DNA of 64,000 nucleotides, taken from NCBI RefSeq assembly GCF_000687475.1, contig NC_057316.1:7006001-7070000 (forward strand). The letters run 5' to 3'. A program made the translations under genes and the position numbers. Shown here one piece after another: positions 1 through 64,000 of the stretch. The notes below the pieces were generated by a model that was not told the DNA's origin, searched no databases, and saw only the letters and a list, made by a program, of their open reading frames with translations. The first letter of the stretch is position 1; every line of letters begins with the position of its first letter. Source of the stretch: Ustilaginoidea virens (lineage: Eukaryota > Ascomycota > Sordariomycetes > Hypocreales > Clavicipitaceae).

Positions 1-480
1 TACCTGGGCTCGCTGCGCGACATGCAGGCCTTTTCCCTCAGCCTCAAGAACCTCCTGCGCGCGCGGGAGCAGAAGCAGCTCGACCACGAGCAGCTGACCG
101 AGTACCTCAACAAGTCCACCGGCGAGCGCGACTCCCTGCAGTCCGGCCACGCCTCCTCGGGCGCCGGGTCCTTTATCCGCGCCAAGATCGAGGACGTCCG
201 CGGCGTCGACCACGAGCAGGCCCGGCGGGAGCGCCAGCGCAAGCTGGAGCTGCGCGTCGAGGAGCTCACCAACGAGGTGGAGCGCGCCCGCGCCACCTCG
301 GACATGTTTGACGACGAGGTGGTCCGCGAGGTGGCCGATTTCGAGCGCATCAAGCGCGCAGAGTTCAAGGCCCAGCTGGGCGGGCTGGCCGACGCCCACG
401 TCGCCTTTTACGGCGAGGTCATGGACATTTGGGGCAAGTACATACGGGAGATGGAGAAGGAGGGCATAGCCGCCGCCTAG
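1..480 (+). CDS. snx4: Sorting nexin Snx4/Atg24, C-terminal part (5' truncated by window edge)
   Basis: The reading frame is open from base 1, so only the last 159 residues of a longer protein are visible. The visible part is the helical, coiled-coil C-terminal half of a BAR domain: charged heptad-like sequence with a conserved SFIRAKIEDVRGVDHEQ segment, then REVADFERIKRAEFKAQL and a terminal helix ending in EKEGIAAA. This pattern is characteristic of Snx4 (Atg24), a PX-BAR nexin that retrieves cargo from endosomes to the Golgi and takes part in selective autophagy; the PX domain would lie upstream of the window. No intron is seen in this part. Assignment to Snx4 rather than another BAR nexin rests on recognising the segment; the family is fairly sure, the paralogue less so. 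Confidence 0.8.
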   Translation, partial: YLGSLRDMQAFSLSLKNLLRAREQKQLDHEQLTEYLNKSTGERDSLQSGHASSGAGSFIRAKIEDVRGVDHEQARRERQRKLELRVEELTNEVERARATSDMFDDEVVREVADFERIKRAEFKAQLGGLADAHVAFYGEVMDIWGKYIREMEKEGIAAA

Positions 481-1353
481 AGTTGCGTTGCTTTGCTTCT
501 GTCGCAGAAGCCACCGAGACACGAAGAGCGGATGGGGAACACCTGGCGTTGGCCTCTTTTCTTTCTTTCTTTCTTTTTTTCCTTTTCTTTTTTTCTTCTT
601 CTTCTTCTTCTTTTTGTCTTGTTCTTTTTCTTTTTTTTTGCGTCCCTGTCGTCTTCTCTGTTGTTGTGCTCTTGTTGGCGTTGGCGAGGATACCGGTTTT
701 TCTCACCTTTATAGTGTGCGTGGCTGCCTTGCCTGGCACCTGTTTAGCATGGCACGGGGGCGGAGGCAGCCGGGGCGAAAGGGCTTTGGCAGGGAATAGA
801 AATGTCTGGCTGCGGCGGCACTGCTTTTCCAGGATGGTATGCCATGGATGCTGCTGATGCTGTGCTGTGCTGTGCTGATGCTGTGCTGTGCTGTGCTGTG
901 CTGTGCTGTGCTGTGCTGTGCTGTGCTGTGCTGTGCTGTGCTGTGCTGTGCTGTGCTGTGCTGTGCTGATGATGATGATGATGCTGATGATATGCGCAGC
1001 GTGAGGTACACCATCATCAGACTAATTTCATCACACAACTGATGCAATGTCGCGCGTTCGCACACCGCCAGACTACATCCCCCATCACTGACGCACATCG
1101 TGCACAAGTCCAGCCAGACCAGACCAAATCCCCAACACTGATGCACGCATGTCGCGCGCCCGACGAATAAAGAAAATACACAAGGAATGGCCGGGAATGA
1201 AGACGGCCGGATAAATAAATAAATAAGTAAATAAATAAATACATGGAAACGATGCTCGAACCGGCCATCTCGGTTGCCCCCCTCTCACCCCCGGCTCACG
1301 CATCAACAGCTGTGCCCTTTTATTCCTGGGGGGTTGTGGTTCTTGTTCAAACA
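481..1353. other. Intergenic region, low complexity
   Basis: Between the snx4 stop and the kexin stop. It holds a long pyrimidine tract (about 555-652), a CTGTG pentanucleotide array, a short GAT run and an AT-rich TAAA repeat (about 1213-1245) near the kexin 3' end. Open frames here are made of repeat-encoded Ser/Phe/Cys/Ala runs and are not genes. Confidence 0.8.
881..965. repeat. (CTGTG)17 microsatellite
   Basis: Seventeen uninterrupted copies of the 5-bp unit CTGTG, preceded by shorter interrupted copies from about 860 and followed by a (GAT)n run. Confidence 0.97.
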
Positions 1354-4123
1354 TCACTGCTTCTTGTCCAGCAGCTTCGTGTCGTCCTCGTCGTCCGTCT
1401 CCCCGCCAATCACGTACTGGTCGTCGTCGTCGTCGTCGTCGTCCGCGCCGGCCAGCCGCTCCGCGGAGCGATCCTTGTACGAGCCAAACTCGTCGTCGTC
1501 GTCATCTTCGTCGCCGCTGCCCCCGCCAAAGGCGTCGTACAGCTCGCCCCCGCGGGTTCGGCGGGCCCCCTGGCCCCGTTCCTTGGCGGCCAGGGCGTCG
1601 CCTTCCTCGTCGTCGAGCACCTCGAAGTCGTAGCTGCTGCGGGTGTCGTTGCGCAGGCGGCGCCGGCGGGCGATCCACATGTACAGCCCGATGGCCAGGC
1701 AGAAGGCGACGATGAGGCTGGCCGCGCCGGCGATCCAGGCCTTCTTCGACGCCGCAAACGTGGGGAACTTGTCGATCCAGGAGGAGGAGGAGGAGGAGGA
1801 GGCGGAGGCGGAGGCGGCGGCGGCGGCGGCGGTCGAGGAGGATGCCGTCGCGGCGGGCGAGGCGGGCGAGGCCTCGGCGGGCGTTGAGCTGGGCTTCGTG
1901 GGTCTTTCGGGGTGGTCCGTCGGCTGGACCAGCGACGAGTGCGTGGGCGACGGCACGCTGCCCAGGGTGGAGGTGACGGCGGGCGCGGTGACGGTTTGCA
2001 TCTTGTCGTGGTCTTCGTCGTCCTTGTCCGTGGGCATGGCCAACTTGGTCGCCTTGCTCGCGTCCTTGGCCTCACCCCACAGCTTCAGGTGCCAGTCCAC
2101 CAGGGCGCCTTGATGCTCGTTCTCTTTGGTGTCTCTCACGACCAGGGTCCACTTTCCGACCCCCTTTTCGCCCCTGCAGAAAGCGCTGGATCAGTATCGT
2201 GCCCCCGTGGGCGGAGGGACAGGCTGGGGCAATTGAACACGTTCTGCTCGAGACGTACCAGTGAGCCACGGTCATAAACGTCCAGTCAACGTAGCCAGCC
2301 TTCTTGTTGTCGTCCTTTCGCGACGTGGCTATGTGGCTTATCACATTGGCTGGGCTGATCAGGTCCACGCTCAGGTCGCCGCGCCGGGTGTGGTTGACGT
2401 TCATGGTCACGGTGACGTGCTCCAATCTCTCGAGATTAGCTCCCTTGATCATGTCCTCGGTCACGTCAAAGCTGACGATCAGCCCGTGGTTTCCCTCGGG
2501 AATGGCCTTCTTGACGTGGAGCCATGGCGAGAAGAACCATGCCTGAGGCTTGACCTTTTTCCACGTCTTGGCCTTGTGCACAAGCTCGTAAGAGTCAATC
2601 TTGCCGTAGCCAAAAACATGGCTAAACTGCTTGCCGATGGCTGTTTGCTGCCAGTCGGCGTGCTCGTCGGCGACAGGCTTGGCCGTGTCCATGGCAAGAT
2701 ACTGCATGTCTCGCCAACCGAGGTCAGGTCGGACCTCCAGCACCAGGGCAAAGATGCCGGCCGCCAGGGGTGCTGCTGCTGAGGTTCCTCCATGGCCAAC
2801 AGCGCACTTGTTTTCTCCAACGTCCGTGGTGTGCTGAGACGAGGTTAGCAACTTGCCGCGTTCACTGGGATGAACGTCCCGGGACGGGCGGGGGAGAGGG
2901 GGGGTTCATCCCGAAACTTCTTTTTTTTTCTTTCTCTCGTTCCTTCTTCTCCCCTTGCTTCAACTTACTATGGAATCGCCACTACCACTGCTGTACGTGA
3001 CAACGAGCTGAGCTGAGCAGTGCTCGGAATAGTACGGATGCTGGCCGGCTCGGTCTACTGCGCCGACGGTAATGCTGTAGATGGAGTTGGTGTAGCCGTC
3101 AAAGTTGCAGTTGTCATCGCTGGCCGCGCCGTTGCCGCTGGCGAAGACATAGATGGAGCCGAGGCCGCCGCGGCCTTCCTGGATCGACTTGAGCATGGCT
3201 CTCCTGATGAGAACGCCGGGCGCCTCCATGGTCCGGCCGTCGTCGCGCGGGCCCCAGGAGCACGAGTAGATCTGGTTCAGGTCGTACTTGTACATCATGG
3301 CTTCGGCCTCGTCAGCGTCGCTGATGGGCTTGCTGAGGATGCGGATGCCAGCAATTTTGGCATCGTAAGCGACGCCGATGCCGCAAACGTCGTTTCGCAC
3401 AGCCGCGACCTCGCCGGCGCACCGAGTGCCGTGGCGGTCGTCAAAGAGCTGAGGGGCGGGTTCGGCATGTTTGTCGTTGAAGTCGTACGAGCCTTGCGCA
3501 AAGTAGTTGTCCTTGAGGTCTCGACTCTTCATGTCCAGGCCGTCGTCGATGATGGCTACAGTCGAGTTCTTGCCGGTTATCCCCTCCAGCCACACATCTG
3601 TCACGTTGACGTCGTGGCCAATCTGGATCGGGTTGAAGAGGTGCCATTGATCCTTGAATATCGGATCCTTTATTTGGAGCCTCTCCATTACGGACGACTG
3701 CTTCTTGACGGCCCAGTCGACGGCGGCGGCGGCATTGCCTGCCCGGGGCAGAACAGCTCCCGCAGGCGGAGGGGGGATAACCCGCTTGTGCAAGTGCTGA
3801 CGAAGCTTCTGCTTCCTCGAGAGGAGGACCTTGTCGAGGATGTCGGATTCGCCAGGAGCGGAGCGCCTCCTCAAGGCCTGATCGGATAGCTGGCGCTTGA
3901 CGACATCGCTCCCGGACCTGGGGGCGCTGAAGACGTGATGGCGGGATAGACTGCCCAAGACACCGTCGTGCCGCAAGCCTAAACGTGAGGCGATTTGTTC
4001 TGGAGCGGCGCCTGCGTCGAGGTGCAGGACATAGTAATCGTTGTTGACGTAGTCTCTGCTGACAGGGTCGGCGCAAGCGATTGCGGCAAGGCCCAAGAGG
4101 CCAGCCAAGGATGCGACCTTCAT
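1354..4123 (-). CDS. kex2: Kexin, Kex2-type proprotein convertase (peptidase S8B)
   Basis: Exons 4123..2969, 2833..2259, 2173..1354; introns 135 and 85 nt. The 849-aa product is the usual kexin length. Kexin is a calcium-dependent Golgi membrane protease that cleaves secreted precursors after Lys-Arg/Arg-Arg. Visible parts: signal peptide (1-18); propeptide ending in a likely autocleavage site LHKR (111-114); catalytic domain with DDGLD (Asp193/194), DRHGTRCAGE (His231), oxyanion Asn331 (FASGNG) and GHGGTSAAAP (Ser403); a P-domain (TVTMNVNHTRRGDLSVDLISP); a Ser/Ala-rich stalk; one membrane span (AGAASLIVAFCLAIGLYMWI); and a cytosolic tail rich in Asp/Glu. Donor GTAAGT, branch GCTAAC and acceptor CTCAG bound intron 1; the third exon restores HWGEKGVGKWTLVV. 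The Asp, Ser and Ala runs in the tail and stalk come from trinucleotide repeats. Identification is secure. Confidence 0.96.
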
Positions 4124-5226
4124 GTCGAAAAGGGACAGGAGGGGGCCAGCGGGAGGCTAGTCGAGGCCGAAGGAGGCCGAAGGAGGAGGCAAATGAGATG
4201 CGGCCGAAGCTGCCGAGCCTGCCGAGCCTGCCGACTCTCGGCACAATCCCGAATAGCAGCGAGGCAGTGTGGGAAAGTCGGAGGAGGAATCGGGTGGCCC
4301 TGTTTGATCGTGGTCAGTTGTTCTGCCCGTCGATGGCGGCGACCCAGGCTGAAGTCGAGTTGAGCGGACTCGACGGTTACTTGGAGAAGGCGTACCTCGC
4401 AACGGGGGGCAAAAAGAGGGCCCAGGGGGTTGCCAAGCAATGGTTGGGAGGCAAGTTGAGGCAGATCAGATCAGATCAGATCAGATCAAATGAAGAAGTG
4501 ATGGGCCAGCAGCATGTTGATGTCGTGCTCTGTCTGTCTGTCTGTCTGTCTGTCTGGTCGGCTTTGCCGCTTTGCCCAGCCGCTTTTGCCAGAAACGCAG
4601 TGGGGCTACGGGCGCCCCTAGCGTGCCCCACAGCCTAAAACCTCTCATCAAAGCAAAAGCCGTCTGGTGCGTGCCGGCCAGCTGCTTTAGGTAAGCGAAA
4701 AGACAGCCCAACCCTCTTTTCCTGGGTATTTCGTATTTCGCCGTTGGGTTTGGCACTGCATAGCACTGCATGTCTTTGTTCCTCCCATTGCTGCCGAGTC
4801 CAGGGCACCACCGCGCTAGGATGTTGGGGGTTTGGCGTTTTAACCAGGTACATTCATGTACCTGGGTAGCTACAGGTACCTCCTTATGTGAGATGGGTGT
4901 CCTGGCGAATCTAGAATTCGTTAGCACCTATTCGCCGGCACCCATTCGCTGGCACCCATTCGCTGGCACCCATTCGTTGACACCGACTCCAGAGTCCGTG
5001 CGATGCATTTTCCGCCCGTACGGTACGGACGTACATGTATGTACCTTGGTTAGGTGGGTCAGTCATCACTGGCTGGGTTCAGGGGAACGGTCCCAGCCAC
5101 CTTCCCTGGGCACGCACCCTCCCAAGACAGCAACATGTAGTCCGTACATAAGCATACATTCCTCTTACCTCCTGGTTGTCATCACCAAGACCATCACAGC
5201 CTAACGTATCAACAGCACCAAAGCTT
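4124..5226. other. Kexin upstream region with short tandem repeats
   Basis: No supported gene. It contains the kexin promoter side, (CAGAT)5 at 4462-4486, (CTGT)6 at 4530-4553, a 10-bp-arm inverted repeat (CCAGGTACAT...ATGTACCTGG) at 4844-4865, and a fourfold 14-bp direct repeat at 4927-4982. Confidence 0.75.
4927..4982. repeat. 14-bp direct repeat, four copies
   Basis: Four head-to-tail units, CCTATTCGCCGGCA, CCCATTCGCTGGCA (twice) and CCCATTCGTTGACA. The two middle copies are identical and the outer two diverge at a few positions. Confidence 0.93.
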
Positions 5227-5576
5227 ATGCCCCGCTCTCAACATCATCGGGAAGCCTCATCATCATCACAAGGCTATTCCATCAGGCCCTCTGACCGTAT
5301 TCTCCCTGACCACTTGGCTTCGAGAGCAATACTAGACCCCTACTTCGACAACACCAGCGATGCTCCTGGTGCCGCTATATGCGTTGATGACGCCTGGCTC
5401 CTCGTTCGATTATTCTGGCGCTGGTGCCGTAGCGTGGAGGATCCAAAGGTATGTAAGTACCTAATGTAAGTCTTTCTTCTTGGTGTCGAGTCTTGAGCCA
5501 GCAGGCAGCCCAGCCACCCAAAGGCATTCTTTCCTCGACAGGGTCTGAAGTACTCCAGCATCTCCTAGACAAGTAA
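5227..5576 (+). CDS. Small hypothetical protein (uncertain two-exon gene)
   Basis: I do not recognise this protein. An ATG at 5227 opens 74 codons ending in DPK exactly before a good donor (GTATGT at 5449). A 53-nt intron to the acceptor GAGCCAG lets the frame continue from 5502 for 24 more codons (QAAQPPKG... HLLDK) to TAA at 5574-5576, giving 98 aa. An AATAAA follows at 5614-5619. The N-terminus is Ser/His/Arg-rich; the middle (DDAWLLVRLFWRWCRSVED) is Trp/Leu-rich and could form a helix. No signal peptide or known motif. The clean donor, the in-frame junction and the polyadenylation-like signal are the only support, so this may be chance. Confidence 0.35.
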
Positions 5577-5742
5577 GATGCGTCATTATCAACGTCGCAA
5601 CTACTACATTCTAAATAAATCATCAAATCATCAAATAATCAAATAATCAAAACGCCAGCTTCGACACTTCCCAGCTCAAGCTGATTGGAGCGCCATTCGC
5701 CCGGTTGACTTTGGCGCAATCAACTTGTACCGCCTTGCGGGA

Positions 5743-5806
5743 GAAAAAAAAAGAAAAAAAAAAAGAAAAAAAAAAGAAAAGAAAAGAATAGAAAAAACAA
5801 GAAAAG
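5743..5806. repeat. Purine-rich A/G tract downstream of the phosphate carrier
   Basis: Runs of A interrupted by single G, directly after the stop codon of the minus-strand carrier gene. On that strand it is a pyrimidine tract in the 3' UTR. Confidence 0.85.
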
Positions 5807-5812
5807 GACAAA

Positions 5813-6906
5813 TCACAGTGCCTGCTCCTTGTGAATCTCAATGCTCGCGGGTGCACCTGTCAGCTCCTTGCATTTGGCGTACAAGACAAACTGCCCAGAC
5901 ACCAACGCGCACGTCATGACCAGACGAGGTCCCAGGCCAGTCAACAATAGCCTCCTGGGACCAAACTCGGCCGCAAGTTGAAACATGCGACTGGTGGCGC
6001 TCTGGTTCTTGTCGCCAGCCCCCTTGTTGATTGCCGACAAGAGCGTATCTGCAGGGTGAGACAAGACTGCTGCTGCCGCACCAGCAGCCAGCCCGGACGT
6101 AAGCTCCACGCCAGTCGACTCCAGACTGCTCAGCTTGGCTTTTCGTTCCGGGCCCATGGCTCGATAGAGCATCTCGTTGACCGCCTCGTGAGCAGAGAAT
6201 TGCCCGACCGCAAAGGGAACCTGCTTGAACAGGAGGGGCACGAATCCCGAGTAGAAGCCGGCAAGGCCTTCTTGACGGGCCATCTTGGTGAAGCCCGACG
6301 CAAGACCAGCCGCATACCCGCGCTGGGACACCAAGCGGATTCGGGTGGCTTCCAGCGGGCAGAGGAAGATGTCGGCCAACAGCTCCGCCGTAGCGCTAGC
6401 GCCGAGGTAGATTCCCATGCGATGGTTGACGGCTTTCTCTGGGCCGCCACCAAGTGCGATGTACTGCTTCTTGAAGAATTCGTAGCCGGCAAACTTGGCA
6501 CCGCCCTGGACAAGGTAGCCCACGGCAGTTGGGCCGAAACCCGTCAGCAGCGCCGCTGCCCCCTCCTTTGCGACAATGCTACGCGTAGCCCGCACCATGT
6601 TGAGGCCCTTCATCGCATCATCGACCTGGATTCGCGTCTTGACCACGTCAATCGGTGTAGCGGCCTGCAGAAATAGGATCGACTGGTCAGCACGGCACTC
6701 GCACAAAGCATGTATAAAAAAAAAAAAAAAAAAAAAAAAAGACCTCGCAACTTGAGGCCCCCTGCAGTTCAAGTCCAATCTTCGTTCGTCAAGATGGGTG
6801 GCATTCTCACCGCATGTGTACTTGTGGCTGCGAGCGCTCCTGCTGCGAAGAACTTGACATGGTCGCCGACGGTGAAACTCGGCAGCTCACCACCTCTCGA
6901 GGCCAT
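5813..6906 (-). CDS. mir1: Mitochondrial phosphate carrier (Mir1/Pic2 family)
   Basis: Exons 6906..6811 and 6664..5813; one 146-nt intron; 315 aa, the usual size. Carrier of the mitochondrial inner membrane that imports inorganic phosphate with a proton for ATP synthesis. Three mitochondrial-carrier signatures are visible: PIDVVKTRIQ after the first helix, CPLEATRIRLVSQ, and HPADTLLSAINK. The segments GALLTGFGPTAVGYLVQGG-like and FYSGFVPLLFKQVPFAVGQF mark the phosphate subfamily. The first exon (MASRGGELPSFTVGDHVKFF... ATSTHA) joins in frame to AATPIDVVK through donor GTGAGA and acceptor CTGCAG. The intron carries a T-rich tract (A-run on the plus strand at about 6716-6740). It ends ...IEIHKEQAL. 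Family is certain; the split between Mir1-like and Pic2-like paralogues is not resolved. Confidence 0.93.
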
Positions 6907-8934
6907 TTGCGAGACGAAAGGAACGTCGAGCCGTTACTGAGGTACTGAAGCGCAACCTTGTGTGCCGCGGGCGCGCAAAACGAGGAGCGACGGCTTTGAT
7001 TCGAGGGCCAGGTACGTGGTTGGGAAGACGCGAGCTTTGGAACGGCCAAGAGGCCAATTGATGCCGCGCTGGTATCTTGCTTGGTTCTTGTTCGGGAAAG
7101 GCGGGAACGGTGGGAACGACGTCATGCAAACCCGGCTGCGGCAGCCGCTTCAGCTGCTGGAAGGCATCGGGATCGATTGATCCTTCCCTGCCCACTGCAA
7201 ACGAGCCCTGCCCAGCGGAAATCCGGCTCTCTGGTCGGGTTTGCCTCCACCAGCTAGCTCCACGTCCATTGTGCATTTCTGCCTCTTTGTTTTACCTGAC
7301 AGATCTGGAGAGGCTATCCGTGTTGGAACTTGGAACAGACTTTGCGTCAATTGAGCAAGTGACCTGTCATGCTTCCCTGCCGCTGCAGGAATGCGCTCAC
7401 AACTCGCAGCCATTGCTTGGCTGCCGACAAATCAGACGTCACGGAGAACTTTGAACCCATGCTTACTTTTTCTGGCGACCCATGGATTTCATTTTTAAAA
7501 CAACTTTCAGCCCGGAAAGTAGTCGAGTCAACAAAACTTGTCCTTCGTCATCCGAAACCCTGAACTGAACTCCTCACTTCCCTTTGGCATGGCTTCATTG
7601 ATGGGGCAGGCTCAGCTTGGCACTTGTTCCGCCTTCGGTTGCTCGCTTCCCGACTTGCCGCCATGGCTTTGGTGACTGCCCTCTGTATAAACCTCTCTCG
7701 TCGTGCCGAGACTGAGACGGAGGGGACGTGGGCATCCAACTTTCTGCCTGGGTTCGCGGATCACAAAAATCTCCGCTACGGCAACTACTCACCTGTTGAA
7801 CGGACTTTGAAGTCGTGTCCAGATGACCCAAACGCACACGATGTGAGCCAAGTAGAGATGGGGCCCAACAGCTTGCCTCGGACACTTTCCACGTCAAGCT
7901 GCTCCGTACTGGTCTAGCTTTATCCCGTTGTGCCTATCTGGCTTGGCTCAAGACAATTCGAGCCTGCAGTTCAACGACTTGTTGTGGCCAACGCTCGAGG
8001 AATAAACCCGACCACCGGGAAGCTTGCCAACGGGGATGATCATCCGCCCTTTCCCGCTCGTACGATGGAACCTTCATGCTCCGCATCACTTTCCGAGTTG
8101 TGGCCAGTCCCAGCAGACTGGGACTCCTTATGAGCCTCGATTGCGCGTTGCGATGGAGCCAACGGACAGGCCAACCCTTGGCAAGCGAGCCAGCCTGCTT
8201 CCGCGACTCTGGAGACAATATGCATGGCGTCTGCAACCCCCCAGATAAAGTAACCATCCACATCATCTACGGCGTGTGTGAATGGATAGTCCGTAGCTTC
8301 TGCTCGATCCGTAAAAACCCGCCGAGTTTCGCTTTGTCTAAACCAGCGTACTGGGAATAGGCGTCCAACGGCACTAAATTTACCGCAACGTCTAGGGTGC
8401 TGCAGCTTTTTTTCTTTCTTTCCTTCCCTCCTTTGCTTGTTCGTCTGAACCATTGCGCAAGAAGGCCATCGGCCGTACCGAAAGGGCTGGACTTGAATGC
8501 CTGCGCTGATCCAGTCACCCCTCGCCTTCCTTCGCATACGCCACGCGCCGGAAGCATTTCCTCCTGGGAGACCCGGTCCTCATTGGGGAAACAAAAATTG
8601 GAGGAAGCATGCAGGCCACCCAGGCTGCTGTACGGCGACGACCCAGCAATCTGGTTCTGGGCAAAACACGTTTCTCTCCCTCATCCAGGGCAATTATCGC
8701 TACTCCGTACGGAGTACTTTGAAAAAGTTTCTTAAAAGGGGCGCTACCGCAGATGGTTGAGGACCAAGGTTCTTTCGTTGTGTGACCATCGTTTGCTGGA
8801 TATTTCAGCATCCAAGCAACGTTAAAGACACGAGCCTTGGTTCCTCTCCCTGCTTTCAACCTCTTCTGAATTTACACCCCCCGTTAGCCTGACGGGCTTG
8901 TCGTGTCTCGTCGGGTTGCTGAAATAACGCTGAC
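6907..8934. other. Intergenic region without supported genes
   Basis: Two kilobases between divergent start codons. Open frames on both strands up to about 165 codons lack recognisable motifs and splice logic. A perfect 16-bp palindrome (TACTCCGTACGGAGTA) lies at 8701-8716, about 220 bp before the next start codon. Confidence 0.7.
8701..8716. repeat. Perfect palindrome TACTCCGTACGGAGTA
   Basis: Sixteen bases identical to their reverse complement; a member of the dispersed TACGGAGTA family found throughout the intergenic DNA of this window. Confidence 0.95.
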
Positions 8935-9921
8935 ATGGCGTTTTTAAAAATGGCTTCGGAGGACGAGGTCGAGACTTTCTTCTTGAATGGAACGGAAAAT
9001 GACAAAGGGTTGGGTCAATACACACCCCCGGCATCTTTTGCGCAATCAGTACGAATACTAAAAGGATCCGGGTGTTGTGACGACAGTTCGAGCATGGCCG
9101 GTAAGCATCAATACAACAGCATGTCCGATTCTGACGAGGCCAAGTCCCCGTTGATGGCTCTGGAGCACCAAGAGACTCGCATTCCCGACTTGGTCCACGA
9201 GAATCCACCGTGGGTGGAAACCTCACGCGCGAGCACGCCAGGAGAGACGAGGCCGCCTTCCGTGTCATTTTCCCTTCAATCATACCTGGATGATGAAAAT
9301 GACCTGGAGAAGAGGCTCGTGGGAGCTGCGGAGCTCAGCCCAGGTTTCCAGGCACATCACATGGTGAAACAGGAGGTACGGGCGCAAGGGTCGAACCACA
9401 AAGCAGCCACAGCCGCCTCGGCAGCTCTGCCCGGCTTGGAAACGACCAATGTTGACGACGGAGGCTTGTCTCAATTGCCGGCCATGTCGGCGGCTGAGGA
9501 GGACGGCACAGACGCGCTCACTCACGAAGGCATGTCTCTGGGCTCGCACTCTCCACGTTCAACGACGACTCGGGCATCGGCTTCGACCCTTTCATCCAAA
9601 GGGTCGTCGAACGACCAGGCCTTGGCCCCTGGCTCGGTCTCTAGTCGCCACGTAGCTATCCATCGGCAATTGGAAGAAGCAGGATTATCTGGTCTTGGTG
9701 ATGGATCCCACAGTTTCAACTTGTATCATCGGTACGAATCGTTTGACCTTGCAGATGTCTTGTTTTTTTATTTTCCTTCTTTTATTTTTTTTCTCAAGTC
9801 ACTGGCTGACGATGCTGCTGCAACCAGGGCCGGTACGTTGGACACGAAACGATGGCGCGTGCATAAAAAGAAACGGATGGTGCGTCGTGGGATGCGAGAA
9901 GAGGGTCAGCAGAAGAAATAA
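8935..9921 (+). CDS. Hypothetical low-complexity protein
   Basis: Not recognised. The frame from ATG 8935 encodes a Ser/Ala/Glu-rich, probably disordered protein with patches such as SDSDEAKSPL, SLQSYLDDENDLEKR and SPRSTTTRASASTLSSKGSS. A likely intron lies at 9732-9827: donor GTACGA, a long pyrimidine tract, branch-like GCTGACG and acceptor CAACCAG. It is 96 nt, a multiple of three, so the frame stays open with or without it; splicing gives 296 aa, retention 328 aa. The unspliced segment would encode an implausible Phe-rich stretch, which favours splicing. The C-terminus is strongly basic (KRWRVHKKKRMVRRGMR), compatible with a nuclear localisation signal, but that is inference. No domain was identified. 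Confidence 0.5.
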   Translation: MAFLKMASEDEVETFFLNGTENDKGLGQYTPPASFAQSVRILKGSGCCDDSSSMAGKHQYNSMSDSDEAKSPLMALEHQETRIPDLVHENPPWVETSRASTPGETRPPSVSFSLQSYLDDENDLEKRLVGAAELSPGFQAHHMVKQEVRAQGSNHKAATAASAALPGLETTNVDDGGLSQLPAMSAAEEDGTDALTHEGMSLGSHSPRSTTTRASASTLSSKGSSNDQALAPGSVSSRHVAIHRQLEEAGLSGLGDGSHSFNLYHRYESFDLADVLFFYFPSFIFFLKSLADDAAATRAGTLDTKRWRVHKKKRMVRRGMREEGQQKK

Positions 9922-10254
9922 GAAAAAGAAGGCCCAGGCCTGTTGACTACCAGACGCCGCCAACTGCAGCCCCCAGGATGGCTTGCTTGCAGTACACTGT
10001 GCACTGTGCATGCGTTGTGTGGCCTTGCGTCTGGTCCCAGCCCACTCACCCCACCACCACCACCACCACTCACCCCACCTCGTCATTCCCGCAACCCCAC
10101 CATCCCCACAGGGAACCGGAAAAGAATGTGGTTGCAAACGCAAGAGCCAAAAAATTTTCTTCTCTCCACAAGGGTGTATCTATTATATTTACCAGCCGTG
10201 ATTTGCAACCAGCAAGCTCGGGACTCGAGGATGGCGAGTCGGCGGCTCCCTCCG

Positions 10255-10339
10255 GCCCGGTTAGCTCAATCGGTAGAGCGTGAGACTCTTACGAGTGCAC
10301 GTAATCTCAAGGTTGCGGGTTCGACCCCCGCATCGGGCT
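10255..10339 (+). tRNA. tRNA-Lys (anticodon CUU) with 12-nt intron
   Basis: Cloverleaf by eye: acceptor GCCCGGT pairs with ATCGGGC, D-arm TTAGCTCAATCGGTAGAGC, anticodon stem TGAGA/TCTCA, anticodon CTT at 10288-10290, T-arm GCGGGTTCGACCCCCGC, discriminator T. A 12-nt intron (10292-10303) sits one base after the anticodon, the canonical place for nuclear tRNA introns. A TTTT terminator begins just downstream. Confidence 0.95.
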
Positions 10340-10689
10340 TTTCCTATAATTCACACGATTGAGATGGGGTTCCGGCTTCTGTTTTTTTTTTTTGTTTTTT
10401 TCCTTCTCTTGCTCTTTTCTTTTTTGGGTTTCTTCCTCTTCTTGACTCGGGGCTTGGTTTGCAACTTGCTTGGCCTTTTGCTGTAGCTGGTGAAATCGGA
10501 TGCGTTGTAGACACCCAGACCACCTAATGTACCTCCTAACTGTCCCAATGTCTGGTACGTACCTACCTAGTACTCTAACCCAAGGCAGACGCCGCAGGTG
10601 CACAAGACGATCATCGCGCCTGCCTTCCTCTCCCCTCCTTTTGCCCCTCCTTCCCTGCTCCTCCTTGCCCTCCAGCCCCGCCGCCCGCG
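10340..10689. other. Short intergenic region, T-rich
   Basis: Contains the Pol III terminator of the tRNA, a T-rich tract (about 10380-10440) and, at 10556-10570, a TACGTACCTACCTAG motif of the dispersed GTACCTA family, before the nicotinamidase start. Confidence 0.7.
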
Positions 10690-11472
10690 ATGCCCTTCAC
10701 GCCCGCCCTCATCGTCGTCGACTTCCAACAAGACTTCTGCCCGCCCGACGGCGCGCTCGCCGTCCCCCACGGCCGCGCCATCGCCCCCGCCGTCAACGCC
10801 CTGCTCGCCCTCCCCTTCGCCCTCCGCATCGCCACCCGCGACTGGCACCCCCCCGACCACATCTCCTTCGCCGCCAACCACCCCGACGCCGACGCCGCCG
10901 CCGACGCCGCCGCCGTCGCCACCGTCGTCCACCCCGACGACCCGGCGCGCTCCTACCCCACGCGCCTGTGGCCCACGCACTGCGTCCAGGGCTCCCCCGG
11001 CGCCCAGCTCGTCCCGGAGCTGCACCTCGCGCGCGTGCACGCCGTCGTCGACAAGGGCCGCCACCCCCGCGTCGAGATGTACTCGGCCTTCTACGACCCC
11101 TTCCGCGTGAGCGACTCCGGCCTGGCGGGCATGCTGCGCCGCCGGCGGGTGACGCACGTCTTCGTGGCGGGCCTCGCTGCCGACTACTGCGTCCGCGCGA
11201 CGGCCGAGCACGCCGTCGACGAGGGCTTCGTCGCCTACGTCGTCGACGAGGCCACCCGGCCGGTGTGCCCGGGCGAATGGGCCGCTTGTCGCGAGGCCCT
11301 GGCCCGGCATGGCGTCGGGCTGGTCTCCGTCGCGGGGGACGAGGTTGGCCGGGTCAGGGCGCTGGGGGGGTCGGCGTCGAATGCTGCCTCGGACGCCGGG
11401 GACGAGGCCGCTGCGGCTGGCGGCCCGGACGTACGCATGTGTGGAGATGAAAGCGCATCGGCTGCCGTGTAA
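10690..11472 (+). CDS. pnc1: Nicotinamidase (Pnc1-like isochorismatase-fold hydrolase)
   Basis: Single exon, 260 aa. Hydrolyses nicotinamide to nicotinic acid and ammonia in the NAD+ salvage pathway, and by removing nicotinamide influences sirtuin activity. The catalytic triad is visible as Asp11 (IVVDFQQDF), Lys122 (VVDKGRHP) and Cys167 (AADYCVRA); metal ligands are Asp51 and His53 (RDWHP) and His97 (PTHCVQG). These positions match the yeast enzyme closely. An Ala/Asp-rich insert (about residues 66-86) lies between metal ligands, and the C-terminus (after about residue 215) carries a low-complexity Ala/Gly/Asp tail not needed for the fold. Codon use is very C-rich at third positions, more than its neighbours. 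ATG 10690 is chosen because the conserved first strand begins six residues later. Confidence 0.93.
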   Translation: MPFTPALIVVDFQQDFCPPDGALAVPHGRAIAPAVNALLALPFALRIATRDWHPPDHISFAANHPDADAAADAAAVATVVHPDDPARSYPTRLWPTHCVQGSPGAQLVPELHLARVHAVVDKGRHPRVEMYSAFYDPFRVSDSGLAGMLRRRRVTHVFVAGLAADYCVRATAEHAVDEGFVAYVVDEATRPVCPGEWAACREALARHGVGLVSVAGDEVGRVRALGGSASNAASDAGDEAAAAGGPDVRMCGDESASAAV

Positions 11473-11944
11473 AATGGCACATGTTTGCAGAAACCCCATC
11501 TTGCGGAACGCATCATCAATCAAGTGTAATTACAACTGCGGTCGAGTGCTCTGGTATATACAGCCAACATCTCACTCCTCAGACCTTACAAGCGTTGGCC
11601 ACAGCGCGCCTACACGGGACAAGACCACCCACGTCTTGTCCGTTGCTAGTTTTTTTTTTTTTTTTGCCTTCCTTTTCTTTCTTCAAAAAGAAAAAAAAAT
11701 TGGCGTGGCTGCCTATTCCATGCTGTCATGAGACTCCCAAAAATGCAGAAGTGAAAAACTCCCCCCGCGCGCAAAATAAAAAATATAAGTTGGCAAAACA
11801 AGAGAGGATAGGCAAAAGAAGAAAAAAGCAAGAAAAAAGGAAAAGAAAAACCAAAAAAAAAAAAAAAAACCGATTTGCTAAGACGCCTCGTCTCCAGCGA
11901 CAATGTACCCTGCGCCGAGCCGCTTTTCCCCCAACTTTTTCGCA
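11473..11944. other. Convergent 3' region with T and A tracts
   Basis: Between the 3' ends of nicotinamidase and HMG-CoA reductase. Contains an uninterrupted T run (about 11650-11666) and an A-rich stretch (about 11815-11870); no gene seen. Confidence 0.75.
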
Positions 11945-14900
11945 TCATCGCTTGGATCGTTGCTGAGCTGCAGCGCTCATGTTGCACTTTTCTTGGGCAC
12001 TGGTCATGGCCAGGGAGACGGGTGTCATGGGGGAGGGAGCCGGCGTGCTGGTGCGCGACGGGGCTGCGCTTCTGTTGTGCTGCATGTGAGCCTTGACCAG
12101 GTGGCCCGCTTGCAAGGCGCTGCAGAGTGACAATTCTCCGGCGAGAACGGAAGCTCCAATGATACGAGCGAGTCGTCGAGCATTATCTCCGGGGTTGGTC
12201 GGGTGAGAACCGCGTACGCCAAGCATGTCGAGCATGGCACTCTGCGGTTCCAGTATCGTACCGCCGCCAAGAGTTCCAACCTCGAGCGACGGCATGGAGA
12301 CGGCAATCTGGAGGGATCCGTGGAGACTGCGCGGAAGGATTCGGTTAGCGACTGGCTGTGATACAAGGTCGGTAGGGAAAAAAAACAAGGGAACCAAGAT
12401 GATGAAGATGAAGATGAGGATGAACAAGAAGAAGAAGAAAGGAAAAAAGGAAAGACACGCAAGGGGGCATCGTACTTCTTCATTGTGGTGATGCAGTTGC
12501 AACTTTCAACCACCTGCGCAGGGTCTTGACCCGTGGCCAGGAAAATAGCAGCTACAATGTTGGCGGCGTGGGCGTTGAAACCGCCAATCGAGCCGGCCAT
12601 GGCAGACCCGATCAGGTTCTTGGCAATGTTGAGCTCCACCAGCGCATCCACGTTGCTCTTCAGGACCGACTTGACAACGTCGCCAGGAATAATGGCCTCG
12701 GCGACAATGCCCTTGCCGCGACCGTCGATCCAGTTCATGGCGGCGGGCTTCTTGTCGATGCAGAAATTGCCAGACACGGTGACAATGTTCATGTCGTGGA
12801 AGCCGCCCTCGGTAGCCATGACGTTGAGCGCATGCTCGACTCCCTTGGAGATCATGTTCATGCCCATGGCGTCACCCGTAGTCGTCTTGAACCGGATGTA
12901 CAGGTTCGTCCCGGCCAACGCAGTCTTCATGTGCTGCAGACGAGCAAATCGACTGGTCGAGTTGAAGGCCTTCTTCATGGTGTTCTGCCCAGCCTCGGAA
13001 TCCAGCCACAGCTTGGCGGCACCGGCACGTTCCAACGTTTCGAAGCTCACGCAGGGTCCGCGGGTCATTCCGTCGCTGGTCAGCACGGTAATGGCACCGC
13101 CTCCCGAGTTGATGGCTTTGCAGCCACGGCTGGTGCTGGCAACGAGGACGCCTTCGGTGGTGGCCATGGGGATGAAGTAGCTCTGTCCGTCGATGACGAG
13201 AGGGCCAGCCACGCCTACAGGAAGGGGCAGGTAGCCAATCACGTTCTCGCAGCAGGCACCAAAGACCCGTTCCCAGTTGTAGTTCTCAAACGGGAGCTTG
13301 GATTGATCCAGTCCGTTGGTGAGCTCCGAGGTGGCCTTGTTGCGAGCAATGATGGTGCGGCGAATCTTGACGGCGCGAGTGAAATCCTTGAGTGCCTTTT
13401 CGAGAGCGTAGCCGGGGATTTTCCCGCGCATCGACATGGTCACAACCTCCTCGTCATTGAGCTCGTGAGTTCGCTTCTCCGTCACCAGCCTCTCGAGTTC
13501 CTCGACTGACCGATGCTCCGACGGATAAGGGGATCTGGTGGGTTTCGTTCGCGTCATTTGAAGACCCTCCCCTTCGTCATCCGTCAAAGCAGGAGTAACG
13601 GGCTCGGTGCGCACAGGTGTAGGAGGGGCGAATTCGCCCAAAGGCAAGGTGGCAGATTCGGTGTCGTTGAATCTCTGCGCACGGGCGAGTTCGTTGCGGT
13701 CAATGCCGTGGTCGGGGACATTGGGATCCTTGATGCTCCAGCGTGCCACGTTGAACAGATACCCGTTGAGACCGACGCTTAGCGCGAGAGCAACGATAAT
13801 CCACCTGGACAGCATGGGGTCCTCCAGGCTCTTGAAGAGGCTGCCCACCATCCGTCCGCCAACGCCGTAGTTGTCGAATTGCGCACTCAAGTCGCCTGAT
13901 CCCGCCCCGGCGTCGCCAATGGACGATGTCAGAGCATAATGGACAGAAGGATACTCGAGCTCATACTTGATGGGAGTCAGCACAGTGACCCAGGTCGCCT
14001 TGCCGCTGGCCTTGGCCGCGGCCAGAATGGCGTCGAGGCCCCTGGAGGCAACTTTGCTGGGATCGACCGGAGGAGTCGACACCACCCCGCCGAGCCCGGC
14101 GGCCCATGACCGAATCGTGGAGAGCGATGACGCGCTGCGGAAAGGAATCGTGCAGATGTTGATGGCGTTGATGAGGACGAACCCAGAAATCATGAGCACC
14201 TTGAATTTGGGGACGCTACTGCTTCGCATGCGACCAAAAAGCGTCGTGCTCTTGGACCCGGAGCCACCCGTCTGGGACCAGTCATCGTTGCTCTTGGCCA
14301 CGTTCTCGGCCACGCGGCGGCTCACGCCATCAGCCTCCAGTGCCATGCGCATGTCGTAGTGTCGTTTGATACGGTTGATCTCGAGCTTGATGCTCAGGAT
14401 CGCGGTATAAAAGGTGAAGAGAAGGATGCAGTCAAAGAAGAGAATCCAAGCGGCCAAGAAGCAGAATTGTTGCAGGCCGCCTTGGACCCCCGAGGCCGCG
14501 CCGAGAGATAGAATCAGAATTTCAATGGCGTAGTCGCGAAGAATCTCGTAACCCTTCTCCTTGATGGCGGCCTGGATGGCATAGGAGATTATGCCTTGGG
14601 GTTTGCTCCCGGCGTCGGACTCCTTGCCAGGCTTGCCATCGCGTCCCTGGGTGCGACGGTGCTCGACCGCGTGGCTGAGCACTGCTCGGGTGAGCACAAT
14701 GTTTTTTTCAAACCCAATGGTGACGACGAGAAAGGGCAATCCCTCGGACAAGAGGATGACGCTGATCGGGACGCCAAGCCTGGTGGTCACGGCCAAGCCG
14801 AAGAGAAATGCGAAGCAGGAAGAGAGCAGGGTGCTCGTGCCCAGCCAAAAGTTGGACCCCATCCTCCTCATGGAGAGGAAGAGAGATACAAAAGTGAGAT

Positions 14901-15663
14901 GCATGGACAGGTAGCCAAGAACCATGATGATGATGTCGAGTGTTTCGGCGTTTTTCAAAAGGTCGATGAACTCGACCCATGCGTTGCTGAGCCACTGGAC
15001 CAGAGAAGTACGGGAGTTGACCTTGGCAGCCTTCATGATCCACTTCTTCTTTTCCCGCCCATGATGCGTGGTGGTTTCTTGGGCATCCTCGTCGGGAATC
15101 TCTTGTGCGGCGGCGACAAACTCGGGTGCCTGGTCGTAGGGAATCGAGTAGGCGAGGATGCTGTCCTGAGTGTAGGTTGTGAAGGAGTTTTCGGTCGCCG
15201 GGAGCGGTGTTATTGAGAGGTTCTGCGGCGTCGGGACGACATGCGAACGGGGAGCGGAGCTGCGCGAGTCGGTTGACAGCGTATCCGGGAAGACAAAGGT
15301 GAGAAGAGCCAAGTGATCAACACGGGCCGCGGCCGAGGCGGCTTGATCGACACTCGGCAGCCATTTCCAAGCGGTGTCGGGTCCAGCGCGCAGATCTCGG
15401 CTGCCATCGACCAGGGATGACCAGTCGGCTTTTCCCAGGGTTGCACGACCTTCAAGGAGGCTGCCCTGGAGCAAACCAACGTAGGACGTGCTGGCCAAGA
15501 GGGCAATGACCACCACGGTGTGGATAGGATGCGAGCATGCCACTTTTGACAGAAACTGCAGCAAGGGGGTAATCTTCTTGCCAACCGGCGAAGGGGCGGG
15601 GGAGATTGCGGAGCGGTCAGGCTCGCCGCGGAAGCGGGTGGGCAGAAATGACGAAGATATCAT
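11945..15663 (-). CDS. hmgR: 3-hydroxy-3-methylglutaryl-CoA reductase
   Basis: Exons 15663..12476 and 12326..11945; one 149-nt intron; 1189 aa. ER membrane enzyme that reduces HMG-CoA to mevalonate with NADPH, the main control point of sterol and isoprenoid synthesis. The N-terminal half has several membrane spans, one group forming a sterol-sensing-like region ([37 protein letters not shown]). The catalytic half contains [44 protein letters not shown] and the C-terminal His1143 ([11 protein letters not shown]). Splicing at AAGAA|GTACGA and CGCAG|TCTCC restores [18 protein letters not shown]; without it the frame runs into a Ser-rich nonsense tail. The start at [14 protein letters not shown] fits the family's usual beginning; the frame stays open upstream, and an ATG at 15834 would add 57 residues. 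The C-terminal 40 residues are Ser/Ala/Pro-rich. Confidence 0.95.
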
Positions 15664-16562
15664 GTCGACGTTGTTTGAGAAGGTGACTCGACGGTTCGGT
15701 TTACGACATTTGTTCTTGCGGGGATCCTCGGCAACGGTTTGGTCTAGACAAAAAGCAGATTGCGTGTGAGCAGACGGCTTTGATGCTGGCGGAGAGCTCA
15801 ATCGGTGAATGACGAGGGACGAGGTAGAGACCATGATGTTGATGATGCAACGACTGGGCAACACCCAAGTGAAGCTAGGGGGTTGGGGTGATGTTCCCAG
15901 AAGGCATGGCCGGGGGGGGGGAAAGGGGGAAGATGAAGCTCAAAGACAAGAAGAGGCAGATGAGAAGACATCCCGAACGTACTTGAATTATGAAGCAGAC
16001 GAAATGACTCGTTCGACACGGACGCTGTGGCTGTCACGAAAGCATAAATCGGCGCAGGCTGTCGTCAATCCAAGGTGGCGGCCAAAAAAAAAAAAAAAAA
16101 AAAAAAAAACTCGATTGTCGTTGCAAAAGGAGAAAACGCGGGGCCCAATGCGGGTTCAGCTAGACCTGGAAGGCTGGAACCCTAAAGACTGGGGAAACAA
16201 CAATAGCAAGGAAACCTCTCCCAACAGGTAGGTAAATGGCAAGTGGCAGTCTCACACAATGCCGCAGCGATGGAAACCAACCTGCACGTTTCTTGTCGGG
16301 GCGTTGTGATGACAATGGAGGGAACGGGAACAAGACATGGAAGCCGTGCTGTGCTGGCTTGGCTGGGTGGGCACTGGGAGGCGAGCAAGAGCTGGCGCCG
16401 GCGCCCACCTCGGGATTGATTTATGGGGGTGATCCAATCCAATAGGGAGGTGAAGCCGCCAGCAGCGCGGCCAGCAGCGCAGCCAGCAGCATGAGCCAGC
16501 AGCATGAGCCAGGGTGGTGGAAAAGGGGCTTGGCACTAACAGCTTGGGGACAAGCGCCGCTG

Positions 16563-16578
16563 TACGGAGTACTCCGTA
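16563..16578. repeat. Perfect palindrome TACGGAGTACTCCGTA
   Basis: Sixteen bases equal to their reverse complement. It has the same two half-sites as the 8701-8716 element but in the opposite order. Confidence 0.95.
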
Positions 16579-17489
16579 GAGCGAGCTGATCAGTGTCTGG
16601 TCTGGTGCTTGCTTCTGTAGAGCCCCCGCCAGCAGGTCTCACGTCAGTGCTACTCCGCAACGGACCAGTCGGCACGTTTAGCCAACCGTCTGGTGCATTC
16701 AACGACTGCGACACGTCCAGCATGTCACTGGGCGGCGAGTCTGATCTGGCCTCTCAAAAGGAACACTAGACGGCGTGCGTCATGCAGAATGCAGAAAGCA
16801 ACACGCCAAGGGGGATGTATGATAAGCTTTGCATGTCTGACACGGAGCTTTATGATCGGCAGGCTTGCTGCGACAAGGAAGGGCCCGCCCGCGGGGAATG
16901 GGGAATGCAGGCAGTCAGTCTAGTTCTGTCTGGTACGTTTAGCCCCCTCCATCTGCCTATTCCGTAGCTGCAGGCGATTCATCCTTTACGTACTCGGTAC
17001 TCCGCACTCGGGGGCCGCCGGGCGTCTGGACGCATGCTCGCGGAAAGCACCAGACGAATGGGGAAAGCATGCCGACCACGAATTGGTAAAGTAACCAACA
17101 TAACTCTCCCCTGAATTGGGGCGCGGGCGGACAGAAGCGGCAGAAAAGAAAGCAGCCTCCAGGCGGCAGGCGGCAGGCGGCACGAGGCAGGCGGCAGGCG
17201 GGCGGTGAGACAAGGTTTTTTCTCTTGACTCGATAAGCTTTCCGAACTGGAACGTATCCACCAATCACGAGCTTCGCTTGACAGGTCCTGCTGCGTGGGA
17301 AAATGGCCGATTGCCCAGTTGGAATAATGGCCGCCGCCCGGGCTCAAACAACCGGGCAACCTTGGCAACGGAAATCAGGCTATGCCTGTCGACCACGACT
17401 TGATTCGGACGACGTTGTGGACTGATTTCTGTGGATTTGCTGATACGGCCGAGTCTAAAATGACTAGTGTTGATGTGGAAAGAGCATCC

Positions 17490-17490
<1 letters not shown>

Positions 17491-17522
<32 letters not shown>
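17491..17522. repeat. (GACA)8 microsatellite
   Basis: Eight perfect copies of GACA. Confidence 0.97.
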
Positions 17523-17790
17523 GCTTGCTTTCGTTTCCCCAGGTGTCAAGATAACGACGACTTGCCGACCTACCTTACTTAGTGGTCAATGCGTCGAGCT
17601 ACTGGCCCATCCTCAGCAGCCATGCGCAATCAATCATGTTGTCAGGAGACAAAGGCATCAGCTCAACAATTCACCCGCAAAAGACTCAAGCTCAGTTTGC
17701 CACGTACCAGACCCCGAATGATGGGCTTTTTTTTTCTTTCTCCTTAGAATCAATCATGTCAGGATACGCTGTCTACCATTGACTTGGCCA

Positions 17791-17832
17791 GTACCTAGGT
17801 ACATACCTACCTAATCTAGGGAGGCAGGTACC
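17791..17832. repeat. GTACCTAGGTAC palindrome and related copies
   Basis: A perfect 12-bp palindrome followed by TACCTACCTA and AGGCAGGTACC; similar short motifs recur elsewhere in the window. Confidence 0.85.
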
Positions 17833-18356
17833 GTGCATGGGTCTGCTGCAACTGATGGCACGTGCACGCTAATTACCAGGTGTCGGCAGCCTAACCGAGG
17901 CTAAAGATGTATGTTCATATCATGCATGACTGCATAATAATGTATGCGCTATATCTAGGAACCTACCAGTGAGGGCCTTTCCCGTAACAGGCAACTACCT
18001 CCAGAGGGCCTGCTCAACACCAGCAATCCGGTCGACGTTTCCGCATCGAAAAAGAACCCAACTCAGTCGTCCCGAACAACACGCGAGCTACTTGACATCT
18101 TTTTGCAAGCTGGTATGAAGGAGCCTCGCCGGCCGCTGCCACCTTGACCTTCAGCATAACTCCCCAGCTGCCGCACCGAAAAACTGGACGCCGCCTCGCC
18201 GTGACTGATGACCGCCATGGCAAACACCCTCTGTTCCTCTGTCTGCGCCATGAATCGAGCAAGCGCATGAATCGAGCAAGCCCGCTGGCAACGCCTCGTG
18301 GCATGGCTGCGAATCCTACATGGCCCTCGAGCATCGATGCCGTCTCGAGCCAGTGC

Positions 18357-19923
18357 TCAGCCCGCCGTCAACAGTTGTCCGCAATGCCGAGAAACCCTCG
18401 AGCTGTTGCGCAACGGGTCCACAGCGCCCATGTCGCTTCTCAAGCTATCGCCTCTGAGCATTGCGTATCGTCCCTCGCGGACCAGCTTCGTGGTCGACAG
18501 GCGGCGAGGGTAGTTCCGCAGGGCCATGTCGGTGAAGTGGGTTCCGTAGTGGACACCGTCGACGGGCTGTTGCCCGGCGTCGTACCCGGGGAGCGGTCTC
18601 ACGACGGCCCGGAAGTTGGGCTCGTGGAAATAGGCAAAGGCGAAGCGCTCGCGGGCGTTCAGCCCGACCTTGTGGGGCGTTGACCGCAAAAAGCCGTTGG
18701 TCACGTACTGCATCATGTCTCCTTTGTTTGGCCGGGATCAGGATTTGATGCGCGTGAATCTTTCAAGTCCCGGGGTGATGACAACGGTGGAGAGGAACTC
18801 TCAAAACTCACCGGGAAATACTGTAAATACCCCGGGTGCAGGCGGGACGTAGACCCAGCCAGGTTCATCTTCCATCATTCCGGCCGAACTCTCATCCCAG
18901 TTGGCAAAGCTCTCTCCACGCCGCGGCGGGCGCACAAACAAGCCTGTTCAAAAAGACGAATTAGTTTGCTTGACCATTGTACCCGGTCCAAGCGAACAAG
19001 CAGCGTGGGCCTTTTGCTCACCTCCGACCTCATCCTGCGCAGCGAGCACTAGCAGGCCATAGTCCGTGTGGGACCCGATACCACGACCGGCTTTTCCCTT
19101 GCCATTTGTGCAATGTCTGGGCGGGAATCTGCGCGCAGACAAAAAGCTGTGAGTAGCTTGAGCAGAGCAGCGGAACATTGCCGAAAACGCCAGAAGAGAT
19201 AGGACCCCCCCCCCCCTTTCCCCCTTGCTGAAGCACATACCTCAGAACGCGCATGTGGTGCCAGCCGTCTCGCGTGTACTTTGTCAACGACCCAGGAGGC
19301 ACTGCGAGACCCAGCTCAACCATCTGAAGAACCTTGCCGCCGCTGCGGTCCCAGTCGGCCATGTATCCCGTCATGGCTGCCCGCATGCCGTCGTCGGGCC
19401 ACGGACACGGCCCATGACACGGCCACTTGTTCCGGACGCGGTATTCGCTCGACTTGAGCTCCTTGGTCACGGTGAAGATTTCCGAGTAGTCGGCGACACC
19501 GGCGGTGACCTCCTCCCCCGAAGCGACGTAGCCTGCGTAGCTCGAGTCGTTGACGCACGCACGCTTTTGAGCCGGCGGCCTCTTGAAAAAGGCCCTGCTG
19601 GCCGCGGTGGCTCGGTCGTACAGGCGCTGCTGCGACGGGCTCGTGGCAATCTGGAAGATGCCGTCGCGTCTCCAAGCGTCGATCATGGCTTTTGCCGTGG
19701 CTCTGTCTGAGAGAGTCCCAGAGACGGTCTCGGGAAGGCTAAAGGTTTCCAGCTGGCCCACCTTGGCAACGGAACCCGGAGGCATTGCCGTCGTCAGTTT
19801 TGGGGGGCTGCAACTTCTGATGGTGGTTGGTGACGAGACGGCTGGTAAAGACATGATGGCTTTCGTCAAGGACGTCGCGCTTGTCCGTGGGGCTTGAGCT
19901 GCCATTGAAGCCATGTTCCTCAT
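18357..19923 (-). CDS. 2-oxoglutarate/Fe(II) dioxygenase resembling ethylene-forming enzyme
   Basis: Exons 19923..19241, 19128..19022, 18943..18812, 18721..18357; introns 112, 78 and 90 nt; 428 aa. The body resembles bacterial and Penicillium ethylene-forming enzymes, which convert 2-oxoglutarate to ethylene and CO2 and, in a second reaction, hydroxylate L-arginine. Visible: GYVASGEEVTAG (131-142), DGWHHMRVLRFPP (219-231), iron ligands His248-x-Asp250 in SHTDYGLLVLAAQDEVGG, distal His324 (STPHKV) and the 2-oxoglutarate-binding Arg333 (ARERFAFAYFHEPNF). All three junctions are phase-consistent and each rebuilds conserved sequence. The first ATG gives a Ser/Thr/Ala-rich, Arg-containing extension of about 55 residues before the conserved start, possibly a mitochondrial presequence; the internal Met47 is an alternative start. 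Fold is certain; actual ethylene formation rather than another dioxygenase reaction is inference. Confidence 0.88.
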
Positions 19924-21434
19924 AGACAAAGGTTCCTATCAGGTTCTACAAGGCAAAGGGTTGCATAGTGAGGGCGTCCAGCGGTCTTCCATCCTCCTTG
20001 GCTCGGGAAACGACGATCAACCCACGTATTTATATATCCCCAGTCGACGTGGCCTATCATTACCCGTCACGTCTTGTCCCATCCATCACGTCAGTCATGA
20101 CGAGTTCCGTAGCCGGCTGTGCCATGGGAAATAGCATCGAGACCAGTGAAACGTCACCACGACTTTTCCTCTCCAGCAGGAGCTGCCACATCGCCGATCT
20201 CTTCGCGCCAAAGAACGCTGCTTCACTACGGCCAACTGCGGCGTCGGAGCCTTGCCGCGATTCCGTCATGCAAGACCGGCTCCTCCTCATTGCAGGCTCC
20301 CGAGGGGGGAAAAAAAAGTCAATGTGACACTGCACGGCCTTTTGTGTGTCCCTCCCTATCCTTTGGCGTCAATGCACCATGCGGAAAGGGGTAAAGGTAA
20401 GCCAGCGGCTGCGGGATTCGTCGGAGGGACGGACCACGATGATATAACCCTATTCTCATTGTTTTGGCCATATTCTCCTCATTTTTAAGCCCGGGCAGGG
20501 GCCGAGAAATCGGCCCAAGGGAGACCTTTCTGACCCTGCAAAGGCTGCTGCTACATGACGCATGATGCCTCACGCTAGGATAAGCGGCCGACGCGAAAGA
20601 GAGTTTCGGCCAGGTTGCTCCGGTTCGGGCCCACCTGCTCGCTGGGAAATGGCAAGATGAGATTTGGGGGAAAAAAAGCTGACGACTTCAAGCTTGGAAC
20701 CAGTTGGCGCGATGTGGCCGAATAGCTCGGCAACGAGGAGATTGCTAGGCCGAAGTGCTTCGAAGCGGTGGCAGTCGACCTCGAAGGGGACGGATGGATG
20801 CAGGAAGAAAGGCAGACATGTGGGTAATGCGCACAAACGGGTCTTGACGCAAGCCATGAAAGGGCAAAGTCTCGATTGCGATACGAATTCCCGATTCTCA
20901 TTGCCAAAGTATCGGCATTGCCATGGCAGTTCCTGACAGTTGTCGGGTTACGCATGTGCGCAAGTCGAGTTTCATGGCGGATAATGCGTAAGAGGCGAGT
21001 CCCGACAACTTTGCCCCTTGCCGCTCCAAGGGACAATGCCGTTTTTGAGACGTGGGACAGGTCTTGCGAGTCCGTTTCCCCCCGTAGTTGTGACACGCTG
21101 CTGGAGCGAGGAGCGGTCGCAATGGTAATGGGGGGGGGGGGTCATGGAGAGAGATCATTGGGAAATATCATGACGATCGAGTCTCGCTTTCTACAAAAGC
21201 CGTGCTAGACTCGGGGGTCCATCACGTTGGCACCGTGTCCACGTCGACCGTCGTGCCGATAATGTCGGCGTTGAAAAAAAATGCTTGACGGGAATGTCCA
21301 GAAGCCCAACCTCGGCCTCACGAGCAGACCCCAACCTGACTTGCCAAATACCCAGCTTGCAGGCGCAAGTGATTTCTCTTTTGTTCTTCCGCCGAGAAAC
21401 TGATTTAATCACGTTGCAAAAGAGCCAACTCACC
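19924..21434. other. Intergenic region upstream of the dioxygenase
   Basis: Holds the dioxygenase promoter (TATA-like site listed separately) and the 3' side of the EVE-domain gene. Frames up to about 170 codons here have no recognisable content. A G run lies at about 21130-21140. Confidence 0.7.
20027..20036 (-). promoter_or_regulatory. TATA-like element of the dioxygenase gene
   Basis: TATATAAATA on the minus strand, about 104 bases before the chosen ATG of the ethylene-forming-enzyme-like gene. Position and sequence fit a TATA box; no other evidence. Confidence 0.5.
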
Positions 21435-22482
21435 TTACCCCGTCTCGTGCTTCAACCCCCTCTCCGCCGCCTTCTCATCGGCAATCCTGCACAAGGCCTC
21501 CCACTCCTGTCCACTGACCCGACTCACGCTCAGCCGCGACTGCTTCAGCATTTGCATATTCTCCAGCGGACCACCCGGTTTGCCCAGCTCGCGCAGTTCC
21601 TTGAGAGGGATGGGCACGGCGAATTTCTTGCGAAACTCGACGTGGACAAGGCTCCAGCGCGGGTTTTCCTTTGTCGACGACGGGTCGTAGTACGGTGTTC
21701 CTGGGCGCCGCGCACTAGCTACACGGCGGACGGGGTCAGTGACGAGGCAGGTGAGGCTTTCCGCTCGGGAGACGCGCACCATCCTCGGAAAACTCCTTGA
21801 CGATTTCCATGATGCCCACTATGCCAGGCTCTTTGCAGTTGGAGTGGTAAAAGAAGGCCTTGTCGCCGGCATTCATGTTGCGCATGTGGTTTCGTGCTGC
21901 AAGGGGGGGGGGTCATCATCCGTGCAACTGCAGTTGTAGCATGGGACGCCGCGGCCGAAATACCTGCGTATGCCCTGATGCCTGCCATGCTTAGCAGAGA
22001 AGACGGGGGAGATGACGTAGACGACGACCCGGATTCTTACCATCCCAGCCCTCGGGCCTCGTCTTGGCCCTCAGGTCGTCAATGGAGAATCGCACATCGA
22101 CTCCGTTCTCGAGGCGCGACTCTGGCTCGGCTTTCATGAGCCAGTACCACTCTCCTTGGTGCCGGGGCGCCTCGGGGTTCGTGGTAGGGATAGCGTCTGC
22201 GTCGGCATCTTCGGAAACGCGTCTTGCGGCATCCCTCGGTGCGCATGTCGACGTCTTGCTGGTGAGGGGTGTTGCGGCCGTCGCTGGTGTCTGGGTCTGC
22301 GCGGGCTTCGCGTCCTTCCGGCGGGCTTTGCCGGGCCGTTTCGGTTCCTCGTCTTCTCCGGCGCCTTTTGCTTGTGCTGCTGCTGCTGCCGCCGCCGCCG
22401 CCTGACGAAAAGACCTTCTCTTGGGGCGAGGCTCGCCAGTCGCGTCGTCTGCGGCGTCGTCTGCCCGCTTCCTGGGGGGCAT
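21435..22482 (-). CDS. EVE-domain protein (THYN1-like)
   Basis: Exons 22482..22041, 21981..21964, 21896..21780, 21718..21435; introns 59, 67 and 61 nt; 286 aa. The EVE domain (about residues 112-275) is a PUA-related fold known to bind modified bases or RNA. Visible: GEWYWLMKAEPESR, RFSIDDLRAK, PEGWDGIRAYAARNHMRNM, GDKAFFYHSNCKEPGIVG and the terminal PLKELRELGK...QSRLSVSRVSGQEW. The 18-nt second exon, bounded by GGCAG and GTATTT, is needed to give WDGIRAYAARN, matching the WDGVRNxxARN pattern of the family; skipping it also keeps the frame but deletes part of the motif. The first 110 residues are disordered, Ala/Lys/Pro-rich, with a basic PKRRSFRQ patch suggesting nuclear targeting. A GTAAGG directly at the stop codon could be a further donor, so the last residues are less sure. 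Confidence 0.88.
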
Positions 22483-23215
22483 CCCGGCAAGGGGTTGAGA
22501 TGCTTGATGGAGGCTGCGACAGCGCCGTTGCCGACTGTGATGCGGTCGATTGGCTTGATTTACCTGCGATGTTGTGATTGATCCATGGAGATGGGGGTGT
22601 GGAATGCGCGTGCCTGGCAGTGGCGCATGTGGAGCTGTCTGGGGAGCTGTCTGGGGGGAGCCATCTACGAATATGTGCTGCAGATCTTTACTAGGTACCT
22701 TTCAGCTGAAATACAAAGGTACTATGTCTTATCCTTTTCATTGGATCAGGGGCTCTGTTTTGATTGGGTTAGACAATTCAACCCTGTGATGGGCATCATT
22801 CTTCCACAGTTGTTTGTTTGCTGAAGGAGCTGTGCCCTGATTGGCTCGCGTGTATCTGCCGCTTCCTTTTGTATATGCAACGAAGAACATGGACTTCCTC
22901 TCTATGTTTGAAAGAAACAACCCGGGAGAGACACTACAGCCCTGTCTTGCTTGCCTTTCCATTTCTCCGCAAATCTCCAGGCAAAGTTCCGCTATTGCAG
23001 ATTAACTTGCCCCTAAAGAGATATCCCTAACGCGCTACGAAGCTCTCGTCTTCGGTAGTTTAAGCGGCGCAGAGGGAATAGAGGCCGAAGCGAGAGGATG
23101 TGGGGCTTCGCGGCCAGGTGGACAGGCACCCGACCCGGCGGCAAACTCAGCGCCCAGGTCGGTCCCAAGCAGACCGAAGTTTGAACAAAAAAATATTCCC
23201 ATAACATGGGTTATC
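22483..23215. other. Intergenic region between EVE gene and tRNA-Asn
   Basis: No gene supported. A CTAGGTACCT motif lies near 22691-22700, and the T-run terminator of the minus-strand tRNA (A run on the plus strand, 23187-23193) near the right end. Confidence 0.7.
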
Positions 23216-23289
23216 CTCCCCCGGAAAGGCTCGAACTTTCAACCTCCTGATTAACAGTCAGACGCGCTAGCCAATTGCGCCACGGAGGA
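23216..23289 (-). tRNA. tRNA-Asn (anticodon GUU), copy 1
   Basis: 74 nt, no intron. Acceptor TCCTCCG pairs with CGGGGGA, anticodon stem/loop CTGACTGTTAATCAG, T-loop GTTCGAG, discriminator G. A run of seven T on the minus strand at 23193-23187 can end Pol III transcription. Identical over its full length to the plus-strand copy at 23899. Confidence 0.95.
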
Positions 23290-23898
23290 TTGGATGTTCC
23301 GTCGTCGAGTTATTCTAGGACAAGCAACTTGACCACCCTGAGCCTTGCTGCAGCGGCACCTTTTTCGCGCTGATGGGTGGCCCGAATTGATGCGAGACGT
23401 GTGTCTTCTTGGTTGACAGTAAGTACTCCGTACTCAAGCCTGGATTTTAAACGACATGCATGCGTGGTTAGCTGGGAGGGGGAGCCACAGCCGGAGGCCT
23501 ATTTACCGAGAAGTACTCATGTACTCGAATAGCGCTCAGGCTTTTCTTCTGATTGCCTTTCTGGGGAAATGATTGACGAGGTGCATTGGGGGAAGAAGGG
23601 CTCCTGGCCACAGGGTAGCAGGGTCTGGACTGGAGGAAAGCGATGAGCTTGGTGGGACGTACTGTGTAGAGCCGCCGCGCTGGTTTATTGGTGGGTGCCA
23701 CGGCATAACGTGTTATTCACCAAGAAAATTAGCACGTAGGATGATGACTGAGCTCGCCTCAAGGTCTATCCAATTTCTACAACCACACTACCTGGCTATG
23801 CAACGCCTGCGGGTAGGAAAATCGGGACAGAGTTTGCATTTCAACGACATGTCCATGCATGTAGCGAATTAACTGGTGCACAAAACAACACAAGCCCG
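23290..23898. other. Spacer between the two tRNA-Asn genes
   Basis: About 610 bases between the 5' ends of two divergent tRNA genes; includes TACTCCGTA at 23424-23432. No protein gene seen. Confidence 0.7.
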
Positions 23899-23972
23899 TC
23901 CTCCGTGGCGCAATTGGCTAGCGCGTCTGACTGTTAATCAGGAGGTTGAAAGTTCGAGCCTTTCCGGGGGAG
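23899..23972 (+). tRNA. tRNA-Asn (anticodon GUU), copy 2
   Basis: Same 74-nt sequence as copy 1, opposite strand, followed at once by TTTTTTT (23973-23979) as terminator. Flanking sequence differs from copy 1, so only the tRNA itself is shared. Confidence 0.95.
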
Positions 23973-24464
23973 TTTTTTTGGCCGTTATCCCGATCTCATA
24001 CTCCACATGTAACGTACCCAAGGTATTTTTAGTGCACTTTTTTTTCTACTTTCCCGCAAGTTATCATATCCTGGCAGCGACACGGCCCACGGACGCTTTT
24101 ACTGCATGGCATGGAACTTTTGCATCATTGGTGATGTCCACATAGGCGGCAGGAGAGTACTATTTCTACCGTTTCTCGTCTTGATGTAAACAAAACGGAG
24201 CAGAATGTGACCAGGCTCAATAACATGTTTACCATAGATGCCAACGCGGGATGCAACTAACAGACCGCCCCGTGTGATGGTGGGTCGTTCGGATTATGCA
24301 ACTAGCGGGGTGAACTCGATTGCTCAACGGCAAAAAGGCCGACATCTGGACCCGGAGGAATTGCGCGTCGGCGCACAGCTGCCTGGTACAGGTCGTCCGG
24401 ATCGCGTCGTCGTCGGGAGACTCGCGGCCGACACGGAGGATCAGAAGAAAAGGAAAGACGCACC
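23973..24464. other. Intergenic region upstream of the WD40 gene
   Basis: Terminator of tRNA-Asn copy 2, then the 5' flank of the WD40 gene; nothing else recognised. Confidence 0.65.
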
Positions 24465-25708
24465 ATGTACACCCTGTCCAACGTCGCGCAGCACCGCCTG
24501 GCCGGCCCAGACGACGTCTACGTCCTCGCCGTCGACCAGACCGCCGCGGGCCTCGCAGCACTCTCCTCGGACCAGCAGCTGACGCTTTTCAGCCCGGCAA
24601 GACTATCCGACGGCCCGCTGCATCAATGGCCGACCCAGCACGGCAACGTCACGGCCCTGAGAGTCTTTGAGGCGGACACGTCGCTGGTGTGCACGGCCGG
24701 CGAGGACGGAACAGCCCGGGTATGGGACCTCCGACAAGCCGCCTGGCAAGGCGCCTGCGTCGCCCAGCTCGCCGGTAAATCTCGCATCTCTCCCTCCGCC
24801 GCTCCCCCCTCCTCCCTCCCTCGCCGAGCCGCAAGCAAAGCAAGCAAGCCCGCCGCGCGCTAACGCCCCCATGCCCGCTTGCCGTTTGACCAGGTGCGCC
24901 GTCGCCCATCCTCGCCATGGCGTGCGACCCGTCGACGCGGACCGTCGCCCTGGGCACCGAGCTGCGCAACCACACGGCGTCCCTGCTGCTGTGGGACGTG
25001 CGGGCCGCGCCGCGCCCCCGCGCGCACTACCAGGACCTGCACAGCGACGACGTCACCGAGCTGGCCTTCCACCCGTCCCAGCCGGCCGTGCTGCTCAGCG
25101 GCTCGACCGACGGCCTGGTCAACGTGTACGACACGCGCGTCGCCGACGAGGACGAGCTGACGGTCCAGACGTTCAACCACGACGCGTCGATCCACCGCGC
25201 GGGCTTCCTCTCGCCCACCGAGCTGCTCGCCCTCTCGCACGACGAGCAGTTTGCCGTGTACGACATGGCCGAGGGGCGCGGCGGCGGCGGCGACGTCGCC
25301 GCCCTGCGCCTGGGGGACCTGCGCACCGCCCTGGCGTGTCAGTACGTCGCGGACGCCAAGGCCAAGACGGACGGGAGCGGCGCCGTCATCGGCGCCGGAG
25401 CGCAAGAGTAAGTGGTTTGCTGGCTCCGCGCTTGGCTTGGAAAAGGGGCACGAGCGAGAGCAGGGGCGGGTGACTGACTGACTGGCTGGCTGACGACATG
25501 GGACAGCCGGCAGCATTTCGAGCTGGTCTTCCTGGCCGCCAACGAGGGCCGCGGGCCGCGATGGGTGCTGGACAGGGGCAGCAGCGTGGGGTTGCCGGGC
25601 GGGCACGGGGGCGAGCTTGTGCGGTCGTTTTGTCTCGTCGATGACGCGCAGCTGGTGTTTACGGGCGGCGAGGACGGCAGCGTAAAGGCCTGGAGGCCGG
25701 GGCATTGA
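24465..25708 (+). CDS. wdr89: WD40-repeat protein, WDR89-like
   Basis: Exons 24465..24774, 24894..25407, 25507..25708; introns 119 and 99 nt; 341 aa. Beta-propeller built of WD40 repeats; clear repeat ends are AGEDGTARVWDLR, LLLWDVR, LSGSTDGLVNVYDTR and the C-terminal TGGEDGSVKAWRPGH. Overall order and length fit WDR89, a poorly studied conserved propeller without known enzymatic activity. Junction 1 (GCCG|GTAAAT ... GACCAG|GTGCG, with a GCTAACG branch) gives LAGAPSPILAMACD; junction 2 (CAAGA|GTAAGT ... GGACAG|CCGG) gives AQDRQHFELVF. The second exon is very GC-rich and a Gly run (about residue 248) is repeat-encoded. It converges on the FRG1 homologue, with 377 bases between stop codons. WD40 nature is certain, the WDR89 name less so. 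Confidence 0.85.
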
Positions 25709-26085
25709 GCGTTTTGTCAGCCGCCGCGCGAGAGGGTAGGTGTGGCACGCAACAGGCTCTTCTGCTGATGCTCGTTTCTTTTTTTCCCGCTGCCCCCTTG
25801 TTTCAATGTTTCCTTTGACACGTAGCGGGACACGACCGTGCCGCGACGGTTTTGGCGCAGCGGCGCCTTTTGCCCCTTCTGCCTCGTCTGGGCTGACAGC
25901 TTGCAGGCGGCTATTGATACATGGTTGCTCTCTCCGTCTTTCTTTTCCGCGGGGGCCGCTGTCCCCAAGCCACCCCTTGAAAGAACACGCAGCCTGCAAT
26001 TGACACGCGCAGGACAAGTAGACAACGGCTCCGGCGCGGCACCCGTTCCTCCAAAAAAAAAAAAAAAGCCCCCCAAGGAACGCCG
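25709..26085. other. Convergent 3' spacer
   Basis: 377 bases between the stop codons of the WD40 and FRG1 genes, with a 15-base A run at 26053-26067. No gene. Confidence 0.75.
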
Positions 26086-27030
26086 TCAACCAAACTTGTC
26101 ATGGCGGTTCTTGACCTTGAAGTCGAGCAGCTTCTCGTGGTAGTCGCCCTCCCTCCTGGCGCGCTTCAAGACGCGCACCTCGTCCTCGCCCAGCCTCCGC
26201 CCCGCGGCCGCCTCCAGCTCGCGACGGCTTATCCTCGCCAGCGCCTTTTCCTCCCTCGACGCCTTCAGCCGCGGCTTGAAGCGCGCCTGCATGCGGATCC
26301 TGAGCGCCGCGCTCGCCGCCGCGCCGTCCTCCTCGTCGCCGCGCACCTCCGCCGGGGCAGCGGACGGCTTCCGCGCCGTCCTGGCCGCCACGTAGCTGCC
26401 CCGCAGCGTCTGCAGGCCGAACGCGCCTCCTCCTCCGCCGGGCGCCCCGTCCGCCGCGGCCACGACCACGACGGCGAAGCACTCGGCCGGCGAGACGGCT
26501 TCCGACGTCGCCGACAGCAAGCCCGCCTTGTCGCAGGCCAGGTACCTTTGGGGCAAACAGCAGTCAGTCAGTCAGTCAGTCAGTCCCACGCCAGAGGAAG
26601 AGAGGGGAGGGGGGGGGGGGGGGAGGCCGGCTGGGGTTTTTCTTCCCCCCCCCCCCCTCAACGGACGCGACGCGACGCACTTGCCGTGGTGGCCCTTGAA
26701 GCGGGTGCTGTCCGTCCCGGCGGCCTTGTTGGCGACCCAGACCATGCGCACGTCGTGGGGCTCGGCGCTCGCGGGGTTCCCGTCGACAATGTTCTCGACC
26801 GGCAGGGCGAAGACGTTGCCGTTGGCGTCGCACGCCAGCGCCGAGGGCTTGTCCGTCGGCAGGACGAGCATGACGGGGCCGACGACGTCGGCGGCCGCGT
26901 CGGCGCACACCCAGCTGTCGTCGTGGGCGTCGTCGTCGCTGCCGGGGTCGTCGCCGCCCCTGTCGGCTGCCGCGGCGCGCTTGCGCTTCCGCGGCTTCTT
27001 GTCGCCTTTGAAGCTCAGCGGCTTGACCAT
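26086..27030 (-). CDS. frg1: FRG1 homologue (fascin-like fold, RNA/ribosome biogenesis factor)
   Basis: Exons 27030..26681 and 26545..26086; one 135-nt intron; 269 aa. FRG1 is a nucleolar and Cajal-body protein with a beta-trefoil fold linked to rRNA and pre-mRNA processing; the exact role in fungi is unsettled. Visible: N-terminal nuclear signal (KGDKKPRKRKR), trefoil segments with STRFKGHHGKYLACDKAGLLSATSEA, GLQTLRGSYVAA, and the hallmark basic C-terminus RMQARFKPRLKA...LLDFKVKNRHDKFG. Splicing GGCAA|GTGCGT to CAAAG|GTACC makes HHGKYLACDK in frame. The intron is odd: it contains a (CAGT)n run and long C/G homopolymers. The start at MVKPLSFKGDKK is preferred over upstream non-ATG frame extension. 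Confidence 0.9.
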
Positions 27031-27351
27031 TGCGGATACGCTCGGGGGGTTATGGGTGGGCTGCAGGCTCGGTTGGCATCGGATGGTTTTGGCGGTCGGG
27101 AAACGGCGAGCTCCTCCATCCATGGTTGGAAGAGAGGAGGGGGAGGGGGGGGGGATCGGTTACGTAAGCGGGCCGCTGTCGTGGCTGGCTGGCTTGCTGA
27201 GATTCATGGGCTGTCTGTTTCATAGCAGCACCGTTTGAATGCAAGTTCAACGGGCAGGCGACTTGCTTTTTCTTTTCTTCCTTCTCTTTTTTTCCTTTCC
27301 CCCTTCTTGGCTCTATCTAAATCCTCATCGACTTTTTGCACATCAAGAGGC

Positions 27352-27382
<31 letters not shown>

Positions 27383-27418
27383 GGCATAAAAAAGACCCTA
27401 AAAGCAGGCTGCGCAAGA
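27031..27418. other. Divergent promoter region with A run
   Basis: Between divergently transcribed FRG1 and dioxygenase-like genes. It has a G-rich patch (about 27137-27153) and a 28-base A run (27352-27379) about 40 bases before the next start codon. Confidence 0.75.
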
Positions 27419-28742
27419 ATGGCAAAGCAGGCGCAAGCAGTTACAGTGTCCCTCGAGGACCTCTCGTCCGGTATGTGTTCGGTCTGTGTTGCGTCTGTGT
27501 CGCGCCAAATCGCACATGATCACGGCTGCCTGCTGGGCCGTCCTAGGCCGACTTGACTCTTGACTTGTACTCGCAAGGCTTACCCCGCGCGGCTAGGAAA
27601 CATCTCCTTCGAGACCCTCCAGGAAGCCTTCGGGCCCGACTCTCTCGGCATCCTCGTCGTCAAAGACGTGGCCCCCGAGTTCGCCCACCTGCGCCGTATG
27701 GCGCTGTCGTACGCTTCGTACCTCGGCAACCTCCCCGCCGAGCAGCTAGGTAGGTAGCACTGGCAAAAGCGTTTGATCATGCGCTCTGGCCCACTGCTTC
27801 GACCAGAGCAAACCCCCGGGGCTGACTGGTGCTGTGGCAGCCAAACTTGAAAACCCAGAGGCCAAGTACCTGATTGGCTGGTCGCTGGGCAAGGAAACCC
27901 TCCGCGACGGCCGAGCGGACACGTTCAAGGGCTCATACTACGCCAACTGCGCCTTCTACGTCGATCCCGCGCTGGAGTGTGCCCGGCCCACTGCCGAGTT
28001 CTCGCCCGAGACGTTCCCCGATTACCTGTCTCCTAACGTGTGGCCCCCGGAGGACGTGCTGCCGGGCTTCAAACCGGCCTTGACAGACCTGTGCAGGCTC
28101 ATCATCGACGTGGCAGTCCTCGTGGCCCGTGCTTGCGACAGGTTCGCCGAGAAGGAGATTGCCGGGTACCCCAGGGGATACCTGGAGCGCGTTGTGAGCA
28201 CCTCGACCACCACCAAGGCCCGCCTGCTGCACTATTTCCCGCAGGACATGGCGCACAACGACGGCACCAGCGAGGACGACTGGTGCGCTGAGCACCAAGA
28301 CCACGGATGCCTCACCGGCTTGACGGCGGCCATGTTCGTCGACGAGGAAAAGGTGAATGCTGCTGGGCTTCCCGCGGCCGCGGCCCAGGGCGGCCGCGCC
28401 CATCCCCATCTCCCGCCCCTGGAGGAGCTGCCCGCGTCGCCTGATCCGTCTGCGGGGCTTTACATCCTCTCCCGGGCCGGGGAGACGTATCAGGTCCGAA
28501 TTCCCAGGGACTGCATTGCTTTCCAGACTGGCGAGACCCTAGAGCGCATCACGGCTGGCAGGTTCAAGGCTGTGCCGCATTACGTGCGGGGGGTGAGGGC
28601 CGCCGTGAGCGGAGGCGCCATTGCGAGGAACACGCTGGCCGTGTTTACGCAGCCGAATCTCGGTGATGTGGTGGACATGCCCGAGGGGTTGACGTTTGGA
28701 CATTTTGCCCGCAATGTTGTGGACAGGAACACCGTGTCGTGA
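27419..28742 (+). CDS. Isopenicillin N synthase/clavaminate synthase-like oxygenase, substrate unknown
   Basis: Exons 27419..27470, 27597..27749, 27841..28742; introns 126 and 91 nt; 368 aa. Member of the non-haem iron, 2-oxoglutarate-type oxygenase superfamily widely present in ascomycetes without an assigned substrate. Visible: ISFETLQEAFGPDSLGILVVKD, AKLENPEAKYLIGWSLGKETL, SPNVWPPEDVLPGF, TTTKARLLHYFP, then the iron site His220-x-Asp222 (AEHQDHGCLTGL), distal His315 (FKAVPHYVRG) and a following Arg331 (IARNTLAVF). Junctions: CCG|GTATGT to GGCTAG|GAAAC gives LSSGNISFE; CTAG|GTAGGT to GGCAG|CCAAAC gives EQLAKLENPE. No signal peptide. It is distinct from the ethylene-forming-enzyme-like gene in this window. 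Fold confidence high, function unknown. Confidence 0.85.
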
Positions 28743-28995
28743 ACCTGTGTACCTAATCGAGTGGATCACAAAGGTCTTGAGAGATGCTTGTTCTGTCTCA
28801 CATGGTTAGTTTAAAGCATGATTAAGCGAAAACGGGGGCGTAGGCTGAACCCCCGTTTTGACATGTGTAACCGGCAAAAAGAAGAAAAAAAAAAGGAAAT
28901 CACGCACAACTCTACCAGTCAAGGAATGTTTCTTCTCTTCTTCTTCTTCTTTCACTTGTGTGCGCAGCTTGTTGTCACGTCCAGGTTTTCCCTGC

Positions 28996-30664
28996 CTAAG
29001 CCCATGCGCCCACAAGACTCATGCATAATGCCCCCAGAAACACCAACAGACAGGCCGTCACTCGGCGCCTACCACGGAGGCGGCGCCAGCTTTCGTCGCT
29101 GAGGAAATCCTCTGATAGCAGCTCAACCAGGGAAGCAAAAGTCAGGAGACCAGCCGAGACCGCGTTCATGACCCCAACCAGAACGAGGCCGATTTCGGAC
29201 TCGGGGCTGTAGAGGCTATGTGTCGCGAGGCCGATGGCTTGACCGAGGGGTGTTCTGCGGCAAAGCATAAGCATGACATGATGACAGGGAGGGAACTTGC
29301 AAACTTGATTTGCGACTTACGTGCACCCGTATGCGAAAGCCATCAGCCAAGGCTGCCACGTCCTGGATCCCCATGCTATAACGGAGATTCTGGACCCAAG
29401 CGCCAGCCCTTCAAAGGTTTCTGACTCAATCGTGAGCTTCAAAACGTCGCGTGACTTGGATCTTGGGACTTTTAAAGGGCTTACGATGAAAAGCAATGGC
29501 AATCAGCAGGACGATGAAGTCGTTGCCGACGCTGACGCTCAGCGCCATTCCGATAAACACGCTGTGAAACAAGATGCCCATCTCCAGCAAGATACACTGC
29601 AAGCGCTCCTTGTCCCTCTTTTGACTGGGAGTCAGAGTTGGCTCTTCCAGCGTCGGCCGGGCGCTCTCAGCCGAGATCTTGGCAGGAGTCGAGTCACCTG
29701 CGGGAGCTTGTAGGGAAATCTCATCCATGGGAGCAGCGCGGTTCAGCTGCGGCAATCCCCTTGCCATGCTGCCGGGTAGGCCGTGTAGAGGACCCATGTC
29801 ACCAAGAGAATGGCCCTCGGGATCAGCGCTTTCGACGCCCGTGCGGTCCTTCGCCTGTCTGCGGGCGACCATGTCCGCGGGAGGGCCATGCCTTGAAGGA
29901 TGAAACGCCATTTCAATAACGGTGACGAGGAAGATGGCCAGCAGGGCAATCGCCCCGGGCATGGCTTCGTAGTCCTTTGTCCAAAAGGTACCCAGGCACG
30001 GGTTTCCAAGGGATACAAATGCCGTGGGGAGCAAGTGCACAAGTGCCGTGGCGATGAGAACCCCCGTGCCAAAGTGGCGGACGGCAAAGAAGAAGCGGCG
30101 CGGGATACGGAGACCAGGGAACTTGGCGGCGGCGATGGGAAAGGCACACGCCAGTGAAGACACGAACCAGATTATGAAGAGGGCTGCTGCGTGGAGACCG
30201 GTGTTGTATGCGTCCTTGTTGACACCGCCCGTCGCGCAGGAAGACCGCTTCACGAGCTTGGGGGGAAGGTCGGTTTCATGAGTCCTGGCACTGAGGACAG
30301 GAATGGATGGGGTTCCACTGGAGGCACACCGGCACGTCGGGGCGCGCAATCGGGAAAACAGGTACGAGACGATCAAGACGGACAGAATCCAGGTAATCCA
30401 GCTCCAAAGGCGCTCCAGGCCGGTCGTTGCAAGGGCAGAATCTCCAGGCAACTGACGACGAAGCTTTTCGCTCGAGACGGTCTGTCCAGCTAGGCCGGCC
30501 GTTGCACCTCCCGAAGCTTTCTGGCCAGCAGCCACATACTGGCGAAGATTGGCGATGCCATTCAAATCCTGGCGAGTGGTGGCGTGAGCGGCCAGGGCGG
30601 GAGGGCTCTGATTGTAGCTTTGGTGGCGGAATGTGCCTTTGTCGGCCTTGTTTAGACAGACCAT
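28996..30664 (-). CDS. ZIP-family metal transporter (zinc/iron)
   Basis: Exons 30664..29485, 29420..29321, 29254..28996; introns 64 and 66 nt; 512 aa. ZIP proteins move zinc or related divalent metals into the cytosol. Visible: about eight hydrophobic spans; the span with LLEMGILFHSVFIGMALSV and the next one ending in AFHQTFEGLALGSR supply the conserved membrane histidines (the second is His393); the last spans are LVGVMNAVSAGLLTFASL and ACLLVFLGALCMSLVGAWA. A long hydrophilic loop (about residues 260-355) separates the first three from the later spans. The N-terminus is an unusually long extension with one extra hydrophobic stretch (WITWILSVLIVSYLF) before the ZIP core. Each junction restores conserved sequence (AFH|QTFEG, GCT|TPLGQAIG). 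Metal and compartment cannot be told from sequence alone. Confidence 0.9.
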
Positions 30665-31984
30665 GGTGCTTTGACGGCGGGCTCGAGGTGAGGGATTTCG
30701 GCAGCCTTGGTCAATGTGAGAGAAAAAGGATTCCGCTTCATTTTTGAATCCGCCGGGGCCATTTTCGCCAAGGCCATGGCGGACGCTGAGCCCCCACAGC
30801 GTCCGTGATCACCCGAATGGCTTGGGATCCCTGACGGCGCATTTGATCAGTGATGTCCGCAGATTGCGTGGGACTTGATGCGATTTGGCCTGGGGATCCC
30901 GACGGTGGGGGCTGTGCTCCGAACGCATGGAGCCTGGTACTGCTGGTCTGTTGGAGCAAGTCGAGGTTGAAACAGAGCTTATGTTGAATCCAAGGTTGGG
31001 ACAGACGAGTTGATGTGCCCGACTGGCAGAAGTCAATCTAACAACTGCCGCGGTCCTAGCGTCGTCAATGGGCTCGCATAAAAAGTGGGGCATGCATTGT
31101 CGCTTGCTTCAGCTTGCTTGCTACGGAGTACATGCAAACTGATGCTACCAGGTGACATGTACCAGATCAGTAGCCTTGTGATACCAGTCAATAGCCTGGT
31201 GCTCTTTACGGATGTTATTGACATGTCTTGTCTGGTCTAGTCTGGTCTGGTCTGGTCTGGTTGCAACCAGACGGTTGGCGGGAGTCCTACAGGGCATCCT
31301 ACAGGGCATGCTACGCCACAACCTGTCAACCACACAGGCGCTACACAGCGCACTCCACAAGCCAAGAAGAATTGATATGTACCGCCTGGTGCTACGAAGG
31401 AAAATCCCTCGCTACTAGGCACATTGTTGAGACTGAGAGAGTAACACATGGCAAGACAAAAAATAATAGACGAGTTGAATCAGCAGGACGGTATAATTAA
31501 TCTACTTGTGAGGTAGGTGTCCCTCCCTTCGAAAATGTGCGAGTTGACGCTGACGGCGACGGACGGACGCATTGAAGCCACTCGTCAGCGTGGCTGGAGC
31601 CCGGCATCAGCAGAGCGGCATGACCTACGGAGTCTTTTAATGCAAAAAGTTGAAACGAATCGACCCCTTTTGATCTTTCTTTTCTTCTCCCTTTTCTCTC
31701 CTTTTTCTTCTCTTTTTCCTTTTCTCTTCTTCCTTTTCTCTTCTTCCTTTTTCCCTTTTGCCCCCCCCCCTCCCGCCCAATTGCTTGGGGCTGACACCTG
31801 TTGCACCTGTTGCACCTGTTGCACCTGGCTGCCAGTGCCAGTGCCAGTCTGGTGCCAGCCACCCACCACCACCAATCGCCCAAGCAGTGCACGGTCCCGG
31901 GCGGTGTGCTTGGGCAAACCAATGCATGTACCCATTACATCCACCCGCTGGGATGAATTTCCTGCTCCAGCATGACTTTTGGTA
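30665..31984. other. Intergenic region with tandem repeats
   Basis: 1.3 kb between divergent genes. Contains TACGGAGTA at 31122-31130, a TCTGG/TCTAG array (about 31227-31260), a pyrimidine-rich block (31670-31772) with a C run, and a 9-bp CACCTGTTG repeat. No gene supported. Confidence 0.7.
31795..31827. repeat. CACCTGTTG 9-bp tandem repeat
   Basis: Three complete copies and part of a fourth, followed by a short CCAGTG repeat. Confidence 0.9.
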
Positions 31985-33841
31985 ATGGATTCATGCTCAC
32001 CTGAACTTTGCCAAGCGTGTCATGATACGCTTCAACCAGCGCAAAATGTCTACAAGGCTTTCTATGAGAAAGGCTTCAGGACATGGCATGCCCTAAAGGT
32101 GCAAGCCTGCCTACATCGCAGCGTCCCGCTACATTGCCTCGACATCCATCATCTCTTTCCTCAACATCCATACTTTCCATTTGGGCTGGAGCCCGATGAA
32201 ACCGGGCTGGCAACCGCCATCACTACCTGGAAGCCGATCAGCGAGAGCTGCCATGTGCCAGCGTTCGAGCAGCAGTTCCAATTGAGTTTATCCGTTGCCA
32301 GACCCACCACTTTAGTGGTCACCAGAGCCACAGACATTAGGCTGCCGCCGTTACTCGATGACGGGGAAAACCACCTGGCGGTACTGGTAGCCGCCTGGGC
32401 TTACGCATTGTCTGCCCGATGGGCGGCGGTCATCTCTCGAGCAGCGCCCCTCGAATATCTGGACAGTCAGGCTGCGTGGCAAGACTCGACGAGCCCGTCG
32501 TCAGCTGCGACTGTAGAGCTGGGTCTTGTTAGCGACGATGCTGCCCGGTGGTGGGCAGCGGTTCTCGCCCCAGGCCAAGGTTGGAGAGCCTCGATTCCTC
32601 ACCACCGTGGCCACCTCTTGTCGCCGTGGACAGTGACGTGGAAGTCCGAAGTCGACGTTGTTCTGTCCCGTTGCTCCGCGAGTACCGCCCTCGATTCACA
32701 TTCGCCCCCCAGTTTTGAGGCTGCCGTTCAGTACATTGAAGAGTATTCCGCTCTTCACTCGGCGCGCCTGCAGAACCGGGCCGCCCTGGCAACAGCACTC
32801 CTACTCCCTCTGGCCAAGCTGGAGAACCGAAGAATCATGCTGCCCCTACCGAGAATGGGCCCTGGCAGCCAGCCGGGGGTGTCGGGACCGCAATCTGTCG
32901 GGCAAGAATACTTGCCGCAACTAGACAGACTGCTCATGCTGAGTTGCAATATGCGAGGCATACAGTCCATATTGGGAAGCGTCTTTTACGAACCCGGAAT
33001 CCCGTCCAATGTTTGCGGGGCATGGCTGCAGGGCACTTTTGCCGTTTTGAAATCGGAGCAGGCGCGGAAAATTGACGTGCTGGCTCGCATGATTTTCAAA
33101 AGAAGTCCACACATCAGCTTCCTCTGGCTTGGGGCTCTTATCTCGGGCGTACACAAGAACTTTACGAATTGTCCGTTTGCGCTCATCGGCTTGAATAGAA
33201 TTGATCTCCACGAGGCAGCTTGGACGGGAACGCTCCTGTCGTTCATCCAGGAGCCCGTCTCTTTCACTCCCGGCAACCCAGGCCGCATCACCCGCGCCGA
33301 CGAGTGCAGACTTGCATACCTTGGCCAGGGCCTGTCCGAGAGCAAGCTACCCCCCATATTTCCGTACCCGCCTCCAGGCACGACAGCGGTGGAGGACTTG
33401 AGCCTCGATGTCCGGCTTCATGCCGCCTGTTCGGGACACCACTGGCTCCGGTGTTCGAAAATCAAATGGACTTGTGCCGGAGGCAGGGTGGTGACCCAGG
33501 AACAGAGCGGCACGGGTGGCGCACTCCAACCAAGGAACTCATCGGGCAGCGGCTCGAGGTGTGGCGGCGACGTATCTGTTGGTGTGGATTACAGCCAATT
33601 CGATAGCGAGTCAAACCTTTCGGGCTCGGTCACACGCAATATCTTTATGTGGATGCGAGAGCAAGACGGGTTCCCGGTCGCAGAACGAGGCATATACCAG
33701 CACGAGTGGTTTGAGGACTTCTCCGACGATGATAGCGTTTGGTGCGTCGAGGGCGACGCAAAGTCGACAACGGGCCGTGATGTGGCTGTCAGGGTAGGTT
33801 TGTGGGCGTCTAGGGTTATGACCAAGCGATGCAACTCTCTG
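31985..33841 (+). CDS. Conserved-looking fungal protein of unknown function
   Basis: Single exon of 618 codons from ATG 31985; not assigned to any family I can name. The N-terminus has a Cys cluster (CSPELCQACHDTL) and several Cys/His further on (CLHRSVPLHCLDIHH), which could bind a metal, but no standard zinc-finger spacing is complete. The middle alternates hydrophobic and charged sequence (AVLVAAWAYALSARWAAVI; SFLWLGALISGVHKNF) typical of a globular helical protein rather than a membrane protein. The C-terminal third has a proline-rich LPPIFPYPPPGTTAVEDLSLDVRLH segment followed by Cys/Trp-rich sequence and an acidic patch (WFEDFSDDDSVW). There is no signal peptide. Length, balanced codon use and absence of stops over 1.85 kb support a real gene. 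It ends ...TKRCNSL. Confidence 0.8.
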
Positions 33842-34641
33842 TAAGTGTCGGCCAGTCTACGAGGGCTTGGAGAAAGAGTCTTTGTGATGAGGTAGAAGTC
33901 AAAGAATGATTTCCAGCCAAATGATTTTCAGCATCCAAGGTTGGTGCAGCAGCTCTTATGGAGACGCTCATATTTATCCAGCGCCAAACGTACGCTCCCA
34001 GCAGCAAAAGAAACGATAAGAATCCAACATTTTCCGCTTCCTTTGCATGGAATAGTTCCTGAACTGGTTGACATTGATACGATGCGTACACCATCAGCCC
34101 GTTGCAACTTCATGGCTCGACCCAAGCCATGCTGTGAGGCAAGGACTAGCACATGATCCTGCCATGTTTCTGTTGATTATCCCCATTGATATCTTTTACT
34201 GACTACTGCGTACGCTTTTCAGCAATGCGTATCCTCCCAGCCGGCCAGTCTTGATCCAAGCCGTCCACCGCGTCAGCACCAGCTTGCCTCCCACAACCAG
34301 TCCCCAAACAACAGCCCCGGCCCGTGGAGTAAGCAGTCAGCACTTCGAACAGAATCAAGCGCCACCCCGTCACAGAGACGGGCCCTTCTTGACGGCGCAA
34401 AGGCGCCTTGACTTCTCCTCCATCATTTCATTCAGAGCGCCCCCAGGGCACCGCACAAAACAACTAGTCAATCGCACGTCAGCACTCGCCTCAATCTTCC
34501 CTCGCTCACCGCACCCCTCTTCCCCCCCCCCGCCCGGGGACTCGCGGACGCTCTTACTGGACTAGTTGCACGCTGTTGGCACAGAGGCAGATCGGATCAC
34601 TCGCGCAATTCTTTTCCTGTGTGTTTTATTTTCGCGCAGAG
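33842..34641. other. Intergenic region
   Basis: 800 bases between convergent genes; no repeats or genes recognised apart from the 3' flank of the small secreted-protein candidate (AATAAA on the minus strand at 34630-34625). Confidence 0.65.
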
Positions 34642-34812
34642 TCAGCAAAACCCGACCGGACGGAGGCATCTTTGGTTTGCCCGAACCCTTGAGGATATGG
34701 CGGCCAGACAGCCGGAGATTTCGGCATGGTCTTCCTCACTGCAGGACTGAGACGCGGCGGCGGCGGCGGCGGCGGCGGCGGTCAGGAGGGCCAAGGGGAG
34801 CAGGAACTTCAT
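34642..34812 (-). CDS. Small secreted cysteine-containing protein candidate
   Basis: 56 aa from ATG 34812. Residues 1 to about 20 form a textbook signal peptide (MKFLLPLALL followed by an Ala run encoded by a GCC repeat, ending in ASQS). The mature part is about 35 residues with four cysteines (SCSEEDHAEISGC ... RCLRPVGFC), an even number compatible with two disulphides, and its last residue is a cysteine. An AATAAA occurs about a dozen bases after the stop. There is no homology I recognise. It could be a first exon of something longer, or a small effector-like or antimicrobial-like peptide; both are guesses. Support is the signal peptide plus Cys pattern only. Confidence 0.45.
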   Translation of the reverse strand: MKFLLPLALLTAAAAAAAAASQSCSEEDHAEISGCLAAISSRVRANQRCLRPVGFC

Positions 34813-35652
34813 GATGCTGCGGAGCGGGAAGGCAGGTAGCTTGGGTGGGAGAGTGCGGCAAGGGGCCTGGGGTGGGCGACGGCGACGAGCTGCTTCAAGT
34901 ACGTCGTCGCCGTCGGGTCCCGACGGCCCTGACGGTGCGCAAAGGGCCTCTATCAGGCACAGCTTGACATTTGCTGTAACTTGACATTTGCTGCATGGGG
35001 CGGCCAACCAAGGCGCTAGCGTGGTATGCCACGCTGCAGATCGGGAGCTAAAATGGCCGGGTCTCGGATGGCTCCAGATAGATCCAGTTCGTGTTTGCAT
35101 TGGTTGGTTTCTGACCAATGCAGTGCTCGATTTTCGACCCTTTTTTTTTTTTTTTTTTTTCTTGCGCAGTCCTTGGGCATGTTGCGGAGCGGGAGCCGAG
35201 GCCCGGTATTAAAAGGCTCTCCTCTGCGGCACCGAATCCGGCTCGGCCAAGCCACGACCAATGACATCGGATGCCTTGGCCACAAAGCCCCGGAACCGAT
35301 TTCTCAGAATGTATGGCAGCTACAAGCTAGCACCTGTAGGAAACTATAGGGGCTGATGCTCAGGTGTGAAGCGAACGACAGCCACGATCGAGTGGGGAAG
35401 GAGCGCCACAGTGGCACTTTTCCCTTGAAGCAGGAAGGCAGGAAGCGCGTCACCGACACGGCCCCGACACCGGCTGCTTGCCCCTCACCTTGCGATACGT
35501 CAAAGGCACGTCTTGCGTCTTTTCTCCAGACCGCGTCCCTCGACGCATCGTCGCTCAACGCATCGCCACGGCAACGTAGGCCATCGCCAACCATCGCCAA
35601 CCATCGCCATCGCAACTCAATTGCTTCCGCCTGCCCACCGCCACGCCGCACA
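34813..35652. other. Divergent promoter region with T run
   Basis: Between the small secreted-protein candidate and the DsbA-like gene; contains a 21-base T run at 35140-35160 and three tandem copies of CCATCGCCAA just before the DsbA-like start (about 35580-35608). Confidence 0.7.
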
Positions 35653-36282
35653 ATGGCCGTCCCCCCCAAGTTTGCCGGCCACAAGCTCCACCTCGCCCCT
35701 CCGTCCCCCTCCACCCACACCTTTGAACTCTACGTCGACTACGCCTGCCCCTTCTCGGCCAAGCTGTTCCGCACCCTCACCACGCAGGTTTTCCCTGCCG
35801 TCCGCGACAGGCCGTCCTGGGCCTCGAGCCTCACCTTTGTTTTCCGCCAGCAAGTCCAGCCGTGGCACCCTTCGTCGACCCTGCTGCACGAGGCCGGCCT
35901 GGCGGTCCTGCGTCTCGCCCCGGACAAGTTCTGGGAGTTCAGCGCCCGGCTGTTTGAGCAGCAAACGGACTACTTTGACGTCAGCGTCGTCAACGAGACC
36001 AGGAACGCAACCTACAGGCGCTTGGCAAAGCTTGCGGCCGGGGCCGGGGTGGACGAGGCTCGGGTCTACGCGCTGCTCGAGATACCCGACAAGGCGGCCG
36101 ACGAGGAGTCGCTCAACGTTGGGAACCGGGTCACCGACGACCTGAAGGTGGTTACCAAGATGAACAGATTGGTCGGCGTGCATGTCACGCCCACGGTTGT
36201 TTTTGACGGCGTGGTGCAGGATACGAGCTCCGGCTGGACGGTTGATGAGTGGAAGCAATGGCTTGACAAGAACGTTGTCTAG
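35653..36282 (+). CDS. DsbA-like thioredoxin-fold protein
   Basis: Single exon, 209 aa, starting at ATG 35653, the first Met before conserved sequence; the frame is open upstream. The fold is that of the DsbA/2-hydroxychromene isomerase branch of thioredoxin-like proteins: FELYVDYACPFSAKLFRTL near residue 30, a helical insertion (HEAGLAVLRLAPDKFWEFSARLFEQQTDYFD), and the cis-proline strand GVHVTPTVVFDGVV near residue 180, followed by a final helix SGWTVDEWKQWLDKNVV. At the active site the usual CxxC is CPFS, so only the first cysteine is kept; this suggests a glutathione-transferase-like or non-redox role rather than disulphide oxidation. There is no signal peptide, so it is probably cytosolic. 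The specific function is unknown. Confidence 0.82.
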   Translation: MAVPPKFAGHKLHLAPPSPSTHTFELYVDYACPFSAKLFRTLTTQVFPAVRDRPSWASSLTFVFRQQVQPWHPSSTLLHEAGLAVLRLAPDKFWEFSARLFEQQTDYFDVSVVNETRNATYRRLAKLAAGAGVDEARVYALLEIPDKAADEESLNVGNRVTDDLKVVTKMNRLVGVHVTPTVVFDGVVQDTSSGWTVDEWKQWLDKNVV

Positions 36283-38433
36283 GGGCTTTGCGGCGAAGCG
36301 CCTTTTTGACGCTGCCGTGGAACGGACCCGTGCCAGACCTTGATGAAGAGCGCGGATCCATACGGGGCCGCATTACAAGGACGCAGTGCTGCTTATACAG
36401 TCTCGCCGGTGCCTCCAATCCACCACTTGCCACGTACGTGATGCGGCTGCAGGCCTGACATGATCTGCGGGCCAAGCCGCACTGAACAGTCACGGGATGT
36501 AACGTGCTTTTGTCGTCAGGAATGTTCCTTTTGATTTTCTTCTTGTGAACCTTGCCCGTCGTCATGGGCTGCAACCCCGTTATCCAGCCATCGTCTCGCT
36601 GCACAGGTTAGATCAGTCAAGTATCATTCGCATTTCGTCAAACATCCATTCACTCGACCACGTGGACTGATGAGGCCGACGTTTCTTGAGAGCCAACTAG
36701 GCAAACGGCACATGTAGGCGATCCCCAGCGTCCATCGACAACCGGTATAGCGTGGAACATTCGCGTGTGCTCAACCCGAGGCCAGATGTCCGTCGCGGCA
36801 GTTTCGAACGGATACTTGCGTCGCCCGCAACGGCTTCTCATGGGCAACTTGCTGCCTCCCGCATGCCCTGTCCCCGAAGGACTCCGAAGGGGTGAAAAGC
36901 GAGCTGGGGAAAATCAACAACCGCCGTGGACTGCTGGAGCTGCACCCGGCCTCGCACCCGGGCCCGAACTTGGTTTGATTCTGCGCGAGCCGCGCCGTCT
37001 CCCAGCCGCCAGCTGAACGAGTGGCAAGAGACGGCCGCCTCGTTGCAACCTGCGCCCCTCGAGATTTGGAATTGGGCACGCGAACTCATAGCCCACGCAC
37101 GCCGGTTCGAACCAGCCAGGGGATGCTTCTCTCGGCGGGATCCCCCCCCACCCAAAATCCCGCATCTGACGCCAGACTTTGATTTGACAATGCACTCCGC
37201 CCGCTGTGGCGTGGCGTCGCATTTTCCCAGCGGCGCGAGCGCCCGGGGACAAGGCCTCCATTGTTTGCGCGGTATTGTGGTATTGTGCCGGGGATAAAAG
37301 TCCGCCTCGGAGGGAGCACGGGGCGTGGGGCGGCTTCTTCCGCCCCGCGCTGCCGGGCGTTGTCGCCGTCCAGCCACGTTTCGCGGCTTCGCATTCACCG
37401 CTGCCCCCCCCCCCCCCCCCCCGCACAATGCGACAATAAGCAAGCCATGGAGTAAAGGCCAGCAAAGGCGCCGCGAGCCGCGCTTCGCTTTGGGCGGGCC
37501 CCTTGCTGCGGGAGGCTGAATCGCGGTTGCGACAAGACGAGACAAATGGCGGTCCCCCCCCTTGTAACTGTGTGCACTTGCTAATCAATCACGGGGATTT
37601 TACATGGTCGATCAAGCACCCTGCTAGGCGTGAATAACGTAGCCTACTACGGAGCCCGGCTGCCCGTGATGGTATTTTTACATATTCGTATGCGGCGCAG
37701 AGAGCATCAAGGACCATGTAAAATCGAGTCTTGTCCCGGGCACGGGAATCCGGATAGTCGCAATGCGAAAAAAAAAAAAAAGCGCATGTCGTGCTCCGAA
37801 CTCTACTGCGCGAAATCCCTGGTAGCAGCGGTCCGCCCTATTGGCCCGCGACATTTACCCCCAGGCGAAAACATGCGCCTATATTTGAATTCGGCCGCAA
37901 ACTAAGCCTGGGGCCTCGGGCCCATCACATGGGACCCGGGACGACGCCATCCGGCACAGCATGTTTCAGCTGGCGACCCGGCATCTGGTCGGCTGGGAAC
38001 GCATCTGACATGGAAACCAACACCGAGCTTTGGCTCATGGGACCCGGGGCTCCATGACCCCCTCCTCCTTCGCATGGGCATCTTGCGTCCGCGCAGGGGT
38101 GGTGTCATTCCCGCGACTCAAACCCACGCCGAGGCTGCTCAAAGTCAACGAGCTAAAGAGTTCAGCGTCTGCAGTCGTGGCCGTCTGTTCCCGGCCACTC
38201 CCCCCGGGGGAGGGGGGGGGGGGGGGGGAGGGGGGTTGTTTCGGCGCCAGCAAGGCGACGCATATCTTTGGGCTGCTTCGCCCCTCTGGTCGAACCGCCC
38301 TTCTTGCTGCCCGCGATCCCTCACTGTTCTTCTTTCCCCCTCTTTTTTGTTTTTTTCCCACACGCACAAGCTCCGTCGGAGTAACGCCCAGCATCAACCC
38401 CCTTCCAGGTCGAGCGCAACACATCGGGCAGAG
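36283..38433. other. Long intergenic region, GC-rich
   Basis: 2.1 kb with no supported gene despite minus-strand open frames to 235 codons, which are Ala/Arg/Gly-rich and unspliced. Contains a C run (about 37405-37422), an A run (37769-37781) and G runs (about 38208-38235) about 200 bases before the SET gene. Confidence 0.65.
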
Positions 38434-39809
38434 ATGGGCTCCCTCGCAGCACAGGCGGGCCTGCTCGTCTGCGCGCTGGCGGCGTTGAGCAGCGCCGCGG
38501 CCCCTTCCGGAGCGGACGTCGGCGTGCTCGGCCAGAAGCCCCTTGAGCCGATACTGTTCCAGGAGATCGACAACACTTCGCCGAGGCGGCCCCGAGGGCT
38601 GGACGTCTGGCTTCCCACCAACGCGCCCAACGCGACGGAGTACCGCGCCTACTCCTCCAAGGGGTTTGCCGGCGGCCGCGGCATCTCCATCATCACGACG
38701 CGGCAGCGCATCGCCAGCTTTGCACATGTCTCGCGCTCGCCCGACACGAACACCCACTCTTCCGGGCTGTTTGAGAAGAGGGAGGTTCCGGGAAAGGGCC
38801 GCGGCCTCTTCGCCACCAAGTGGATCCGACGCGGCGACAGGCTGTTTACGGAGACGCCCATCCTGCTGATCGATGACTCGGTGTACGTTAAGGGAGTGTC
38901 CATGGTCGAAGCTCTGGAGGACGAAGCTATCGGCAAGCTGCCGCCCGATGCGCAAGAAGCCTTTTGGTCGCTGCATGCCAAGCCTAGCGTCGCCCACGCC
39001 GCCACGGCTCGGATCGACCCCAATGCTTTCGAGATTCCCCTGGGCCAGGCCAACTATTATGGTGTCTTCCCCGACATTTCCGTAAGCAAGTTTCCCCCCC
39101 CTTTCCCCCTTTCCCTCTCTCTCTCTCTCTGTTTTTTTTTTTTTCTTATACCCCCCGTCCTTTTCCGTTTCTTTGCTTTGGAAAAACGACAAGCACCACG
39201 TCGGGAAATTGACAGTCGAGATAGCTCATCAATCACGAATGCCGACCCAACACGGCGTACGAATTTGACGCCAAAACCCTCACCCACAGCGTCTACGCAA
39301 TCATGGACATCCCCCCCGGAGCCGAGCTGAGCCTCACCTACATCGACGTGACCAGGACCCGCGAGGAGCGCATGGAGAGGCTCCGGCACGGCTGGGGCTT
39401 CAACTGCACCTGCAGCAGCTGCAGCTTGCAGGCCGAGCTGTCGGACGCGTCGGACAAGCGCCTCGTCCAGATCGACGACTTGGAGTCGCGGCTCGGGAAC
39501 GGCGGCTGGGAGTTTGCGTCGCTGGAAATGGCCGAGGCGCTCATCAGCCTGTACCAGCAGGAGCAGCTGGATATTTGGCTTTCAAGCGCCTACGGCTATG
39601 CCGCGCTGATGCACTGCGCCGAGGGCAACTACTGGAAGACGATCCGGTATGCGCATCTGGCGGTGGAGAGCCATCTGCTCAACGCTTCGCCATCGGATAT
39701 ACCGCTTGCGAACATGCGCAAGATAGCAAAGGACCCGACCAAGGAGTCTTGCTGGTTGATCAGGGTTCGGGGGGGGACGGGAACAGACGACGAGGTGCAA
39801 AGTAGATGA
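38434..39809 (+). CDS. SET-domain protein (SMYD-like) with N-terminal signal-like sequence
   Basis: Exons 38434..39081 and 39225..39809; one 143-nt intron containing (CT)n and T runs; 410 aa. SET domains transfer methyl groups from S-adenosylmethionine to lysines. Visible: VPGKGRGLFATKWIRRGDRLF at the domain start (about residue 116), INHECRPN (218-225), AELSLTYIDV (249-258) and a post-SET cysteine group WGFNCTCSSC (Cys277, 279, 282), then a helical C-terminal part. Donor TCC|GTAAGC and acceptor GATAG|CTC are both phase 0 and restore PDISLINHECRPNTAYEFD. Residues 1-23 (MGSLAAQAGLLVCALAALSSAAA) look like a secretory signal, unexpected for a chromatin or cytosolic methyltransferase. The end (TDDEVQSR) runs into a GAT/GGT repeat and may be altered by an unseen intron. 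Confidence 0.88.
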
Positions 39810-39862
39810 TGATGGTGATGATGGTGATGGTGATGATGGTGATGATGAGGATGATGATGGGG
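39805..39862. repeat. GAT/GGT trinucleotide repeat
   Basis: Imperfect GATGATGGT array overlapping the stop codon of the SET gene. Confidence 0.9.
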
Positions 39863-40359
39863 CTTCAGGCCAAATATAAGAGTGGTTCTTGCTGACTAAT
39901 CGATCACGGAGCCGTTGGCTGGTTGCTTCTACTAATCCAGGATGGGACTGGGTTGCGGGGCACCTGGCCGCCACCCTCGAGGCTCGGAGGCTTATGGTCG
40001 TCGTACAAGCATCCAAGCATCTTCACAAACTACGGAGTAGTAGTGTTCTGACTGGGATTGCTAAACGTCTGTGTGCAGACATGTAATGTATTACTACAGA
40101 GCCATTTGGGTAGCCGATTGAATACCCTTTTTAGGTAGAATCTGACGTCCTTGACGCGCCCTGCTTCCCCCCCCCTGATCACCTCTAGTGTCATGCCAGC
40201 CACCCTGGTTGTGATTCTGCTGCCCAGTTTCGAAAGCCGTCGCAAACAATTACAAAAGCTGCCCAACCTCATTGTCAAGCGATACAGCACGACACGACAC
40301 GACACGACAAAGACACGACACAATCTCAGACGGTACAATACTCATCCGCCAGGCCCCTC
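39863..40359. other. Intergenic region
   Basis: About 500 bases; contains TACGGAGTA at 40031-40039 and a short GACAC repeat (about 40288-40312) in the 5' flank of the esterase. Confidence 0.7.
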
Positions 40360-41648
40360 ATGCCTCAGCCACGCAAGCCGACATTGGGCGAAAAGCTCGA
40401 CCTGTTGCCGGCTCTCGCCTCGATTCTGTTCGCAGCCTTTGCCGCTCTGCTCTGCGCCTTTCGGAGAGGGCCGAGCGATGAGCCGTCGCTGCTTCTGCAC
40501 GTCCTGTACGCGGGCACGCGGAAGCTGGGCTCAAGGCTGAACTCGTCACAGCTACAGTGAGTGGGTTTTGGTCGCCGTTCCTCAGCACAGACAGACAGAC
40601 GACGGGCTTTCCCTCCATTGCTGATGCACGAAGCTAGATATGTGTTTCCCGACACGGAAGAAGCTTACAGCAGACAGGCCAAGGCGCACAAGCTGGCTGT
40701 TCAAACCGTCGAGCTGCCTCACGGCGCAAAGGGCAACTGGATCGGCGACCCGGACGCCGACTACGTGCTGATCTGGTACCACGGTGCGTGCATCCACAGC
40801 GCTGCATGATGGTTTTCCCCGGCAAGTTACTTACCCAAGAACGTCAAGGCGGCGGCTTCACTCTGCCCGCGACCGAGGGACACTTGAACTTCTGGACCAA
40901 GTTCATCCGCGATCGCAAGGACCGGAAACCCAGCCTCGCCGTCTTCTTCCCTGCGTATACCCTGGCCCCGGCGGCGCGGTATCCCACGCAGCTCACCCAG
41001 GCGGTCGAGGCTCTGCGGTACCTCGTCGACACAGCAAGGCGCAGCCCGTCTCGCATCATCCTCGGCGGAGACTCGGCCGGCGGGAACCTGGCAGCCGGCG
41101 TCTTGTCGCATGCCGCCCATCCCCACGAGGCGATGGAGCCGCTGACTCTTGCCGAGCCTCTTGCCGCCACGGTCATGATGGCTCCGTGGACGGCGCTCAA
41201 CGAGACCCCAGTCCGTCTGGCCGGTTACCCCGGCGGGGACTGCATCAACCCGGGCGCGTTGGCGGCCTGGACGAGGAACTACATGGGCGATGCCGCGCCG
41301 GATTACTACACGGATGCGTCCCTCGCGCCGCCCGAGTGGTTCAGGGGCCTGCCCACGAAAAAGATTCTCGTGCTGGCGGGGCAAAACGAGTATCTTTTAC
41401 CGAGCATCCGTCTATTCGTGGAGAAACTCGAGGCAAGTCCGCGTCTCGCGTGCCTTTGCTTGCGTCTTGTCGTCTCTCGTCCTTTTGTTGTCTAACGTGC
41501 GGATTAGGCTGGGTATGGCCCTGTGGAGTTTCACATCGCCGAAAAGGAGGCGCATATTGCGCCGTTTCTGAACCTGCTGTTTTATTATCGCACGCCGACC
41601 GGACAGGGCAAGAGGTTGCAGTCGTGGCTGCAGGAGACTGTGATTTAG
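40360..41648 (+). CDS. Alpha/beta hydrolase, hormone-sensitive-lipase (HSL) type esterase
   Basis: Exons 40360..40556, 40638..40783, 40849..41432, 41508..41648; introns 81, 65 and 75 nt; 355 aa. It hydrolyses carboxyl esters; the natural substrate is unknown. Visible: an N-terminal hydrophobic helix (LLPALASILFAAFAALLCAF, about 15-34) that may anchor it to membrane, oxyanion motif HGGGF (114-118, assembled across intron 2), nucleophile elbow GGDSAGG with Ser190, and His325 (EAHIAPF). At the expected catalytic Asp the sequence is AGQNEYL, giving Asn294 followed by Glu295. The third intron has a GC donor (CTCGAG|GCAAGT) with branch TCTAACG and acceptor TTAG; no GT donor keeps the frame. Family confidence is high. 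Confidence 0.87.
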
Positions 41649-42540
41649 GTGGCATTGTGAAAATTGATGGTGGCTGGACATTTTTCAATTTCACGATTTT
41701 TCAATTGTTTTTTTTCACAATGCCGACCTTCAAGTCGCACAAGTTGCCGCAGTGTGAAAGCTGCTAGGAAATCCCAGAAACGAAGCCGTTTTTTATATTT
41801 ATATGGCCTCAATGCGGGGGCTTCGTCGTCCAGGGGTAAAAATAAATCGTCACGTGCTGCAACCCCGGCGGGCATGCCGCATGTAGCTGGAACAATGGCT
41901 GGTGGCCAGGGCTTGTTCGATTGGCCCAGTCATGACTCGGTGGGCAGCTAGGCTTGGCCCATCACCACAGCAACCAAGCCACGGGCCAGGTCGAAACAAC
42001 AACGCTACCCGATGAACGTCACCACGAGATGTGCGGCTTTTCGTGGCAGCTGCAACGACCTTGTCCGTTATTGCCGGCGTCTTGTTTGTGTCGATACATT
42101 CGTACATGCATGCAGGGAAACACTCTGGGCTCCTGCTTCTTCCACCACATACCTCGCCACCTCCATCTCTTGTACATTGTTGGAGTTTTCTTTTTCCCTT
42201 TTTTTTTTTCCCTTTTTTTTGCTATTTTTTTTAACGTTTGAACATTATCGACTGAAGCAGCCGCTTCTATCTTCACATTTCTTCTTGGATTCTTCCCGCA
42301 GTTCCCCTTTCTGTTTGTTTCTCCTATTGGTTATTCGTGTTATCTTAACCGTGGAGCCTCCGAACGAACAATCGTTGCTACAAATTTACGACCGCGCCAA
42401 GTCTGGGCCCAGGTCCTTGGTGACGAACCCCCTATTCCAGGGACGAAGCCTTCACCATCAGACGAGGCAGACCTCGAGGAGCCAGCCATTGGGCGCAGCA
42501 AGTCCCTGACAGAGCAACTGCTGCCGAAAACCACTCGACG
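41649..42540. other. Upstream region of the kinesin gene
   Basis: No gene supported. T-rich tract at 42187-42236 and AT-rich patches; likely kinesin promoter and 5' UTR. Confidence 0.7.
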
Positions 42541-45500
42541 ATGGCTGACGCGGGTCAATCATCCATCACTGTCGCTGGTAAGGAAACTGTCAAAACTTTG
42601 CCTACACGACGCCCGCGTTGCTTGAAGCTCACCATCACGTAGTTCGAGTGCGCCCATTCACGATCAGAGAAGCTGCGCAGTTGTAAGTAGTTGCCACACC
42701 GCTTCAGCCCCAACAGCCCTCGTCTTCAAACCTCCTGACCAGAGAAAACGCAGACAAAAAACAGATGACAGCCCTGTGTTTCTCGGCGATGGCTCCCTGG
42801 CTGGCGCCCCGGCTCCCAAACTCCACCAACGTGGCCTTCGCAGCGTGATCAAGGTCGTTGATGACCGCTGCCTGTATGTTTCCTCACCGCCCATCGGCCG
42901 TCATATGCCACTGTTGCCGTTCGCCGGTATTGACAAAGGAACCTAGTGTATTCGATCCCCCAGAGGACAGCCCCGTCCAGAGATTCTCACGCTCCGTCGT
43001 GCCCACCTCGAAAAAGGTGAAGGACCAGGTATTCGCCTTTGATCGCGTTTTCGACGAGAACACCACGCAGTCGGACGTTTACGAAGGAACAACGAAAACC
43101 CTGCTCGACAGCGTCCTTGACGGGTACAATGCCACTGTGTTTGCGTACGGAGCCACCGGCTGTGGAAAGACACATACCATTACAGGAACAGCGCAGCACC
43201 CTGGCATCATCTTCCTCACAATGCAGGAGCTGTTCGAAAAGATCGAAGAGCGTAGTCAGGACAAGTCAACCGAACTCAGTCTGAGCTACCTAGAGATCTA
43301 CAACGAGACGATTCGGGATCTTCTCGTACCAGGGGGAAGCACAGCAGGCCTAATGCTCAGGGAGGACAGCAACCAGGCTGTGACGGTTTTCGGACTGACA
43401 AGCCACCACCCTAAAAACGTCCAGGAGGTCATGGACATGATTATCCAGGGCAACGAATACCGAACCGTGTCTCCGACAGAGGCAAACGCCACCTCCTCGC
43501 GCTCCCATGCCGTGTTGCAGATCAATGTGGCGCAAAAGGATCGGAATGCCGACGTCAACGAACCCCATACCATGGCAACCCTCAGCATCATTGACCTGGC
43601 CGGGTCTGAGCGCGCATCAGTCACCAAAAACCGCGGCGTACGTCTGACCGAAGGCGCCAACATCAACAAGTCTCTGCTGGCCCTCGGATCCTGCATCAAC
43701 GCTCTGTGCGACAAGCGCCAGCGTGCCCATGTGCCCTACCGAAACAGCAAGCTCACGCGCCTGCTCAAGTTTTCCCTCGGCGGCAACTGCAAGACGGTCA
43801 TGATTGTCTGCGTGTCGCCGTCGAGCGCCCATTTCGACGAGACGCAGAATACGCTGCGCTACGCGAACAGGGCCAAGAACATTCAAACCAAGGTTACCCG
43901 GAACGTTTTCAACGTCAATCGGCATGTCAAGGACTTCTTGGTCAAGATTGACGAACAGATGGCTCTCATAAACGAGCTCAAGGCACAGCAAAAGGACGCG
44001 GAGAAGATGTTCTTTGCCAAGTTCCGGAAGCAATGCGACAAGCGCGAGTGCATAGCCCGCGAGGGCGTCCAGCGGCTGCGAGCCGCCTACGATCACTCCC
44101 ATGGAGAGCGCCAAGAACGAATCACGTGGATGAAGAAGCTGAAGGCCCTCGAGCGGCGCATCGGCCTTCTTTCCGGGTGGCTGGCGGCATTCGATACCGT
44201 GTGTGACCAGAGAGGCGATGAAGACTCCATGCCCCAAAATCTGTCGGTCGTTCGGAAGACGGCCCAAGGCATCCTCGTGGAACTGGAAAGCAGCCGGCAA
44301 CACATTCACCAGAAGCTGGGAAAGACGAGCTGGGAACGAGCGATTGAAACAGCACTTTCTCATAGCCTACAACAACTCGACGGGCTGGAGGGCGCCGACA
44401 CGGGGGAGAAGGCCAGCCTGACTCGTGAAGCCGAGCTTCTCAAAGTCAACTTTGGACGCGAAGCCTACCGAGAGGTTCTCGAACACGAAAGAGCTGGCGA
44501 CGTCGCTATGATGCAAATGCTCCTCACAGCTCAGTTTGACATGCTGGCATCCCTTTCCGATACTCTGGCCATGGATGAAGAGAGCGCCGTTGCGCATGCA
44601 AAGGAGATTGTCCACAAGCTTCTCGACACGGGATTCGCTGCGGCTGGGCAGGTGGTCAAGCCTGAGGGCCCGCTACCAGTCGTTGAATTTGTGCCCCCGT
44701 CACGAAAGGGCACACCGAAGCGCAAGAAGGGCTTGGCAAGCTATATGAAGCCCCTAGCCCCGCCGGCACTGGCGGCTGTGCAAAATGAGCACGCCTTTGC
44801 AAGCCCGATGAAGTCGTCGCCGAGAAGATGTAAGGTGTTTAGTGCGGCGAAGAAGGGCGTTTGCTTCACGCCGGTCAAAAAGGCCAAGAAGGCAGGGGTA
44901 CGCTGGCGCGATGACGAAAGCATAGACGGAACCCTCGCCGACTTTGCGTCGACGCCTCAGCAAATGGACGCCACACCGGACCCGTCGCGGACGAAGAAGG
45001 CGCGGGCGGCATCATCACCCGAGCTGTCGTGCCTGGCCGAAAAGGAGCCCACGGTTGAGATGCCTGGCCCCGAGGTGGAAGCCGAAGACGCGAGTGACTT
45101 GGCAGACGACAGCAGCACATTGTCCATCAAGCCCAGCAGATTCCAGGCAGGCTTCTTATCCAAGAGTTCAAGGATGTCCTCGGCGCATTCTCAGAGCTCT
45201 CCCCTCCCGGTCCCGCCAACCTTTAGTCGAAGTCTGTCATACGGCTCTCCGCAAACTGAGAGGCAATCGCCCCTGCGCGCGCTGCTGGACGCTACCAAGT
45301 CGCATAACGTGTCGCCGCCGTCGCTGCCGGTGCTGCGCAGCAGGCTGAGCCCCTCGCAGGCGTCGAAGCTTCGAACCATTGCGGACGAGAACAACCCTCC
45401 GTCGCAGCAGGGGACTCCCAGCTCTTCCAGCTCCGACTCGGATTCCAGCCTGATTGATGGCCGGAAGCTGCGCTGCGCCTTGCAGTCGGCCAAAGGGCGC

Positions 45501-45896
45501 CGACCCAGCGCGTTGGGGGGGCCAGCATCGGGCTCCCTGGGAAGACGGGTGTCCTCGATAGCCTCGCTGGCGGAACGCGTGACAACGGCACGGCCCAGCA
45601 TGCCGGCTGCCTTGGCCAGCAGCACCAACGGCATCTCGCGAGCCCGGCGCGGCAGCCTTGAGCGCCGCAAGAGCCCGCCGCTGACGTGCTCGCCCGAGTT
45701 CAAGGGCGACCGAAACCTCACCGCCGGCCAAGCCAGACGGATGAATCTCGGGGGCAGCGTCCGGGTAGAGAATGCGGGGGGCAGCAGCAGCCCAAAGAAC
45801 GGCGTGAAGGAGGCTCCGCGACGCGTCACTATTAGTGTCGGGTCGACGCCGGCTGGCCAACGGCGCCAAGAGGGTAGAGGAGCGACGTGGCGATGA
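42541..45896 (+). CDS. kip3: Kinesin-8 motor protein (Kip3/Klp5-6 family)
   Basis: Exons 42541..42577, 42643..42682, 42754..42873, 42947..45896; introns 65, 71 and 73 nt; 1048 aa. Kinesin-8 motors walk to microtubule plus ends and shorten them, controlling spindle length and nuclear position. N-terminal motor: TVAVRVRPFTIREAAQL, P-loop GATGCGKT (about 134-141), switch I NATSSRSH (246-253), switch II DLAGSE (282-287), then CDKRQRAHVPYRNSKLTRLL. The early VFLGDGSLAG...GLRSVIKVVDDRCLVFDPPED insertion is typical of kinesin-8. Coiled-coil segments follow (about 370-600), then a long disordered Ser/Pro/Arg-rich tail. The three tiny 5' exons each join in phase and rebuild conserved motor sequence. 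It converges on the copper transporter gene. Confidence 0.93.
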
Positions 45897-46686
45897 AGGA
45901 GAGGGTTGAGGCCTTTGTTGCCTTTTCCTTCTGTTTCTTTGCCCCCTTTTATTCTTGTCTATTCTGGTTTATTCTTGTCTACGCTTGTCTATTGTCCACT
46001 CTTGTCTATTCTTGTTTTGAAAAAAAAAAATACATTGCTTGCATGTACATTCTTCACGCGTATGGTTCTCAAGGGCTATATTTCATGCTGGACCGCGCTT
46101 CACGGCGGTCACGACTTGATTGGGGCGAGGAGCCTTTGGCGTTGGTGGGAACGGCTCGCTTGGGTTGATGCCGTGCTGAAGGAGTTTTGTATCGCGTGCC
46201 AGACTGGCTGAACACGGACGGACGTGTGTAAACCTTTTCAAGAGTAAGCGTGTTGAAGAGACGGTGGATGTGGTGCCTGTGCTGGCCAGCTGACGTCAGG
46301 GTTGGGCTAATGGCCAGTTGACGTCAAGGGCTGGGTCTATTAGCCAGTTGCCGTCAGGTCTTGGGGCGTGTATCAACGCCGAGTCGTCAATTATAAAGCC
46401 ATCTCTCTATCTATCTATCCCTCCCATGTCATCCAGCTGCAAGCCGAGATGAAACCTTACCCCCCCTTTCCCCCCCATGATGTCATTTCCATTTCTGCCG
46501 TTACATGGCATGCAACCTGAGCTAAAAGAACGCGATGCTAACAATGAATGAAAGTATCAGGAAAGGATGCAAAGCCCCCTGATGGATGGTCCCGGGTGAG
46601 TGCGGGTATGAGCGTGGGGTGGTAATGCATCCGCACGCCAACGTGTCAAGCGGGAACTGGCCGCGCAAGGCTGGGATTCCCAGCTG
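45897..46686. other. Convergent 3' spacer with CRE-like repeat
   Basis: Between kinesin and copper transporter 3' ends. Contains repeated TCTATTCTTG-like sequence (about 45950-46015), the TGACGTCA array described separately and a (TCTA)n run near 46405-46425. No gene. Confidence 0.75.
46283..46356. repeat. Tandem 28-30 bp repeat carrying TGACGTCA sites
   Basis: Three degenerate units, each with GCCAGYTG(A/C)CGTCA; the first two contain perfect TGACGTCA (46291-46298 and 46319-46326), the consensus of ATF/CREB bZIP factors; the third reads TGCCGTCA (46349-46356). Confidence 0.85.
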
Positions 46687-47571
46687 TTATCCGCAGCAGA
46701 CGGTTGCTTCTTGGGCCGCGCTCGTGTTTTCCTGGCTGCGGAGGGGAGTGAGTAAGCGTTGCGCAAGGTCCGAGCAGCGCAGCGCGCAGAAGGGCGGGTG
46801 CGGAAATGTCGCAATGTTTGACTTACGCTCCGGCGAGGGTCTCCCACTGAAAAACGAAGGCGCCGATGAAGGAGCCGAGGAAGATGCAAATGAGGAGATA
46901 GCCATTGTAGTACATGGCAAGCTGCGCGCGAGCTGTGAGTACAATACACGTGTAGGTGGGAAGGGAAGGGGGTAAAATAAACAAAAGAAAAAAAGAAAAA
47001 AAAAGACAAAAAAAAGAAAAAAAAAGAAAATAGAAATGCAACAGAAAACTGTCGAGATTGACATCCAAGGCAGGCCGTCCCAGGACAGCGGCCGCGCCGA
47101 CAGCGGGGTTCCAGACATACCAGCATGAGGATATAGGCCACAAAAAAGACCAGCAGGTGCAGCAACGCCCGAACGCCCTGCTGCCAGACGTTGGGCCGAA
47201 ACGGCGGAACCCGGACGCATGCCGCCCCGGCGGGAGCTTGAGCCTGCAGGCCGTCCTTGCTGGTGGCGGAGTCGGAGGTGCTGGGCTTGGCGGTCTGGCC
47301 GGCGTACTTGGCGCGATGCTGCTTGACGAGGAACCGGTCGTACTCCTTGACGGAGCGGCGGAGAAACTCGAGAGAAAGGGCGAGGAGGAAGACGCCGATG
47401 CAGGAGCCGGCGAACATGCCCGCCGAGGTGATTTTCCACTGCGACGAGAGGAAGCAGGCGTCTATGGTGTAGAGGTTGAAGAGCATCTGCAGCGGGGTTA
47501 GAGCAGCGGCACGGCGAGGAGACGGAGCGGATGGAAGGGGGACGCACGGAAATCTTGCAGCCGGTGCCGCC

Positions 47572-47602
<31 letters not shown>

Positions 47603-47658
47603 CCGGCCGTGGGACGGGAGGGCATGGCTGCGGCTGTTGTGGTCGAGGCCATGTCCAT
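46687..47658 (-). CDS. ctr: Ctr-family copper transporter
   Basis: Exons 47658..47548, 47486..47121, 46921..46827, 46735..46687; introns 61, 199 and 91 nt; 206 aa. Ctr proteins form trimers that import Cu(I). Visible: an N-terminal Met repeat (MGMGMGMGMGGG) that binds copper; first span after MLFNLYTIDACFLSSQWKITSAG with extension SLEFLRRSVKEYDRF; a cytosolic loop; second span RALLHLLVFFVAYILML; third span MYYNGYLLICIFLGSFIGAFVFQWE with the GxxxG-type packing motif. The last junction (GGAGC|GTAAGT to CTCCGCAG|CC) adds QENTSAAQEATVCCG, giving the Cys-Cys tail common in fungal Ctr proteins; ignoring it stops the protein early without the tail. The Met-Gly run is repeat-encoded and may vary in length. 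Plasma-membrane versus vacuolar location is not decided. Confidence 0.92.
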
Positions 47659-50600
47659 GGTGGAGGGATGTGCTCCGTCGGTTTAGGCGTGGGATGGAGG
47701 GGATGCAGGTGAGGACGAGACGAGGGATTGGGGGACGAAGAGTTGCAGGAAAGGCCCGTTATAAAAAGTTGTAAAGTGAAGCAGTTGTCGTTGTTGTGCC
47801 TGGGGGATTGCTGCGAGGTTGCTCCAAGGAATTGACAATTGACAATGGGGGGACGAGAGAAAAATACCCGAATGGGCCAATGGGAGTGGGGGAGGAGAGC
47901 GGTTTTGAGCAAGTTTACGCTACGGCACGCATGCAGCAGCACCCAGACGCTTAAATCACAGATCAGACTGATACATGGCAGCCGACCGTACTCCGTACAT
48001 CAAATTTTATATTGTCGTCGACATGCTGCAGCCCGTTGCTCCGACCTCTTATTCCCTGAGCGAATGCCACGTCCTCATGCCCTTCCTCCATCGTCGACCT
48101 GTCACCCGACGCACGACGCACGTTTGCCCCCCAAACGGCCGGGGCTTTGCTACCCGCCACCCGACGGCTCGCCATTGGCCCGTGCGACGTGACTCGCGAG
48201 ACCCGTCGGCTGCTTCTGCGCCATGCCCTGCAGCGCAACAAAACAACGCAGGCCGAGGCGAACCGCAGCAGCAAGCGGCGTCACCTCGCTCGCCAGCCTG
48301 CCCTGTCGTCGTCGTCGTCGGAAAGGTCAGAGATGGTGCCGAGATCCCCGGGCGCGCTGGCGGGGCCTGGTTAGCCACGTTCTGGTTCAGGGGGCCGGGG
48401 CGGAACGACAACCAGGTAGGGCCAGACAAACTTGGAGGAAAGGGGAGAGACGGATCTCCACCCTGCTGTCTCGCGGCTCTCGCGGCTCTCGCGCGGTGGC
48501 GGTGGCGGCGGCGGGCAGGGCTGTCGGCAGTGGTGCTGCTGCACGTTGGCACGCCTCGGAATGTTCCACCCTGTCAGCGTGTCGTCCTGCGGGTTCGTGC
48601 AGGGGCCGTCGCCGACGCTACTGTACTCCGTACATGCGGCAACAATTCGTCCGTCCTGGGTTAGCCTCTGGGCAGCGCCGACGGAGCAGACGCGGGAGGG
48701 GGAGTGTTTTTGCCAGCCGAACCTTTGTGCTTGCCGCGCAGCCGCTCGGCCGTCGCGCCCGTCGCTCGACACGCAGTTGCCCATTCCTTGTTGCTTGCTG
48801 GTCGGCGGACGAGTTGCCGGGTTCCCTTTCTTGCCTTGCGGTTCTGCCGACTGGGCTGGGCCGGGCCGGGTGGACGTGGATTTGTCGCCTTATATACTCG
48901 AGCGGCCGAGGACCAGAATCACTGGGCCGCGTCTGACGGCGCTGTTCTCGACAAAGAAGCATGCCACAGGACCGGGCGCGCCTGACGCAACAGTCCGGGT
49001 TTTTGTCTTCTACTTTTACTTTTCGAGTGGAAGAGTCGGCCGTCGAAGCTCGACCAAGAGGCTCCCTGCTCTGCTAAAGGCAAAAAAAGAGGACGTTTTG
49101 ATCTACGCCGTTTCGAGGCCTACACGGTCAAAGGGGCGCCGGCCACCTGGATCTGTAGCAGATGCTGGCTGTGCGCTCTGTCAAAGGGCCCTGCAGCCAC
49201 GAGCCACGCTCTGCAGTCTGCTTGTTTGGGATCGGGCGCCCACAGCCGGTTTTGCCTCCCATGTCTGCCCGAGCCTTTGACCTGGGCGCGAAAGCAACTG
49301 CCCATTGCAGTCCTTTTTACCCGAAGGACTGCAGCCCCCCTTGAAAAGAAAGGAAAAGAACGGAAAAGAAAGAAGAAAAAGGCTATGAAAGTGTGTCTTG
49401 ATGCCGCCGTTGCGTTCTGGGAATGGTGCGGCATGCCCCCCAACGTCGGGCAGGTCATGTTGCGACTTGGGCCGGGATTTTCTCGACACGGGTCGCATCG
49501 TTGACAGCCGCATGCGTCTCCTTGCAAAACCCAGTGCCAAATACGAGGGCTCCTCTGCTGTCCTTGTCCTTGGGAAGTGTGGGCTGCTGCTCATCTGCAT
49601 CGGATTCTCGTCATCGCTGACCATAAACCGCTGGCTATGGACCGCCCAAGAGCCTGCCCATTTCACCCGCGTCAAAAGCCAGGTCCCCCCATGTGTCTCT
49701 CGCGAGGAACCGCAGAGCCTGGTTCTATTTCTGTCATGTGCGCACCACTATACCGACACGCCGTGTGGAAATGGCAAAACATTAACTCTACATCCCCCCC
49801 AGCCAAAACGACCCAAACACATCAGCGCCCGTTCTTGCCAACCTCCCCCAAACATCTCGCCAGAACCTCGTCCTGTATCCGACCTCACCGACAAATTCTC
49901 TCAATCGTCCCCGCGTCCGCCGAGACGTCAAAGTTCTCCACGAAAACAGCGCCCCCCTGCCTCATGGGCCTCATCCCGACCTCTCCGGCCTGCTGACGCC
50001 CCTGCCGCACCCTTTCCCGCTCGTCAGTACACTGCAGCCCCTTTCAAGACATCGCACCCGCCAAACACCAAAACACTCACTCTGCTAGCCACTCGTCCGC
50101 GGTGATGCCCTCGCCATCGTCCCTGTCGACCGAGGCGCAGTTACCCATTGCGAATGTATCTCGATTTCTGTTTGCTTCCCAACGTCGTGGTAACTGTGAT
50201 TTTTTGTGAGTGTTGTCGGCCACGCCCGAGGGCGGCGGGCAGGCAAGCCCCCTGCGCCCTTTTAAGTCCCCCATCACGGGGGGAGTTGCGAAATGTGAAC
50301 CACGGGATGGGACAATGGAGCCGGCGCATGCGGCATATTCGACCCGGGCCGTCATGAACTGATCCTCCGGCCTGGGCGTGCTCTTTGTCTTTAATCGTGT
50401 CTGAATAGGCCGCCTTTCAGAGGATGTTGGGGAGCAACGAGAAACCCGTCGAATGGGCGAGCACTGACCACCCCTGGGCTGTCTGGTGCCTTTGTCAAAC
50501 AGGGTGGCTGCTCTGGGAAACCAAGCGGAATTCACCTCTCTTGAAACCGATGAGCGTGAGGTATTAGACTATGTTCTCTCAGTTCAGCGGGTGCGGGCTT

Positions 50601-51112
50601 CGTGGACTTGCCCTTTGCTCATGGCAATCCGGAGCGAAAACAATGCCTCGGCGGTATGCACCGTCACCGGTTGTTCGTCCATGCCGTCGTTCTCCAACGG
50701 CAAAACGTATCCCAGCGTGTCCCGTGATGCTGCTCATAAAGAGCGACAATGCTCAATGCGGCTTCAACGTGGAAAATAAATTCCAGGATGACAAAGACTT
50801 GGGAGGCAAAAGACGAGCAAAAGGCTCAGGTTGTCTTGAACGTCGATTCGTGACGCTGGAGTGTTGCGTTGGATGTCGAGGGACGCGACCGGCCTACAGA
50901 GCTGCATGCAAGTTACTGGAGGAATGGGAGTTGAGGCTGCCAACGCTGGCGCTGCTTCAGGGCGTCTTCCTGTCCGCCGCAGCTGTGTACTACTCAATAC
51001 CGGCGCGGACTCGTCGAGATGATCACGAAAACCGGCATCGAGTCATGCTTGGACAGTTCTCGTCCGCGTCTGCGGTCTCTTGGGCGGCCAAACAACAACA
51101 ATTCCCGCAACG
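47659..51112. other. 3.4-kb region without a supported gene
   Basis: Open frames to 282 codons exist but are Arg/Ala/Ser-rich and overlap on several frames. TACTCCGTA occurs at 47989-47997 and 48624-48632. Two minus-strand frames begin with MGNC (ATG at 48784 and 50148); the second runs for 22 codons to a GTGAGT donor (MGNCASVDRDDGEGITADEW...) but I found no convincing next exon. Part of this region must hold the copper-transporter promoter. Confidence 0.6.
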
Positions 51113-52780
51113 TCACGCAGCTGCTTTGACGGCCTTGTCGCCAAGCCCCCCAGGTACATCTTCGACATCCTCTGCCCTGGCCTTGAAATCATCTTCGCCC
51201 ATTTCCCCATTCCATCCGTTCTCTACCAGGTAGGTTTTAAACTTCTCATCCTGCTTGGCGAGATCCTCACCCGTCAGCTTGGGCACGAACAACCAGGTCA
51301 CAAGAATACCCGCGACGCCACAGATGGCCGCGACGATAAAGGTCCATCGCTTGCCGAAGCGATTCTGGATAGGCGTGAAGGCTTGCGTGCCGATTGCGGC
51401 CCCGGCCTTGCCAATTGCGGCGCTGAGGCCGTAGCAGGTTCCGCGGACACTGGTGGCGTAGCTCTCTGACGAGATGAGGCCAAGCATGTCGCCAGGCCCT
51501 AGGTTGCCAAAGCTCTGCATCAGGCCGTAGAAAATGACAAAGAGGGGGATGATTCTCGTCATCTGATCATAGGCGCAGCCAATGATCAAGCCAAAGATCA
51601 GGTAGCCCGAGAAACCCAGCATCATGACGTTCTTGCGACCTAGCCTGTCGCAGAGGAAGGCACCCAGCAGAACGCCGGGCAAGGCGATGGCGCCGAGCAG
51701 GAGCTGCCACTCTGCGGTGCTGCGCAGGGTGTTGCCCGACCTTGACGCGACGCTGGAGATGATGGTGCCGGAGAAGACGCCGTTGGGAAAGGTGACAAAG
51801 TCGTAAAGGAACCACGCGCCGCAGGTGCCGATGAGCGACTTCCAGTAGTACGCCATGACGAGGCCGTACGGCACCTGGCGCTTGATGGCGCCGCGGCGGT
51901 ACAGCTTCGAATTGAGCATCTTGAGTCGAAAATAGAAGATGCTGAGAGGGAGGACGACGCCGATGCCGAAGCAGACGCGCCATACCGTCGAGAGATTGTC
52001 GGCTCCGGCGGCAGATAAAACGATCAAGAAGACGGAAACGGCAAAGGGACCGCCAAAGGATAGCGGCAGGTTGGTGACGAGAATGAAGACGGGACCGCGA
52101 TGCTTCGGCGTGTGCTCGTTGGCGGCCTCGGAGGCAGAAGTGCTGGCGGCCGGATATTCGCCGCCTAGTGAGTGGTCAGAACGAGTTGCCAATCGGCCGC
52201 GACAAGAGGCGCCAAGGTGTCCGTACCGGCTCCGAAGCCAACAATGCCACGGGAGACAGTCAGCATCCAAAACATGCCGTCAATGGTGGCGCCGTGAGAT
52301 GCCGTAGCCATGATACCGCCGAGGACAATGAGCAGGGTTGTCATGATGATGGCAGTCTTTCGGCCCATGTAGTCACACGTCAAGCCGACAACGACTTGGC
52401 CCAGAATCTCGCCGACGAGGAGAGCATTGGAGACGCGAGTGCTGACGTCGGAAGTATACTCGTGGGGATATTCCTTCTTGAAGAGCACGTTGGACATGGT
52501 CATGAGATTGTTTTGATATCCGTCAGAGATGAGGGCGAAGCCCGAGCAAAACTAGGTAGGGCAAGCTTTAGCATCTGCGGCAAGGCGCCAGCTCGATCGA
52601 TGCATGTTCCAGTGTCTGGAGCTGAAGACTCACAATGGTGAAGATGTCTGACAGCCTCTGGCGTCTGCTGGTTGCCAGCTCCGTCTCAGCAGCTGATTGG
52701 GCCGCAGCGTCCCCATTTGAAGGGTGACGATGCTCCTCCTGCGGCACGACCGCCGAAGCCATATGCCGTTCCTCTGCCAT
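51113..52780 (-). CDS. git1: MFS transporter, Git1-like (glycerophosphoinositol/phosphate permease)
   Basis: Exons 52780..52634, 52551..52227, 52164..51113; introns 82 and 62 nt; 507 aa. Git1-type members of the phosphate:proton symporter branch of MFS import glycerophosphodiesters such as glycerophosphoinositol at the plasma membrane. Visible: twelve-span architecture; FCSGFALISDGYQNNLMT in the first span; GLTCDYMGRKTAI (loop 2-3 signature); GFGAGGEYPAASTSASEAANE, the subfamily hallmark, assembled across intron 2; FLCDRLGRKNVMMLG in the second half; RFGKRWTFIVAA; acidic soluble C-terminus. Donors GTGAGT and GTACGG with CTAG acceptors give in-phase joins (FTI|FCSGF, GAG|GGEYP). In yeast the gene responds to phosphate and inositol; no such site was confirmed here. 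Substrate is inferred from the signature. Confidence 0.87.
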
Positions 52781-54325
52781 GGGCCAATTTGGTAAACCAG
52801 TGTTTGGGGGGTGGTGGATGAGAAGTCGAGATCTGGGAACCGCAACTGTTTTGCTTTTTTTTTCTTCTTCCTTTTTTCTTTCCCCGCAGCACACATAGGT
52901 ATTTTTATCCCTGCTAGCAACGGGATAAAAAAAAAAAAAAAAAAAAAAAAAAAACAGAAAAAGCGTGGGGGCCCGTCGAGTTAGGAATGGCCCGGTCTCT
53001 GCAAAGGGTTGCAATAAGCAGGGGTCAAAAGCGGACGCGACAAGCGGCAGTTTATAAGAGACATGGAGATGATGGCTCGTCGGCTGTTGTGAGCTCCAAG
53101 GCAGCGAAACCATGGATCGATGGGGTTCATCATGGCGATCTTGCCGTCGACTCGTCGTAAGCACGTGTCGACGGGAGGCGCAACTCGGCACTCCGTGCAG
53201 GGCCGAGTCGATCCAGGCTATTGAGTCGCGCCGAGTTAGAGTTCCACAAGCCGTCGTGGGCGGCTTGAGGGGGACAAGGTTGGAACGCGCCAAATCGACG
53301 TGGGGGCGCCTCGGTGAGGCAAAATCTTTGCTACGGACTGGAGTGCTCGGTACACCACCGCACATGGGCCTTGATAACAAGCAAGCAAGGATGTTTTCGT
53401 CCCATCTGGACGCGGCGGAAACCCTTGAGCCGCGGATTGCGGCGCGGGTTTTGGATTTTTCACGATGGACTTCACCGCGGACCACGTGATGTCAAGTGGG
53501 TGCAGCAGCACCTCAACACAGACTGGTTGCGCCTTCCTTCCGGTTGACTGCCACCCAGGTCCCACAGCCGACCTGGATAAGATGATGGTCACCTACCTAA
53601 GGTACCCGTGCATTGACAAGTTGAGGTTCGGGGTATAGTCGACGACCCAAGGTTGACGCATTGCCGACTGTGTGCATCTGCAATACACCAATGCACCATG
53701 CTTCAAGGTAGAGCTCGATGGTCAAGAAACCTCCTGCGTTGCTGTCATCTGCTATGCAAGCATACAGTAATAATGGACGTGGTTGGCGCCACTTCATCAG
53801 CGAATGGGAAGCCAGAGAGAAGTGCGGGAACCCGCTGTGCCTGTAGCAGACCCACAATAACAGCCTTATCGAAGCCACCAGACACCAATTCTGATCCCCT
53901 TTTTCTGCAGAGGCCCCGCCCCGCATCCGCGTCTGCGGACATTGACACCGCGGAAAAATGAGAAAAGAAAAAGGAACGAAAAAAAAAAAAAAAAACCCAC
54001 AAGCACAAACCCAAGCACAAACCCAAGCACAAACCCAAACACAAACACTCTTCAACCCCTTGATCGACGCCCAGTTTTCTCCCCACCCTCATCCTGTTTC
54101 CAACTCACGCTCTGGAGGCTGAATAGTTCTGCAGGCCTTGTCGGCTCGATTCTTGGAGCAACCGGTTCCCTAGCTCCTCGAAGCTACGGGTCGGCTCAGC
54201 GGTGGCTGTGTACCTGTCTACCTACCTAGCCAAGCTGGGCTGTGCAACGCATCCCCCTATTTCTTCTATCCTCCTCCTCCCCCCTCGCACACCGTCATTG
54301 TTGGCTGGCTTGCAAATGACACAAA
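52781..54325. other. Divergent promoter region between transporter and squalene synthase
   Basis: No supported gene. A 26-base A run at 52929-52954 and AAACCCAAGCACA tandem repeats at about 53999-54048. An unspliced frame overlapping 52568-53485 is mostly transporter 5' flank. Confidence 0.7.
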
Positions 54326-55967
54326 ATGGGTGCTCTCTATTACTTATTACATCCAAACCAGCTGCGTTCCATTATCCAATGGTGAGAAAAACTGACTTGT
54401 TCTGCGCTCGATCCTGAACTAGACTTGCATTGCAGCCCGTCGCGACAAACCAAGGCAGACAAAAAAATTTGCTGACGGAAAAATTCCAGGAAACTCTGGC
54501 ATGATCCCGTACACAGAAGAAATCCCAACACCGAATCAGAGACACTGCGGGAATGTTTCCGTTTCCTCAACCTGACGAGTCGCAGCTTCGCCGCCGTCAT
54601 CCAGGAACTGAATCACGAGCTTCTCGTCCCCATCAGCCTGTTCTACCTGGTCTTGCGCGGCCTGGACACCATTGAGGATGACATGTCGATACGCCTGGAC
54701 GAAAAGGTCCCCCTTTTGCGTAATTTCCACAAGAATATGGAGATTGACGGCTGGCAATTTCACGGAAGCACAGAAAAGGACAAGGAGCTCCTCGAAAAGT
54801 TCGACGTGGTCATCACAGAGCTCAAGAAGATCAAGCCGCAATACTACGCCATCATCAAAGACATCACCGTCAAGATGGGCAACGGCATGGCCGACTACGC
54901 CCAAAACAATGAAATCATCAAGAACGGGGTCGGTAGCATCGAGGACTACGAGCTGTATTGCCACTACGTCGCCGGTCTGGTGGGCGAGGGCTTGACGGGA
55001 TTGTTCGTGTCGTCTGAACTCGGCAACCCCAAGCTCGCGGAGCGGCCCAACCTGACAAAGTCCATGGCCCTTTTCCTGCAAAAGACCAACATCATCCGTG
55101 ACATCCGCGAGGACTGGGACGACGGCCGACGATGGTACCCCAAAGAAATCTGGAGCAGGCACGTCGACAAATGGGAGGACCTGTTTGATCCCAAGCTGCA
55201 AGACAAGGCCCTCGCCTGCATTTCCGAAATGGTTCTCGATGCTTTGAAGCATTGCGAGGAGTGTCTTTTCTACATGGCTGGCATGCGCGACCAGAGCGTC
55301 TTCAACTTTGTCGCCATTCCCCAGGGCATGGCCATTGCCACGTTGGAGCTCGCGTTCCGCAACCCGGACGTGCTGAAGAAGAACGTCAAAATCACAAAGG
55401 GCGACGCCTGCCAGATCATGACGGAATGCACGCAAAACCTGTACACGGTGTGCGAAGTCTTTCGCAGATATGCGCGCAAGATTCAGAAGAAGAACGATCC
55501 CAGGGATCCCAGCTATCTCGACATTAGCGTGCGCTGCGCCAAGGTAAGCCTCCGGGGAGCACAAAAGCACCGCGGCAACGTCCCCTGTCCCATGCAGCTA
55601 AACGCGATCTCTAGATTGAGCAATTCATCGAAACTCTTTACCCTCGACAAGACCCCAAGAAGCTCACGCAGGAAAATGACGAGACGCAAAAGGCGTCGAC
55701 CACGAACACTGGCGAGACGATGGCCATGTTTGGTGCCGTGATTCTCTGCCTCTTGGGCGTTTCCGGCCTAATGGTGCGTAGACCTGCCGCCGCCGCCGCC
55801 GCCCCTCTCTCCCCTCCTGGCGCATTTCTGACATGATTCCGCAGATTGGCACGGCGTGGCTCATGGGTGCCCAATTCCCCAACCTCTTCAAGGAAGCCCG
55901 CACCGTCTACGACAACTTCAAGGGCGCCAGCAACCCCGCCATAACCGGCATTCGCGACGAACTATAA
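54326..55967 (+). CDS. erg9: Squalene synthase (farnesyl-diphosphate farnesyltransferase)
   Basis: Exons 54326..54381, 54490..55543, 55615..55773, 55845..55967; introns 108, 71 and 71 nt; 463 aa. Joins two farnesyl diphosphates through presqualene diphosphate to squalene, the first committed step to sterols, at the ER membrane. Visible: first aspartate-rich motif [11 protein letters not shown] (78-83), [13 protein letters not shown], second aspartate-rich motif [22 protein letters not shown], then [10 protein letters not shown] and a C-terminal membrane helix (about 407-431, [26 protein letters not shown]) split by intron 3. The first exon ([18 protein letters not shown]) joins via TG|GTGAGA and TTCCAG|GAAAC to [12 protein letters not shown]. 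All exons are phase-consistent. With HMG-CoA reductase also present, two key sterol-pathway genes lie in this window, but not adjacent. Confidence 0.96.
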
Positions 55968-56486
55968 CTTTCAACGCGGACCTAGCGGATCTCGTTTTGC
56001 GAAACTCAGGTGCCGCCTTGGTAAAGCCGACCAGACCCGGTGCGACTTGGGTCGGACCTCGGACCGGCCTACTCTTCAGTGCCAACTCGAACGTGACGCA
56101 AGTCACCAACCGTGTATGAATTTAATCTGCCTGTACATACGACCTGCAATACGAACCCATGCTTTGCTTTGCTTTTGCTGTCGCGTGCCTCGTGACTTGT
56201 GTGCTTTGCCCGTTTCCCCTCTCAAACACACGCACCCCCAAGCACGGATGTCAAATTGCAATCTGGTCCTTTCATGACTACGGTTGTGCCGAAGAAGTGC
56301 TGAAATCAAACACCTGCTCTTAGCTTCTCCCGTGGAACGGCCCAGCATGGTTTCCGGTCGTGGCGCTTCCGAGCCGGCCGGACCGTGTTGGCGAGCGACA
56401 TCTTCTTTTCAGTCACTGCGTGCGCGGTGGCTGGTCTCGCGGGTGGCGAGACTGGATGGGAGGAAGTGAGATGTGCATCTTGACGG

Positions 56487-56642
56487 GTGCCAGTTGTGGC
56501 TAGACGGAAAGAAGCTTTGAAATATGCATCACGACCAGGTGCCAGTTGTGGCTAGACGGAAAGAAACGTTGAATTCTGCATCATGACCGGGTGCCAGTTG
56601 TGGCTAGACGGAAAGAATCCTTGAAATATGCATCTTGACCAG
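56487..56642. repeat. 52-bp tandem repeat, three copies
   Basis: Units start at 56487, 56539 and 56591, each beginning GTGCCAGTTGTGGCTAGACG and continuing GAAAGAA ... TTGAA ... TGCATC(A/T)(T/C)GACC. They differ at a few positions. A fourth, partial and diverged unit follows (AGTTGCGTGGCTTGATGG). Confidence 0.92.
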
Positions 56643-57283
56643 TTGCGTGGCTTGATGGATCTTTTGAGAAGTCATTATAATCCGATGCCATGGTTCCGTC
56701 AACCATACTCTTTTTTCGAATTCACACCGTTTTTTTCAAGCATGATGATTTGTCTCTACAATACTGCAACTTTGTATTAACGAACCCAACACTAGGCTCT
56801 CGTGGGTAAACCTCGCACCCTTCCAAAAAGCAGATGAACCAGGAACATCGCGCAAACGTCCAGCCTCGATCGAGCACACGACACGTCCTGCCGCACGGAT
56901 GCACTGCAACATGCCTATAAAAAAACATAATTACGGGCCAACGTCAGACGGGCTCCCGCGCAAACTTGCGCTGATGAGAATGGAACCCTCGAAACGCCTG
57001 CCGTGGGCTGCGGCGTGGTCAAGACGGAACAAGACGGAACAAGGTTGGAGATGTCGTTCTAGCTAGGGGCCTCTCTCGCGGGCAGGGAACGCGTCGCCCG
57101 CTGTCCTAGGGGAGGGACGATGTAAACGAAGCAGTTTTTTTATCGGTGCAGGAAAGGTTTCCCCCCGGCGGTTGGGTTTTCGCTTTCCGGTGTTTTTCAC
57201 TTTCCGGATATGTAGAGGTTCTAGATGGGGTTTCTAGACTTGGGAATCTCAACAACCCCTGGTGTAATACGATGATAATATGT

Positions 57284-57390
57284 AATCAGACGCCAGTTGC
57301 GTGGCTAGGTGGGGAGAAACGATTAAATAAGCATCATGGTCAGATGCCATGGTTGCATGATTAGATAAAAGTTTGAAATATACATCATCA
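57284..57390. repeat. Decayed copies of the 52-bp repeat
   Basis: Two adjacent segments, GACGCCAGTTGCGTGGCTAG... AAGCATCATGGTCA and GATGCCATGGTTGCATGATTAG... TACATCATCA, follow the same order of motifs as the 56487 array at lower similarity. Confidence 0.65.
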
Positions 57391-57588
57391 GCTACCGCGA
57401 CACTCGGCGTGATAGCCGATCTGAGCTTGCCCATGCCATGCAGTGGTTTCCATCGCAGGGGGTTTCCAGCCCATGCGAAATGCTTGCCGCCGCTCGGAAG
57501 GCCCAAGTAATATAATGTACAGGAAATATCATACAACTCTTTTGGTTTTCCCTCGCCTCCCCCTCCCCCGGCGTCGTGCGTTTTGCGC

Positions 57589-64000
<6,412 letters not shown>

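What the first reader, a model, noticed from the sequence alone, without database searches (positions are those of the whole stretch)
18357..19923. Fungal gene with the full ethylene-forming-enzyme signature
Seen: GYVASGEEVTAG, DGWHHMRVLRFPP, HTDYGLL, STPHKV and ARERFAFAYFHEPNF in the order found in ethylene-forming enzymes of Pseudomonas and Penicillium. Known: this family makes ethylene from 2-oxoglutarate and also hydroxylates arginine; the Glu in GEEVTAG and the Arg in HMRVLR belong to regions tied to arginine and 2-oxoglutarate binding. Inference: this fungus may make ethylene, a plant and microbial signal, by the single-enzyme route. The roughly 55-residue N-terminal extension is unusual and could send it to mitochondria, where 2-oxoglutarate is abundant.
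Basis: partly seen in the sequence, partly recalled or inferred. Interest (0 to 1): 0.75.

Follow-up and report, generated by a model that had tools for sequence, protein, structure and literature searches.

The report
Mitochondrial-type ethylene-forming enzyme, rice smut
The rice false smut fungus carries an intact gene for an enzyme family that makes the plant hormone ethylene; the family is already known in fungi, but this copy has one unusual change in its arginine pocket and the fungus has a second, differently descended copy.

Summary
Window 18357-19923, minus strand, is a four-exon gene with three GT-AG introns. It encodes 428 aa, or 425 aa if translation starts at the better-placed Met4. 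Its closest solved structure is the ethylene-forming enzyme (EFE) of Penicillium digitatum (E 1.1e-160). The genome is that of Ustilaginoidea virens, rice false smut. The gene groups with other Clavicipitaceae EFEs (100/99 support). Iron, 2-oxoglutarate and direct L-arginine ligands are kept. The N-terminal extension is not unusual: most fungal EFEs listed have one, and in P. digitatum it is reported as a mitochondrial targeting sequence. The signature is also not quite full: Phe314 of the arginine pocket (Pseudomonas PK2 numbering) is Ala374 here. Phe314 is present in 65 of 67 bacterial and 38 of 38 other fungal EFEs sampled, but in 0 of 15 Clavicipitaceae. A second EFE gene (UV8b_01812) lies on another contig. 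It belongs to a Fusarium/Verticillium clade, keeps Phe314 and has a shorter N-terminus. Ethylene formation is likely but unproven: the close P. chrysogenum homologue makes none. New member of a known kind, with a testable clade-specific change.

The parts
19241..19923 (-). exon 1 (codons 1-227 plus 2 bases); Met4, the likelier start, is at 19914
   Evidence: splice model; sequence; start supported by homologue N-termini
19129..19240 (-). intron 1, 112 bases, GTATGT...GCAG; without a stop in any frame, but its length (not a multiple of 3) shifts the frame if retained
   Evidence: same position and phase in the second EFE gene
19022..19128 (-). exon 2; holds His248 and Asp250 (iron) and Tyr251
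18944..19021 (-). intron 2, 78 bases, GTGAGC...ACAG
18812..18943 (-). exon 3; holds Glu274 (PK2 Glu215)
18722..18811 (-). intron 3, 90 bases, GTGAGT...AAAG
18357..18721 (-). exon 4 with stop; holds His324 (iron), Arg333 (2-oxoglutarate), Arg376 (L-Arg)
19786..19914 (-). N-terminal extension, residues 4-46 (residues 4-58 have 5 Lys/Arg and 0 Asp/Glu); probable mitochondrial targeting sequence
   Evidence: composition and hydrophobic moment; for the P. digitatum counterpart
18522..18524 (-). Ala374 codon, where PK2 EFE has Phe314 in the L-arginine pocket
18360..18428 (-). C-terminal tail, residues 406-428, beyond the end of several relatives

Best explanation
[quoted passage not shown] The protein is probably imported into mitochondria. 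With iron, oxygen and L-arginine bound, it breaks part of its 2-oxoglutarate into ethylene and carbon dioxide, and uses another part to hydroxylate arginine at C5, giving guanidine and pyrroline-5-carboxylate. Shown here: gene structure, family membership, the catalytic and most substrate residues, and placement in the tree. Inferred: mitochondrial import, ethylene formation, the ratio of the two reactions, and expression.
For: Best PDB match is P. digitatum EFE, E 1.1e-160, with 222 of 357 aligned residues identical. Iron ligands His248/Asp250/His324, Arg225 and Arg333 for 2-oxoglutarate, the hydrophobic 2OG pocket (Leu227, Phe229, Val255, Ala257, Ala335, Ala337, Phe339), and Glu138, Thr140, Tyr251 and Arg376 for L-Arg are kept. 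Four positions where PK2 variants essentially lose ethylene while keeping some P5C formation (Asp191, Ala198, Phe283, Glu285; PMC10467617 passages) are unchanged. Only 1 of 120 columns that are at least 95% conserved in the 120 listed fungal homologues differs. Pairwise dN 0.32 against dS 1.56 with the second copy argues for purifying selection. The ethylene-negative P. chrysogenum residues Thr172, Gly199, Tyr278 and Asn304 are absent: the window has Val, Ala, Phe, Val.
Against: Phe314 is replaced by Ala in the L-Arg pocket. The PK2 pair Val212/Glu213, whose double mutant shows clearly reduced ethylene (PMC4202696), is Arg/Arg here, though that position varies widely in fungi. Of Johansson's ten positions the window matches PK2 at 3. 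PK2 C280F reduced ethylene and the window has Phe there, as P. digitatum EFE does. No enzyme of this clade was reported as assayed in the passages I read. No expression data were available.
Confidence: 0.6

Rival explanations
1. The enzyme still binds arginine and 2-oxoglutarate, but loss of the bulky Phe314 changes the outcome. It acts mainly as a mitochondrial arginine hydroxylase giving guanidine and P5C, or mainly as an uncoupled 2OG decarboxylase, and ethylene is a minor product. Ethylene in this fungus, if any, would come from the second gene, UV8b_01812.
For: Position 314 is Phe in 65 of 67 bacterial and 38 of 38 other fungal EFEs, but in 9 of 38 of the hypocrealean clade and 0 of 15 Clavicipitaceae. 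PMC12329707 places Phe314 next to bound L-Arg in PK2 and notes Val at this position in PaIPNS and Din11, which make only trace ethylene. The second copy keeps Phe.
Against: The helix around it keeps Met313, Arg316 and Phe310. The 2OG pocket, whose hydrophobic lining PMC12329707 calls a requirement for effective ethylene formation, is unchanged. PaIPNS and Din11 also differ at many other pocket residues. No assay of a Phe314 variant was found.
Confidence: 0.25
2. The protein does not form ethylene at all, like the close Penicillium chrysogenum homologue, because of substitutions outside the known active-site set.
For: The P. chrysogenum EFE homologue, recognised here as P0117 because its residues at all ten published positions agree, made no ethylene in yeast, and exchanging the ten residues did not restore activity (PMC4202696).
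Against: The window lacks its changes at 172, 199, 278 and 304, and the window sequence is well conserved.
Confidence: 0.12
3. It belongs to another 2OG dioxygenase class (isopenicillin-N-synthase-like, homoarginine hydroxylase, plant-type ACC oxidase) and only shares general motifs.
For: The same Pfam domains DIOX_N and 2OG-FeII_Oxy.
Against: PDB scores fall from 386 bits (PK2 EFE) to 125 bits for 9ovh (deposited under the EFE name; I take it to be the ancestral reconstruction, which is my inference), 120 for 6jyv (PaIPNS) and about 28 for ACC oxidases. The tree places it inside fungal EFEs.
Confidence: 0.01

Closest known systems
Penicillium digitatum Pd1 EFE (PDB 9eir, 9eis)
   Same: 222 of 357 aligned residues identical; same Fe, 2OG and direct Arg ligands; Asn in place of PK2 Cys317 and Phe in place of Cys280; N-terminal extension
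   Different: Phe314 replaced by Ala, Val85 instead of Ile, Arg/Arg at 212/213; a longer C-terminal tail
Pseudomonas savastanoi PK2 EFE (PDB 5v2t and others)
   Same: 179 of 339 aligned residues identical; the iron and 2OG ligands and the direct Arg contacts
   Different: No N-terminal extension in PK2; five more residues in the window's loop before the first iron His; Phe314, Cys317, Pro93 and Cys280 differ
UV8b_01812, second EFE of the same fungus (P0057, contig C2 170724-172075 minus)
   Same: 232 of 377 aligned residues identical; all three introns at the same positions and phases
   Different: Separate clade with Fusarium and Verticillium (100/99 support); shorter N-terminus; keeps Phe314; lies near AT-rich, retroelement-bearing DNA
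Penicillium chrysogenum/rubens homologue (P0117, Pc18g05950)
   Same: Family, N-terminal extension, Fe and 2OG ligands
   Different: Reported ethylene-negative; has Thr172, Gly199, Tyr278 and Asn304, which the window lacks; keeps Phe314

Membership tests
2OG-dependent ethylene-forming enzyme (EFE) | 2-His-1-Asp iron triad (PK2 His189, Asp191, His268) | tested here: met
   His248, Asp250, His324
2OG-dependent ethylene-forming enzyme (EFE) | 2OG-binding Arg277 and Arg171 with a hydrophobic 2OG pocket (Leu173, Phe175, Val196, Ala198, Ala279, Ala281, Phe283) | tested here: met
   These nine residues are identical; Pro93, also in the PK2 pocket, is Ser as in all 120 fungal homologues listed; importance from PMC12329707, section 19 part 1
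2OG-dependent ethylene-forming enzyme (EFE) | L-Arg pocket: Glu84, Thr86, Tyr192, Arg316, with Met313, Phe314, Cys/Asn317 nearby | tested here: inconclusive
   Direct contacts kept, Asn317 as in P. digitatum, but Phe314 is Ala
2OG-dependent ethylene-forming enzyme (EFE) | Long beta11 loop carrying Glu215 | tested here: met
   Glu274 aligned, loop present
2OG-dependent ethylene-forming enzyme (EFE) | Tree position inside fungal EFEs | tested here: met
   100/99 with Clavicipitaceae EFEs, 100/100 for the 67 fungal rows; one search agrees
[quoted passage not shown]
   Needs an assay
Mitochondrial fungal EFE | Cleavable N-terminal targeting sequence | tested here: inconclusive
   Residues 4-58: 5 Lys/Arg, 0 Asp/Glu, peak 18-residue helical hydrophobic moment 0.40 (second copy 0.22); no targeting predictor was run
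Ethylene-negative EFE homologue (P. chrysogenum type) | Thr172, Gly199, Tyr278, Asn304 | tested here: not met
   Window has Val, Ala, Phe, Val

The most novel reading that the evidence does not exclude
In Clavicipitaceae the ancestral, mitochondrial EFE has been retuned at the arginine pocket (Phe314 lost in 15 of 15 sampled rows) away from ethylene, perhaps towards arginine breakdown with guanidine as product. U. virens would then have regained hormone-making capacity through a second, canonical EFE from a plant-pathogen clade, so one fungus would hold two EFEs with different products in different compartments.
Probability: 0.17. Interest if true: 0.7.

Novelty: new member of a known kind. 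Interest (0 to 1): 0.42.

Why it matters
[quoted passage not shown] In the library searched I found no paper that links its fungus to a microbial ethylene-forming enzyme: the terms 'Ustilaginoidea virens' and 'ethylene-forming' together gave one paper, by its title about a pine nematode protein; a wider search gave 163 papers with 'ethylene', of which I saw the listing of 25 and opened none. If either copy is active, the fungus could supply ethylene itself in the floret. The natural series at position 314 (Phe, Cys, Val, Ala, Ser, Thr, Ile) across related fungi also gives a ready set for asking what sets the ratio of ethylene to arginine hydroxylation, which the papers read treat as unsettled. 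A caution: deleting efeA in P. digitatum removed its ethylene without lowering its virulence according to the abstract, though one of two deletion strains gave less severe disease in two of three experiments (PMC7558865, abstract and passages).

Tried and rejected
Another dioxygenase class was considered and rejected on scores and tree. A pseudogene was considered and rejected: open spliced frame, three intron positions shared with the second copy, 1 deviation in 120 conserved columns. A recent duplication within U. virens was rejected: holding the second copy with the 13 Clavicipitaceae rows costs 133.8 log-likelihood units (AU p 6e-45), and with the 31 rows of the whole hypocrealean clade A 71.5 units (p 0.0016). 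These groups were named after seeing the tree, so the p-values are indicative.

A link to a guanidine or arginine gene cluster was looked for in 20 window ORFs and one further window ORF, and not found; many other ORFs of the window were not scanned. The nearest scanned ORFs with a Pfam match are HMG-CoA reductase and an EVE-domain protein. NCBIfam gave no match. Plasmid records hold no match of 60% identity or more to P. digitatum EFE. A third protein-database search, for a shorter annotated version of the window gene, was left unused, so the statement that the gene is missing from public proteins holds only for the 120 best listed of 1022 matches of about 235-749 aa.

Rows dropped: of 75 bacterial loci (74 plus the outgroup L086), 7 gave under 300 aa and were left out. 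Of 120 listed fungal homologues (1022 found), 75 were used in the first tree, with 14 bacterial rows and PK2; 60 of them plus 6, with 2 bacterial rows and PK2, in the second.

Full report
WHAT IS THERE. On the minus strand, exons 19923-19241, 19128-19022, 18943-18812 and 18721-18357 join through three introns of 112, 78 and 90 bases with GT-AG ends into an open frame of 428 codons. Met4 (19914) has the better start context and lines up with the start of a Claviceps homologue, so 425 residues is the likelier length.

WHOSE GENOME. The own genome has 37.16 Mb in 8 contigs. Contig C2 is 6,775,769 bases long, the same as the longest contig listed for P0057, UV8b_01812 of Ustilaginoidea virens, and the spliced C2 gene translates exactly to P0057. 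I take the fungus to be U. virens strain UV-8b (the strain name is read from the locus tag), rice false smut, family Clavicipitaceae. The window gene itself is not among the 120 best listed of 1022 database matches; the best is 69% identical, from Conoideocrella. So it appears not to be annotated as a protein of about 235-749 aa; shorter or longer models were not searched.

WHAT FAMILY. The best solved structure is P. digitatum EFE, E 1.1e-160; then PK2 EFE, E 1.5e-114; 9ovh (taken by me to be an ancestral reconstruction) and 6jyv (PaIPNS) drop to E 2.5e-35 and 1.2e-33. In a careful 70-row tree it sits with Metarhizium, Conoideocrella, Epichloe and Claviceps EFEs (13 rows, 100/99), inside a hypocrealean clade, called clade A here (31 rows, 100/99), inside all fungal EFEs (67 rows, 100/100); the quick 91-row tree agrees (SH-aLRT 99, 95 and 100). 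Its exact neighbour within the family is not settled (83/30). The placement follows the taxonomy, so vertical inheritance is the simplest reading. Its end branch is long (0.36-0.39), the longest of its family group, but that is not decay: it departs from 1 of 120 columns conserved at 95% in the 120 listed fungal homologues, and from 2 of 152 columns conserved at 90% in a 76-row fungal set, where 45 rows depart more often.

ACTIVE SITE. By alignment with PK2: iron ligands His248, Asp250, His324; 2OG ligands Arg225 and Arg333; the 2OG pocket residues at 173, 175, 196, 198, 279, 281 and 283 are identical (Pro93 is Ser, as in all 120 listed fungal homologues); L-Arg contacts Glu138, Val139, Thr140, Tyr251 and Arg376 are kept; Glu274 (Glu215) is kept; Asn377 and Phe336 are as in P. 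digitatum. Glu285 is kept. Against this, Phe314 is Ala374. Across the sampled rows Phe314 is present in 65 of 67 bacterial proteins, 38 of 38 other fungi, 9 of 38 of clade A and 0 of 15 Clavicipitaceae. The parsimony count for Phe against small residues is 7 changes on the quick tree (the one Ile row was left out). PMC12329707 (outline and abstract, sections 5 and 16, section 19 part 1, and passages read) says L-Arg lies near Met313, Phe314 and Cys317 in PK2. I found no assay of a Phe314 variant (listings of the held library and passages of PMC11025135 only). Other positions loosened in Clavicipitaceae (Trp167, Glu215, Gly229, His309) are intact in the window, so this copy is one of the more conservative of its family.

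TEN PUBLISHED POSITIONS. PMC4202696 (parts 1 and 2 of 4 read) lists ten residues that separate ethylene-making EFEs from the inactive P. chrysogenum protein. P0117 shows the published P. chrysogenum residue at all ten, which identifies it. The window matches PK2 at three (Val172, Ala199, Phe278), has conservative changes at two (Ile304 to Val, Ile322 to Leu), has Met at 254 like P. chrysogenum (no significant effect when tested in PK2), and differs at 22 (Thr), 212 and 213 (Arg, Arg) and 235 (Pro, alignment unsure). Of the three changes of this set shown to cut ethylene, A199G and I304N are absent; the 212/213 pair is changed, but it is variable across fungi. The same paper found that C280F lowered ethylene in PK2; the window has Phe there, as do 107 of the 120 fungal homologues and the active P. 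digitatum enzyme.

N-TERMINUS. Residues 4-58 carry 5 Lys/Arg and no Asp/Glu, with a peak helical moment of 0.40; the first 31 residues of the second copy carry 5 Lys/Arg and 1 Glu, with a peak of 0.22. In Clavicipitaceae 11 of 15 rows, the window included, have 54-59 residues before PK2 position 6; the other 4 have 13, annotated from an internal Met, probably gene-model errors. PMC4202696 reports a MitoProt probability of 0.9491 for P. digitatum EFE, and PMC12060275 (abstract, sections 3, 20, 22 and passages read) treats its extension as removed on import. The extension is thus a family trait. No targeting predictor was run here.

SECOND COPY. Genome C2 170724-172075 minus, 378 aa, three introns at the same positions and phases. 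It sits in a clade, called clade B here, of Fusarium, Verticillium, Plectosphaerella, Neonectria, Dactylonectria, Clonostachys and Monosporascus (12 rows, 100/99) that crosses orders (orders recalled, not looked up), and it is the only Clavicipitaceae member among the tree rows. In clade B 8 of 9 rows have 23-38 residues before PK2 position 6. DNA 5' of it falls to 25-31% GC, and reverse-transcriptase and Pol fragments lie about 4.4-6.2 kb beyond. Old duplication with losses or horizontal transfer both fit; they were not separated. No further close EFE appeared in the genome; the next protein matches are 24-26% identical.

SURROUNDINGS. Around the window copy lie HMG-CoA reductase (12028-15939), an EVE-domain exon (21435-21818), a ZIP transporter and other genes; no arginine or guanidine gene was seen among the ORFs scanned.

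READING. I put 0.97 on membership in EFE and about 0.6 on the full statement of a mitochondrial, ethylene-making enzyme. That fungi other than Penicillium have EFE homologues is in print: Fusarium and Verticillium in PMC7558865 (abstract and passages), Fusarium in PMC6746940 (passages), where functional tests were called for. What I did not find in print, within the searches named, are the U. virens pair and the clade-specific loss of Phe314. Verdict: the finding is right in its core, ordinary as a family member, and carries one sharp, testable oddity.

Noticed in passing
G000 contig C2 170724-172075 (L009 2225-3576, minus): Second EFE gene (UV8b_01812) from a different fungal clade, near AT-rich DNA with retroelement fragments.
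   Followed up: yes
window 18357-19923: The window EFE gene does not appear among the listed public proteins of about 235-749 aa, so it may be missing from the U. virens annotation.
   Followed up: partly
window 18360-18428: C-terminal tail of 23 residues beyond the end of several relatives; no function known.
   Followed up: no
window 27777-28742 (+): ORF with a weak, below-cut-off 2OG-Fe(II) oxygenase match (17.5 bits against 23).
   Followed up: no
window 12028-15939 (-) and 54476-55738 (+): HMG-CoA reductase and a squalene/phytoene synthase family protein lie in the same window; both belong to isoprenoid/sterol synthesis.
   Followed up: no
Clavicipitaceae EFEs in the database (P0016, P0029, P0030, P0043, P0045, P0048 and others): Among 15 Clavicipitaceae rows Trp167 is kept in 7, Glu215 in 6, Gly229 in 5 and His309 in 4; five Claviceps rows read HRDYG or HKDYG instead of HTDYG at the iron site. 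These enzymes may be more altered than the window copy.
   Followed up: partly
window 23216-23289 (-) and 23899-23972 (+): Two tRNA matches with identical scores on opposite strands, about 600 bases apart.
   Followed up: no
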